In this document: one piece after another, positions 1 to 46,281 of the stretch
How the letters are laid out: every line of letters starts with the position of its first letter
Position numbering within the stretch: the stretch's first letter is position 1
IMG/VR virus record: IMGVR_UViG_3300021079_000016
Span: 1 to 46,281 of that record
Source: a virus
DNA length: 46,281 bases
Strand: one strand, 5' to 3'
The notes under the pieces: model-generated
Database searches by the model: none
The model's input: the letters and a program-made list of their open reading frames with translations, nothing else
Told to the model about the DNA's origin: nothing
Translations under genes and position numbers: made by a program

Positions 1-482
1 CTATTGTTAGTATGGTTAGTCAGTTGTTGGGGTTGGCTCCTGCGGGTGGTTCTGGCGGTGGCGGTTCTGGTGGCAGCGGCGGTGGCGGTGGCGGCGGCGG
101 TGGCGCTGCAGGCGGTACAGATGTGTATGCTGGAATGACTCCTGAACAAATTGCAACGGCTAAGGCTACTGGTCGTGGGCTTAATGGTCAAATGGGTATG
201 ATGGGCGCTGATACTTCTAGTTCTGGTGATACTACTACTTCTAGTTCTAGTGGTACTACTACTTCTAGTTCTAGTGGTACTGGTCTTCGTGGTAGTCATG
301 CTGGAACATATCCGGGGTCTACGCCTTATACGCAACCTCCCGGTCAATATGTTGATACAAGTGGTCCTACTGTGGGTCCTGTTGGACCTGCTAAAAAGCG
401 TGTTTGGGTACCCGCAGTAACAAATCCGCCTCGACGTGCCACTGGTGGGGGTACTATTCCCGGACATTGGTCTACTCAATAG
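1..482 (+). CDS. Internal virion-like protein, 3' part (begins at 45678)
   Basis: The frame is open from the first base, so this is the C-terminal part of the gene that starts near the right edge. An internal ATG at 12 has no clear ribosome binding site and is unlikely to be the start. Residues encoded at about 45-114 are almost pure Gly/Ser, followed by a Thr/Ser tract built from a 24-bp direct repeat at about 232-279. The tail is Pro/Gly-rich. Such low-complexity linkers occur in virion proteins; no domain is recognisable. The next gene starts 18 bases downstream on the same strand. Confidence 0.7.
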   Translation, partial: IVSMVSQLLGLAPAGGSGGGGSGGSGGGGGGGGGAAGGTDVYAGMTPEQIATAKATGRGLNGQMGMMGADTSSSGDTTTSSSSGTTTSSSSGTGLRGSHAGTYPGSTPYTQPPGQYVDTSGPTVGPVGPAKKRVWVPAVTNPPRRATGGGTIPGHWSTQ

Positions 483-500
483 TATTATTTAAGGAGTTAA

Positions 501-3500
501 ATGGCTTATACATATAATCCTAAAACAAAAAGTTATGAAGATAATACACCAACAGCGCTAAATCGGCCTGCTCGAAATTATAACTTTAAATTAGATCCGT
601 CTACTTTTAGTAAAAAATATTTATCTTACAAGTATACTCCACAAGAATTTGGTCAATTAGCCCAATCAGGTTATGTTGGTTCTTATGGTAATGGTGTTCT
701 TGGAGTTAAGGCTCCAGCATATGATGCTAAGGCTGCTTTAGAGCAGATTCGTAAAGGTAATACTCCTGCTCAGTTTCGTTTGCCTGATAATTATGTAGGA
801 CACAATCTTATTGATGTGGTAGAAACTCCTAATCCTACTGGTCTTCAATTACTTGAGTGGACTAAACGAGCAGAAAAATTTGATTTAAATAAGTATGTTG
901 CTCAATATGGTCATGTTCCTAGCACAGATAGTGTTTATTACCAGTTTTTTGATCCGTCTGGTGCTGCTGCTCCTGCTTTGGATAAGGCTCGTGGTAATGC
1001 GGTAGAAGCATATCAAACAGAATCAGATAAGATTGCTGCTGGTAAACTATATGCTTTGGCTACGGCTACTAAAGATCCTAATCTTCAGGCACTTAGTACT
1101 AAGTTGCCGGGGCTTCGTATGTTTACTCCCGCTGAACGCGCTAAAGTTACTGGTATTCTACGAGATTTTGGATTGACTGCGGCTGGTAATAGCACTATTC
1201 CTGAGAATCTTGGTTCTAAATATCTTCTTCCTGTTAGTGCGCTTGGTATGGGTCCTGCTGGAGTTACTCAATTGCCGGGTGGTAAAACTACTACTACTAG
1301 TGGTATTTCTGCTTCTGCTGGTAATGATAGTCTTGTTTCTAAGGCTATGGGTGTTTCTCCTATTCTTAGTCTGGTTGCTCAGAATTCTGTGTATAAAGAT
1401 CTTAATGCTCAGGCTAATAAGGGCATTCTGGCTGCTACTCCTGCTAGTGAAGTTACGCCTTTATCTTTTCTTACGAATGCTATTAAGGGTGTTGCTCGTG
1501 CTGGTTTAGGTTTTCCTATGGGTGTTTATGCGTTTGCTACTGATCCGATTGGTACTGGTACTGCTATGCTTAAGGACTATGGTAAGCGGTATGGCGGTTT
1601 GTGGGGTGATCCTAATTCTAATTTTATTGCTTCTACTTTAGAGGATCCTACGGTTCCTATTCTTGATGTACTTGGGCTTGTTCCGATTGTGGGGGCTGGT
1701 GCTAAGGCTGCACAGTTTGCTAAGGTTGCTAGTATTACTGGTAAAGGCGCTCATTTGGCTGAAGCGGAACGTGTTGCTAATGCTCGTATAGTATTAGAAT
1801 CGGCTCGTGGTAGTGGGGGTGTTTGGGCTGAAAAAGGGGCTGGTGTTCTTGAGGCTAAGGCTCGTATTGCTAATAGTAGTACTTTTGCTAAAGAGCAGGG
1901 TTTAATTAAAATTGCTCTTGATAAAGCAAAAAAAGTTATTGCGTCTAATACTCTTAATGCTGATGGGCTTAATGCCGCTGAAGAGGCTGCGTATACAACT
2001 GCTAAAAATCGACATGATGCTATTGTTCAAGCAAACCCTCAAGGGCCTCATGCCCCTGCTCCTAAACCCTCTAGTTTTATTAACCCTACAGATCGACATT
2101 CTGAGGCTATGGTTTCTGCGGCTAGAAATACTCTAGAGACGGGTGTGCCGCTTACTAAGTTAGATAGTGCTGGTAAGATTAGTCGTATGGGTGAAAGTAT
2201 TAGAGAGTTTGCTAGGGTACAAAATGATGCGCTTAATGGTAATGCTCATGCGGCTGTTACTATTGGTGAGATGGCTCCCGAAGGTTATCATGGGCTTAAT
2301 AGTTCTTATGCTCCTACTTTTGTGGATCGCGCAGCAGCGTTTTTTGAGCCTCGGTGGTCAACATTTAGTCCTGCGGATACTATGGGGTCGCTTCTTGAAG
2401 GTAAGTTAAATAGAGAAAATTTTGCTAAATTAACGCCTCTTGTACAAGAAAATCTTGCTGCTGGTGGTAGTGCTGATGCTGTTATTAATACTTCTGCTCC
2501 TATTCGTTTTACTGGCAGTCCTATTGCTCGTGCTTTACAAAAAACTTTTTTTAGTGCTCAAAAGGCTGTTGCTAGGAAGGGTATTGATTCTTCGGCTAAT
2601 CCTGCTGTGCGAGCAATTGCTGGTACTTTTATGAGTATGCCTTTGCTTGGTTTTAATTATCGGTATGCTAAGGCTCTTACGACGGATGTTAATAGTGTTG
2701 GTACTCTTGTTCAACGCGAGTTAATGCAGCATAGGATGTTTGAAGAACTTATTAATGTTGATGGTAAGCATAAGTTGGGTGCTATTACTGATCCGGAACA
2801 ATTGGCTATTATGTCTCAGGTTAGTGGTGGTATGTATGATCCTAGTATTCTTCGTAGTATTGCTGCGCGTCGGCTTGAAATTGAGAGGGCTAATCCGGGT
2901 CACGTTGCTGGTAATACAAAAGATCTTATTCAAACGTATATTAATGATTTGAATTCTCCAGAGTTTATGGCTGCTTATCGTCAGGCTACGCATGAAATGT
3001 TGACTGGTTCTACTGAGCGTGGTGTTCGTTTGGCTCGTGCTAGGGATCATTTTAGGCAGAAGCATGATATGATTCATCATGAGGCTGGTGTTGAATTAAG
3101 CCGTCTTGATATTAATGCTTTAGCGCGTATTTATGCGCCTGCAATTAATGCGTTTGGTTTAGAACCTAAAATGATTCTTAATGCTATTGAAAAAGTTGTT
3201 GAGGGTGGTTCTAAACGATTAGCGGTTTTTAATGATAATTTTCATCTTTTTGAGACTTCTAAGGTAATAGATTTGCCTGCTAATAAGGGTGATTTAACTT
3301 TGTTGCAGCGTATTAATGCTGGAGAGTTTGATAGGGCTAGGGGTAAGCGTCCGGCTATGAGTCGTGCTGAGGCTTTAGCGCATTATAAAAATCTTATGGA
3401 TACGTTTGAGGCTGCTAGGCAGGTTTTAAAGTCTAATAATAATTATCGTTCTATGGGTAATGCGCCTTTTTTTGTTGTTGAAAAAAATAATGGTGTTCGT

Positions 3501-6350
3501 ACTGGAGTTTTTGGTCAGAAAACTATTCGTGGTCGTATGGTGCATATTACGGGGGATGTTGGTCCTAATGGTTGGGGTTCTATGAATCCAGAATATGTCT
3601 CGTCTCATATTATTGAGTTACCTTCAGAGATTTTTAGAAAGTCTGAAAAAAATAGAAAGTCTGTGTTGCATTATGGTGCTCCAGATAAAAACGAGAATCT
3701 TAATCCACATTCTGATTTGTATGATCAGTTGCAGCGCGGTGGTGTAAATTATCTTATGAAGATGTTTCCTGATGCTAGAGATTTTTCTGATAAGGCTAGT
3801 TTGGAAACTATGAAGGGTCGTGAAACGTTTGCTGATTTTGCTAACGCTAATACGATTGCTGCTAGTGGTTTGTTGGATTATCATTTAAAGGTCCAGTTTC
3901 AGGCTCATCGTGAGGCTGTTAATCGTAGGTTTAATAAGGATATTCAGAGTGTTGTTGAACAGTCGGCTGTTCCTATGCTTTTAAGTGATTTTATGAAACA
4001 AAATAAGGCTAAGCCTTATGTGGCCTTAAAGACGCTTAAGTTTCATACGGATCTTCCTAGTGCTCAAAATTATGCTGATAGTATTGGTTTGGATGGTACT
4101 GTTGAAAAAGGGCAGGTTATGTATGTTAGTATTGGTGGTAAACAGCATTATGTTACTCGTATGCAGTTTATTGATTCTTCTAGTGTTGCTTTAGATGAGG
4201 CGCGTACTCATGCGCTTAGTGGCGCTAATGTTTGGAAAGATGGTATTTTTGCTGATCAATCTCATTTAAATACTGTTATTGCTGAAGATCCTAATGCGCT
4301 TATTATGGTTACTCCTAGGAAACTTGTTGATGATTTAACAAAATCTTATGAGCGTAGTCATTCTCTTGCTAGTAAAATTTTTTCGGGTTCTACTGATATT
4401 TTTAAGATGATGGCTTTGTCTTTGAATCCTAGGTTTGTTTCTCAGCAGATTTTTGGTGGTACAGTGATGTTGATGTTGGCGGATCCTCAAAATGCTGGTC
4501 ATATTCTTGCCAAATTTATGGAGTATTCGCATCGTAATATGGCTCGTGCTGTTAAAAATAAGTATGGTCATACTATTACTAATGAGTTTGTTAATCATGG
4601 TGATGATTATGATATTATTATGAATCGGTTTATTCGTGATTTTGAGGATAATATTTATATGCAAGATGCTCACCAATCTTTTATTGGTAGGTATGGTGAG
4701 AACGCTAATCGTGTTGGTCAAAAAGTTTCTGCTGCTGCTAATATTGGTTATACGGTTTCTTTTGCTTTGGAAAAGAATTTGCGTGTGGCTATTGCTCGTA
4801 AAGCGGCTCTTAATTTTCCGGGTTTTAATCATTTTATGAAGAGTGAGGCTGTGGCTAAACATGCGGCTGAAGGATTGCCTGAAATGGGTTATACAACTGT
4901 TAGTCCTTTTGCGGCTGCTATGGATCTTCTTTCTGATCCTCGTAGTATGTATCATAATCCTATGTTTCTTCGTGAAGTGCGGCATACGGCGGATATGGTT
5001 AGTGGTAATTATCGTGATTTTACTAAGGCTGAACGCGCTGTTCGTAATTTTGCTATTCCTTTTTATGCTTGGACTCGTCATTCGGCTATGTTTACTAAGC
5101 GTTTAATTCAAGAACGACCTTTAACAGCAAATAGTGTTTATAATACTGGTAATTATGGTTATGAACAATTGTTTGAGCGGGGTGGTATGCCTGATTGGTT
5201 GTTAGAGTCTGTTCCTATGCCTAATTTTGTTAAGGAAGTTCTTGGTGTTGATCCTAATCGTGAGAATCGTATTGGGTTTGGTAGTATTAATCCGTTTGGT
5301 GCTATGGCTAATGCTGTGACTACTCTTGGTGGTGTTGCTACGGGCGGTTCTCTTAAGGGTGGTGCTTTTCAGTTTACTAACCCGTTTATTAATTCGTTTA
5401 TTGAACAGCAGACTGGTAAGAGTCTTCTTACTGGTGCGCCTTCTGGTGATTCTATGTCTAGTTTTATGGGTATTCCTAGTCTTCCGGGTATGCCGGGGCG
5501 TATTCAGACTACGCTTGCTGGTTTGCCGCTTCCTAAACTTATTGCTCAGGCTTATACGCAAGAGACTATGATGAATCAGTTGCGTGGTAATACTAATCCC
5601 TTAGATATTTTTAAGGATCCGTATGCTCCTGATTCTAAATTAGGTATTCCGCAGCCTAAACTTAATTATAAGTTTCCTACTCAGAGTCCGGCTGGTTTGT
5701 TTAACTCGTTTACTCCGTTTAGTGTGTATAGTCTTGATCCTAAGCAGTTAGGTATTGCTATTGCTACTGAGGCTACACAGCATGGTATTGCTTTTCAAAA
5801 TAATAAGATGGATATGAATAAGGGTGCTTGGCGTACTATTAATGCTTTGTCTAAGTGGATGGCTACTAGGGATTATGTTAATAATGTTTGGATTCCACAG
5901 TTTGGTGATCAGAATCCTGCTACTAAAGACCGTGTTCTTAAGCAGTTGGCTTTAGAGTATCCTCATATTCCTGATACTTTTCCTCAGGGTATGGTTAATC
6001 AGGTTCTTAATGGTCAGTTAAGTCCTGATATGGCTGCTAAGCAGGTTGTGTCTTATAATCCGGGTGCTAGGGCGGCTGCTAATCCTGTTAGTGGTCCTGC
6101 GAATACTAATCATCTTGTTGCTGCTAATTCTTCTGATCCTACTACTATTGCGTATGATCGGCCTGCTGGTAGTGTTAATGTTGTTCCTACTGTTACGATT
6201 AGTTCTAATGGTTATGTGTTTGTTAATAATCGTCCTTATATGGATCAGCAGACTGGTAAGCAGGTTAAGTATGTTGTTAATGCTAAGGGTGAGATTGTGT
6301 ATGATTCGTCGGGTAATCCTATTATTGATGTGAAAGGCATGGGTGGATGA
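501..6350 (+). CDS. Very large internal virion/ejection-like protein (1949 aa)
   Basis: This is the largest gene of the window, with a clear AAGGAG ribosome binding site at 490-495. It encodes 1949 residues of mixed helical, Ala/Gly-rich sequence with hydrophobic stretches, for example around residues 1300-1340. A conserved-looking aromatic/basic segment with IPFYAWTRHSAMFTKRLI lies near residue 1520, and a Pro/Asn-rich C-terminal region follows. I see no transglycosylase or RNA-polymerase motif. Size and position, after the fibre genes and before holin-like genes, match the large ejected proteins of T7-like phages (gp16) or the polyvalent proteins of other podoviruses. The assignment is by context, not by a confirmed domain. 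Confidence 0.6.
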   Translation: MAYTYNPKTKSYEDNTPTALNRPARNYNFKLDPSTFSKKYLSYKYTPQEFGQLAQSGYVGSYGNGVLGVKAPAYDAKAALEQIRKGNTPAQFRLPDNYVGHNLIDVVETPNPTGLQLLEWTKRAEKFDLNKYVAQYGHVPSTDSVYYQFFDPSGAAAPALDKARGNAVEAYQTESDKIAAGKLYALATATKDPNLQALSTKLPGLRMFTPAERAKVTGILRDFGLTAAGNSTIPENLGSKYLLPVSALGMGPAGVTQLPGGKTTTTSGISASAGNDSLVSKAMGVSPILSLVAQNSVYKDLNAQANKGILAATPASEVTPLSFLTNAIKGVARAGLGFPMGVYAFATDPIGTGTAMLKDYGKRYGGLWGDPNSNFIASTLEDPTVPILDVLGLVPIVGAGAKAAQFAKVASITGKGAHLAEAERVANARIVLESARGSGGVWAEKGAGVLEAKARIANSSTFAKEQGLIKIALDKAKKVIASNTLNADGLNAAEEAAYTTAKNRHDAIVQANPQGPHAPAPKPSSFINPTDRHSEAMVSAARNTLETGVPLTKLDSAGKISRMGESIREFARVQNDALNGNAHAAVTIGEMAPEGYHGLNSSYAPTFVDRAAAFFEPRWSTFSPADTMGSLLEGKLNRENFAKLTPLVQENLAAGGSADAVINTSAPIRFTGSPIARALQKTFFSAQKAVARKGIDSSANPAVRAIAGTFMSMPLLGFNYRYAKALTTDVNSVGTLVQRELMQHRMFEELINVDGKHKLGAITDPEQLAIMSQVSGGMYDPSILRSIAARRLEIERANPGHVAGNTKDLIQTYINDLNSPEFMAAYRQATHEMLTGSTERGVRLARARDHFRQKHDMIHHEAGVELSRLDINALARIYAPAINAFGLEPKMILNAIEKVVEGGSKRLAVFNDNFHLFETSKVIDLPANKGDLTLLQRINAGEFDRARGKRPAMSRAEALAHYKNLMDTFEAARQVLKSNNNYRSMGNAPFFVVEKNNGVRTGVFGQKTIRGRMVHITGDVGPNGWGSMNPEYVSSHIIELPSEIFRKSEKNRKSVLHYGAPDKNENLNPHSDLYDQLQRGGVNYLMKMFPDARDFSDKASLETMKGRETFADFANANTIAASGLLDYHLKVQFQAHREAVNRRFNKDIQSVVEQSAVPMLLSDFMKQNKAKPYVALKTLKFHTDLPSAQNYADSIGLDGTVEKGQVMYVSIGGKQHYVTRMQFIDSSSVALDEARTHALSGANVWKDGIFADQSHLNTVIAEDPNALIMVTPRKLVDDLTKSYERSHSLASKIFSGSTDIFKMMALSLNPRFVSQQIFGGTVMLMLADPQNAGHILAKFMEYSHRNMARAVKNKYGHTITNEFVNHGDDYDIIMNRFIRDFEDNIYMQDAHQSFIGRYGENANRVGQKVSAAANIGYTVSFALEKNLRVAIARKAALNFPGFNHFMKSEAVAKHAAEGLPEMGYTTVSPFAAAMDLLSDPRSMYHNPMFLREVRHTADMVSGNYRDFTKAERAVRNFAIPFYAWTRHSAMFTKRLIQERPLTANSVYNTGNYGYEQLFERGGMPDWLLESVPMPNFVKEVLGVDPNRENRIGFGSINPFGAMANAVTTLGGVATGGSLKGGAFQFTNPFINSFIEQQTGKSLLTGAPSGDSMSSFMGIPSLPGMPGRIQTTLAGLPLPKLIAQAYTQETMMNQLRGNTNPLDIFKDPYAPDSKLGIPQPKLNYKFPTQSPAGLFNSFTPFSVYSLDPKQLGIAIATEATQHGIAFQNNKMDMNKGAWRTINALSKWMATRDYVNNVWIPQFGDQNPATKDRVLKQLALEYPHIPDTFPQGMVNQVLNGQLSPDMAAKQVVSYNPGARAAANPVSGPANTNHLVAANSSDPTTIAYDRPAGSVNVVPTVTISSNGYVFVNNRPYMDQQTGKQVKYVVNAKGEIVYDSSGNPIIDVKGMGG

Positions 6351-6591
6351 TGTGACTAATTCGGATATTAATGTTATTATGGTTAAGTTGCAGCATCTTG
6401 AGGATCTGCTTGCTAGTGTTCACGATGAGGTTAGGCGTACTAATGGGCGTGTGACTGAGTTGGAGATAGAGGAGGCTAAGTGGCAGGGTGGTGTGGAGTC
6501 TCGTCGTATGTTTCGTATGATTGCTGCTACGGTTGTTAGTGGTTGTTTGCTTGCTGGTGTTGTCTGGTTTTTTACTCATTCGATTAATTAA
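6343..6591 (+). CDS. Small coiled-coil protein with C-terminal membrane anchor (XhlA/holin-like)
   Basis: The gene starts at a GTG with AAAGG five bases upstream and overlaps the end of the large virion gene by 8 bases. The 82-residue product has an N-terminal heptad-like region (about residues 10-45, with LQHLEDLLASVHDEVRR) and one transmembrane helix near residues 57-76. This layout resembles XhlA-type haemolysin/holin accessory proteins. Together with the two-helix protein at 6984 it may form the lysis or membrane-remodelling pair of the late block. The function is inferred from topology. Confidence 0.55.
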   Translation: MDDVTNSDINVIMVKLQHLEDLLASVHDEVRRTNGRVTELEIEEAKWQGGVESRRMFRMIAATVVSGCLLAGVVWFFTHSIN

Positions 6592-6592
6592 T

Positions 6593-6973
6593 ATGAGTAA
6601 ATACGACACTAAACTAAATCCTGCTCAAGAGGCTAAATATAAACTTGCTGCTAATATGGCTAAGCGTACAAAGGATACTGTTGATTATGATCTTAGGGGT
6701 GCGTGGTTAAAGGACCCTAAGAGTATTGGTGGTAATGGGCATCTTACTGATGAGTTTAAGAAACCTAATCATCCTACGTTTAGTACGGATTCTAAGTATT
6801 CTACGCCGGATAATATGGGTGGTTCGTGGGTTGCTGGTAAGAAGGATTCTTATTCTTTTATTCCGTCTAGGCGACAGATTAGTAGGGCTGGTGGGTTGGC
6901 TCCGTTTAAGAAGGCGTTTAATAGGAGTGAGCAGGGACAAAATTCGGGGCTTGTCATCCCACCAACGTACTAA
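6593..6973 (+). CDS. Conserved phage hypothetical protein (126 aa)
   Basis: The frame stays open further upstream, but the ATG at 6593, two bases after the preceding stop, is the likely start. The 126-residue product is hydrophilic and carries the segment DYDLRGAWLK with GHLTDEFKKPNHPTFS (about residues 30-65), which I recall in uncharacterised proteins of other podoviruses. It ends in IPPTY, and the gene at 7181 ends in IPPMY. Its position in the late block suggests a virion or lysis role, but none is shown by the sequence. Confidence 0.6.
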   Translation: MSKYDTKLNPAQEAKYKLAANMAKRTKDTVDYDLRGAWLKDPKSIGGNGHLTDEFKKPNHPTFSTDSKYSTPDNMGGSWVAGKKDSYSFIPSRRQISRAGGLAPFKKAFNRSEQGQNSGLVIPPTY

Positions 6974-6983
6974 GGAGATTATT

Positions 6984-7178
6984 ATGAATTGGAAGAATAT
7001 TATTACTCGTGCTGTACTAACGTTTCTTCAGGCTGGTTTGGCTGTGATTGTGGTTACTGGTGTGGAGAATCTTAATTCGTGGGATTCGTTGAAGCCTGCT
7101 GGTGTGGCTGCTGTTGCAGCATTATTGTCGTTTGTTTATAATGTTGTTAATGGGATGGTTAAGAAGGAAAGTGTATAA
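6984..7178 (+). CDS. Holin-like small membrane protein (64 aa)
   Basis: An AAGGAG ribosome binding site precedes the ATG. The 64-residue product has a short basic N-terminus, two hydrophobic segments (about residues 8-26 and 40-58) joined by a polar turn, and a charged C-terminus with KKES. This is the topology of two-helix (class II) holins. It is next to the coiled-coil/anchor protein at 6343, while the endolysins lie on the opposite strand. The family is not identifiable from sequence, so 'holin' rests on topology and context. Confidence 0.55.
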   Translation: MNWKNIITRAVLTFLQAGLAVIVVTGVENLNSWDSLKPAGVAAVAALLSFVYNVVNGMVKKESV

Positions 7179-7180
7179 TT

Positions 7181-8131
7181 ATGATGCTTCCTAATGGTCG
7201 TAAAGCGCCTATGAATGTAGGTACTCGCGCTAATTCTCGTAACCCTAGTCCTCCTGTGTATGGTCCTGATACGCAGAAAACGAATGAAAGTAAGGCTAAG
7301 GCTAAACTTGTTAGAGAAAAAATGGCGTATAAACAGCGTGTTACTAGGTTGGGTCATGAAGAAAAAATTGCTATAAGAGATGCTCGTAGTGCTGCTACTC
7401 CAGTTAAAAAGACTAAAGTGGCTCCTACGGTACCTAAGGGTACTAGGGCGGCTCGTTTAGCGGGTGATCAGTTTGTGATTCGTAATGGGCGTAATCCTAA
7501 GACTACTGCTGAGACTTTTTCTAATGATATGAATCCTGAACCTGCACGGCGTATTACTGATCCGTATTATGATCCTAGTATTGATGAGCCTGCGGCTAAT
7601 CCGCAAGAACAACGCGCTAAAGAGAATGCTGCAAATAAACGTTACGATATAGATATTCCAGATAGTCCTGAGAAGTTAAAGATGCAGTGGAATAGGCAGG
7701 GTTCTCCGAATAGGCATAGTGGTCTTCAACCTGCTGAGGTTCGAGATCCAAAGCCTGTTTTAAAGAAATTGCCGCCTTATAAGTATCCTGCAAAGGATAC
7801 TAGTGTATCTACGCCTAAGGCTAGGATTGCTGGTGGTAAACCTCCTCAGATCACTCCGGGTGAGGCTGCATGGAGGTCTACTTTTGGTGCTATTGAACCG
7901 TTTGGTGGTAGGATGCCTAATAAACCTTCGACTATTAGTCGCCTTGGTAAGCGGATTGGCAAGGTAAAGGGACCTGTTATTACTAATCCTACAGATCTAT
8001 TAACAGAGTATGCTGATGCTGGTCGTGCTGCTCGTGAAGCAAAAATGAATGATGTTCGTTTTCTTAGGGGTAAAAGTGTAGGGTCTTTTCCGGGTACTAC
8101 AAACAAGCCTCGTATTCCACCAATGTATTAG
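7181..8131 (+). CDS. Basic, Pro-rich hypothetical protein, last gene of the late block
   Basis: The gene encodes 316 residues rich in Lys, Arg and Pro, with no hydrophobic segment; a helical charged stretch lies near residues 30-60. It ends in IPPMY, like the gene ending at 6973. Its stop codon interlocks with the stop of the convergent Rpf-like gene (4-base overlap at 8128-8131). I recognise no family. A virion-associated or DNA-binding role would fit the charge but is a guess. Confidence 0.55.
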   Translation: MMLPNGRKAPMNVGTRANSRNPSPPVYGPDTQKTNESKAKAKLVREKMAYKQRVTRLGHEEKIAIRDARSAATPVKKTKVAPTVPKGTRAARLAGDQFVIRNGRNPKTTAETFSNDMNPEPARRITDPYYDPSIDEPAANPQEQRAKENAANKRYDIDIPDSPEKLKMQWNRQGSPNRHSGLQPAEVRDPKPVLKKLPPYKYPAKDTSVSTPKARIAGGKPPQITPGEAAWRSTFGAIEPFGGRMPNKPSTISRLGKRIGKVKGPVITNPTDLLTEYADAGRAAREAKMNDVRFLRGKSVGSFPGTTNKPRIPPMY

Positions 8132-8520
8132 TGTTTAGGTAAGCCCGTAAAACCTACGAGTTTACTACAGTCCCAAGCAGACTCCCCATTACCGGGATAA
8201 GTTTTTTCTGCCCACATATACAGCCTATAGGCTGCCCATAATTGTTGTACAGGAGAGGCCTCACTCATTAGAGTGGGGTCTTTTTTTGTTTTAAAATCAA
8301 GCCAATTAAGTTTAGTCATCCCCATGCCACCAGCAAACGAGTAATTATAAGTTTGGTGCCATGCAATACCATGCCAACCACCCCCATCCCTACTGGGTTG
8401 CTCACACTTGGCTATTTTAATGAAAGCCATGTAGTGTGGAGGGTATTTTGGCGACATGGCTTTTTTCTCATGTACTGGGGCGAACAATGCTAATAGAATT
8501 AATAGTTTAGCGATTACCAA
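8128..8520 (-). CDS. Rpf-like/transglycosylase-like secreted wall hydrolase
   Basis: The 130-residue product starts with a hydrophobic signal or anchor (about residues 3-15). A compact domain follows with IAKCEQP, then GGMGMTKLNW, SPVQQLWAAYRL and AWDCS. That order (Cys-Glu near the start, Gly-rich core, final Trp-x-Cys) is that of the resuscitation-promoting-factor/transglycosylase-like fold, in which the Glu after the first Cys is catalytic (E40 here). The family cleaves peptidoglycan glycan strands and is typical of Actinobacteria. The gene overlaps the end of nrdJ by 14 bases and is the last of its operon. It would complement the CHAP endolysin at 14273. Confidence 0.7.
   Translation of the reverse strand: MVIAKLLILLALFAPVHEKKAMSPKYPPHYMAFIKIAKCEQPSRDGGGWHGIAWHQTYNYSFAGGMGMTKLNWLDFKTKKDPTLMSEASPVQQLWAAYRLYMWAEKTYPGNGESAWDCSKLVGFTGLPKH
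8259..8287 (+). terminator. Intrinsic terminator of the late + strand unit, antisense to the Rpf-like gene
   Basis: CCTCACTC and GAGTGGGG form an 8-bp stem (one G-T pair) with the loop ATTA, followed at once by TC and seven T on the + strand. This is a typical rho-independent terminator. It lies about 130 bases past the last late gene, inside the coding region of the convergently transcribed wall hydrolase. Confidence 0.8.
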
Positions 8521-10447
8521 TGTCTACAACCTCACATCCATCTGCACTACAAGCCAAGGTTTGGCTAGAGTCCGTATTATCTTCTAACTCGTACTCAGAC
8601 AACTTACTCCAATCAATATTCATAGGACTCTCGTTGCATAGTTTAGCGTACTCTAGGTCTGTGATACGCTCGTATGGTGCCTGACGATAAGTATGATCAC
8701 TCTTAGGTAGGAAACTAATGCCAGATACTTGATCAAAATGATCGTATACCCACGCTCCCACACTCATCCACTCGTCCTCAGCAACACTAACAGTCACGCT
8801 AGGCTTATGCTCACACCAGAACTCTTGGTATGCCAACCATAATTCTAGTTGATCTAGGGCTGTCATATCGTCTGTTACAGTAGCGTCTGTGGGTGCTTCT
8901 TGTGGGAAGTCAAACACTACAATATCAGGATTTGTTACGTCAACCTCATTTGGTACGCCAGCATCGCTCAGGAAGCGCGTTAAGGGGTCTGTGAGGCCGC
9001 CGCGTACACGCCTAATGTAGTAGGGTGCATATCGTGCGTGGATCCCAGAGGCACTATTAACGAGTTGTGAGACAGTACCACTAGGTTTCACACATGTGAT
9101 AGCAGTAGACTGTTCGATACCAATCTGCTTAGCAAAATCAGCATTAACTGCTACAGCCTGCGCTCGAAGTTGTGGGAGCACCTTACTCAGTGGTGTTTTA
9201 CCTTTACCACTCATCAATTTACTATCCATAATACCCGTAAGACTAACACCAAGCAACCGTTCTTCCTCAGTATTATGCTTCCAAATTTTACGAAGATACT
9301 TAAAATCAGTCAACGTAGACTGGAACGTACCCAGAATAGTAGCAAGACGCACTTTACGATTAAGACTATTAAGAGTATCATCATGTCGTACGACTACTTC
9401 AGTAAGATTACAGAATTGTTGTGGTCGTAGAATAATCTCAGAGCAAGGATTAGTACCAAACTTGTGATCATAATCACGACGACCATTCTTAGCAGCCTGC
9501 AACACACTAGCCTGACGATTAAAAATACCACGCTCACCAGACTTGGACTGGTATAGACTCAACCATTCCTCCATAAAAGCGTCCATTCCCGGCTTCTCTG
9601 TGTAAGCAACACTATTATTTGCAAGCGCACGTTGCTGATTATCTTCCCACCACTGCCCACTCTTGGCATTCCGCATACGCCCATCCGACAAGTTAGATAA
9701 GGAAATAAGGGCTGAACGGCGCACTCCACCAACAACGACCACTTCAGCAATCTTACATACAAGATCATGACACTCCAACGGATATAGTTTACGTCCAGCA
9801 GCACCCTCAAACAAACGAGTAGTGAACAAAAACAAGTCTTCTAGAGGCTCAGGTCCAGACGCACGACCACCAAACGTTTTAAGCCTAGCACCCTTAGGAC
9901 GAACCTTACTCGTATCCCACTTAGGCTTCTGCCCAGCATACAACATAGCAATCAACTCGCGGAGACTACGCGCCCACCCACTCTTAGAATCATCTACCGT
10001 AATCATAGTAGTAGACTCTTCAAAATGCTCATTTACTACCGGCAACTGGTTTACATCATCACGCTCTACAGAAAAGCCCACACCTACACCATTCATTAGG
10101 ATGTATAGGATCTCATCAAAGCAACGAGGATGATTAACTGGAGTATAAGAACAGTTATAACCAGCAACATTTTCTCGAGCCAGCGCAGGACCCGCAGTCA
10201 TAAGACCACGCATACTAGGCATCACATCAAGATTAATAATAGCATCTAGTAGTTCTGCTTTAAGTTCCTTAGGCATCTTATACTTATGCGTCTTAAGGAG
10301 ATTCTTCTCCATAAACTCTACATACCGGGAAACAGTCTCGCCCCAATACTCTCTACGATTCTCCTCATCAATCCAACGAGCATAACGACTCGTCGCAATA
10401 AACGTCTGATAATCTGTTGGCAACTCAATCAATTCTTTTCCTTTCAT
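8507..10447 (-). CDS. nrdJ: Class II (adenosylcobalamin-dependent) ribonucleotide reductase
   Basis: The enzyme reduces ribonucleotides to deoxyribonucleotides for phage DNA synthesis. The 646-residue product has the cysteines expected of the monomeric Lactobacillus-type enzyme. C99 lies in YNCSYTPVN. C335 and E337 lie in NPCSEI, and C346 follows exactly 11 residues after C335 (QQFCNL). A C-terminal pair spaced CxxxxC (CSADGC) would regenerate the active site. GGVRRSALISL and the CVKPSGTVSQL phosphate-binding segment are present. It is somewhat shorter than the bacterial prototype (about 740 residues). There is no convincing Shine-Dalgarno before the ATG; a hairpin lies just upstream. It is the penultimate gene of the replication operon, downstream of two tRNA genes. 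Confidence 0.93.
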   Translation of the reverse strand: MKGKELIELPTDYQTFIATSRYARWIDEENRREYWGETVSRYVEFMEKNLLKTHKYKMPKELKAELLDAIINLDVMPSMRGLMTAGPALARENVAGYNCSYTPVNHPRCFDEILYILMNGVGVGFSVERDDVNQLPVVNEHFEESTTMITVDDSKSGWARSLRELIAMLYAGQKPKWDTSKVRPKGARLKTFGGRASGPEPLEDLFLFTTRLFEGAAGRKLYPLECHDLVCKIAEVVVVGGVRRSALISLSNLSDGRMRNAKSGQWWEDNQQRALANNSVAYTEKPGMDAFMEEWLSLYQSKSGERGIFNRQASVLQAAKNGRRDYDHKFGTNPCSEIILRPQQFCNLTEVVVRHDDTLNSLNRKVRLATILGTFQSTLTDFKYLRKIWKHNTEEERLLGVSLTGIMDSKLMSGKGKTPLSKVLPQLRAQAVAVNADFAKQIGIEQSTAITCVKPSGTVSQLVNSASGIHARYAPYYIRRVRGGLTDPLTRFLSDAGVPNEVDVTNPDIVVFDFPQEAPTDATVTDDMTALDQLELWLAYQEFWCEHKPSVTVSVAEDEWMSVGAWVYDHFDQVSGISFLPKSDHTYRQAPYERITDLEYAKLCNESPMNIDWSKLSEYELEDNTDSSQTLACSADGCEVVDIGNR

Positions 10448-10455
10448 ACAATTAA

Positions 10456-10484
10456 ATGTAGATAAACATGGTACCTATCTACAT
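10456..10484 (-). promoter_or_regulatory. Inverted repeat in the nrdJ leader
   Basis: ATGTAGATA and TATCTACAT are perfect 9-base inverted arms separated by 11 bases, ending 9 bases before the nrdJ start codon. It could be an operator or a leader hairpin controlling translation. It does not look like a cobalamin riboswitch, which is much longer. Confidence 0.5.
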
Positions 10485-10527
10485 GATATGCTACGTTATA
10501 CACGATAAACGTGAACAACAATCATTA

Positions 10528-10610
10528 TGAGGCGGGAAGGATTCGAACCCCCATACCTTTCGGTAGCAGACTTGGTTTCCTGCCGTGTATACCAATTTCA
10601 CCACCGCCCC
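10528..10610 (-). tRNA. tRNA-Leu-like gene with atypical anticodon loop
   Basis: The minus-strand RNA has a 7-bp acceptor stem (GGGGCGG with CCGCCTC, one G-T pair), a leucine-type D loop (AAATTGGTATA), a class II variable arm TACC-GAAA-GGTA, and a T loop in GGTTCGAATCC, with A73. All this fits tRNA-Leu. The anticodon stem GCAGG/TCTGC encloses an 8-base loop, AAACCAAG, with no U33. CAA (reading UUG) is the anticodon that fits leucine, but it is not certain. CCA is not encoded. It lies 2 bases downstream of the second tRNA gene. Confidence 0.7.
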
Positions 10611-10612
10611 AA

Positions 10613-10694
10613 TGCCCATAACAGGACTCGAACCTGTACGCATTTCTGCGATTGATTTTAAGTCAATTTCGTCTACCAATTCCGACATACGGGC
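10613..10694 (-). tRNA. tRNA-Leu(UAA)
   Basis: The acceptor GCCCGTA pairs with TATGGGC (one G-T), the discriminator is A, and the T arm is CAGGTTCGAGTCCTG. The anticodon stem ATTGA/TCAAT holds the loop CTTAAAA, so the anticodon is UAA and the codon UUA. The variable arm CGCA-GAAA-TGCG is that of a class II tRNA. All leucine identity features are normal. It is co-directional with nrdJ and its neighbour. Confidence 0.93.
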
Positions 10695-10702
10695 TTCAAT
10701 TA

Positions 10703-11473
10703 TTATTTACTAGTACTTGTACACCGCAACGTACGCGCACCAAAACCAACCATACGAGGATGCCCCCGCGTAATAAACCAATAACCATTACACCAATTAG
10801 GGAACGTCGTCGTACCCTGCAAATACTCAGTCTGCTGAATATTAAAGAAACCACCCAACTCACCAACAATAAACGCCCCACTAGGATCCCAACCCATAGC
10901 ACAATGATGCGTATGAGCAGTAAGCGTATGACACTTCTGAACAGCAGCAATAGCAATAGGATTATTAAGAGGACTACGAGAATAAGTAGTCGGATGCGCT
11001 ACTAAGAAAGTCTCACTAGCACTCTTAATATAACAATGATCAAGATTAGAGAAACGAAGTTTACAATCAGACTTATCAATACCATCAAACACCTTAGTCA
11101 TACTCTCAACAAAAGTCTCACGATACTCAGTAGACTTAGTAAAACGATAATCATGATTACCCTTAGTGAAAACAATCTGCTTAAAATTAGCGCACAGAAT
11201 CTCCATAAGATTCCTAGCCTCACTAAGTTCCTTCTCAATCCCAGCACTCTTCTGCTTAGGATAATACTGCGACAACGAATCACCATTAAGGAAATCACCA
11301 GCAATCAACAGATTATTATAATCAGCAGCATCATCAAGAAACTGGTTAACAATCTTAGCATCATACAAAGGCACATGCCAATCAGCAGTCACAGCCCAAT
11401 CACCACGAAGAATAAGCGGCTTATCTAACCCAAACTCAAACCTACTCTTATTAGTAGTATCAATACGTTTCAT
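10703..11473 (-). CDS. Calcineurin-like metallophosphoesterase
   Basis: The 256-residue product has the ordered metal-binding motifs of the family: DWHVP (D-x-H, residues about 31-33), GDFLNGD, GNHDYR, a later VAHP and HTHH. These coordinate two metal ions for phosphoester hydrolysis. Phage members act on nucleic acids or nucleotides; the substrate here is not evident. The start overlaps the stop of the upstream gene by 4 bases (ATGA), so the genes are probably translationally coupled. The C-terminal 30 residues are basic. Confidence 0.8.
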   Translation of the reverse strand: MKRIDTTNKSRFEFGLDKPLILRGDWAVTADWHVPLYDAKIVNQFLDDAADYNNLLIAGDFLNGDSLSQYYPKQKSAGIEKELSEARNLMEILCANFKQIVFTKGNHDYRFTKSTEYRETFVESMTKVFDGIDKSDCKLRFSNLDHCYIKSASETFLVAHPTTYSRSPLNNPIAIAAVQKCHTLTAHTHHCAMGWDPSGAFIVGELGGFFNIQQTEYLQGTTTFPNWCNGYWFITRGHPRMVGFGARTLRCTSTSK

Positions 11474-11754
11474 AAAACTTCTCCATTCATAATCATAGTC
11501 AACAAATGCACAGCATCATGAAGCCTACGATTCGTTTGTCTTGTCGTAACCTTATCAATTTTAGCCTGCTCCTGAATAGGCGCAGCATCTATAAAAACAC
11601 CAACAACAGTAGAATATAAAACTGGACTAATCTGCTTTAATTTCTTTAACCCTAACTCCAAATCAATTTTATAAAAAGAAAAAGTAGAATCAGGATGATC
11701 CTGCAACGTATAATAATTTCGTAGAAGATTCTCTACAATACTATTCTCGTACAT
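11470..11754 (-). CDS. Sigma factor region-4-like HTH protein (C-terminal half of a split sigma?)
   Basis: The 94-residue product ends in a helix-turn-helix arrangement (about residues 35-85, LKKLKQISPVLYSTVVG, then IQEQAKIDKVTTRQTNRRLH) with the spacing of sigma-70 region 4, which binds the -35 element. Its ATG lies 14 bases inside the end of the upstream gene, which looks like sigma region 2. Together the two would make a protein of about 180 residues, the size of an ECF sigma factor. The family call is from pattern only and could instead be a general HTH regulator. Confidence 0.5.
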   Translation of the reverse strand: MYENSIVENLLRNYYTLQDHPDSTFSFYKIDLELGLKKLKQISPVLYSTVVGVFIDAAPIQEQAKIDKVTTRQTNRRLHDAVHLLTMIMNGEVL

Positions 11755-12004
11755 TATCTACAATTTCAGAATAAGAAACACTTTGATAATGCCGCAATCG
11801 TTTAATATACTTAACCCAATTCTTTAAACGATTATACACGGCTTGACTAATATACTGCGGATCCGCATCAGGAGGACACAACCAGACCGCAATCATGCCC
11901 TCCTGATACAAATCATCATACTCGGCGGCACTACGAAAACGCCACGCAGCAGCAGAAACAACCCGCTCATATTCCCCGATCTTAACCTCGTCGGGGCTAT
12001 ACAT
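11741..12004 (-). CDS. Sigma factor region-2-like protein (N-terminal half of a split sigma?)
   Basis: The 87-residue product contains YERVVSAAAWRF and then EYDDLYQEGMIAVW, the core pattern of sigma-70 region 2.1-2.2, which binds the core polymerase clamp. The following AVYNRLKNWVKYIKRLRHY resembles the basic region 2.3-2.4 that melts the -10 element. I chose the ATG at 12004, right after the ssb stop, because the upstream open frame lies in ssb and is low complexity. It overlaps the region-4-like gene by 14 bases. The phage has no RNA polymerase gene that I can see, so a sigma factor could redirect host polymerase. Confidence 0.6.
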   Translation of the reverse strand: MYSPDEVKIGEYERVVSAAAWRFRSAAEYDDLYQEGMIAVWLCPPDADPQYISQAVYNRLKNWVKYIKRLRHYQSVSYSEIVDNVRE

Positions 12005-12005
12005 A

Positions 12006-12356
12006 CTAGAAGGGGAAGTCGTCACCAGTAGCAGCCGGAGCGCCAACTGGAGTAGTAGCAGGACTAGGATTACTACCAGCACCATCAAAACGGAAAACAG
12101 TCGAAGCAGACACGTTATTATACGTTACGCTTGCGCCTTCCTTATTCTGACCAACACTCTGACTCACCTTACCATCAATAATAACAAAGTCACCCTTGTT
12201 AATAATGATATGATCCTTCTCAGGCCACATCGTAATGCCATAATTCTTATTATCACCAATGTTACGAATCATAACATCACGAACAGGCTTACCACCAGCA
12301 GTACGACTGCGGGGATCAAACTGAACCAAACCAGCAATTGTAACGTATTCACTCAT
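12006..12356 (-). CDS. ssb: Single-stranded DNA-binding protein
   Basis: The 116-residue product has an OB-fold-like N-terminal domain (about residues 1-85, with strands around YVTIAGLVQFD and GDFVIIDGKVSQ). A flexible Pro/Ala/Thr linker leads to the acidic tip GDDFPF, close to the DDDIPF tail by which bacterial SSB recruits replication and repair partners. It sits between the resolvase-like nuclease and the sigma-like pair, in the recombination/replication operon. Confidence 0.85.
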   Translation of the reverse strand: MSEYVTIAGLVQFDPRSRTAGGKPVRDVMIRNIGDNKNYGITMWPEKDHIIINKGDFVIIDGKVSQSVGQNKEGASVTYNNVSASTVFRFDGAGSNPSPATTPVGAPAATGDDFPF

Positions 12357-12358
12357 AA

Positions 12359-12673
12359 TTAATCTTCCTTGTCTGCGTGGATATCATTCCACATTTTAAC
12401 GTACGTTTTATATGGTACTACTACGAACCGTCTACCAGTCCTACCCTCACGAAGAAACAAAGCCCACTCTGCACCACGAGCATTATGCTCCGCTTGCTTC
12501 AAGTCCTCTGTCTTCAACGCTAGGCGCTTCTGATACTTACACTCCGGAGCGAACCGCCCCGGTAAATCAATCACATCAGGAACATCAAACCCTCTAGGTC
12601 CTGTGCGGGTACCACCAAGGTCACGAGCAACTTCTCGCTCCCACTCTTTCCATTGTTTACTCTGCGCTGTCAT
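12359..12673 (-). CDS. PD-(D/E)xK nuclease, Holliday-junction-resolvase-like
   Basis: The 104-residue product has FDVPDVIDLPGRFAPECKYQKR (split here: FDVPDVI, then FAPECKY), the Asp...Glu-x-Lys pattern of this nuclease fold, followed by LKQAEHNARGAEWALFLREG, typical of Hjc/VRR-like resolvases. I chose the ATG at 12673 because GGAG lies 9 bases upstream; two in-frame ATGs further upstream are badly spaced. It overlaps the upstream gene by 17 bases. Resolving recombination or replication branches before packaging is the likely role. Confidence 0.7.
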   Translation of the reverse strand: MTAQSKQWKEWEREVARDLGGTRTGPRGFDVPDVIDLPGRFAPECKYQKRLALKTEDLKQAEHNARGAEWALFLREGRTGRRFVVVPYKTYVKMWNDIHADKED

Positions 12674-12968
12674 CCTGCTCATCTCCAAGATCACGATTCG
12701 TGATTACTTCCTCTTCAATAATAGGTGCAATCTCCTCTTCCCAAGACTTAAAATTCTCAGGAAGCATCAAAAGCAACGCATCAGCGTCCCCATCAACAGC
12801 AAAAACAGTCACAGCACGCTTATCATCCGTCGTAATATAAAACGGACCACCATCAACTGCTCGCATCGTAAGAAACTCTAGGACACCACTAATCTTACGT
12901 CCAATAGTTTCCATATCAGCACCTTCCAACAACTCCATCATAGGAGTCTGCTTCTCTACATCAGTCAT
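12657..12968 (-). CDS. Acidic hypothetical protein (103 aa)
   Basis: The product is acidic, with a central segment GGPFYITTDDKRAVTVFAV that looks like beta strands and a highly acidic C-terminus. I place the start at the ATG at 12968, about 6 bases after a GGGGGTG ribosome binding site; a GTG at 12977 is too close to it. It lies between helicase and resolvase-like genes. No family is recognised. Confidence 0.6.
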   Translation of the reverse strand: MTDVEKQTPMMELLEGADMETIGRKISGVLEFLTMRAVDGGPFYITTDDKRAVTVFAVDGDADALLLMLPENFKSWEEEIAPIIEEEVITNRDLGDEQDDSAE

Positions 12969-12980
12969 ATAATTCACCCC

Positions 12981-14264
12981 CTAACATACTTCGCTTGTGG
13001 CTACCAATTCAACTTGCCCACTCATTGTATCACAGATCTCTACCTTTGTCAACTGACCAGTACGAGTTCTACGACTCTTAAAGTGAATAAGATTGAATTC
13101 ATTCGTTATATGATTCGTTTTACGCAACTCAATACCACCATCAACAGCAGCACCAATATCACTAGAACCACGAGTCTTAACATAAGACGAATCAGATGTA
13201 GTCTTATTAGTATGATGCAGAATAATAACAGCAGCACCAGTCTCACGACTAAGCACATTAATACTATCATTAAACAATCCAGCCATAGCACCAGAATTAT
13301 TCTCATCCTGCGTATGGAAACGAGTAAGAGAATCAAGCACAATCATCTTAGGCTCAAACGTAACAGCCTCGTCAAGCAACTTATCAAAGTTACGATCTAG
13401 ACGAATACCCTGACGATGCAGATACCTAAGATTCTCATGATTACTCAAACCCAATTGTCGCAAGCGATGATACACAAGGTCATGCGGATTCTCCTCATCA
13501 ACATACAAAACCTTACCATAATTAGACATATTATAGCCTAGCCACTTCTCGTGCTCATCACACATAGCAACCGCTAGACTAAGACTAACCCAAGACTTAC
13601 CAACATTAGGCTCACCAACCATAAGAGTCGTATCACCAGTACAAACAAGACCATCAACCAGCCACCGATACTCTGGTGGTGGCATATTAAGATCAAGCGC
13701 CTTATAATGATACGTCCCAGCACTAGAGACACGCATAATATCCTTAAAAGTCTCGTTAGTATGCGACTGAAAAAACTCGCACACATCCTTAACCGTATCA
13801 GGAAGCACAACACGACGCGCCTTAGAACCAAGCATACCACGCATACGACCCCACGCAGCATCCACAGTAGAACGCACATTATAATTCTGATCATTATCTA
13901 GAATAACAAAAATATGATCATATTTCTCAAGAGGCTTCAACATATCCTCTCTAAAAGTATTAAAACCAGGAACACCATAAACACTGGTGTAACCCTCCTG
14001 CCACAAACGCATAGTGTCTGTCTCCCCCTCACACAAGATAGCCCACTTCTCAGTAGGCATTTCCTTAGCATGGAAAAGACAGACCTTAGCGCCCTCACTA
14101 AACCTAAATTCGCGTTTATCAGCCATTTTACGATAACGTTCACCAGTATCATACGGGAACGTCATCCACTCATCAGAATTAGAGTATGCTCCAAACGCTT
14201 CCAGAGTATCGCTCGTAATTCCTCGTTCGTTCTCAAACCATTCGCTATGCGACTCTGCAATCAT
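12981..14264 (-). CDS. TOPRIM-containing replicative helicase/primase-helicase (RecA-fold)
   Basis: The 427-residue product has a TOPRIM domain (AILCEGETD at about 75-83, ILDNDQN at about 121-127). A RecA-like ATPase follows with Walker A GEPNVGKS at 217-224, a Walker B in KMIVLDSL near 303-310, and VIILHHTNK with RGSSDIGAAVDG downstream. This order is that of T7 gp4-like and RepA/AAA_25-type phage primase-helicases. The N-terminal zinc-binding domain of true primases is absent, so priming may be weak or done by the host. An AAAGGAAA ribosome binding site precedes the ATG. Confidence 0.85.
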   Translation of the reverse strand: MIAESHSEWFENERGITSDTLEAFGAYSNSDEWMTFPYDTGERYRKMADKREFRFSEGAKVCLFHAKEMPTEKWAILCEGETDTMRLWQEGYTSVYGVPGFNTFREDMLKPLEKYDHIFVILDNDQNYNVRSTVDAAWGRMRGMLGSKARRVVLPDTVKDVCEFFQSHTNETFKDIMRVSSAGTYHYKALDLNMPPPEYRWLVDGLVCTGDTTLMVGEPNVGKSWVSLSLAVAMCDEHEKWLGYNMSNYGKVLYVDEENPHDLVYHRLRQLGLSNHENLRYLHRQGIRLDRNFDKLLDEAVTFEPKMIVLDSLTRFHTQDENNSGAMAGLFNDSINVLSRETGAAVIILHHTNKTTSDSSYVKTRGSSDIGAAVDGGIELRKTNHITNEFNLIHFKSRRTRTGQLTKVEICDTMSGQVELVATSEVC

Positions 14265-14272
14265 AATTTCCT

Positions 14273-14992
14273 TTAGTTAATCACGCGGATGAATGCTGCA
14301 ACGTTTTTAAGGTCGTGAGTGTTAGTCGCAACCATACCAATACCCGTGTTACCTTCAAGAGATTTAAAATTACCCTTAGCAACTGGGCTGAGTACCATCC
14401 CAACATGGTCTGGAGTACCATCTCGATTCCAATCAAACAACACAACATCACCGGGCCGCGCATCTGTTTTATCAATAATCTTCAAACCATTACGATGAGC
14501 CTTAGCATCCTCAAGGATAAACGGACAATACGCCCAACGATTACCCTTAACAAACGCCTTAGAACCAGCGCCAACATAACAATAGGTAACAAACATCGCA
14601 CACCACGGACCTGTAATACCATACCACTTAGAGAACATAACCTCGTTCGAGCCGGGAGGATTTTCCTTCACACCAACATACTTACTACCAATATCTAGTG
14701 CCTTAGCGCCAAGATCCGACTTAGAATGTCGAATACGAGCACGACGCTGCATAAAAATCGTAGGCTTCTTAGTGCCAATTAGAAACGAGGCAAGCAGATC
14801 ACCAAACTCTCCTGTAACATTCTTATCCGCATACCCAAGACTCCACTTAGCAGCCTTAGTAGCCGCCGCAGTCTCCTGACCATACACACTATCCATCTTA
14901 CCCGAATAATAACCAGCATTCTTAAGCAATTTCTGAGCCGCACCAACCTCAGCACTCTTAACATTTGGACTAGTCAAAACTAGTGTCTTCAT
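14273..14992 (-). CDS. Endolysin: peptidoglycan-binding plus CHAP domain
   Basis: The 239-residue product has an N-terminal helical repeat of the PG_binding_1 type (about residues 8-70, QKLLKNAGYYSGKMDSVYG). A CHAP domain follows (about 95-235) with the nucleophile Cys at 131 in GPWCAMFV, the His at 196 in DHVGMV, and LEGNTG supplying the polar third residue. CHAP enzymes cut peptide bonds in peptidoglycan. Unusually it lies in the replication operon, between DUF3310 and helicase genes, with a 4-base overlap (ATGA) with the gene upstream. Confidence 0.88.
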   Translation of the reverse strand: MKTLVLTSPNVKSAEVGAAQKLLKNAGYYSGKMDSVYGQETAAATKAAKWSLGYADKNVTGEFGDLLASFLIGTKKPTIFMQRRARIRHSKSDLGAKALDIGSKYVGVKENPPGSNEVMFSKWYGITGPWCAMFVTYCYVGAGSKAFVKGNRWAYCPFILEDAKAHRNGLKIIDKTDARPGDVVLFDWNRDGTPDHVGMVLSPVAKGNFKSLEGNTGIGMVATNTHDLKNVAAFIRVIN

Positions 14993-15225
14993 ACCATACT
15001 CCTATCGTGTTTAATAATTCTTTGCTCCTCAATCCACAAGAGCCGATCAATGTACCACTTTGCTTTACGCAAATCTTCAATACCATTCTTATGCCTATAC
15101 CTAGAAACATACTTAAGTACATTACCTTGGTGATAGTCTAAGCCTAACCCTTCAATTGCTGTGATAACCTCCATAGATCCCTGCGTATAATGCTTAGGAC
15201 TATTTACCGGGTCATCAATTGCCAC
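14989..15225 (-). CDS. DUF3310 family protein
   Basis: The 78-residue product matches the compact phage family DUF3310: SPKHYTQG, EVITAIEGLGLDYHQGNVLKY, SRYRHKNG and EDLRKAKWYIDRL. The biochemical role is unknown, although members sit with nucleotide and replication genes. The start is a GTG with a strong AAGGAGGAG site located inside the end of the polymerase C-terminal gene. Confidence 0.88.
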   Translation of the reverse strand: MAIDDPVNSPKHYTQGSMEVITAIEGLGLDYHQGNVLKYVSRYRHKNGIEDLRKAKWYIDRLLWIEEQRIIKHDRSMV

Positions 15226-15958
15226 TATACTCCTCCTTTTCTGCCCAACTAGTATACGAGATTTCGCAATCTGTATCTATACTAACGAATTTGGACACCG
15301 TTTTATTCCCCATAAGGTTAGGAATAGTTGTAATGATTTTGTTAACTTCGTTCTTATCAGCATCAATGATGATCTCATCATGCACGATATTTACTATATG
15401 ACTAGCATATTTCGAACATAGGTGCTTGTCTACTTTTACTACGCTGTCTCGCATAAGGTCTGCTGCTGAGCCTTGAATCAAAGCATTAAGAGCCTTATGC
15501 TCTGTATCAACATGAAGCCTACGACCATACAAATTACGAATAAAACCCTTAGAACCAAGACTCGTAGCAATATACTCGTTAAGAATCTTAATACCCGGAC
15601 GAGTCGTATGATACGCCGTAAGAAGCCTACGAGCCTCCTTATAAGGCACATCCAACTGATTCATAATAGTTTTAGTACCACCACCATAAATAATACTAAA
15701 ATTAAGAGTCTTACCTACTTGACGCTCCTCTTCGGATACGTCTGACTTGTTGTACAAGCCTTGTGCGGTAATTGCATGGGGGTCCGAACCATTATTGATT
15801 TCGGTAGCCAACGAATAATCCCTAATTCCAGCGGCAAGGTAGTATGCGAGAAGTCTGACTTCAATCGCTTTGTAGTCGAAGAATAAGAATGCGTCAAGTT
15901 TAGGCTTGAATGCTCGTTTAACATCTTTCTGACTCCTAGGAATATTCTGAACGTTCAT
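15215..15958 (-). CDS. DNA polymerase A, C-terminal (polymerase) part
   Basis: The protein begins at the ATG of MNVQNIPR, the conserved segment just before polymerase motif A. DYKAIEVRLLAYY is motif A (catalytic Asp, residue 28), RQVGKTLNFSIIYGG is motif B of the fingers, and IVHDEI is motif C. Exonuclease and thumb are missing; they are encoded by the separate upstream gene 16123-17061. The break falls between the GTRTGRMSSG and NVQNIP segments, which are adjacent in intact family A enzymes. The two products must associate, or be rejoined in some way, to make a complete polymerase. The 68-residue gene between them overlaps both. Confidence 0.88.
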   Translation of the reverse strand: MNVQNIPRSQKDVKRAFKPKLDAFLFFDYKAIEVRLLAYYLAAGIRDYSLATEINNGSDPHAITAQGLYNKSDVSEEERQVGKTLNFSIIYGGGTKTIMNQLDVPYKEARRLLTAYHTTRPGIKILNEYIATSLGSKGFIRNLYGRRLHVDTEHKALNALIQGSAADLMRDSVVKVDKHLCSKYASHIVNIVHDEIIIDADKNEVNKIITTIPNLMGNKTVSKFVSIDTDCEISYTSWAEKEEYSGN

Positions 15959-16142
15959 AATCATCACCAATCCGTATCATAATCTCATAAACAGTAATTG
16001 CCTCATCAAAATTAGCAGCATAAACAGGGACAGTAGGACCAATCCGCTTGCCAGAATCAACATCACGCATAGTCACAATGTATAATTCCCAAGTAGGATC
16101 CTCATAATCATCCCAATAAGCATCATACTCCGGCTTGTCCAC
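15936..16142 (-). CDS. Small acidic protein encoded in the break of the DNA polymerase gene
   Basis: The 68-residue product starts at a GTG inside the end of the exonuclease gene and ends inside the start of the polymerase gene, overlapping them by 20 and 23 bases. It is acidic and aromatic at the N-terminus (YDAYWDDYEDPTWELY), followed by a small alpha/beta-like part with NFDEAITVYEI. No nuclease motif (HNH, GIY-YIG, LAGLIDADG) is visible, so it is not an obvious homing endonuclease. It could be a linker or accessory subunit of the split polymerase; this is inference from position. Confidence 0.6.
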   Translation of the reverse strand: MDKPEYDAYWDDYEDPTWELYIVTMRDVDSGKRIGPTVPVYAANFDEAITVYEIMIRIGDDYERSEYS

Positions 16143-17061
16143 TACTCATCCTACCAGTACGAGTACCATGCTGACGAAAATTAGGATGAAGAATCCCATC
16201 CTTAGCCTCCTCAGCAAGCGCATCAAGATACGTCACCTTAATCTTATTAGCCTCCCGCAACTCCACAATCAAAGTAGCAAGTTCATCATCTAATGCCGCT
16301 AAGGAAGCCTTGTCCGTCGCTGTGATTCGTACTCCACGCTGTGCAAAGACTTCGATGACTTGCTTAGGGGACTGCGGGTTGAATTCCGCGCCAGCAATCT
16401 CCCCAATACGATGCTTAATCCTGTAAATCCGATCACCATACTCTTTTCTCTGTGTAGTTACATACTTCTTATCAATAGCCATACCACGCGCTTCAATGCC
16501 TAACAACGATATTGTTAATTCTTTTTCAATGTTGTACAACGGGAGCAAGTCTTCGGGCATTCGACTCCGTAATACTTCGTAAAGCCGCAGTGTGAACTCT
16601 GCATCTTTTGCTGCATAGGGAGCAAGAATCTCATGCGGGATAGGTTCATAACCTTCCTCTTTCTTAATTTTATTTTCTCTACGCCATACCTTAAGTACCT
16701 CATCCTCGTCTGTCCCTTCGTTTAGAACGGTACGGGCTAGATACTTTAGGCTAGTAGATTGTTGCTCATTAATAAGGTGAGCAATTGCTTGAGTATCTTC
16801 AAATTTATCTTTGAATACTTTTAGTGGGATACCTAGTCGGCATAGTTTTTGTATGTCGAACTTGGCGTTATGCATGATGATCTTGTCAGCCTTGTTAAGT
16901 TGATTAACCACCATCGCAACATCCCTATCCCATCTAGTACTATTACGCCTATCACATACTACTGTAGTTAACGTTCCATCTAATTCGTATGCAATACTAA
17001 TCATGAACGCATCATCATGCCAATCCACACCAGTTGTCTCTGTGTCAATGGCTAACAGCAT
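16123..17061 (-). CDS. DNA polymerase A, N-terminal (3'-5' exonuclease and thumb) part
   Basis: The 312-residue product has the proofreading motifs Exo I (AIDTET), Exo II (HNAKFDIQK) and Exo III (YAAKDAEFTL), then the thumb region and ILHPNFRQHGTRTGRMSSG, the entry to the polymerase palm. It stops four codons later, exactly where intact enzymes continue with a (P)N(L/V)QNIP segment. It starts with the TAATG overlap of the upstream gene. The rest of the enzyme is encoded at 15215-15958. Confidence 0.88.
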   Translation of the reverse strand: MLLAIDTETTGVDWHDDAFMISIAYELDGTLTTVVCDRRNSTRWDRDVAMVVNQLNKADKIIMHNAKFDIQKLCRLGIPLKVFKDKFEDTQAIAHLINEQQSTSLKYLARTVLNEGTDEDEVLKVWRRENKIKKEEGYEPIPHEILAPYAAKDAEFTLRLYEVLRSRMPEDLLPLYNIEKELTISLLGIEARGMAIDKKYVTTQRKEYGDRIYRIKHRIGEIAGAEFNPQSPKQVIEVFAQRGVRITATDKASLAALDDELATLIVELREANKIKVTYLDALAEEAKDGILHPNFRQHGTRTGRMSSGQAGV

Positions 17062-17429
17062 TAATCCATCCGATAATCTTGAGGTGCTTTACGAGTCTTG
17101 TACAAAATATCCATAATGTTACCAACACTCATACGCTCAGGTTTAATTTCAGCATCAGCGGTCCTACAACGACAGTCATCACAATCACAACCAGCCTGAG
17201 CCGGAGTATAAAACGCACCAAACTCATCACACTCATCATCAGGACTCCACGGATTATTATAACCATCAAACAAAGAATCATCACCAAGAACATCTTCAGG
17301 AAACGATGACATATCATCATAAAGAATATTATCACCCAACTCATCAAGATACATCTCTAAATTATCCAACGCAAACCTAATAGTATTAACATAAGCACCT
17401 ATAGCACTAACATGACCATACTTATTCAT
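17061..17429 (-). CDS. Acidic hypothetical protein with Cys cluster
   Basis: The 122-residue product is strongly acidic and carries GCDCDDCRC near residue 82, a compact group of four Cys (plus one Cys at about 67) that could bind a metal. The spacing does not match WhiB or a standard zinc finger. It is coupled to both neighbours by TAATG overlaps, between the polymerase exonuclease gene and the Rad52-like gene. Confidence 0.6.
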   Translation of the reverse strand: MNKYGHVSAIGAYVNTIRFALDNLEMYLDELGDNILYDDMSSFPEDVLGDDSLFDGYNNPWSPDDECDEFGAFYTPAQAGCDCDDCRCRTADAEIKPERMSVGNIMDILYKTRKAPQDYRMD

Positions 17430-18007
17430 TATAGAACCCCCAATTCATTAAAACGATTACGAATACTCTCAACACTAAGATCAGAAGAACCAAGCGTTTC
17501 CAAAATAAGATCAGTATCAGGCATAGTAGCCGGATCCAACTCGTGAATACGTTGCGTATAACCAACAGCAAGCGACTTCAACGCAACATCATTAGTAGCA
17601 GCAGCCTTCTGCAACGCAATAAAATTACGCTCAGCCTCCTGCCACAAATACAAAGCAATACCAAACTGGTGACAAGCCTTCTTCAAAGCCTCAGCCTGAG
17701 CAGACTTAACAGCAGTATCAGGATCAAAATTAATATTAGACCCAATACCCGCTCGTTTAGTAACCACACCATCAAAATCAATACTCAACGAACCCTGCAC
17801 AATAGCCAAATACTGATTCTTACCATTCTTAGTCTGCGGAGCAGCATCAGGATAAAACTGGGAATCAATAATATCCCAAGACCACGACGCACCAAGAACA
17901 CTATTAAGACGATTAATATAACCATCAATAGCAACATAATCTTGACCAGACGGATTCTTACGAACCAACGAATGATGAAAATGCTCTGTCAACTCAACGG
18001 GAATCAT
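17429..18007 (-). CDS. Rad52-family single-strand annealing protein
   Basis: The 192-residue product has the conserved core of the Rad52/Rad22-like phage recombinases: YVAIDGYINRLNSVLGASWSW near the start, a strand pair with VQGSLSIDFDG, and the AGIGSN ... DTAVKSAQAEALKKACHQFG helix (about residues 85-115). Such proteins anneal complementary strands. The gene overlaps the upstream nuclease gene by 4 bases, and a nuclease-annealase pair of this kind is the usual phage recombination module. Confidence 0.85.
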   Translation of the reverse strand: MIPVELTEHFHHSLVRKNPSGQDYVAIDGYINRLNSVLGASWSWDIIDSQFYPDAAPQTKNGKNQYLAIVQGSLSIDFDGVVTKRAGIGSNINFDPDTAVKSAQAEALKKACHQFGIALYLWQEAERNFIALQKAAATNDVALKSLAVGYTQRIHELDPATMPDTDLILETLGSSDLSVESIRNRFNELGVL

Positions 18008-18900
18008 ACCTTCTCCTTTGTTTCACCCATTATATCATACTTTTCTTCTTTTGTCAAATCAATATAACCGGGACAACGATGCAAATGCTCTTTCACAGTT
18101 TCTTCATCACCATCAATCCCATTATAATAATACCAACACCCAATATACTGTGCAGTAAATTTACTACAACCACAAGGATCATTCTCCTGACCAGCCCAAG
18201 GACAATACTGACTAGAATAATGGGGATAATACGTCAACTCCCACTTCTTCTCACGCTTAGAATTCTTCCACTTATACTCACCCATAAGAACATCAGGAAC
18301 CTTACCAAACGTATCATAATCAATAATAGCCTGCTCAACATCCAGCATACGCTTAACAATCAACTCTTTAGGGAGCGGCTCAACCTCATAAAATACAGGC
18401 TCACTCCAACGACGACGATAATCAGGACCCGTAGGAATATAAAGCATACCAATACGCATATTAGGAACAGTCACACCAAAATGATAATAAGCCGAAATCT
18501 GAAACAAATGATCAACCTTAGGACCATCTAGAAACGAAAGACTCGGACCACTAATAGTCTTATAATCAAGCAACCAATACTCGCCACTAGGAGTCTCCAA
18601 ATAAGCATCAGCGGTACCCATCCATTCAAATGCCATATCAGTACCAGTATAATAAATAGGTTGCTCAGCAATATACTCCCAACCAGCAACATCACTCATT
18701 GTCTTATGAAAAGACTCGTGAACCGCAGTACCCTGAAGAAGTGGAAAGGTATTAGCCCAAGGTTTAATACTATGAGGCTTAGAATGAAACCGCCCAACGG
18801 CAGTATGCCTATCATTAGTAAGATCACTAGAAAAATGAAGATACTCATCCATCCTAGGCTTACTAATCTCCATCTTAATGTGATCAACTAGTTCCTTCAT
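18004..18900 (-). CDS. RecB/Cas4-like PD-(D/E)xK exonuclease
   Basis: The 298-residue product has GTAVHE (about residue 58), WMGTADAYLE, then WLLDYKT, which supply the His, Asp and Asp-x-Lys residues of the RecB nuclease motif, and QISAYY after it. The C-terminal third has Cys residues (YCPWAGQENDPCGC and later Cys), as in Cas4/AddB-type nucleases with an iron-sulfur cluster; cluster binding is inference. It would produce single strands for the Rad52-like protein encoded next. Confidence 0.83.
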   Translation of the reverse strand: MKELVDHIKMEISKPRMDEYLHFSSDLTNDRHTAVGRFHSKPHSIKPWANTFPLLQGTAVHESFHKTMSDVAGWEYIAEQPIYYTGTDMAFEWMGTADAYLETPSGEYWLLDYKTISGPSLSFLDGPKVDHLFQISAYYHFGVTVPNMRIGMLYIPTGPDYRRRWSEPVFYEVEPLPKELIVKRMLDVEQAIIDYDTFGKVPDVLMGEYKWKNSKREKKWELTYYPHYSSQYCPWAGQENDPCGCSKFTAQYIGCWYYYNGIDGDEETVKEHLHRCPGYIDLTKEEKYDIMGETKEKV

Positions 18901-19081
18901 TATACTCCTCTAAAGTTTCTACAAACTTAACAAGTGTTTCACCATCAGCATCATAAACATGACCAACGACATAATTATTAATTTTTACAAATTCTAGGCT
19001 TGCGATCTGTTGACCTGAACAAAGAACAGTGCATGTAACGCCACGATCAGTATCACGAGTACCAATATCAATTAGTCCCAT
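18884..19081 (-). CDS. Hypothetical protein (65 aa)
   Basis: I place the start at the ATG at 19081, nine bases after AGGAGG, rather than at an upstream ATG that lies in the neighbouring gene. The 65-residue product starts MGLIDIGTRDTD and looks like a small beta-rich domain with an acidic end. It overlaps the RecB-like nuclease start by 17 bases and the 38-residue gene by 14 bases. No family is recognised. Confidence 0.6.
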   Translation of the reverse strand: MGLIDIGTRDTDRGVTCTVLCSGQQIASLEFVKINNYVVGHVYDADGETLVKFVETLEEYNEGTS

Positions 19082-19184
19082 TCTTTCGTGCCTCCTTAGC
19101 AGCCTGCTTCTTAGCACCACGCTCAAGACGCTTACGCATATTCTCCAACAACTTAGCCTTCTTCATACCCTTAATAGTACCCAT
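19068..19184 (-). CDS. Small, highly basic protein (38 aa)
   Basis: This 38-residue frame starts at a TAATG junction with the previous stop and ends inside the next gene. The product (MGTIKGMKKAKLLENMRKRL, then basic Ala/Lys/Arg sequence) is a predicted amphipathic, strongly basic helix. The tight overlaps on both sides and operon position support a real gene. A nucleic-acid-binding role fits the charge but is not shown. Confidence 0.6.
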   Translation of the reverse strand: MGTIKGMKKAKLLENMRKRLERGAKKQAAKEARKNGTN

Positions 19185-19411
19185 TAAACATCCTTTTTAA
19201 ATTTAATACAAGTAGCAACAAAACCAGCCTTACCACTAGCAGACGGCTGACGACGATAAGCATACACCTTATAACCAGACTCATACAACAAATCAGTAGC
19301 ATCACACAAACCATCAACCTGACCCAACTTCACACCATCAACCGCCACATTCCACTTCTCATTCTTAGAACGCTTAACAGTAGCATCAACCATATTCTTA
19401 CGCTTACTCAT
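19184..19411 (-). CDS. Hypothetical basic protein (75 aa)
   Basis: The ATG at 19411 has GAAGG five bases upstream and overlaps the preceding gene by 8 bases. The 75-residue product has a basic N-terminus and a middle with GYKVYAYRRQ. No family is recognised. Confidence 0.6.
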   Translation of the reverse strand: MSKRKNMVDATVKRSKNEKWNVAVDGVKLGQVDGLCDATDLLYESGYKVYAYRRQPSASGKAGFVATCIKFKKDV

Positions 19412-19556
19412 CCGTACCTTCAACAACTATAGTACCATCATTATGTAGAGTAATATACTGTGCTTTAAGATCATATAATTTCTCTCTCATATCAGATATA
19501 ATAATCTCTATCTCATGATCCCATTCAGGAGTATTCATATAATCCTCACTAGTCAT
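19404..19556 (-). CDS. Small acidic protein, first gene of the replication operon
   Basis: The ATG at 19556 follows GAAAGG at a good distance, and a near-consensus promoter lies about 30 bases upstream. The 50-residue product starts MTSEDYMNTPEWDHEIEIII and is acidic, probably alpha/beta. Being the first gene after the promoter, it is expressed early in this unit. No family is recognised. Confidence 0.6.
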   Translation of the reverse strand: MTSEDYMNTPEWDHEIEIIISDMREKLYDLKAQYITLHNDGTIVVEGTDE

Positions 19557-19586
19557 AACATGCCTTTCTCGTTTATCAATACCTTG

Positions 19587-19615
19587 ATTGTACCACATAA
19601 AAACCTAAAAGTCAA
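19587..19615 (-). promoter_or_regulatory. Near-consensus sigma-70 promoter for the replication operon
   Basis: On the minus strand TTGACT (19615-19610) and TACAAT (19592-19587) are separated by exactly 17 bases. Transcription would start near 19580, about 25 bases before the ATG at 19556, and read the genes down to 8128. It has one mismatch in each hexamer to the bacterial consensus, so host holoenzyme should use it. Confidence 0.85.
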
Positions 19616-19729
19616 AGAATAATCTAAAAATTAACAAACTCTTTACATATAAGCAACACTTATAAGCGATAAAAATGTGAAGTGAAAATCCCCAAGCCCC
19701 TAAAAGTAAGAATAATAAACAATAAAAAG
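19616..19729 (-). other. AT-rich spacer between tmRNA-like RNA and replication promoter
   Basis: This stretch is very AT-rich and holds no gene. On the minus strand it contains two near-identical direct repeats (GCTTATAAG and GCTTATATG) about 13 bases apart, upstream of the promoter at 19587-19615. They could be regulator sites or simply AT-rich DNA. Confidence 0.35.
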
Positions 19730-19809
19730 TGGAGGCGGCTGGAATCGAACCAGCGTCCACGATGCTTCCCGTATAGGGCGTTCACACCATGTCAAAACCC
19801 TTCGCCCCC
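19730..19809 (-). ncRNA. tmRNA-like RNA: alanine-type acceptor domain without mRNA-like domain
   Basis: The 80-nt minus-strand RNA has a 7-bp acceptor stem, GGGGGCG with CGCCTCC, with a G3-U70 wobble and A73: the identity elements read by alanyl-tRNA synthetase. The T arm is perfect, GCTGG-TTCGATT-CCAGC. In place of a D arm it has AAGGGTTTTGACA, which resembles the 5' region of bacterial tmRNA (AACGGTTTCGACT in mycobacteria), and AAGCATCGTGGAC precedes the T arm as in tmRNA 3' ends. A bulged helix (ACGCCC with GGG...CGT, loop TATAC) replaces the anticodon arm. There is no resume codon or tag frame, and CCA is not encoded. A degenerate tRNA-Ala is the alternative. Confidence 0.65.
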
Positions 19810-19815
19810 TAGAAA

Positions 19816-19836
19816 AAGCAGTTTAAAGACTTGCTC
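19816..19836 (-). repeat. Conserved 21-nt hairpin element, copy 1
   Basis: On the minus strand GAGCA and TGCTT (last pair G-T) enclose an 11-base loop ending in AAAC; CCT precedes the stem. The same design occurs at 23300-23320 and 25138-25158, where the stem sequences change in a compensating way. This copy lies just upstream of the tmRNA-like RNA, followed by a T run. Confidence 0.6.
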
Positions 19837-19847
19837 AGGTCAAAGAA

Positions 19848-19919
19848 TCATTTAGCCAACCAACCAACAATCTTAATTATAAAGAACACTATAAAGACAA
19901 GCAGAGCAAAAAACTCCAC
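19848..19919 (-). CDS. Possible 23-aa membrane peptide
   Basis: A GTG-initiated frame directly after the preceding gene encodes VEFFALLVFIVFFIIKIVGW and three more residues, a single hydrophobic helix with a basic end. The ribosome binding site is weak. The same DNA holds a perfect TATAAT on the minus strand, without a good -35, so it may instead be the promoter region of the tmRNA-like RNA. Confidence 0.3.
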   Translation of the reverse strand: MEFFALLVFIVFFIIKIVGWLAK

Positions 19920-19925
19920 TAACCA

Positions 19926-20480
19926 CTAAGCGGCAGAGCCGCGATAAGCGATCCAGACAGTAGCCTGAGTATCACGAGGAGACATACCAAACACATCAGC
20001 AAGACTATGACAAGCATCAGTAACTTCAGCACGAATCTTCTTAGACACATCACTACCATAACCAGCAGCATACGACATAATAGTATCAACAGTCACAGGC
20101 TGCGTATGACCAAGAATATTAAGATAAAAAGCACTAACCTTCTCACCCGTAACCAACTTAGAGTAATAACGATCAGTCATCACCTGAGTACCCTTACGAG
20201 CACTAGCACCAAGAATACCATAAGAGGATTGCCGCATATAATCAGGCACAAAAGAATCAGCCACAATACTATAAGTAGCATTCACATTAGTACTCCAACG
20301 CGCACGAGGAGAAGTCACAGCCATAACAGCAGCAACACGCTGAGCAGAAATACCATACTCACGAGAAACATCCTTACAATGAGCCAACGCCGCAGGATAC
20401 CAAGCCTGACCTTCAAGCGTAGCCTTCTCAATACCATACGCATCAACGATACGATAAAACTTGTTAGCAACACTAGACAT
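19926..20480 (-). CDS. Conserved actinophage-type hypothetical protein (HhH-glycosylase-like?)
   Basis: The ATG at 20480 is preceded by AAGGAG. The 184-residue product contains AAVMAVTSPRARWSTNV, then KVSAFYLNILGHTQPVTVD and TIMSYAAGYG. The pattern (helix, conserved SP-R-W, later VTVD) recalls an uncharacterised family common in actinobacteriophages. It has a faint resemblance to helix-hairpin-helix DNA glycosylases, where an Asp follows LG....VD. That relation is a guess. It overlaps the DUF3846 gene by 8 bases. Confidence 0.6.
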   Translation of the reverse strand: MSSVANKFYRIVDAYGIEKATLEGQAWYPAALAHCKDVSREYGISAQRVAAVMAVTSPRARWSTNVNATYSIVADSFVPDYMRQSSYGILGASARKGTQVMTDRYYSKLVTGEKVSAFYLNILGHTQPVTVDTIMSYAAGYGSDVSKKIRAEVTDACHSLADVFGMSPRDTQATVWIAYRGSAA

Positions 20481-20811
20481 TTGCAATCTCCTTAACATTA
20501 GCATTGAGCCACTCGGTAGTGAGCGACGTCATTTCACCTTCATCATCACAGTCCCCGACAATAAGCATATTTCCAGCGATCCAATCATCACCATAGATAG
20601 CCTTGTGTGACCAAGCAAGATTGGTAGCATACGTATTCTTAGGCAATCCTTCCAACTTACCTTCCTCATTCACATAAGCAGTAGCACCATCAAGGTACAC
20701 ACCCTCAATGTATCCGCCCACTACATCAACCATCTCATCATAAGTGATAGGCTCAGGCAAGGTATGGACAATAACATGTCCTTCATGAGAAATAACAGCA
20801 CAAGTAAACAC
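20473..20811 (-). CDS. DUF3846 family protein
   Basis: The 112-residue product fits DUF3846: VDVVGGYIEGVYLDGATAYV, then NEEGKLEGLPKN, ATNLAW, and GNMLIVGDCDDEGEMTSL. The family is frequent in phages and plasmids beside ArdC-type antirestriction genes, as here, and its function is not established. Its ATG is one base away from the end of the upstream gene. Confidence 0.82.
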   Translation of the reverse strand: MFTCAVISHEGHVIVHTLPEPITYDEMVDVVGGYIEGVYLDGATAYVNEEGKLEGLPKNTYATNLAWSHKAIYGDDWIAGNMLIVGDCDDEGEMTSLTTEWLNANVKEIANV

Positions 20812-21320
20812 TAGTTCTCCTCTACACTAAACTCAGCATCATAATGAATATTATACTCCATAGAATACCACTCAAGACCATTAGACTCAACATCATCACT
20901 AGCCATCTGTTGCGCCGTATCCTCATCAACAGCCTCAACAGAAATACACACAGTAACAGGCACAGTAATACTAACCTCATACTGTCGCACTAACATATCC
21001 TCAGGCACAGCCTCATGATACGCAAGAACATCACGAACCTTATAAGCCTCATAACTAGATGCCTCAATAGCAGCATTAAGATTCTCACGCTCAATCTCAT
21101 AATTATCTACAAAGAAATAAATAATAGCAGAAAGAATACTAGTATCCTCACGATACTTCTCCTGCAAATTACTACTCAAATTAACCTGACTTGTTAACTG
21201 GCGATTACAATCAGCATACTTAACATCAGCATCATCAAGCAAAGCCTCAAGTTCCTGCACACGCGCATCAAACATACTCACAATACTCTCCTCAGGGATA
21301 CGCTTAGACAAATAAACCAT
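20811..21320 (-). CDS. Coiled-coil hypothetical protein (169 aa)
   Basis: The ATG at 21320 is part of a TAATG junction with the upstream Cys-rich gene. Residues about 10-60 look like a coiled coil (VQELEALLDDADVKY). The C-terminal part (QYEVSITVPVTVCISVEAVD) resembles a small beta-rich domain, with an acidic tail. No family is recognised. Confidence 0.6.
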   Translation of the reverse strand: MVYLSKRIPEESIVSMFDARVQELEALLDDADVKYADCNRQLTSQVNLSSNLQEKYREDTSILSAIIYFFVDNYEIERENLNAAIEASSYEAYKVRDVLAYHEAVPEDMLVRQYEVSITVPVTVCISVEAVDEDTAQQMASDDVESNGLEWYSMEYNIHYDAEFSVEEN

Positions 21321-21475
21321 TACCAACCAACCACACGATCATAAAAATCATCATCAGTCATAAGACGATCATAAGTCTCATCACGATCATACTCCTCTTC
21401 ACGACCCAGCGAAGCAAGATACTCCTGCCCACAATCACAACAAGGACGATCCTCACAACTACATTCCGAAATCAA
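21320..21475 (-). CDS. Small Cys-rich protein (51 aa), TTG start
   Basis: The start is TTG, seven bases after GGAGG. The 51-residue product begins MISECSCEDRPCCDCGQEYL, five Cys within 13 residues (C-x-C-x4-CC-x-C), then turns acidic. Such a cluster can bind zinc; small Cys-rich proteins of this kind occur in actinophage accessory regions. It ends in the TAATG junction with the next gene. Confidence 0.55.
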   Translation of the reverse strand: MISECSCEDRPCCDCGQEYLASLGREEEYDRDETYDRLMTDDDFYDRVVGW

Positions 21476-21711
21476 CGCGGCACCTCCTCAAAAGACGCAT
21501 CATCAGTATAAGTCCACCAAGCATCAAGAAAAGCAGACTCCGTAGACTCATCCTCACAATAAGGATCAACCGAACCACGAAACTCCTCATCCATACCACG
21601 CCACCACTCACCATCATCATCACAAAACTCTTCCCACTCACGATCAAACACACTATCAATCGCAGTCAACACATGAGAATTATAATTATTAACATCACCA
21701 AAATCAAACAT
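21472..21711 (-). CDS. Very acidic, Trp-rich small protein (79 aa)
   Basis: The ATG at 21711 lies inside the end of the ArdC-like gene. The product is highly acidic and aromatic (REWEEFCDDDGEWWRGMDEE, later FLDAWWTYTDDASF). Strong negative charge is a trait of DNA-mimic inhibitors encoded by phages, and the gene follows an antirestriction gene. That function is speculative. Confidence 0.55.
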   Translation of the reverse strand: MFDFGDVNNYNSHVLTAIDSVFDREWEEFCDDDGEWWRGMDEEFRGSVDPYCEDESTESAFLDAWWTYTDDASFEEVPR

Positions 21712-22609
21712 TAGCAACCACATCCTTATCCGCATATTGATATTCACTAACCATACGACTCGCATATTGAGCCGCATTAACACTAGTAACAAGCAAACTA
21801 GGCTCCTCACGACAACGATTAGCCCAAGTCTTCAAATAAGCAGCAGACTGCGAATCATCCAAAGGAACACCAGTATTAGCACTCAAGAACGCAGAACCAA
21901 ACTCAGCAATAAGTTCCTCCTTAGCATAAGCCTCAGAGCCAAAACCATCACTCTTAATACGATCAATACGCGAAGAATGACCAGTCGAATGAATAATCTC
22001 ATGAAACAACGTATGATAATAATCCTTAACAGAAAAGAAATCATCCTTCTCAGGCATAGAAATACAATCCCTACTAGGAACATAATGAGCAGAACCACCA
22101 CCATGAGACAACACAATACTCTCACCAGAAAGCCACGCAGACGCAACTTCACCAGCAGTCTCATAATACTTATCATCAAACGAATAATTATCAGACCCAT
22201 GATCCCACGCTTCCAAACCATCAATCTGACTAGCATTAAACACATTATAATAACGCATCAACCAGAATGCACGATCATTCTCAGCATCAGCATTTTTCTT
22301 AACAATACGCTTATTAAACACAACTATCGTACTTTTCTCACCCGTACGAACCTGACCACCAACCTCTAACGCATTCTTATAAGTATAAAAACGCGGATCT
22401 CTCCAACCATTAGCCTCCGACAAACACTCCAAATACAAAGCATTAAACCCAGTATAAGGACGATTAGACACACCATTACGAACCGCATTAGGATCATTAT
22501 CCGCACGAATAAGCCACGGCCGCGACCAAGGAGCAATACCAACCTCCATCAAACTAATCAGATTCTCAGAAACCTTAGCATACAACTCATTCTTATCCAA
22601 CTTCGACAT
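21704..22609 (-). CDS. ArdC-type antirestriction protein with zincin metallopeptidase domain
   Basis: The 301-residue product has the ArdC N-terminal single-strand DNA-binding region (about residues 5-125, with APWSRPW, RPYTGFNALYL and VVFNKRIVKK). The C-terminal metallopeptidase domain follows, with HEIIHSTGH at 203-211 (HExxH plus a third ligand) and KEELIAEFGSAFL. ArdC of conjugative plasmids protects incoming DNA from type I restriction. I prefer the ATG at 22609 over one at 22615 by ribosome-site spacing. It heads a cluster with DUF3846 and small acidic proteins. Confidence 0.85.
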   Translation of the reverse strand: MSKLDKNELYAKVSENLISLMEVGIAPWSRPWLIRADNDPNAVRNGVSNRPYTGFNALYLECLSEANGWRDPRFYTYKNALEVGGQVRTGEKSTIVVFNKRIVKKNADAENDRAFWLMRYYNVFNASQIDGLEAWDHGSDNYSFDDKYYETAGEVASAWLSGESIVLSHGGGSAHYVPSRDCISMPEKDDFFSVKDYYHTLFHEIIHSTGHSSRIDRIKSDGFGSEAYAKEELIAEFGSAFLSANTGVPLDDSQSAAYLKTWANRCREEPSLLVTSVNAAQYASRMVSEYQYADKDVVANV

Positions 22610-22781
22610 AACCATACGCTCCAGTAGCAGTAGTAGTCACACGCTCAATAATACCATCAATCTCAAAAAACTCACAATAATCAGGAGAAAACTCCTGAAG
22701 CAACTCCAACGCATCACGAATAATACACAACTCGTGAATAGTAAAGTTACGAGTAATCTTATACTCAACTATCGTTTGCAC
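22593..22781 (-). CDS. Hypothetical protein (62 aa)
   Basis: A GTG start within the end of the nuclease gene follows AGGTGG at a suitable distance. The 62-residue product (IVEYKITRNFTIHELCIIRD) looks like one mixed alpha/beta domain and overlaps the ArdC-like gene. No family is recognised. Confidence 0.55.
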   Translation of the reverse strand: MQTIVEYKITRNFTIHELCIIRDALELLQEFSPDYCEFFEIDGIIERVTTTATGAYGYVEVG

Positions 22782-23242
22782 TTAGCCCACCTACCCTTCT
22801 TAGCATCAATAGCAGCATAAACAGCCTTCTTATACTTATCAATCCTAGCACCATTAGGACTAACATACATATAACGAGCAAAACCATTAGAAGCCAACCA
22901 TAAACTAACATCAACAGAACCAAACATAACATAAGCAAGATGCCTACCATACACATCCCTATTATTCTTATCATCCACAAGCGTAACACTCTTATGAAGA
23001 ATAAGACGAGTCAAAGCATCCTTAGACTCAACAGCAAAACAATCATTAGACTTAAGTTCAGGCGTATCAACACCAATCAAACGCACATGCTCACCATTAT
23101 TTAAAACAATAGTATCACCATCAATAACATAACTAACCACACTATTAGCATTAGCAACATCATTAAAACCAACAATTACAAACAACGTTGTACCTACCAA
23201 CACACACACAACCATCACAACAAGTAGCATCTTATTAAACAT
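22769..23242 (-). CDS. Staphylococcal-nuclease-like protein with N-terminal signal/anchor
   Basis: The 157-residue product has a hydrophobic N-terminal segment (about residues 5-25). A thermonuclease domain follows: YVIDGDTIVL, HVRLIGVDTPELKS, then DVYGRHLAYV and GFARYMYV, ending in GRWAKCKR. The Asp, Arg and Glu residues of the fold are in place. The leader suggests that the enzyme works in the membrane or outside, for instance on foreign or host DNA. It lies downstream of hairpin copy 2 with its own leader (GGCCGACCGGCC inverted repeat, AAGGGAG ribosome site). Confidence 0.83.
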   Translation of the reverse strand: MFNKMLLVVMVVCVLVGTTLFVIVGFNDVANANSVVSYVIDGDTIVLNNGEHVRLIGVDTPELKSNDCFAVESKDALTRLILHKSVTLVDDKNNRDVYGRHLAYVMFGSVDVSLWLASNGFARYMYVSPNGARIDKYKKAVYAAIDAKKGRWAKCKR

Positions 23243-23299
23243 TAATCCCGCTCCCTTATAAAGACATTGGCCGGTCGGCCCTAAAAAAACAAAACACCA

Positions 23300-23336
23300 G
23301 AGCAGTTTACGGTCATGCTCAGGACCACGAACCTAG
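23300..23336 (-). repeat. Conserved hairpin element, copy 2, just after a stop codon
   Basis: On the minus strand the stop of the preceding gene begins the shared block CTAGGTTCGTGGTCCTGA. GAGCA and TGCTC follow as perfect arms around an 11-base loop (TGACCGTAAAC). CC...GG extends the stem past a T-T mismatch, and a T-rich tract follows, so it may also terminate. Copy 3 shares 23 of about 26 bases in the block around the stop codon. Confidence 0.65.
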
Positions 23337-23962
23337 TCTTCTTCTTCGCTTATAGGCTGGACAACGCCACCGTCACGCTCATGCAAACCATCCATGAACG
23401 CCACAATCTTCCAAGCGTCAATCTCTTCCTTCTGAGCATAATCAACCTCATACGCTTCCTCAGCAGGCTGACACTTCAACCACTCAATACCCATACGATC
23501 ACGCTCAACCAACTCCCACTCAGTCAACTCGGGAGTCTTCATACGATCCTGACGCACAGCCTCCAACTTGGCTCGCTTATCATCATCAAGCGTCTTCTTC
23601 ACAACCTTCTTCGGCTTCATAACAACAGTCATCGAACGCTCACCACTACGAACAAGACTACCACGAGTGTAAAACTTCACATCACCATTCGGCGTAACCT
23701 TTAGAATATTACACCACGCAACATCAAACAAATCATAACCATACTTCTCAAGACCATCAATCAAACTACCCATATCTTTCATTTTGTGGAATTTCTCTTC
23801 CTCAACACACCACAAATCATACGTGTCAGCGTCCAACGCACCCCAACGAAACGTAACCTTCACGCGAGTATCAGGATACTCATACCACTTCATCTTTGGA
23901 CGATCCTCAACCAGATTGATAATCTCTGGCTCATGACAAACACCCGAATCAACAACACTCAT
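23333..23962 (-). CDS. Hypothetical protein (209 aa)
   Basis: I place the start at the ATG at 23962 (GAAAGG upstream, 4-base overlap with a 27-residue frame), not at 23998. The product is charged: a beta-like N-terminal half (RVKVTFRWGALDADTYDLWC) and a Lys-rich helical middle (KPKKVVKKTLDDDKRAKLEA). It ends SEEED directly before the hairpin element. No family is recognised. Confidence 0.6.
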   Translation of the reverse strand: MSVVDSGVCHEPEIINLVEDRPKMKWYEYPDTRVKVTFRWGALDADTYDLWCVEEEKFHKMKDMGSLIDGLEKYGYDLFDVAWCNILKVTPNGDVKFYTRGSLVRSGERSMTVVMKPKKVVKKTLDDDKRAKLEAVRQDRMKTPELTEWELVERDRMGIEWLKCQPAEEAYEVDYAQKEEIDAWKIVAFMDGLHERDGGVVQPISEEED

Positions 23963-24042
23963 AATACACGCCCTTTCAGGACAAATAAGGTACCCCATGT
24001 GGGGTAGTACAGCCTAACACTTACAAACGCCTTAGGAGCCAC
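23959..24042 (-). CDS. Possible 27-aa protein
   Basis: A GTG with AAGGGG six bases upstream opens a 27-codon frame (APKAFVSVRLYYPTWGTLFV...) ending in an ATGA overlap with the next gene. Ribosome site and coupling support translation. Inside it lies a perfect palindrome TACCCCATGTGGGGTA (23991-24006), which may be an operator or hairpin. Confidence 0.45.
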   Translation of the reverse strand: MAPKAFVSVRLYYPTWGTLFVLKGRVL

Positions 24043-24068
24043 TACAGACCCCTTAGAATGGACACTAC

Positions 24069-24137
24069 CTATCTACACAAGACATAGAGAACAGTAAAAC
24101 AAACCAAAACAAAAATCAGAACATCAGTAGGCATCAT
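24069..24137 (-). CDS. Possible 22-aa membrane peptide
   Basis: The ATG overlaps the previous stop (TAATG). The peptide MMPTDVLIFVLVCFTVLYVL plus Cys-Arg is a single transmembrane helix with a positive end. Phages encode such peptides for membrane or lysis control. The call rests on coupling and composition. Confidence 0.45.
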   Translation of the reverse strand: MMPTDVLIFVLVCFTVLYVLCR

Positions 24138-24349
24138 TACACACCTACTTTTTTGTAATAGTAGTCTGTAGCCGCTCTAGCAAGCAACCACAATGCTTCT
24201 GCTACAAGCAGTTGATCTCCACGATCTTTTTCTTTCATCAATTCCGCTTCATGACGGTCAGAAGCGATGTGTAACTCACTTATAAACGCTTGCATACCTT
24301 TATCATCAAGCGCATCCATGATACTTTCCATGCTAGATTCACTCATCAT
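24137..24349 (-). CDS. Hypothetical acidic helical protein (70 aa)
   Basis: The 70-residue product is helical and charged (SIMDALDDKGMQAFISELHI, later LLVAEALWLLARAATDYYYK). Its start overlaps the stop of the 53-residue gene upstream and its stop couples to the 22-residue peptide. No family is recognised. Confidence 0.55.
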   Translation of the reverse strand: MMSESSMESIMDALDDKGMQAFISELHIASDRHEAELMKEKDRGDQLLVAEALWLLARAATDYYYKKVGV

Positions 24350-24507
24350 ACACCAGTCGTTTCACGAAGACGCAAACAAGCAATCTCAGCCTCAGCCTCA
24401 ACAGGCGAATCAAAATCAGCCACATGCTGCCAAGAATAATCAAACTCCTCATCTTGAAACCAAACCTCAAACACACCCTCAACCTGATTGATAACGTGGA
24501 ACATCAT
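24346..24507 (-). CDS. Hypothetical acidic protein (53 aa)
   Basis: This 53-residue frame overlaps both neighbours by 4 bases (ATGA). The product begins MMFHVINQVEGVFEVWFQDE and has an acidic middle. The layout, two beta strands then a helix with SPVEAEAEIACLRL, resembles small phage proteins of unknown role. Confidence 0.55.
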   Translation of the reverse strand: MMFHVINQVEGVFEVWFQDEEFDYSWQHVADFDSPVEAEAEIACLRLRETTGV

Positions 24508-24821
24508 ACACCTCCCAATCGCATTAGAGTAACCGTAGCGTCGTACGGACCGAACTCAAACACACCAACCTTGGTAGCAATACCAGCCTCCACAATTGCG
24601 TCAGCCATACCCTCATACTCCGAATAGTTCTTCACGAAAAAGCAACCATCCGCAGGAATCATACCATACGCCTCCAGATTCACCGACAGCGGAAGCCGAC
24701 TAAACGAATCGGGATTCGTACTAACAAACAACACCGCAAGACTACCATCACGGTATGTGCCTTTCGCCAACGTACCCGTATCGCTCAGGTACTTCAACTT
24801 GAGAACATACAAACGAGACAT
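24504..24821 (-). CDS. Hypothetical protein (105 aa), GC-rich
   Basis: The ATG at 24821 follows GGAG. The 105-residue product (MSRLYVLKLKYLSDTG, later GCFFVKNYSEYEGMADAI and KVGVFEFGPYDATVTLM) looks alpha/beta. GC and codon use are clearly higher than in the replication genes. No family is recognised. Confidence 0.55.
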   Translation of the reverse strand: MSRLYVLKLKYLSDTGTLAKGTYRDGSLAVLFVSTNPDSFSRLPLSVNLEAYGMIPADGCFFVKNYSEYEGMADAIVEAGIATKVGVFEFGPYDATVTLMRLGGV

Positions 24822-24880
24822 AATTGAACTCCTATGGTACCAGCAGACGGTATTGCCTGCAATTACTACAAAACCTACAA

Positions 24881-24898
24881 AGCACACGAATGTGTGCT
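24881..24898 (-). terminator. Hairpin directly after a stop codon (terminator or attenuator)
   Basis: AGCACAC and GTGTGCT form a 7-bp stem with the loop ATTC on the minus strand, starting at the TAG of the preceding gene; a weak T-rich stretch follows. It may terminate or attenuate transcription, or stabilise the 3' end. Confidence 0.5.
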
Positions 24899-25109
24899 AG
24901 AACGACCAGTCATCCTCGTCGTCGTCGCGTACCAAGACGAAGAATCCCCTGATCTCTTCGAACCCTTGCTCCTCCGGCTTCCACGCCGGGTCATTTTCCG
25001 CCCGGTGTACCACCAGCCGGGATAGTCCATGCGCCAAGCAGGTTTCGCAGGAACAATAGTCTCCGTTGTCTAGCAGACGCGGAAGGCGTTCCGATTCGGT
25101 GCATTTCAT
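24897..25109 (-). CDS. Hypothetical protein with Cys pair (70 aa)
   Basis: The ATG at 25109 follows AAAGGGG. The 70-residue product begins MKCTESERLPRLLDNGDYCS, with CSCETC near residue 19, and ends in a run of Asp. It lies in the GC-rich block between two hairpins. Confidence 0.55.
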   Translation of the reverse strand: MKCTESERLPRLLDNGDYCSCETCLAHGLSRLVVHRAENDPAWKPEEQGFEEIRGFFVLVRDDDEDDWSF

Positions 25110-25137
25110 GATTGAACCCCTTTGATAGTTGATTGTT

Positions 25138-25174
25138 GAACAGTTTCGAGTCGTGTTCAGGACCACCAACCTAG
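25138..25174 (-). repeat. Conserved hairpin element, copy 3, just after a stop codon
   Basis: On the minus strand CTAGGTTGGTGGTCCTGA starts with the stop of the preceding gene, then GAACA and TGTTC form perfect arms around the loop CGACTCGAAAC (25138-25158). Compared with copy 2, a G-C pair of the stem is replaced by A-T on both sides, so pairing is kept. No T run follows, so this copy is not a simple terminator. Confidence 0.65.
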
Positions 25175-25464
25175 AAAGCGATCTCTTCCTCCGGACCGTT
25201 CACGATCCGCTGCAACGTATCCAACGTCGCGTACGCCTGCTGGATCTCTAGCGTCTCGGCGCTCAGGCACATCGCCGACGAGCAGTTGCAGATCAGAGTC
25301 GCCAAGCGCAGCACCTCTGCCTCCAAGCGGATGCAGATCACCTCCCGCTTCAGTTCTGCCGCGACACGCTTCGCAGTCGCCACGTGAGCCACCGCGTACT
25401 TGTACTCGCACTCCGCACACATGCAGTCTGGCTCGTCGCTGTGCTGGTTCTCGTTGCGGTTCAC
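25171..25464 (-). CDS. Cys-containing hypothetical protein (97 aa), GC-rich
   Basis: I use the GTG at 25464, which overlaps the previous stop by 4 bases; the frame is open far upstream, but that part is non-coding leader. The N-terminus MNRNENQ resembles MNRNDKN of the gene before it. CMCAECEYKY follows near residue 14, then a long helix with Cys residues and an acidic end. No family is recognised. Confidence 0.55.
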   Translation of the reverse strand: MNRNENQHSDEPDCMCAECEYKYAVAHVATAKRVAAELKREVICIRLEAEVLRLATLICNCSSAMCLSAETLEIQQAYATLDTLQRIVNGPEEEIAF

Positions 25465-25643
25465 GACCCCATCTCGCCTTCCCATTGGGATCCACCGCAC
25501 TCCTCCAACGACAGCCAATCCTTGTGTGGAGCCGACGGCACCGTGTTGTGCGCGGTGTTCGCCTCCCGCATCGCAGCGAAGATAGCATCCACGATGGATG
25601 CCATAGCCGGTGCTGGGCCGGTGTTCTTGTCGTTGCGGTTCAT
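25461..25643 (-). CDS. Hypothetical protein (60 aa), first gene of the early unit
   Basis: The ATG follows AAAGGAG at good spacing. The product MNRNDKNTGPAPAMASIVDA continues with a helix and ends in a Trp/Glu segment. It is the first gene after the long non-coding leader, with GC-rich codons. No family is recognised. Confidence 0.55.
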   Translation of the reverse strand: MNRNDKNTGPAPAMASIVDAIFAAMREANTAHNTVPSAPHKDWLSLEECGGSQWEGEMGS

Positions 25644-25704
25644 GTCTGAACTCCTTTGGACTCAGAGAGACGGTGTTGTCCCTCTGTACTACACCACACC
25701 CACT

Positions 25705-25721
25705 GCACAGGTTTCCTGTGC
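25705..25721. promoter_or_regulatory. Perfect 17-bp inverted repeat, likely operator
   Basis: GCACAGG and CCTGTGC are perfect 7-base arms around three bases, about 60 bases upstream of the first early gene. It could bind a dimeric regulator or form a leader hairpin. Confidence 0.5.
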
Positions 25722-26046
25722 TACAACGTATTGTGTTATGTGTAGGGTTGGCACATAAAAGACGTTGTGTTCTTGTTGTTGTGGTTGGGGCTGGTGTAGT
25801 GTTGTGTTGGTTCTCTACATAGTTAGGGGTGTATATGTGTAGACAATCGACATGCTCACTGTGTTCGCATACAACCTCTCCTTTCAAGCAAGGGGCGGCT
25901 GCCGAGACTAAAGCAAATGACAATTGAAAATAGAGAGAGTGGTCCCCCCGTTGTCCCCACCCTATACATAGTAAATGTATTGTGTATATTTTTGACACTT
26001 TTTGTGTTTATGGTGTGTGTTAGGGATTGTAGGTTGTGTTGTATGG

Positions 26047-26065
26047 TATATATATATATATATAT
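26047..26065. repeat. TA dinucleotide tract
   Basis: Nineteen bases of uninterrupted alternating T and A in the divergent control region. It would melt easily, as in origins or promoters. Confidence 0.8.
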
Positions 26066-26120
26066 CTATTGTTTCTTTGTGTTGTATGTTGTGTTTGTGT
26101 TAAGTTATATTTTTAATGTC

Positions 26121-26148
26121 TTGTTTATGTTATAAGTATTGTTATTAT
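26121..26148 (+). promoter_or_regulatory. Candidate late promoter
   Basis: TTGTTT and TATTAT are spaced by 16 bases, about 45 bases before the first late gene and its GGGGG ribosome site. It matches the sigma-70 pattern moderately. Confidence 0.45.
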
Positions 26149-26191
26149 AGGTGTAGGGTTGTTTTTTATTATTATTCTTGGGGGTGATGGT

Positions 26192-27373
26192 GTGGCTAAG
26201 AGTTTTTCTAGTACGGGTGTGACTACGGGTACTTATGCTGATAGGCTTGCGCTTTCTTCTCCTTTTGTTGGTATGCAGTTTTATCAGACTGATACTGATG
26301 AGACTCTTAGGTATGCTACTGATGTTGATGGTGCTAATCGTTGGATTAGTGTGAATGCTAAGAATAATCGTAATGTTGTTATTAATGGTGCTTTTAATAT
26401 TGCTCAGCGTTGTAATGCGTTTACTTCTGGTTCTGTTGGTTCTACTCCGGTTACGAGTGGTTATTGGACTTATGATCGTTGGCAGACACTTAGGCAGGGT
26501 GCTGTGGCGGGTGCTACTTATAGTCGTGTTGCTGGTCCTTCTGGGTTTGCTAATGCTTTGCGTATGCAGCGTGATTCTGGTAATACAAGTGCTGTTACTA
26601 TTGAGTTGCGTAATAGTACTGAGTCTATTAATGTGTATCCTTTGCAGGGTAAGTATGTGACGCTTAGTTTTTTTGCTCGTGCAGGCGCTAATTATAGTCC
26701 TACTTCTAGTCTTTTTTCTGTGTATTTGCAGACGGGTACTGGTACGGATAGTAATACGCTTGGTGGGTTTACTGGTTCTCTTACGCCTATTGCTGCTACG
26801 GTTACGTTGACTACTTCTTGGCAGAGGTTTGTTCTTGTTACTCCTGCTGTGTTGGCTTCTAGTGTTACTCAGTTGGGTCTTGTTATGCTTTCTACTCCGG
26901 TTGGTACGGCTGGGGCTAACGATTATGCTGATGTTACGGGTATTCAGGTTGAGAGTGGTACTGCTCCTAGTGATTTTGAGTTTATTCCTTTTGGGATTGA
27001 GTTGGCTACTTGTCAGCGTTATTATGAGACTTCTTATACTTATGGTACTTACCTTATTAATAGTAGTGGTGCCGCTGTTAGTGCTTCTTTGGAAGGTTCT
27101 GGATATCACACTATTATTGCTGCTGCCGGATCTACTCCTGTTTCTATTGGGTATAGGGTTTTAAAGCGAATTGCACCTGTTATAACATACTATTCATATA
27201 ATAGTGTTGCTGGTAGATATTCTTATCGGGATAATGCTGCGGATAATGTTGGGGCTATAACAGTGGCAAGAATTAGTGCTTCTGGTTTTGGCGTTATCCT
27301 TAATAGTGGTAATAATTTTAGTGCTGGTGGTACTTTGTGGATTGGTTTTATTGCAAATGCTGAGTTATCTTAA
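26192..27373 (+). CDS. Tail-fibre/receptor-binding-like protein with carbohydrate-binding-type domain
   Basis: I place the start at the GTG at 26192, seven bases after GGGGG. The 393-residue product has an N-terminal segment with YADRLALSSPFVGMQFYQTD, common at the start of phage fibre proteins. Then comes RNVVINGAFNIAQRCNAFTS with YWTYDRWQ, a beta-sandwich region (TLSFFARAGANYSPTSSLF, TTSWQRFVLV) and GIQVESGTAPSDFEFIPF. This set is typical of carbohydrate-binding-like modules in phage structural proteins. It is the first late gene, apart from the other fibre genes at 39077-44976. Confidence 0.7.
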   Translation: MAKSFSSTGVTTGTYADRLALSSPFVGMQFYQTDTDETLRYATDVDGANRWISVNAKNNRNVVINGAFNIAQRCNAFTSGSVGSTPVTSGYWTYDRWQTLRQGAVAGATYSRVAGPSGFANALRMQRDSGNTSAVTIELRNSTESINVYPLQGKYVTLSFFARAGANYSPTSSLFSVYLQTGTGTDSNTLGGFTGSLTPIAATVTLTTSWQRFVLVTPAVLASSVTQLGLVMLSTPVGTAGANDYADVTGIQVESGTAPSDFEFIPFGIELATCQRYYETSYTYGTYLINSSGAAVSASLEGSGYHTIIAAAGSTPVSIGYRVLKRIAPVITYYSYNSVAGRYSYRDNAADNVGAITVARISASGFGVILNSGNNFSAGGTLWIGFIANAELS

Positions 27374-27382
27374 GGGGTTATT

Positions 27383-27520
27383 GTGTTTGGTTCTAATGTG
27401 CAGCCTAAGCGCCGCATTAAAGAGGCTCGTAAAGAGCCGTGGTATTGTCATACGTGTGATCTAGAACATCCTGCGTATTATTCTAAGTGTACTAAGTGTG
27501 GGGATCATCGTCCTCATTAG
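27383..27520 (+). CDS. Small zinc-ribbon protein (45 aa)
   Basis: A GTG follows AAGGGG by five bases. The 45-residue product has a basic N-terminus (QPKRRIKEARKEPW) and a zinc ribbon with CHTC and CTKC separated by 10 residues. It lies immediately upstream of terl. Nucleic-acid binding is likely from the fold; a link to packaging is inference. Confidence 0.6.
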   Translation: MFGSNVQPKRRIKEARKEPWYCHTCDLEHPAYYSKCTKCGDHRPH

Positions 27521-27528
27521 GAGATTTG

Positions 27529-28992
27529 ATGGGTAATTTTACTTATAATGATGCTAGGTTTGTGCCAAAGGATTTAGAAGACCGAGTGTTGGAGTATCCT
27601 GAGAAGATTGGTTGGTTTCTTTCTAAAGGATACGCGCCGCATTATTATCAGATTATTTTTCATACAGATAAGAATAAGGAGAATCTTACCCGCTTTAGGC
27701 ATCTTGTTGCTGGACGACGCGGAGGTAAGACTCTTTCTGCTGCTTGGGAGGTTCTTTTTTATTGTTTGCATCCAACCCAATTCCACTTGGATGCTCATGG
27801 GCGCAAGAGCGACCAGCCTCTATGGATTTGGGCGCTGTCTGCTTCGTATAAGGTAGGCCGCCCATCATATTTAACGTTCCGCGAGGTGTGTATTAAGGCG
27901 GGACTTACGATTGGCAAGGAAGTTAAAGAGAATAAGGGTGGGTTTCGCTTCGAATTTGATAATGGTACTCTGGTAGAGTTTAAGTCTGCTGAGGATCCAC
28001 AGTCTCTTCGTGGTGCAGGCTTGGATATTCTTTGGATGGATGAGGCTGCTTTTATTAAGAATGATGAGGCTTGGGGTGTTATTCGCCCTTCGCTGTCTGA
28101 TAAACAAGGATTACTAATTACTACGACTACTCCTAACCAGAAGAACTGGTTTTATGAGGAGTTTTTCTCTGCTGACTCTCGTACGGATGAGAATAATAGT
28201 CGCGTTGAGTATCGTAGTATTGATAATCCTTATTTTCGTAAAGAAGAATGGGAATATGTGAAGACTAGGTATCACCCGCTGCTATTCGCACAAGAGTATA
28301 TGGCGAGTTTTGACAGTATGGCAGGCAAAGATCTTGCTGGGGACTGGCTTCACTATTATGATTCTTCTGATCTTATGAATGATGAAGGAAAGCCGCTTAA
28401 GTTGCGTAAATACATGGGAGTTGACCCGGCAATCAGCCTTTCTGCTAATGCGGATAGGTTCGTGATTACACTTATCGGGGTAGCAGACTCCAACGAAGTG
28501 TTTCTACTAGAGCAATACGCGGCTAGAATTCCTTTTGCTGAACAATTATTAAAGATTGAAGAGTATTATATTCGTTATAAGCCTGAACTTATTGGTATCG
28601 AATCTAATGCTTATCAGGCGGCTCTTGTGCAGCAGACAGAACGCTTATCAAGTATGCCTCCTGTAGTACCTATGTTTGCAAAAGGTAAGAAGTGGGAGCG
28701 TATCCTTGCTATGAGTCCTCTGTTTCGCATTGGTAAGGTTAAAATTAAGAAGGATCATAGTGATTTTATTCAAGAATGGGTTGATTATGATTCTGCAATA
28801 CAAAAACCTAAGGATGACTGTTTAGATAGTATGGAGATTGCTCTTAGAACGGCTGGAGCGTTGCTTGGCGAGTTGTACGACTCTAAAACAACGAGTAATT
28901 CGAATAATCTTCCTGACTGGGTGTTAAATGATCGTCCTACGGGTGATAAAAAAGATCGTTATGTTGATGAAATGATGGGGAGTATGTGGTAA
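27529..28992 (+). CDS. terL: Terminase large subunit
   Basis: The ATG at 27529 has GGAG upstream. The 487-residue product has the packaging ATPase motifs, Walker A AGRRGGKT (61-68) and Walker B ILWMDEA (DE at 171-172), then the coupling segment TTTTPNQKNW. The nuclease domain has GVDPAISL (about 305), GIESNAYQ and a late DDCLDSMEIAL. It motors DNA into the prohead through the portal. The order TerL, two small genes, portal, putative TerS, scaffold, capsid is unusual in having the small subunit after the portal. Confidence 0.93.
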   Translation: MGNFTYNDARFVPKDLEDRVLEYPEKIGWFLSKGYAPHYYQIIFHTDKNKENLTRFRHLVAGRRGGKTLSAAWEVLFYCLHPTQFHLDAHGRKSDQPLWIWALSASYKVGRPSYLTFREVCIKAGLTIGKEVKENKGGFRFEFDNGTLVEFKSAEDPQSLRGAGLDILWMDEAAFIKNDEAWGVIRPSLSDKQGLLITTTTPNQKNWFYEEFFSADSRTDENNSRVEYRSIDNPYFRKEEWEYVKTRYHPLLFAQEYMASFDSMAGKDLAGDWLHYYDSSDLMNDEGKPLKLRKYMGVDPAISLSANADRFVITLIGVADSNEVFLLEQYAARIPFAEQLLKIEEYYIRYKPELIGIESNAYQAALVQQTERLSSMPPVVPMFAKGKKWERILAMSPLFRIGKVKIKKDHSDFIQEWVDYDSAIQKPKDDCLDSMEIALRTAGALLGELYDSKTTSNSNNLPDWVLNDRPTGDKKDRYVDEMMGSMW

Positions 28993-28993
28993 C

Positions 28994-29302
28994 ATGAGTT
29001 TTATTATGATTGGTGATAATATGGCGGATATTATTACGGGAGAGCGCGTCTTTCCCGGAGATACCGTGTTTGATACGGGGATGCAGAACGTCACGCCTCC
29101 GTTCGCATTAAATGGTCGTACAAAAGTACTTAAGGAGTCTACAATTGTTTGGTTGGCAGAAGCAGCAGGATACACTGTTACTCGAAGTGATGCGGGAAAT
29201 TCTAGCAATACAGAAAACGTGGACAAGCCAGATGTTATTGTTGGAGGAGGAGAAACTCCGACTAGAACGTCTAAGGTTGGAGGGCGCAAGTCCTCTAAGT
29301 GA
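28994..29302 (+). CDS. Hypothetical protein (102 aa) after terL
   Basis: The ATG lies two bases after the terL stop. The product starts MSFIMIGDNMADIITGERVF and has VLKESTIVWLAEAAGYTVT, a small beta/helix domain, with a Ser/Thr/Lys tail. It overlaps no gene. The place suggests a packaging or head role, but no family is recognised. Confidence 0.55.
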   Translation: MSFIMIGDNMADIITGERVFPGDTVFDTGMQNVTPPFALNGRTKVLKESTIVWLAEAAGYTVTRSDAGNSSNTENVDKPDVIVGGGETPTRTSKVGGRKSSK

Positions 29303-29309
29303 TGTTCCT

Positions 29310-29444
29310 ATGGGGCGTATGTGGGTTGATGAGGGTGAGCAGGATCTAGACTGGGCATTAAAGACTGGTTTAGTTACTCCGGGGGAGTACGAGGACTTGT
29401 TGTCTAAGGCTGGGTTGGCTTCTACGGATATCGAATTTATTTAG
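29310..29444 (+). CDS. Small hypothetical protein (44 aa) before the portal
   Basis: The 44-residue product starts MGRMWVDEGEQDLDWALKTG, with LVTPGEYEDLLSKAGL after it, a helical hairpin that resembles small proteins beside phage terminase genes. The ribosome site is poor, so the start is uncertain. Upstream codons of this frame overlap the previous gene. Confidence 0.5.
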   Translation: MGRMWVDEGEQDLDWALKTGLVTPGEYEDLLSKAGLASTDIEFI

Positions 29445-29453
29445 GGGGTTTAG

Positions 29454-31814
29454 TTGGACGAAACTAGTAACAATACTACGAATTATGATGTTCCTACTGG
29501 TTTTGCTCCGGCGACTGGTCTAGTTAAGACTGTTGAAAAATTACAGCGTCAACGACAATTGATGGAGCGTCAATGGAAATTGAATTTGGCGTTTTATAAG
29601 GGTCGTCAGTATGTGTTTTATAATCGGAAGTCTCGTCGTATTGAGTCGCTTCCTACTGATGAGGGTGATAAGCCTCGTTATCGTGTGCGTTTGGTGTCTA
29701 ATCAGATTGCTCCTAATACGCAGTCGTTGTTGTCTCGTCTTGTTAAGAGTAAGCCACAGTTTTATGCTACTCCGGGTCAGGCTTCGTTTGAGGCTCAGAA
29801 GGCTGCTCAGGTTGCTGAGAATCTTCTTGATTATTGGTGGGATGCGTTTCATTTGACTGAGAAGCGTGAAGAGGCTATGATGTGGGCTATTATTTGTGGT
29901 AATGGTTTTTGGAAGGTTAGTTGGGATGATAAGGCTGGTCCGGGGATGAAAGTTACGTTGGATCCGACTGGTAAGCCTATTGTTGATCCTTTGGTGAAGC
30001 ATTTCTTTGAGAAGAATCTTGAGGCTTCTGGTGTTAATCCGGAGGAGTTTGAGAAGCGTATTCATCAGGGTGAGATTAAAGTTGATGTGTTGGCTCCTTT
30101 TGATGTTTTGTTGGATGATGCTGCTCAGGTGTTTGAGGATTGTAAGTTTGCGTTTTGTGTGCATCCTATGACTTCGCATGAGATTAAGGAGCGTTATGGT
30201 GTTATGTTGAAGCCTAATGCTGTTAATAAGTATCCTGATGAGACTCTTCCGGGTGCGTTTGGTAATTTGGAGTCTAAGACTGAAGAGAATGTTCGTGTTG
30301 TTTATTACGGGTATTTTCTTCCGGGGCATAAGTATCCTGATGGGCGTTTTGTTGCGTTTACTAAGGATCCGAGTATTGTGTTGTATGATGCTCCTTGGCC
30401 TTATCCGTTTGAGGAGTTGCCGCTTATTAAGTTTCCGGGTATGCGTGTTCCGGGCCAGTTGTGGGATACGAGTGTGGTTGAGAATGCTATTCCTTTGCAG
30501 AAGGAACTTAATCGTTCTTTGTCGCAGATTATTGAGTATAAGAATTTAACGTTGAAGCCTCAGATGCTTGCTCCGGTTGGTTCGTTGCGTCAGCGTATTA
30601 CGGATGAGCCGGGTGCTATTTTTGAGTATAATCCGGTTGCGGGTAAGACTCCTGAGGCTATTCCTGTTCCTAGTATGCCGCCTTATGTGTTTGATCATTT
30701 GCAGGATCTTGGTGCTCGTTTGAAGGATGCGTTTGGTTTGAATGAGATTATGGAGGGTAGTGTTCCTCCTAATGTTGAGGCTGGTGTGGCTATTGATCTT
30801 CTTCAGGAGGCGGCTACGGATCGTTTGGCTCCTCAGATTATGATTATGGAGAAGAGTTTGGAGCGTGCTGGTAATCTTATGTTGCAGTTGGCGCAGAAGT
30901 ATTATACTGAGCCGCGTACTATGATTATTACTGGTTCTGGTTCTAAGCCTAAGATTGAGCGTTTTGATGATGCTGATCTTATTCAGGGTGTTAGTGTTAA
31001 GGTTGAGGCGGGTTCTGGTCTTCCGCGTACTCGTGCGGGTCGTCAGGCGCGTGTTATGGAGATGCTTAAGATGGGTATTCTTAGTCCTACTAAGGCGTAT
31101 AAGTATCTTGATATGGCTGATTTTAAGTCGCTTCAGATGCAGTTTGAGGCTGATGAGGAGCAGGCTATGCGTGAGCATGATAAACTTATTGATGGTGGTA
31201 TTATTAATGAACAGGCTGCTATGGAGGCTCAGCAACAATTGGTGCAGGCTATTACGAGTCCTCAGGTTGATCCTAATACTGGTGAGCCGGTTCCTATGGA
31301 TCCTCAGATGCTTCAGGATAGTTTGGAGTCTGGGTTGCAGCCGTTGTTGTATGAGAATATGGATACTCATTTGGAGATTCATTCGGCTTATATGAAGAGT
31401 GCAGAGTTTGAAACTATGCCTCCTGAGTTTAAGGCTAAGTTTTATAAGCATTACGAGTTGACGCTTAATCGTAAAATCGAGTTGGCTCAGATTGGTTCTG
31501 GTCAGCCTCCGAAGGTTAGTCTTCAGTTGCGTGGCGCTATTGGGGCTACTACTGGTGCTAAGATTCTTACTGGTAGTGGTATTCGTGATGTTACTCCGCA
31601 GGAGATGCTTGAGCCACCGTTGGATACGGTTGTTATTGATAATAAGGATAAGCCTAATGCTTCTGATACTCAGTATGGTGGGTTGGATAAGTATCAGCAG
31701 GATACTATGGCTAGGTTGACTGGTAGTGATGCTTTGCATCAGCAGAAGATGCAGCAGATGCAGGCTGAGCAAGCGATGAAGGCGGCGCAGAATATGGTTG
31801 GTCCGAATGGCTAG
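29454..31814 (+). CDS. Portal protein (P22/podovirus type)
   Basis: The start is TTG after TTAGGGGG. The 786-residue product has a portal core: NRKSRRIESLPTDEGDKPRY, YRVRLVSNQIAPNTQSLLSR, WAIICGNGFWKVSWDD, DVLAPFDVLLDD, and the long stem-like helices around SQIIEYKNLTLKPQMLAPVG and FGLNEIMEGSVPPNVEAGVA. A Gln-rich C-terminal helix follows (QKMQQMQAEQAMKAAQN), like the barrel of podovirus portals. It forms the ring at the packaging vertex. It overlaps the next gene by 8 bases. Confidence 0.9.
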   Translation: MDETSNNTTNYDVPTGFAPATGLVKTVEKLQRQRQLMERQWKLNLAFYKGRQYVFYNRKSRRIESLPTDEGDKPRYRVRLVSNQIAPNTQSLLSRLVKSKPQFYATPGQASFEAQKAAQVAENLLDYWWDAFHLTEKREEAMMWAIICGNGFWKVSWDDKAGPGMKVTLDPTGKPIVDPLVKHFFEKNLEASGVNPEEFEKRIHQGEIKVDVLAPFDVLLDDAAQVFEDCKFAFCVHPMTSHEIKERYGVMLKPNAVNKYPDETLPGAFGNLESKTEENVRVVYYGYFLPGHKYPDGRFVAFTKDPSIVLYDAPWPYPFEELPLIKFPGMRVPGQLWDTSVVENAIPLQKELNRSLSQIIEYKNLTLKPQMLAPVGSLRQRITDEPGAIFEYNPVAGKTPEAIPVPSMPPYVFDHLQDLGARLKDAFGLNEIMEGSVPPNVEAGVAIDLLQEAATDRLAPQIMIMEKSLERAGNLMLQLAQKYYTEPRTMIITGSGSKPKIERFDDADLIQGVSVKVEAGSGLPRTRAGRQARVMEMLKMGILSPTKAYKYLDMADFKSLQMQFEADEEQAMREHDKLIDGGIINEQAAMEAQQQLVQAITSPQVDPNTGEPVPMDPQMLQDSLESGLQPLLYENMDTHLEIHSAYMKSAEFETMPPEFKAKFYKHYELTLNRKIELAQIGSGQPPKVSLQLRGAIGATTGAKILTGSGIRDVTPQEMLEPPLDTVVIDNKDKPNASDTQYGGLDKYQQDTMARLTGSDALHQQKMQQMQAEQAMKAAQNMVGPNG

Positions 31815-32301
31815 GGTTGAGTGGTCTGATGATGATAAGGCTGCTGCGTATGTTCAATGGATTTCTAATAATAAGAATGTGCGTCAGACTTGTCGTGATT
31901 GTAATGTTCCTCATGGTACTATGCGGTATTGGGTTCGTGAGTGGGAGGATAATGGTCCTCCTGAGGCGATGGAGGGTAAGATTACTAATAATGCGTACGA
32001 GTTTATTCATCATGCTAGTCGTGTTAGACAACAGGCTATGCTTAAGTTGGAAGAGTTGATTCCTGATGCTGAGAGTAAGCAGTTGAGTGCTATTGCTACT
32101 GTGGTTGGTATTATGGATGATAAGATTCGTTTAGCGTCGGGTTTGGCGACTAAGCGTACGGAAACGGTTCACCAGTTACCTACTCGTGCTGAGATGAAAG
32201 ATCTTATGAGCGAGTTTATTGGTGGTGTCGTTGGTGCGGCTGAAGATCGGGCGGCTGAGACTGTTCAGATTGAGGCTGAGAGTGTTACTGTAAATAAATA
32301 G
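31807..32301 (+). CDS. Putative terminase small subunit (HTH protein)
   Basis: The 164-residue product has an N-terminal helix-turn-helix (about residues 8-45, AAYVQWISNNKNVRQTCRDC, then HGTMRYWVREWE) and a long helical part that could form an oligomerisation hub (RVRQQAMLKLEELIPD). This resembles DNA-recognition subunits of terminases. The position after the portal rather than before terL makes other HTH roles possible. Confidence 0.6.
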   Translation: MARVEWSDDDKAAAYVQWISNNKNVRQTCRDCNVPHGTMRYWVREWEDNGPPEAMEGKITNNAYEFIHHASRVRQQAMLKLEELIPDAESKQLSAIATVVGIMDDKIRLASGLATKRTETVHQLPTRAEMKDLMSEFIGGVVGAAEDRAAETVQIEAESVTVNK

Positions 32302-32344
32302 GCAGCAACCCAATAGTGGGACTGTTTTGTTAGAGGAGAACGTA

Positions 32345-33154
32345 ATGAGTGATGTTGATTTAGACAGCGCATTAGAGGCGTTGTCGGCTGATCTTCCTGA
32401 TGATTATGATTCGGGAAGTTCTGATATGGGTGATGAAGCGGTTATTGACCAACCCGATGTGGAGTCTTTTACTGGTTTTGATCCTAGTGTTTTACCTGAG
32501 GATATGCAACAGGTATATAAGTCTATGCAGGCTGATTATACTCGCAAGACTCAGGAGGTTGCGGAGATTCGTCGAGATTTTGAGGCGTTCTCTGAGAGTG
32601 GTGTTAAGCCTAATGAGGCTTTGGAGATGGCTAGTCTCTTCGCTAAAATTGATTCTGACCCAGCGTTCGCATCTGAGTTTGTCGGTAACATTACACAGCG
32701 TTTAGAGGAATCTGGTTATGGTCAAACTCAAGCGGTAGAGCCTGCTAGTATTGATAATAATGGTTACGAAGGGCTTTCTCCTGCGGTTATTCAGGAGTTA
32801 CAAGAGATGCGGCAATTCCGTGAACAGATAGTTCAGAATCAGCAGCAACAGGAAATTATTGCTCATTTAGACACAGTTGAACAGACTATTCGCACTACTA
32901 ATCCGAATTATAATGATTCTGATATTGATGCGATTTATGCTCTTGCTCATTCTACTGATGGTGATCTTATGGCTGCACAACAGTCGTATCATGATATTCA
33001 GCAGCGTTTGCTTGGGAATTATCTTGAGTCTAAAACTGTACCTCATGGTGCTACTCCTATCTCTACTTCTCCTTCTAGTGTTCCTAATAGGGAGTTCTCT
33101 TCTTTGGATGAGGCTCATAAGGCTGCTATGGAGGCTGTTCGTAACATTTCCTAA
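32345..33154 (+). CDS. Scaffold protein
   Basis: GAGGAG lies six bases before the ATG at 32345. The 269-residue product is acidic at the N-terminus (SDVDLDSALEALSADLPDDY), then mainly helical and Gln-rich (EMRQFREQIVQNQQQQE), with a basic/Ser-rich end. It precedes the major capsid gene by 18 bases. Acidic helical proteins just before the capsid gene act as internal scaffolds of the prohead. Confidence 0.8.
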   Translation: MSDVDLDSALEALSADLPDDYDSGSSDMGDEAVIDQPDVESFTGFDPSVLPEDMQQVYKSMQADYTRKTQEVAEIRRDFEAFSESGVKPNEALEMASLFAKIDSDPAFASEFVGNITQRLEESGYGQTQAVEPASIDNNGYEGLSPAVIQELQEMRQFREQIVQNQQQQEIIAHLDTVEQTIRTTNPNYNDSDIDAIYALAHSTDGDLMAAQQSYHDIQQRLLGNYLESKTVPHGATPISTSPSSVPNREFSSLDEAHKAAMEAVRNIS

Positions 33155-33172
33155 TATGGAGGTGTTTCTTAG

Positions 33173-34537
33173 ATGGCAAATCTGAGTTCGCTTAGTACCA
33201 TTCTCAAGGAGTATTACCTTGGTCCGGTTTCTGAGCAGTTAAATAATGAAGTTCTTCTTCTGTCGCGTCTTGAGTCGCGTTCAGAGGATCTCGTAGGTAA
33301 GCGAGCGTATGTGCCGCTGCATTCGGGTCGTTCTACTGGTGTTGGTGCGCGTGGTGAAAGTATTGCGCTCCCAACGGCTGGTTCGCAGGGCTACGATAAG
33401 GCGGTTTACGACCTTAAGTACCTGTATGGTCGTATTGAGGTTACGGGTCCGTCGATGGCTAAGACTAAGAATGAGGCTGGCGCGTTTCTTCAGGCTCTTA
33501 AGTCTGAGTTGGATGGTGTTCGTAACGACTTGAAGAAGGATCTGGCTCGTCAGGTTTATGGTGATGGTACGGCTACTATCGCTACTGTTGCTAGTGTTGC
33601 TTCGCAGGTTATTACTCTTTCGTCGGCTGAGCCGCTTCGTAAGGGTCAGATCTACGTTGGTATGTTCTTAGACGTTTATACGTCTGCTGCGGCTGCTCGT
33701 CAGGTTGCGGCTAATACGGCTTCGTCTGGTAGCGGTGGCGCTATTCAGGTCACGGCTGTTAACCTTGCTACTCCGTCGATTACGGTTACGGGTACGCTTA
33801 CGGGTGTCGTGTCTACGGACGTTCTGGTTCGTGCTGGCGTTGTGCCGGTGGCTAGTGCTAGTGTTGTTGAGGCTAATACTTATTCTAAGTCGGATGAGAT
33901 TGATGGTCTTCAGCGGGTTGTGTCTGATGCTGCTGCGGCTTTTGGTGGCATTGATGCTACTGCTGCTGGTAAGTCTTGGTGGGACAATCAGCGCGTTGCG
34001 TTGGCTGCCTCGGCTTCTAGTGATGACCGTCGTCAGGGTTCGCAGGATCCAATTGGTATTACGGCTGCTACGGCACCGGGATCTCTTGGTTTCCAGAACC
34101 TTACGTTTAGTCAAGTTCAGCAGGGTCTTAACCTTGCGCGTATTGCTGGTGGTATGCCCACGAGCATCATTACGTCGCTTGGTGTTCAGCGAGAATTCTA
34201 CTCGTTGTTCCAGACTCAGGTTCAATACCTTGATCCTAAGACGCTGGATTACGGACAGGGCTTCAAGACCCTTTCGTATAACGGTATGCCGGTTATTGCC
34301 GACATTGACGCACCGTATGGTAAGATGTACATTCTGGATGAGTCTACACTTAAGGTGTTCTCGGATCAGGATTGGCACTTCCTTGATTCGGATGGTCTGA
34401 CGCTTCGTCAGGTTACTGGATTCGATAAGTTCGAGGCTATCATGGCTCGTTACATGAACATCGGTGCTACGCGCCGTAACAATCAGGTCGTTATGACTGG
34501 TATTCGTGTTGACGGTGCTACTGACGCTGGATACTAA
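33173..34537 (+). CDS. Major capsid protein (HK97 fold)
   Basis: The 454-residue product has the pattern of phage capsid proteins: a helical N-terminus (LSSLSTILKEYYLGPVSEQL), KRAYVPLHSGRSTGVGARGE (E-loop-like), and a spine helix with AGAFLQALKSELDGVRNDL. A Thr/Val-rich insertion at about 125-225 may be an Ig-like or surface domain. The P-domain and axial-domain segments are YNGMPVIADIDAPYGKMYIL and DGLTLRQVTGFDKFEAIMAR. Codons end in C more often than elsewhere, fitting high expression. A strong terminator follows. Confidence 0.88.
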   Translation: MANLSSLSTILKEYYLGPVSEQLNNEVLLLSRLESRSEDLVGKRAYVPLHSGRSTGVGARGESIALPTAGSQGYDKAVYDLKYLYGRIEVTGPSMAKTKNEAGAFLQALKSELDGVRNDLKKDLARQVYGDGTATIATVASVASQVITLSSAEPLRKGQIYVGMFLDVYTSAAAARQVAANTASSGSGGAIQVTAVNLATPSITVTGTLTGVVSTDVLVRAGVVPVASASVVEANTYSKSDEIDGLQRVVSDAAAAFGGIDATAAGKSWWDNQRVALAASASSDDRRQGSQDPIGITAATAPGSLGFQNLTFSQVQQGLNLARIAGGMPTSIITSLGVQREFYSLFQTQVQYLDPKTLDYGQGFKTLSYNGMPVIADIDAPYGKMYILDESTLKVFSDQDWHFLDSDGLTLRQVTGFDKFEAIMARYMNIGATRRNNQVVMTGIRVDGATDAGY

Positions 34538-34544
34538 GATTGGT

Positions 34545-34576
34545 GGGCGGGGGGCTTCGGCTCCTCGTCCATTTTT
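34545..34576 (+). terminator. Strong intrinsic terminator after the capsid gene
   Basis: An 11-bp stem (three G-T pairs) capped by a TTCG tetraloop is followed by ATTTTT. It starts 8 bases after the capsid stop and would limit downstream expression relative to the capsid gene. Confidence 0.85.
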
Positions 34577-34604
34577 AATAAAAGGGAGTGGCGAGGAGGT
34601 AGTA

Positions 34605-34667
34605 ATGAGTGTTACAGCATATAATCGTTATGCTTTGCGTCGTTGGAATCGTAGGCGCGGATTATGA
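34605..34667 (+). CDS. Very small basic peptide (20 aa)
   Basis: A strong GAGGAGG site precedes an ATG that opens a 20-codon frame: MSVTAYNRYALRRWNRRRGL. It ends in an ATGA overlap with the next gene. Site and coupling make translation likely. Six Arg in the last nine residues suggest nucleic-acid contact, or the frame may only serve to start the next gene. Confidence 0.5.
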   Translation: MSVTAYNRYALRRWNRRRGL

Positions 34668-34930
34668 GTGAGGCTTGGACTCGTAAAGAGGGTAAGAATG
34701 CTGCGGGTGGTTTAAATGCTGCTGGTAGGGCTTCTTATAATAGTGCTCATGGTGGTCATTTAAAGGCTCCTGTTAGTGCTAAGGAGGCTTCTCATTCTCC
34801 TAGAAGTGCCGCTCGTAGAAAAAGTTTTTGTGCGCGTATGATGGGTATGAAGCGGGTTAATACTTCTGCTAAAACTGCGCGTGATCCTAATAGCCGTATT
34901 AATAAGTCTTTGCGAAAGTGGGATTGCTAG
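34664..34930 (+). CDS. DUF6321-like small basic protein (88 aa)
   Basis: The 88-residue product, MSEAWTRKEGKNAAGGLNAA, then GRASYN, SAARRKSFCARMMGMKR and SLRKWDC, belongs to a family that I recall as DUF6321, common beside structural genes of cyano- and other environmental phages. It is basic and probably unfolded alone. The start overlaps the 20-residue frame by 4 bases. Confidence 0.7.
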   Translation: MSEAWTRKEGKNAAGGLNAAGRASYNSAHGGHLKAPVSAKEASHSPRSAARRKSFCARMMGMKRVNTSAKTARDPNSRINKSLRKWDC

Positions 34931-34932
34931 TT

Positions 34933-35370
34933 ATGAAGTTGTATATTCCTGGACATGGACATGTGGATTCTAGGGTGTATCGTATTGATCGTGCGCTTCA
35001 TGCGTATGATGAGCGGCTTATGTTTGCTCGTAATGAGGATACTGGTGATTGGTGTATTTATTCTCGTATGCCGCATCCTGAGCCTCCTTTTCCTGTGTTT
35101 GGTTGTGGTAAGGATATTCCTGATTTGGATGATGTTATGATGCGTGTTCGTGAGGGTGATTTGATGCGTCATGGTGATATGATTTATAAGGATATGATTC
35201 GTTCACAGGAGAAGTATAAGGCTAATTTGAAGTATCAGGGTGATCAGGCTAGTGAAGAGTCTGCTGAGGTTGTGGAGCATTTTCTTCGTCAGCATGGTAA
35301 GAGTCCTGTTATTAAAGAGTTTATTGGTAGTGATATTCCTAAGGAGGTGGTTGTAAGTGATTCTGAGTGA
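34933..35370 (+). CDS. Hypothetical protein (145 aa) in the head-tail region
   Basis: The product starts MKLYIPGHGHVDSRVYRIDR and has GDWCIYSRMPHPEPPFPVFG and a helical end. It overlaps the adaptor gene by 14 bases. Small proteins in this place are often head-tail joining or decoration factors, but no family is recognised. Confidence 0.6.
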   Translation: MKLYIPGHGHVDSRVYRIDRALHAYDERLMFARNEDTGDWCIYSRMPHPEPPFPVFGCGKDIPDLDDVMMRVREGDLMRHGDMIYKDMIRSQEKYKANLKYQGDQASEESAEVVEHFLRQHGKSPVIKEFIGSDIPKEVVVSDSE

Positions 35371-35998
35371 TATGTATAAAGAGTTTAGTTTGTATGGTTT
35401 TGATGATTTGACTGATTCGCAAAAATTGTTGCTTCTTAATGAGTCTTATTTTGATATTGTTACTCGTGAGCCTTGGCCTTTTTTGGAGAGTCTTGTTACT
35501 TTAACGGTTCCTGCTGCTACTAGTAAGGTTACTAATAATTCGTTTTCTGGTAGTCCTACGGATGTTAATAGTGTTCTTAGTCTGGTGGATGTGACTAATA
35601 ATATTGTTGTTGTTCCTGAGCGTACTGATGTTGTTCAGAAGAATTACTTTTTAGATAAGGCTGTTGCTTTTCCTGATCGTTACTATTTTGTGGGTGATGA
35701 TTTGTATTTGTATCCTGCTACTAGTGCTAGTACTAAGTATAATCTTTTTTATACTCGTATTCCTACTGAGGCTATAACTACTAGTGATACGTTTATGATT
35801 CCTTCGAGGCATCATAGTGTTATTATTTATGGGGCGCTTGTTAAGGCGTATCTTGTTAATGATGATCCGCAGGCTGCTATGTTTCAGAATATGTTTGAGT
35901 CTAGGTACCAGCAGATGCGTAATGATGTTTGGATGAACCAGTATGATCGTACGGATCGTATTCATGTGCTTACGGATTCGTATGATTGGAATTATTAA
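35357..35998 (+). CDS. Adaptor / tail-tube-A-like connector protein
   Basis: A GTG with AAGGAGG upstream starts a 213-residue product. It has an N-terminal helical part (LTDSQKLLLLNESYFDIV, REPWPFLE), a beta insertion with VVPERTDVVQKNYFLDKAVAF, and a C-terminal helix with YGALVKAYLVNDDPQAAMF. The helix-beta-helix layout and the WPF motif are those of podovirus adaptor proteins (P22 gp4/T7 gp11), which bind under the portal. The tail nozzle gene follows. Confidence 0.75.
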   Translation: MILSDMYKEFSLYGFDDLTDSQKLLLLNESYFDIVTREPWPFLESLVTLTVPAATSKVTNNSFSGSPTDVNSVLSLVDVTNNIVVVPERTDVVQKNYFLDKAVAFPDRYYFVGDDLYLYPATSASTKYNLFYTRIPTEAITTSDTFMIPSRHHSVIIYGALVKAYLVNDDPQAAMFQNMFESRYQQMRNDVWMNQYDRTDRIHVLTDSYDWNY

Positions 35999-36011
35999 AG
36001 GTGGTGTGTAA

Positions 36012-39000
36012 ATGGCGTTGACGTATGTTAATCAGATTGGTGCTGATGGTGGCGTGATGCAGTCGGCTCCTGTTACGATGATTACGGAGGCTAATCTCGC
36101 GTGGGCGCAGGATGTGCTGGTGGATCGTACTGGTTATATTCGTCGTCGTGGTCCGTTTACTGAGGTTTCTACTGGTGCTTTGCGTACTGGTGAGATGATT
36201 ATGGGGGGTGCTACTACTCATGATCCGCTTGGTGCGTGGCGAGCGTGTGCGCTTGTTGGTGATGATACTTCTTCGCGTATTGTTTTTTATAATACGGCTG
36301 GTAGTCTTGTTGGGTGGTCTTGGCTTCCTTTTAAGCATCCTAATGGTTCTTTTTTGGCTACTAATACGTCTCAGCAGAATGATGATGTTCGTGTGCAGAA
36401 TCCTATTACTATGTTTAAGGGTCGTGAGGCGCTTACGGGTGGTGCTTTTTTGAGTGTTTATACTCGTTATGGCATCCCATCTTTTAATTCTTCTTCTGCA
36501 TATCCTCGTTTTCAATCTTTATATTTTTTGCGTGGTGGGCATGGCATTGATTGTTCTGCTGCTAGTTGCGCTATTGCATTAGATGGTTCGGGTGTTACAG
36601 GACAGTTTAGTCAAACTATTACTACGGCTAGTAGTCTTGTTAAGGCTGTTAGTACGGATGCTAATGCTGCTGTTGTTACTGCTGGTATGTTTGTTTTTGA
36701 TGATGATGGTTCTGGTAATCCTTATCAGTGTATTGGTGTTGTTAAGAGTGTTAATGGTGTTGATTCGGCTACGAGTCCTACTAGTATTGTGCTTGAGAAG
36801 CGGCCTATGGTTGCTCATATTAGTGGTGGTTATGATCCTACGAATCATTCGTCTTTGACGGCTTTGTCTGCTAAGAAACTACATTTTCGTAATGTTCGTG
36901 GTTATCAACATCTGCATGGTCGTGGGCTTATTACGCTTACTAGTGGTATTGTTGTTACTAGTGGTGTTGAGGGTTCTGGTACGGATGGTCATTTTGGTGC
37001 TGCTAAGATGAATGAGGGTGTTTGGTATGTTTATCGTAATAGTGATCATGCTATTATTGGTAAGGTTGATGCTGCTGGTAGTATGAATAATGAGCAGTTT
37101 ACTTTGACTGCTAGTGGTACTAAAGTTATTCTTACTAGTGATGAGTATGTTGCTGTGCCGGTTTCTACTGTTATCAGTACTGATAATAATATTACTACGA
37201 CTGCTCCTGCTTTGGAGCCTTCTCCTTATTACCAGCCTCGTATTAGTGGTAGTGTGGATGATGCTGCTAGTGGTGTTAGTAATGATACTTCTTCGCGTAC
37301 TTATAAGGATGTTCCCGGTTTTCTTACGGCTACTTATGCTGGTTATCAATGGTTTGGTTCTCTTGGGCAAACTGGTTGGGAGAATCAGATTGTGTTTTCT
37401 AGTTATCATGATCCTGAGGCTATAGATTTGTCTCCTGATGCGGCTGATAGTATTGTTATTCCGGGTATTAATATTATGCGTGGGCTTGCTAGTTCTAGTT
37501 CTGGTCTTATTATTTTTATGGCGGATAATACTTATATTCTTCGTGGTAATGATCGTACTAATTTTAGTCTTGAAGTGTTGTATCCTGAGGGTTGTTTGAG
37601 TGCTGGTAGCATTGTTGAAATTGGTGGTGGTGTTATCTGGGCTACATCTAGTGGCATTCTTTACTATGATGGCGGTAGTGTTCGTAATATTACTAAGGAT
37701 GCTTTGGGTACTTATTGGTATGATAGTATTAAACGTTTTGATGCTAATGCTGATCGTATTAATGCGTTCTTTTATAAGAATTATTTGTTTATGACTATTT
37801 CTAAGTGGGAGTCTCCTTACTCGTTTAGCCGGTTTGAGCCTTTGTATGTAAGTATTCCTGCTGGGGATACTGAGGGGACTACTATTACTTGGAATGGTAG
37901 TACTTATCCTCCTTCGGCTTATACTAATTTTGATTATTCTTGGGCTGATGCGGTTAATCGTTTTTGTGCTATTGGTTATGATAGGGTTGTTAATACGCTT
38001 CCATTTGTTACGTTTGCTCTTTATATGCCTACGGGTGCTATTACTAGTTTTAGTAATTTTAGTTTTGTTGGTGCCGTTAATTTGGATGCTATTGATGTGG
38101 CTTCTAGTACTGCTGAGTTGAATTATGAAAAACTTTGGGTTGCTGTTAACGCATCTAAGCGTGTAGATTCTTCTGCTGCTTTTGTTTCCGGTAGAGTTCC
38201 TAATGTTGTTACTAGTGTTACTGGTCCTAGTGCGGGTAAGAATACTGTTACATTTAGTACTGATTATTCTAATACGGCATATAATCCTAATATTACTGGT
38301 TATCTTGCTAATGGTAGTGTTGTTGATCTGGTTAATCGTAATGATGATACTATTGTATCTAGTGTTACTGTTGAGAGTTTAAATACTAGTGCTGGTACCT
38401 TTAAATATACTGCTACTACGTTGCCTACTAATGTTGTTGGTTTTGTTAAACCAGAATACGTTACTTTTAATAAGGGCGCGTTTATTGGTGTTGATGCTGC
38501 GTTAGATATTGCTACTAATGGTTACGACTCGTTTTTAGCGTTGTCTGAAGATGTGGTTGGTCCCGACTTATATTTTCAAACTAAGGTTTATACGGTGGGT
38601 GATCCTGTTATTAAGAAGTGGTTTCAGCGTTTAATGGTTGATATGCTTATTAAGGGTGGCTCGGTTCGTGTTGATATGATTGATTATGAGAATAATGATT
38701 TTGTTGATAGTGGTGTTGATGAGCGTAATTGGGTTGTTTTTTCTGAAGTTTTGTATGCTTGGGTTGAGGCGCAATTACGTTTTAGTGATCTTACTAATAA
38801 TAGTTTTACGGATACTAGTGTTCCTGCTCAGACTGGTACTAGTTGGGCTAGTCTTCAGAGTCTTGCTTCTACTTGGAATGATGTTTTGTTTCCTAAGTTT
38901 GAACGCCGCACTAAGCGGTTTAGTCTTCGTACTAATGCGTTAGGGTACCAGTTTTATCAACTTAATCGTTGGAAGCCTAGTACGGGTAATCGTATTACGG

Positions 39001-39074
39001 TTATTCGCCCTAAGCGTATTGAGACTGATGCTTGGAGTATCGGATTTAAGGCGTTACGCACAGGGAGGCAGTAA
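36012..39074 (+). CDS. Tail nozzle-like protein (T7 gp12 role)
   Basis: The 1020-residue product starts MALTYVNQIGADGGVMQSAP and is made of beta-strand repeats with Gly/Ser/Thr turns. GYQWFGSLGQTGWENQIVFS and IMRGLASSSSGLIIFMADNT are in the style of the nozzle/tail tubular B proteins of podoviruses, with KWFQRLMVDMLIKGGSVRVD near residue 870. It follows the adaptor gene, as nozzle genes do. It is larger than T7 gp12 (794 residues). It would close the tail tip and hold fibres. Confidence 0.7.
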   Translation: MALTYVNQIGADGGVMQSAPVTMITEANLAWAQDVLVDRTGYIRRRGPFTEVSTGALRTGEMIMGGATTHDPLGAWRACALVGDDTSSRIVFYNTAGSLVGWSWLPFKHPNGSFLATNTSQQNDDVRVQNPITMFKGREALTGGAFLSVYTRYGIPSFNSSSAYPRFQSLYFLRGGHGIDCSAASCAIALDGSGVTGQFSQTITTASSLVKAVSTDANAAVVTAGMFVFDDDGSGNPYQCIGVVKSVNGVDSATSPTSIVLEKRPMVAHISGGYDPTNHSSLTALSAKKLHFRNVRGYQHLHGRGLITLTSGIVVTSGVEGSGTDGHFGAAKMNEGVWYVYRNSDHAIIGKVDAAGSMNNEQFTLTASGTKVILTSDEYVAVPVSTVISTDNNITTTAPALEPSPYYQPRISGSVDDAASGVSNDTSSRTYKDVPGFLTATYAGYQWFGSLGQTGWENQIVFSSYHDPEAIDLSPDAADSIVIPGINIMRGLASSSSGLIIFMADNTYILRGNDRTNFSLEVLYPEGCLSAGSIVEIGGGVIWATSSGILYYDGGSVRNITKDALGTYWYDSIKRFDANADRINAFFYKNYLFMTISKWESPYSFSRFEPLYVSIPAGDTEGTTITWNGSTYPPSAYTNFDYSWADAVNRFCAIGYDRVVNTLPFVTFALYMPTGAITSFSNFSFVGAVNLDAIDVASSTAELNYEKLWVAVNASKRVDSSAAFVSGRVPNVVTSVTGPSAGKNTVTFSTDYSNTAYNPNITGYLANGSVVDLVNRNDDTIVSSVTVESLNTSAGTFKYTATTLPTNVVGFVKPEYVTFNKGAFIGVDAALDIATNGYDSFLALSEDVVGPDLYFQTKVYTVGDPVIKKWFQRLMVDMLIKGGSVRVDMIDYENNDFVDSGVDERNWVVFSEVLYAWVEAQLRFSDLTNNSFTDTSVPAQTGTSWASLQSLASTWNDVLFPKFERRTKRFSLRTNALGYQFYQLNRWKPSTGNRITVIRPKRIETDAWSIGFKALRTGRQ

Positions 39075-39076
39075 TT

Positions 39077-40570
39077 ATGCTTGGTATGCCGAGTTTTGAT
39101 TTAACTGATGAGCGTAGTAAGCAGGATTTTATTAAGTATATTATTGGGCTTGTTCGTAAGGAGATTATTTCTTATACGCCTAGTTTTAATGTAACAGATA
39201 ATTTGGTTGCTTCTGGTTTGGCTGCTGGTGGGGATCTTACTGGTGTTTATCCTAATCCTAGTCTTATTACTGTTGGTACATCTGGTGCTTATACTAAAGT
39301 TTCTACTGATACTAAAGGACGAGTAATTTCTGGTACCACCCTTGTTGCAGCAGATATCCCTACTCTTACTCTGGCTAAAATTAGTGATGCTGGTACTGCG
39401 GCTGCTAAAAATATTCCTGCTACGGGTAACGCTAGTGCTACTGAAATTGTATATGGTAGTGATACTCGTTTGACTAATGCGCGTACACCTACTACTCATG
39501 CGGCTACACATATTCCGGGTGGTACTGATGCTCTAGATTATTCTAAGATCGTTGGGTATGGTACTGCGCTTCCTACGTTTAGTGCTTCGTTGCATCCTGC
39601 TGGTGTGTTGTGGGCTGTGAATACTGTTGGTGAGCCTTACGCATTATATCGTAGTAATGGTTCTGCGTTCTTAAAGGTTGGTGGTGGAGGTAGCATTACT
39701 GTTAGTGATACGGCTCCTACTGCTAGTGCTGGTAGTTTATGGTTTAACTCGTCTAATGGTAAGACATATATTTATTATGCGGATGCTAATAGTACTCAGT
39801 GGGTTGAGATTGGTGAGAATGCTCAGGTTACGATTCCGGGTCATGCGTCTACGCATATTCGTGGTGGTAGTGATATTATTGATGGTGATCGTGTTACTGT
39901 TGATTATGTTCCTACTAATTATACTCGTAATGCTGCGGCTAGTGGTGCTGGTGATGTTACTGATTTAACTGCTCATCTTGCTGGTATTGATATGATTTTA
40001 CCTGCGGGTATCCTTATGCCTTATGCGGGTAGTACGGAACCTAGTGGTTGGGTTTTTTGTTATGGTCAGACTATTGATAGTGTTGCTAATACGCTTTATG
40101 CTCGTTTATTTACGGCTATTGGTACTACTTATGGTGGTTCTAGTGCTTCTAGTTTTATTCTTCCTGATTTGCGTGGTCGAATGCCTGCGGGTAAAGATAA
40201 TATGGGTGGTACCGCTGCTAGTCGTATTACTGCGGCTGTTTCTGTTATTACGGGTACTACACTTGGTGCTACTGGCGGTAGTGAGGCCTTACACACTCAT
40301 ACACATACGCAAAATGCACATCTTCATCGTGTTTATACGTCTAATAGGCTTGACCCAAATGCTATCGGTTTTAATTACAATACAAGCGATGGTGCTGGTT
40401 TTGGTACTCCTGGCGGCACATCGGGTACTCTTGGGTATGTTACTAAAGATAGATCAGAAACAGGCGCTCAATTAGTAGAAAACACAACTGCTACAAACCA
40501 AAATACTGGTACTGGCTCCTCTCAGAATATGCCACCAACTATTATTACTAACTACATTATTAAACTTTAG
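39077..40570 (+). CDS. Tail fibre with collar domain and HxH tip (fibre 1)
   Basis: The 497-residue product has an N-terminal part (TPSFNVTDNLVASGLAAGGD, a fibre linker), a repeat THAATHIPGGTDALDYSKI, then SGSLWFNSSNGKTYIYYAD-like sheets. The collar domain follows (about 315-380: GILMPYAGSTEPSGWVFCYG, LRGRMPAGKDNMGG). A metal-binding style tip HTHTHTQNAHLHR comes next, and the end is NYIIKL. HxH motifs bind iron in T4 fibre tips. It shares segments with the next two genes. Confidence 0.82.
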   Translation: MLGMPSFDLTDERSKQDFIKYIIGLVRKEIISYTPSFNVTDNLVASGLAAGGDLTGVYPNPSLITVGTSGAYTKVSTDTKGRVISGTTLVAADIPTLTLAKISDAGTAAAKNIPATGNASATEIVYGSDTRLTNARTPTTHAATHIPGGTDALDYSKIVGYGTALPTFSASLHPAGVLWAVNTVGEPYALYRSNGSAFLKVGGGGSITVSDTAPTASAGSLWFNSSNGKTYIYYADANSTQWVEIGENAQVTIPGHASTHIRGGSDIIDGDRVTVDYVPTNYTRNAAASGAGDVTDLTAHLAGIDMILPAGILMPYAGSTEPSGWVFCYGQTIDSVANTLYARLFTAIGTTYGGSSASSFILPDLRGRMPAGKDNMGGTAASRITAAVSVITGTTLGATGGSEALHTHTHTQNAHLHRVYTSNRLDPNAIGFNYNTSDGAGFGTPGGTSGTLGYVTKDRSETGAQLVENTTATNQNTGTGSSQNMPPTIITNYIIKL

Positions 40571-40578
40571 GAGTATAA

Positions 40579-41979
40579 ATGGCAATTGATTTTCCAAATA
40601 GTCCTACAAGTGGACAAACATTTACTTCTGGGGCTACTACATGGTCGTGGGATGGTACTGCTTGGAATCTTCAGACTACTACTACCGCTTCTAATGATAG
40701 TATGCCTGTAGGCAGCATTATGTGGTTTGCAGGTAGTACGGCTCCTACTGGGTGGATCCTAGCAAACGGAGCAATCTACACTAATGGTACTTATCCTAAC
40801 TTGTATACCGCAATCGGCAATACTTACGGTGGTGTTGTAGGAACGAGTTTTGCGGTACCTAGCGTGGCTTCTACGACCGGCGCGTATTACATTAGGTACA
40901 CTACTGCTATTGGTGTGACAACGACGCTAAGCCTGCTTAGTGCGCCTCTGGGGAGTATGGTGCAGTGGCCTGTTACTTCTTCTTATCCTACTGGTTGGGT
41001 TCGTTCTGATGGTACTGCTGTTAGTCGTACAACGTATGCTGATTTGTTTACTCTTATTGGTACGACGTATGGTGCTGGTGATGGTTCTACTACGTTTAAT
41101 CTTCCTAATATGGCTAGTGCTGGTGCGGGTAGTCCTGTGTATATTATTAAGGGTACGACTAGTGGGCTTATTGAGCCTAGTAGTGTTGCTCATGCTGCTA
41201 GTCATGCTCGTGGTGGTGCTGATGTTATCGATGCTGATCGTGATCAAATTGATTTTGTTCCGACTTACTATACTCGTGACTCTAGTCCTGCTCAGGCTGG
41301 TGTTGTAACTGATCTTACGGCGCATCTTAAGGGTCTAGACACTCTTGCCGGTAGTCATGCCAGTAGACACGCCGCTGGTGGGGCCGACGCAATTAGCATT
41401 AAGCAATCTCAGATTAATGATTTTGTTTTTACAACTGAGGCGGCTCGTGATGCTGCTATTACTAGTCCTACTGAGGGTATGAGGGCTTATATTACTGCTC
41501 CTACTGTTCCAGCGGCTACTAGCGGCGGTTATACGGCAGTACCCACGGGAATTCAAACTATTTATAATGGTAGTTCGTGGGTATGCATTACCGAAGTAGG
41601 TGCCGGAAGACTTGGAGATACAGGATATCAAGCGGGTTCTGCGTCGTATATAACCACCCTTACAGGCGATGCAACTGCAATTAGTGTAACTCTTACGACA
41701 GGGACTAGTGCAAATATATCTATAAGTAGTAGTATGTATGGTGGTCCTTCTAATAATCCGTGGATGAGTTTTAGTGTTAGTGGTGCAACTACTGTTGCTG
41801 CGGCAGATAGTCGTGGAATTGTTATTGATCAGCCTTCTGCTCAGCAGGCAAGTGTTTCAGCAACTTCTATTATTACGGGTTTAACTGCTGGTACAAATAC
41901 GTTTACATTAAATTACCGGGGGACTGGTAGCGCTGGACAGTTTGTTCGTCGGCATATTGTTGTTAAGGGGGTGGCATAA
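40579..41979 (+). CDS. Tail fibre with two collar domains (fibre 2)
   Basis: The 466-residue product has two collar-type modules (VGSIMWFAGSTAPTGWILAN and LGSMVQWPVTSSYPTGWVRS). Then comes a linker ARGGADVIDADRDQIDFVPT and VVTDLTAHLKGLD that parallels fibre 1, and a beta-rich C-terminal part (about 330-466) of unknown fold. GGAG precedes the ATG. Its stop overlaps the next start by 1 base (TAATG). Confidence 0.8.
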   Translation: MAIDFPNSPTSGQTFTSGATTWSWDGTAWNLQTTTTASNDSMPVGSIMWFAGSTAPTGWILANGAIYTNGTYPNLYTAIGNTYGGVVGTSFAVPSVASTTGAYYIRYTTAIGVTTTLSLLSAPLGSMVQWPVTSSYPTGWVRSDGTAVSRTTYADLFTLIGTTYGAGDGSTTFNLPNMASAGAGSPVYIIKGTTSGLIEPSSVAHAASHARGGADVIDADRDQIDFVPTYYTRDSSPAQAGVVTDLTAHLKGLDTLAGSHASRHAAGGADAISIKQSQINDFVFTTEAARDAAITSPTEGMRAYITAPTVPAATSGGYTAVPTGIQTIYNGSSWVCITEVGAGRLGDTGYQAGSASYITTLTGDATAISVTLTTGTSANISISSSMYGGPSNNPWMSFSVSGATTVAAADSRGIVIDQPSAQQASVSATSIITGLTAGTNTFTLNYRGTGSAGQFVRRHIVVKGVA

Positions 41980-42704
41980 TGAGTATTTTTGGTGCAGGAC
42001 ACGAAGTAGTAACAAGCACAACACGACCAGCCTCCCCAACCATAGGCCAAATCATCTTTGAAACAGATACACTCTCTTATCGTTGGTACAACGGAACCGC
42101 GTGGGAAGGAGTCACGCCGGTTGGGACAATTCAACCGTTTGCGGCTGCGGCTGCTCCTAGCGGGTGGGAATTTTGTAACGGTACTATTCTTAATAGTGTT
42201 GCGAATACAAAGTACGCAGCATTATTTGTTGCTATTGGAACAACGTATGGGGGGAGTGGCGCTTCTAGTTTTAATGTTCCTAACCTTGCTGGTCGTGTTC
42301 CGGTTGGTGCTGGTACTGGCGCACAGCAAGGTACTGCTAGTTCGGGTGCTATTACGGGTGGTACGGCGCTAGCGGCTCGTACTGTGGGACAGTTTTTTGG
42401 TGATGAGCGTACTGAGTTGCATACGCATACGCAGAACTCGCACAACCATACACAAGATGCTCATGTTCATACTTATGGTTATAGAGATAATATTGTAGGC
42501 TCAAGCGGCGGGTCGTCTGCTGCACAGGTTCAAATATCTTTGGGAAACGATCTTCAGTCTCTAACTGGAAATACGGCTTCAAACCCAATTAAAGTTACTA
42601 CAGCAACAAACCAAGCCCAAACTGCTACTAATCAGAACACGTTTGCTGGTACAGGCGCAAACACGCAACCTAGTGTAGTAACAAACTATATTATTAAAAT
42701 TTAA
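41979..42704 (+). CDS. Tail fibre tip with collar domain and HxH motifs (fibre 3)
   Basis: The 241-residue product begins MSIFGAGHEVVTSTTRPASP, has a collar module (VGTIQPFAAAAAPSGWEFCN, PNLAGRVPVGAGTG), and an HTHTQNSHNHTQDAHVHTY tip. It ends in TNYIIKI, like fibre 1. The first 40 codons use C and A endings more than the neighbours, which may mark a recombination joint. Confidence 0.8.
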   Translation: MSIFGAGHEVVTSTTRPASPTIGQIIFETDTLSYRWYNGTAWEGVTPVGTIQPFAAAAAPSGWEFCNGTILNSVANTKYAALFVAIGTTYGGSGASSFNVPNLAGRVPVGAGTGAQQGTASSGAITGGTALAARTVGQFFGDERTELHTHTQNSHNHTQDAHVHTYGYRDNIVGSSGGSSAAQVQISLGNDLQSLTGNTASNPIKVTTATNQAQTATNQNTFAGTGANTQPSVVTNYIIKI

Positions 42705-42715
42705 GGAGATGTTAC

Positions 42716-43735
42716 ATGGCATTCGGATTTACTTATCTAACCGGCACAGAAATTGCTGGATACACAAGCATCAATGCACTAATCACAAGCATTGATACAC
42801 AACTTACAAATCGTATTCCTAATAAGGATACTAGTGGTAGTGGCGCATATAACGCTTATGTTCCTATCTATGATAGCACTGCTGCTAGTGGTTTTACACA
42901 AAGTCTTATTGGTACTAGTAATATTAGTGACGGTGCTATTACTACTGCTAAAATTGCTGATGGTGCTATTGTTAATGCAGATATTAATGCGTCTGCTAGT
43001 ATTGCTTATTCTAAGTTAGCGCTTACTGGGGCTATTCTTAATGCGGATCTTGCAGGTAGTATTGCTACTAGCAAAATTACTGGTACTGCTATTACTGCTG
43101 CGGATACGGGTACTGTTACGTCTACTATGATTCTTGATGGTACTATTGCTAATACTGATATTGCTAATAATACCATTACTCAGGCTAAGATTACTAGTGG
43201 GGCTGCTACTAGTGGTCAGGTACTTACTGCTGTTAATGGTGTGGCTCCTACTTGGCAGAATGCTAGTATTGGTACGGCTAATATTGCAGATGGTTCAGTC
43301 ACTACGGTTAAGATTGCTGATGTTAATGTTACTACTGCTAAAATTGCGGATACGGCTATTACTACTGCTAAGATTACTAATGCTAATGTGACGTACGCTA
43401 AATTAGAAAATACTGCTAAAGTCTACTCGCCGGTTACTATTAGCAGCAATACTACGCTTGCTGTTGGTACACATGATACAACTACTACGGCTACTATTCC
43501 TCTTGTGCAGGTTACTGCTGCTGCTACAATTAGTATTCCAACGGGAGGCGTTACGGGTAGTGTAATTAATGTTTTTTCTACTACAGCAAGTACTGTTACT
43601 ATTCAACCTGTTAGTAGTAGTGTAACTATTAATGGGTCTACTAGTGTCACTTATACGGTTGGTGCACAGTATAGTATTGTTAGTCTTATTTGTTATGCGG
43701 CTAATACTTGGATTATTACGGGAGATTATATCTAA
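42716..43735 (+). CDS. Tail fibre with repeated TAKI-type beta motif (fibre 4)
   Basis: GGAG lies seven bases upstream of the ATG. The 339-residue product has an N-terminal FGFTYLTGTEIAGYTSINAL. Then come many short repeats (about 80-240: TTAKIADGAI, VNADIN, YSKLALTGAI, TTAKITNANVTYAKL), typical of trimeric fibre shafts in phages. A beta-rich C-terminal domain follows (about 245-339). It couples to the FG-GAP gene by a TAATG overlap. Confidence 0.78.
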   Translation: MAFGFTYLTGTEIAGYTSINALITSIDTQLTNRIPNKDTSGSGAYNAYVPIYDSTAASGFTQSLIGTSNISDGAITTAKIADGAIVNADINASASIAYSKLALTGAILNADLAGSIATSKITGTAITAADTGTVTSTMILDGTIANTDIANNTITQAKITSGAATSGQVLTAVNGVAPTWQNASIGTANIADGSVTTVKIADVNVTTAKIADTAITTAKITNANVTYAKLENTAKVYSPVTISSNTTLAVGTHDTTTTATIPLVQVTAAATISIPTGGVTGSVINVFSTTASTVTIQPVSSSVTINGSTSVTYTVGAQYSIVSLICYAANTWIITGDYI

Positions 43736-44976
43736 TGCTTGGATTATTTAATCGTAGAAAAAAATTTAGAGAAGGGCCGTTGCTTACTGCATCTACGGGA
43801 GCGCAAGACGATTGGTTTGGTCTTTCGGTTGCATTATCTGCTGACGGGAATACTGCTATCGCCGGTGCCGGTTTAGATGACGTTGGTGCAAATGTAGATC
43901 AGGGAAGTGCGACGATTTTTGTACGTTCTGGCACTTCGTGGACACAGCAACAGACAGTCACTCAAACCGGTGGTGCCGCAGGCGATTATTTTGGCTTTGG
44001 GGTTGCGTTGTCGAGTGATGGGAATACTGCAATCATTGGAGCGCTCAGCGATGATGTTGGTGCAAATGCGAATCAGGGGAGCGCGACGATCTTCACACGC
44101 TCAGGAGGTGTCTGGACGCAACAGCAAACGATTACCAAAACCGGTGGTGCCGCAGGCGATCTTTTTGGTCGCTCAGTTGCGTTGTCTGCTGATGGGAATA
44201 CTGCAATTGTTGGCGCGGCAAATAGTGATGTTGGTGCAAATGTAGATCAGGGGACTGCAACAATCTTTACGCGCTCAGGATCCGTGTGGACACAACAACA
44301 AACAATTACTCAGTCTACTGGAGCAGGAACCGATTCTTTTGGATATGCGGTTGCGTTATCTAGTAGTGGAGATACTGCAATTGTTGGCGCATACTTTGAT
44401 GATGTTGGTGCGAACGCAGATCAAGGGAGTGCGACGATCTTCACACGTTCTGGGAGTGTCTGGACGGAGCAACAGACTATTACTCAAACTGGTGGTGCAG
44501 CAGGCGATGCTTTTGGCTTTTCGGTTGCGTTGTCAGCAGATGGGAATACGGCAATCATTGGCGCGAGTAGGGATGATGTTGGTGCAAATACAAATCAGGG
44601 AAGTGCAACAATCTTTACGCGTTCAGGGTCTACATGGACGCAACAGCAAACGATTACCAAAACCAGCGGTGCCTTAAATGATACTTTTGGCGCTGCGGTT
44701 GCCATGTCAGCGGATGGGAATACGGCAATTATTGGTACGAATTACGCTGATGTTGGTGCGAACGCAGATCAGGGGACTGCAACAATCTTTACGCGCTCAG
44801 GGTCTATATGGACGGAGCAACAGACTATTACTCAAACTGGTGGTGCAGCAGGCGATGCTTTTGGCGTTTCGGTTGCATTATCTAGTAGCGGAAATATTGC
44901 TATTGTTGGCGCGAATTACGATGATGTTGGCGCAAATACAAATCAAGGTTCTGCTACGATTTTTTATAGGAGGTAA
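43735..44976 (+). CDS. FG-GAP repeat seven-bladed beta-propeller, receptor-binding-like
   Basis: The 413-residue product has six complete 58-residue repeats and a partial seventh of 39 residues. Each carries FG-x-x-VALS, the DGNTAI strand, DVGAN (acidic, Ca-site-like), QGSATIF and RSG-x-W. The N-terminal strand (REGPLLTASTG) would complete the last blade, as in propeller 'velcro' closure. FG-GAP propellers, as in integrin alpha chains, bind ligands and calcium. The gene ends the fibre cassette, so receptor binding or virion attachment is likely. Codon use is richer in C than in its neighbours, which suggests horizontal origin. Confidence 0.78.
   Translation: MLGLFNRRKKFREGPLLTASTGAQDDWFGLSVALSADGNTAIAGAGLDDVGANVDQGSATIFVRSGTSWTQQQTVTQTGGAAGDYFGFGVALSSDGNTAIIGALSDDVGANANQGSATIFTRSGGVWTQQQTITKTGGAAGDLFGRSVALSADGNTAIVGAANSDVGANVDQGTATIFTRSGSVWTQQQTITQSTGAGTDSFGYAVALSSSGDTAIVGAYFDDVGANADQGSATIFTRSGSVWTEQQTITQTGGAAGDAFGFSVALSADGNTAIIGASRDDVGANTNQGSATIFTRSGSTWTQQQTITKTSGALNDTFGAAVAMSADGNTAIIGTNYADVGANADQGTATIFTRSGSIWTEQQTITQTGGAAGDAFGVSVALSSSGNIAIVGANYDDVGANTNQGSATIFYRR
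43813..44973 (+). repeat. Seven tandem 174-bp coding repeats
   Basis: Starting at codon 27 of the FG-GAP gene the DNA is made of 174-bp units, six full and a 117-bp last one, all in phase. Units 4 and 6 are nearly identical over long parts, so exchange between units is plausible. Confidence 0.8.
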
Positions 44977-44979
44977 AAT

Positions 44980-45654
44980 ATGAGTGATGCAAGTATTGCA
45001 CAAGCCGCATTTTCAACAGCATTAGAACAAGCCAGAGGTGCTACAAAAAATATTTTTGATTCTTTTGGTGTGTCTAGTAAGGATCCTGCGACTGGTGCGT
45101 GGACTACTGGCGCTGCTGGTAGTGCTTTTGATCCTAGTAAGGTAGTGCAGCAAGATGCTAATGGTGTTATTACTACTAATCAGGATTACCTTAATTCTCT
45201 TAGTACTACTGGGTTTGGTACTGGTTTTGGTTACAATCAGATGAGTAGTGCTATGGAGCAGGGTGCTGGTAATGAGGCGGCTGTTGCTGCTAATTATCGT
45301 GGTCGTGGTCTTGGTGGTGGTGGTTTGATGAATCAGGCTCGTACTGCTGCTGAGTCTGAGCAGACTCGTGGTCAGAGTGGTGTTGCTGCTAGTCTTATTG
45401 AGAAGTTGGGTCAGGTGTATGGTAATGTGGCTACTAGTGCTTCTGGGTATATGGGTAGTATGATGGATGCGGCTTCTGCTGCTGGTGTTACGGATAGTAC
45501 TACACTGGGTGGTATTACTGGTAATGCTCCTACTACTCCTCCTGTTGCTCCAAGTTCAGATACTTTTCCTGCCAATCCACACCAGAATCAACGTTGGCAT
45601 AATGCTGCGGGTGTTCAATACCAGTATCTTGGTGGTAAATGGAAATTAGTGTAA
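44980..45654 (+). CDS. Ala/Gly-rich virion protein (224 aa)
   Basis: AGGAGG precedes the ATG. The product is helical and rich in Ala, Gln and Gly (SIAQAAFSTALEQARGATKN, then GLMNQARTAAESEQTRGQSG), with a Pro linker at 180-195 and a C-terminal piece QRWHNAAGVQYQYLGGKWKL that resembles small beta domains at the ends of phage structural proteins. It lies between the fibre genes and the internal virion-like genes. No family is recognised. Confidence 0.65.
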   Translation: MSDASIAQAAFSTALEQARGATKNIFDSFGVSSKDPATGAWTTGAAGSAFDPSKVVQQDANGVITTNQDYLNSLSTTGFGTGFGYNQMSSAMEQGAGNEAAVAANYRGRGLGGGGLMNQARTAAESEQTRGQSGVAASLIEKLGQVYGNVATSASGYMGSMMDAASAAGVTDSTTLGGITGNAPTTPPVAPSSDTFPANPHQNQRWHNAAGVQYQYLGGKWKLV

Positions 45655-45677
45655 ATAATGCGTATTAGGGGGTTATT

Positions 45678-46281
45678 ATGAGTACAAAGGGTGGTAAAAA
45701 GGGTAGTAAGCAGGAGAGTTTGTATAAGGTTCTTCACGCTCAGAATCCTAATATTACGCGTGCGATTGTTAAGCAGGCTGGTGGTATGACTGGTATGGGT
45801 GATATGCTTAAGTTGTATAATGCTCCGGGTGCTAGTGAGAATTATGATACGGCTGCTATTAGTCGTTTGAAGACTGATAAGCAGATTCAGAAAGAACAGT
45901 CTGATGCTTTTGCTGCTACTCGTCAACAGGCTGCTAATGCTGCTGCTTCGGCTCAGGGTTTGGCTAGTGGTTTTACTGGTGCGTTGGGTGCTGCTACGGG
46001 TAATCTTGCTGCTTTTGGTGGTAGTAATGCTGCTGCGTTGCAGGGGCTTGTTAATGCTGGTGAGGCTAGTACTGGTGATACTTTGGGTGCTACTAATGGT
46101 TTGACTGCTATGAGTACTGCTGGTAATTTGTTGGCTAGTATTGCTCAGACGCAGGGTGAGTCTAGTGCTAAGGCTCAGCGTACGGCTGCTGGTGAGGGTT
46201 ATCGTAAGGATCGTGCTGCTTTGAAGGATACGCGGCGTACGCAGGGTGCTGATTTGCGTAGTAAGAATCAGGCTGCTATTG
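45678..46281 (+). CDS. Internal virion-like protein, 5' part (continues at position 1)
   Basis: This frame opens at an ATG preceded by a G-rich Shine-Dalgarno sequence (AGGGGG) and runs off the right edge without a stop. The last base plus the first two bases of the window make a GCT codon, and the frame stays open to the stop at 480-482, giving about 361 residues. The N-terminal part is basic, the middle is rich in Ala, Gln and Gly and looks helical, and the C-terminal part (start of window) is Gly/Ser/Thr low complexity. It sits between tail genes and the 1949-residue protein, where podoviruses keep ejected internal virion proteins. That role is inferred from position and composition only; I recognise no family. 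Confidence 0.7.
   Translation, partial: MSTKGGKKGSKQESLYKVLHAQNPNITRAIVKQAGGMTGMGDMLKLYNAPGASENYDTAAISRLKTDKQIQKEQSDAFAATRQQAANAAASAQGLASGFTGALGAATGNLAAFGGSNAAALQGLVNAGEASTGDTLGATNGLTAMSTAGNLLASIAQTQGESSAKAQRTAAGEGYRKDRAALKDTRRTQGADLRSKNQAAI

What the first reader, a model, noticed from the sequence alone, without database searches (positions are those of the whole stretch)
15215..17061. Family A DNA polymerase split at the palm entrance, with a 68-residue gene overlapping both halves
The exonuclease/thumb product stops right after GTRTGRMSSG, and the polymerase product starts with NVQNIP, which follows directly in intact enzymes. The insert of about 176 bases is not a multiple of three, so simple deletion would not restore one frame, and it carries a small gene that overlaps both parts. 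All catalytic motifs remain, so a two- or three-part enzyme is likely. No homing endonuclease or intein motif is visible.
Basis: partly seen in the sequence, partly recalled or inferred. Interest (0 to 1): 0.72.

Follow-up and report, generated by a model that had tools for sequence, protein, structure and literature searches.

The report
Two-piece phage DNA polymerase, gene-insertion hotspot
A group of uncultured viruses of bacteria makes its only recognised DNA-copying enzyme as two separate proteins cut at exactly the same point inside the catalytic core, and different passenger genes keep coming and going in that cut, so an essential enzyme has become a docking site for other genes.

Summary
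In this ~46 kb phage the family A DNA polymerase is encoded by two genes (exonuclease/thumb/start of palm, 16123-17061; rest of palm/fingers, 15215-15958, minus strand). The break corresponds to E. coli Pol I residues 672/675. A 68-aa gene overlaps both. It is not an assembly error or a local accident: all 37 close IMG/VR contigs with both halves and 7 distant ones (about 37-43% identical) are cut at the same seam, all 192 loci classed as continuous lie under 35% identity, and split sequences form one clade (SH-aLRT 99). The small gene is not a constant third part. The seam is a slot: empty (4-nt stop/start overlap, 4 contigs), a 255-aa glycosyltransferase (17 contigs), the small gene, both, or others (SLOG-like protein, carbamoyltransferase, metallophosphoesterase, endonucleases). 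At least 12 cargo changes are needed within the clade. Seams mostly use ATGA/GTGA overlaps; no intron or intein was found. Best explanation: one ancient fission produced a two-chain polymerase made by coupled translation, and the seam then became a gene-insertion hotspot. Known parallels: split gp43 of T4-like phages, split NrdA of Aeh1, and MEP401 (family A, different break). New variant of a known kind; function untested.

The parts
16123..17061 (-). Exo half: 3'-5' exonuclease (DEDDy), thumb and first part of the palm of the family A DNA polymerase; 312 aa, ends TGRMSSG-QAGV*
   Evidence: PF01612 1.5e-16 and PF00476 positions 2-124; D6, E8, D69, Y149, D153 and R304 invariant in 21 sequences
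15215..15958 (-). Pol half: remaining palm and fingers with motifs A, B and C; 247 aa from the ATG directly before NVQNIP
   Evidence: PF00476 positions 127-380, 5e-45; D27, E32, K82, N85, F86, Y90, H192, D193, E194 invariant in 24 sequences; model pLDDT 87, TM 0.84 to Bacillus Pol I
15936..16142 (-). Small cargo gene: 68-aa acidic protein (GTG start) overlapping exo by 20 nt and pol by 23 nt
   Evidence: Family of 11 aligned members at the same seam, found nowhere else in the fetched loci, dN/dS 0.09-0.32; predicted beta-beta-alpha; no Pfam, PHROG or NCBIfam match
15959..16122 (-). The seam: 164 nt between the exo stop codon and the pol ATG; -4 nt in relatives with an empty slot, 760 nt with a glycosyltransferase, up to 1936 nt in others
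17061..17429 (-). Upstream neighbour in the same run of overlapping genes, 122 aa, unknown
   Evidence: No Pfam or PHROG match
14989..15225 (-). Downstream neighbour, DUF3310 protein overlapping the end of the pol half
   Evidence: PF11753 1.3e-18

Best explanation
The phage's replicative DNA polymerase is a two-chain family A enzyme. An ancestor of this phage clade had its polymerase gene broken once, in the loop between the GR(M)SS strand and the N-x-QNIP strand of the palm. The two pieces are now separate genes on one strand, joined mostly by stop/start overlaps (ATGA, GTGA), so that ribosomes ending one gene can start the next. The two proteins fold and associate to rebuild one palm: the first chain brings exonuclease, thumb and the primer-contacting Arg (equivalent of E. 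coli R668), the second brings motifs A, B and C. Because the seam is no longer inside a reading frame, other genes can sit there without breaking the polymerase, and such genes (glycosyltransferase, small acidic protein, endonucleases and others) are gained and lost there often. Shown here: exact break, conservation, single clade, catalytic residues, cargo turnover, overlaps. Inferred: coupled translation, assembly of the chains, activity, and that an endonuclease insertion may have caused the first break.
For: Both halves cover the PF00476 profile with almost no residue lost (2-124 and 127-380); on Klenow the break lies between chain residues 349 and 352, i.e. residues 672 and 675 (the +323 offset is from general knowledge). 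All 37 close contigs with both halves share it, as do 7 distant ones; loci classed as continuous are all under 35% identical. One clade, SH-aLRT 99. Cargo: at least 12 changes, glycosyltransferase at least 7, small gene at least 6; L025 (empty) and L026 (glycosyltransferase) have pol halves 98.1% identical in DNA. Exo stop is in ATGA/GTGA context in 36 of 38 sequences. 14 of 14 larger relative records hold exactly two PF00476 pieces; the window has no PolB or PolC match. Nearest capsid-sharing annotated phages (Jasmine, Shocker, ctEqG8) have a DNA polymerase annotated in one ORF. Endonucleases at the seam: L011 HNH 6.6e-22, L281 endonuclease VII 2.1e-24. Precedent: split 43A/43B of phage 25 co-purify and are active, split Aeh1 NrdA is functional (PMC2988022).
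Against: No protein or RNA data exist for these uncultured phages; assembly and activity are not shown, and no complex could be modelled. In four relatives the pol half would have to start at ATT, ACG or ATC (L079, L011, L076, L279), which is unusual. Two distant pol halves (L281, L077) show frame breaks near their start, possibly sequencing errors. The window record is not certified complete, so a second polymerase elsewhere cannot be fully excluded. Several inner branches of the trees are weak.
Confidence: 0.82

Rival explanations
1. The small protein is a third, structural subunit of the polymerase, for example a processivity or bridging factor, whose gene was placed between the halves for co-expression.
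For: Conserved family found only at this seam, under purifying selection, gene next to the pol half in all but one relative, translationally overlapping it in the window.
Against: Absent in most relatives with otherwise normal split polymerases, including four with nothing at the seam; at least 6 gains or losses on the tree; in L011 an HNH gene lies between it and the pol half; no fold match.
Confidence: 0.12
2. The two halves are joined after transcription or translation: a group I or II intron, ribosomal bypassing, or a split intein.
For: Phage polymerase genes are known intron and intein sites; the authors of the MEP401 paper suggested an intron for their split case (PMC10580990).
Against: No intron matches Rfam in the window or in 13 relative loci; the 164-nt insert is too short for a group I intron; empty relatives have no insert but still two frames; inserts hold complete, conserved reading frames; pol halves begin right at (M/V)NVQNIP, leaving no room for an intein piece.
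Confidence: 0.04
3. Assembly or sequencing error, or a decaying polymerase.
For: Frame breaks are common errors in metagenome contigs; L281 and L077 show such breaks.
Against: Same seam in 44 relative contigs from many metagenomes; conserved catalytic residues; no other polymerase recognised in the window record.
Confidence: 0.01
4. Origin question, compatible with the best explanation: the fission itself was caused by insertion of a homing endonuclease, later lost or replaced by other cargo, as in Aeh1 nrdA.
For: HNH in L011, endonuclease VII in L281 and a weak LAGLIDADG-like ORF in L077 at the same seam in separate lineages; T4-type precedents.
Against: Most members carry no endonuclease; the endonucleases belong to different families and may have arrived after the split.
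Confidence: 0.45

Closest known systems
Split family B polymerase gp43 (43A/43B) of T4-related Aeromonas phages 25 and 44RR
   Same: Replicative phage polymerase encoded by two genes with an insertion or endonuclease between; in phage 25 the two chains co-purify and have activity (PMC2988022)
   Different: Family B, not A; described in two phages, not a deep clade with many different cargo genes
Split DNA polymerase of Methylophilales phages MEP401/MEP402 (Zobellviridae)
   Same: Family A polymerase in two ORFs with a small unknown ORF between (PMC10580990)
   Different: Break lies later, after PNLQNFDGEIKTLFLSRYGE and just before motif A; middle ORF shows no evident similarity; authors proposed an intron; different phage lineage by annotation
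Genes-in-pieces NrdA of Aeromonas phage Aeh1 (mobE) and T4 topoisomerase gene 60 (mobA)
   Same: Essential enzyme split by an inserted gene and still functional
   Different: Different enzymes; the cargo is an endonuclease
DNA polymerase I of Arthrobacter phage Jasmine, Microbacterium phage Shocker and podovirus ctEqG8
   Same: Phages sharing the capsid protein (34-36% identical in parts) and carrying a DNA polymerase in a similar replication block
   Different: Annotated as one ORF

Membership tests
Family A DNA polymerase | PF00476 fold with motifs A, B, C | tested here: met
Family A DNA polymerase | Proofreading 3'-5' exonuclease motifs (DEDDy), present in many members | tested here: met
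   PF01612; D6, E8, D69, Y149, D153 invariant
Family A DNA polymerase | Usual single continuous polypeptide (typical, not defining) | tested here: not met
   Two genes in the window and 44 relatives
Family A DNA polymerase | Polymerase activity | not testable with these tools
   No expression data
Genes-in-pieces by homing endonuclease (T4/Aeh1 type) | Endonuclease gene at the break | tested here: inconclusive
   None in the window; present in L011, L281, possibly L077
Genes-in-pieces by homing endonuclease (T4/Aeh1 type) | Separate chains reassemble into active enzyme | not testable with these tools
   Needs protein work
Group I/II intron | Catalytic intron RNA at the break | tested here: not met
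Split intein | Intein halves fused to the fragment ends | tested here: not met
   Exo half has only 4 extra residues after SSG and pol half only its start Met before NVQNIP
MEP401-type split polymerase | Break just before motif A | tested here: not met
   Break here is upstream of N-x-QNIP

The most novel reading that the evidence does not exclude
The seam is a maintained gene-capture site: a precise stop/start slot inside one of the most conserved genes of a phage lineage, where cargo is exchanged by recombination between conserved flanks (possibly started by endonuclease cuts), giving cargo guaranteed co-expression with replication; the small acidic protein may be a regulatory partner of the two-chain polymerase in those phages that carry it.
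Probability: 0.3. Interest if true: 0.78.

Novelty: new variant of a known kind. Interest (0 to 1): 0.62.

Why it matters
A deep, stable fission inside the palm of a family A polymerase gives a natural two-chain version of a textbook enzyme, useful for asking what holds the palm together and for building controllable split polymerases. The rapid turnover of different genes at one exact seam shows how breaking an essential gene can turn it into a safe landing site for passengers, and gives a rich series (empty, one, two or more cargo genes) for testing how such hotspots work.

Tried and rejected
Direct search for the 68-aa protein in annotated phages and IMG/VR: nothing; its homologues were found only by position in relatives. 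Fold search with its model: no match. Rfam at the seam: no intron. Host search in about 85,000 prokaryote genomes: only distant matches (about 35% or less), mostly Treponema and Chloroflexi, so no host or prophage. Terminase gave only distant hits; the capsid protein pointed to actinobacterial phages. Literature searches found no description of this clade or break. L108/L109, classed as split by the script, have a different interruption inside motif A and are not counted. A sequencing error was considered and rejected because of the relatives.

Full report
What is there. On the minus strand the window carries, in order, an exonuclease/thumb gene (17061-16123), a 68-aa gene (16142-15936) and a polymerase gene (15958-15215). 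The first covers Pfam DNA_pol_A positions 2-124 plus the 3'-5' exonuclease domain, the second piece positions 127-380. Against Klenow the first stops at chain residue 349 and the second starts at 352, which by the usual numbering is between residues 672 and 675 of E. coli Pol I. So the break lies in the loop between TGRMSS and N-V-QNIP, inside the palm: the first chain keeps the Arg equivalent to R668, the second keeps motifs A, B and C. Active-site residues of both domains are invariant in the alignments. The pol half alone is predicted with good confidence (pLDDT 87) and matches Bacillus Pol I with TM 0.84; only its first residues are poorly defined.

Relatives. IMG/VR holds 37 contigs with both halves at 62-84% identity over the exo half, and every one has the same break. 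Seven more distant contigs (L075-L079, L279, L281; about 37-43% identical) have it too. In the automatic survey every locus classed as continuous had less than 35% identity to the queries (192 loci, some from the same contig). In a tree with nine intact sequences the 34 split rows form one clade with SH-aLRT 99 (several long branches, quick method). One ancient fission is therefore the simplest history. Fourteen larger records each contain exactly two DNA_pol_A pieces, and the window record has no family B or PolC match, so this appears to be the phage's replicase. The nearest annotated phages by capsid protein (Arthrobacter phage Jasmine, Microbacterium phage Shocker, podovirus ctEqG8) have a DNA polymerase annotated in a single ORF; an actinobacterial host is suggested but remains an inference.

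The seam is a slot. Between the halves relatives carry nothing (L005, L012, L019, L025: stop and start overlap by 4 nt), a 255-aa family 2 glycosyltransferase (gap exactly 760 nt, 17 contigs), the small gene (window, L013/L015, L146), both (L009, L014/L016, L022, L029/L030), or further ORFs with these (L011, L033, L147, L148/L149, L151). Distant relatives carry SLOG-like proteins (L075, L076, L078), an aspartate/ornithine carbamoyltransferase (L079), a metallophosphoesterase (L279), an endonuclease VII (L281) or a weak LAGLIDADG-like ORF (L077). The exo stop codon sits in ATGA or GTGA in 36 of 38 sequences, and the pol start codon directly precedes N-V-QNIP. On the tree of 29 close members cargo needs at least 12 changes, presence of the glycosyltransferase 7 and of the small gene 6. 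L025 (empty) and L026 (glycosyltransferase) have pol halves 98.1% identical in DNA, so exchange looks recent and continuing.

The small gene. The 10 relatives aligned with it are 23-47% identical to it; all are acidic, and the predicted core is beta-beta-alpha with no match in Pfam, PHROGs, NCBIfam or, by fold, the PDB. It occurs in the fetched loci only at this seam and is under purifying selection (dN/dS 0.09-0.32). It is a real gene, but because most relatives lack it, it is better seen as cargo than as a required third part.

Mechanism. Shown: exact break, depth of conservation, clade, catalytic residues, cargo turnover and overlaps. Inferred: the halves are translated in a coupled way and associate. 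Introns were not found, inteins do not fit the fragment ends, and sequence error is excluded by the relatives. Whether an endonuclease made the first break is open: endonucleases sit at the seam in two lineages and perhaps a third, as in T4-like phages, but most members have none.

Known parallels. In T4-related phage 25 the split gp43 halves co-purify with polymerase activity, and the split Aeh1 NrdA is functional (PMC2988022). MEP401/MEP402 have a family A polymerase in two ORFs with a small ORF between (PMC10580990), but broken further downstream, just before motif A. The present case is thus a new variant: another site, another lineage, conserved across a clade, with a changing set of cargo genes. 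The library holds only open-licence papers, so a description elsewhere cannot be excluded.

Noticed in passing
window 10527-10611 (-): tRNA-like gene with an over-long anticodon loop (ARAGORN gives a four-base anticodon), next to a normal tRNA-Leu(taa) at 10613-10694.
   Followed up: partly
window 19727-19809 (-): Rfam tmRNA match of 62 bits but only 83 nt long; not found when a 301-nt stretch was searched alone, so possibly spurious or a tRNA-like remnant.
   Followed up: partly
L108 2184-3300 (also L109): A different family A polymerase interrupted inside motif A, between GGDFS and Q-x-E, by about 230 nt with stop codons and no Rfam match.
   Followed up: partly
L079, L011, L076, L279 at the pol-half start: The codon directly before N-x-QN is ATT, ATT, ACG and ATC instead of ATG or GTG; possible unusual start codons.
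   Followed up: partly
L281 about 6890; L077 about 6560: Frame breaks near the start of the pol half; sequencing error or real change not decided.
   Followed up: no
L002 and L003, exo half: Pol halves identical in DNA; exo halves identical over the last ~540 nt but only 46-93% over the first 360: a recombination boundary inside the exonuclease gene.
   Followed up: no
window 501-6350 (+): 1949-aa protein with no PHROG match.
   Followed up: no
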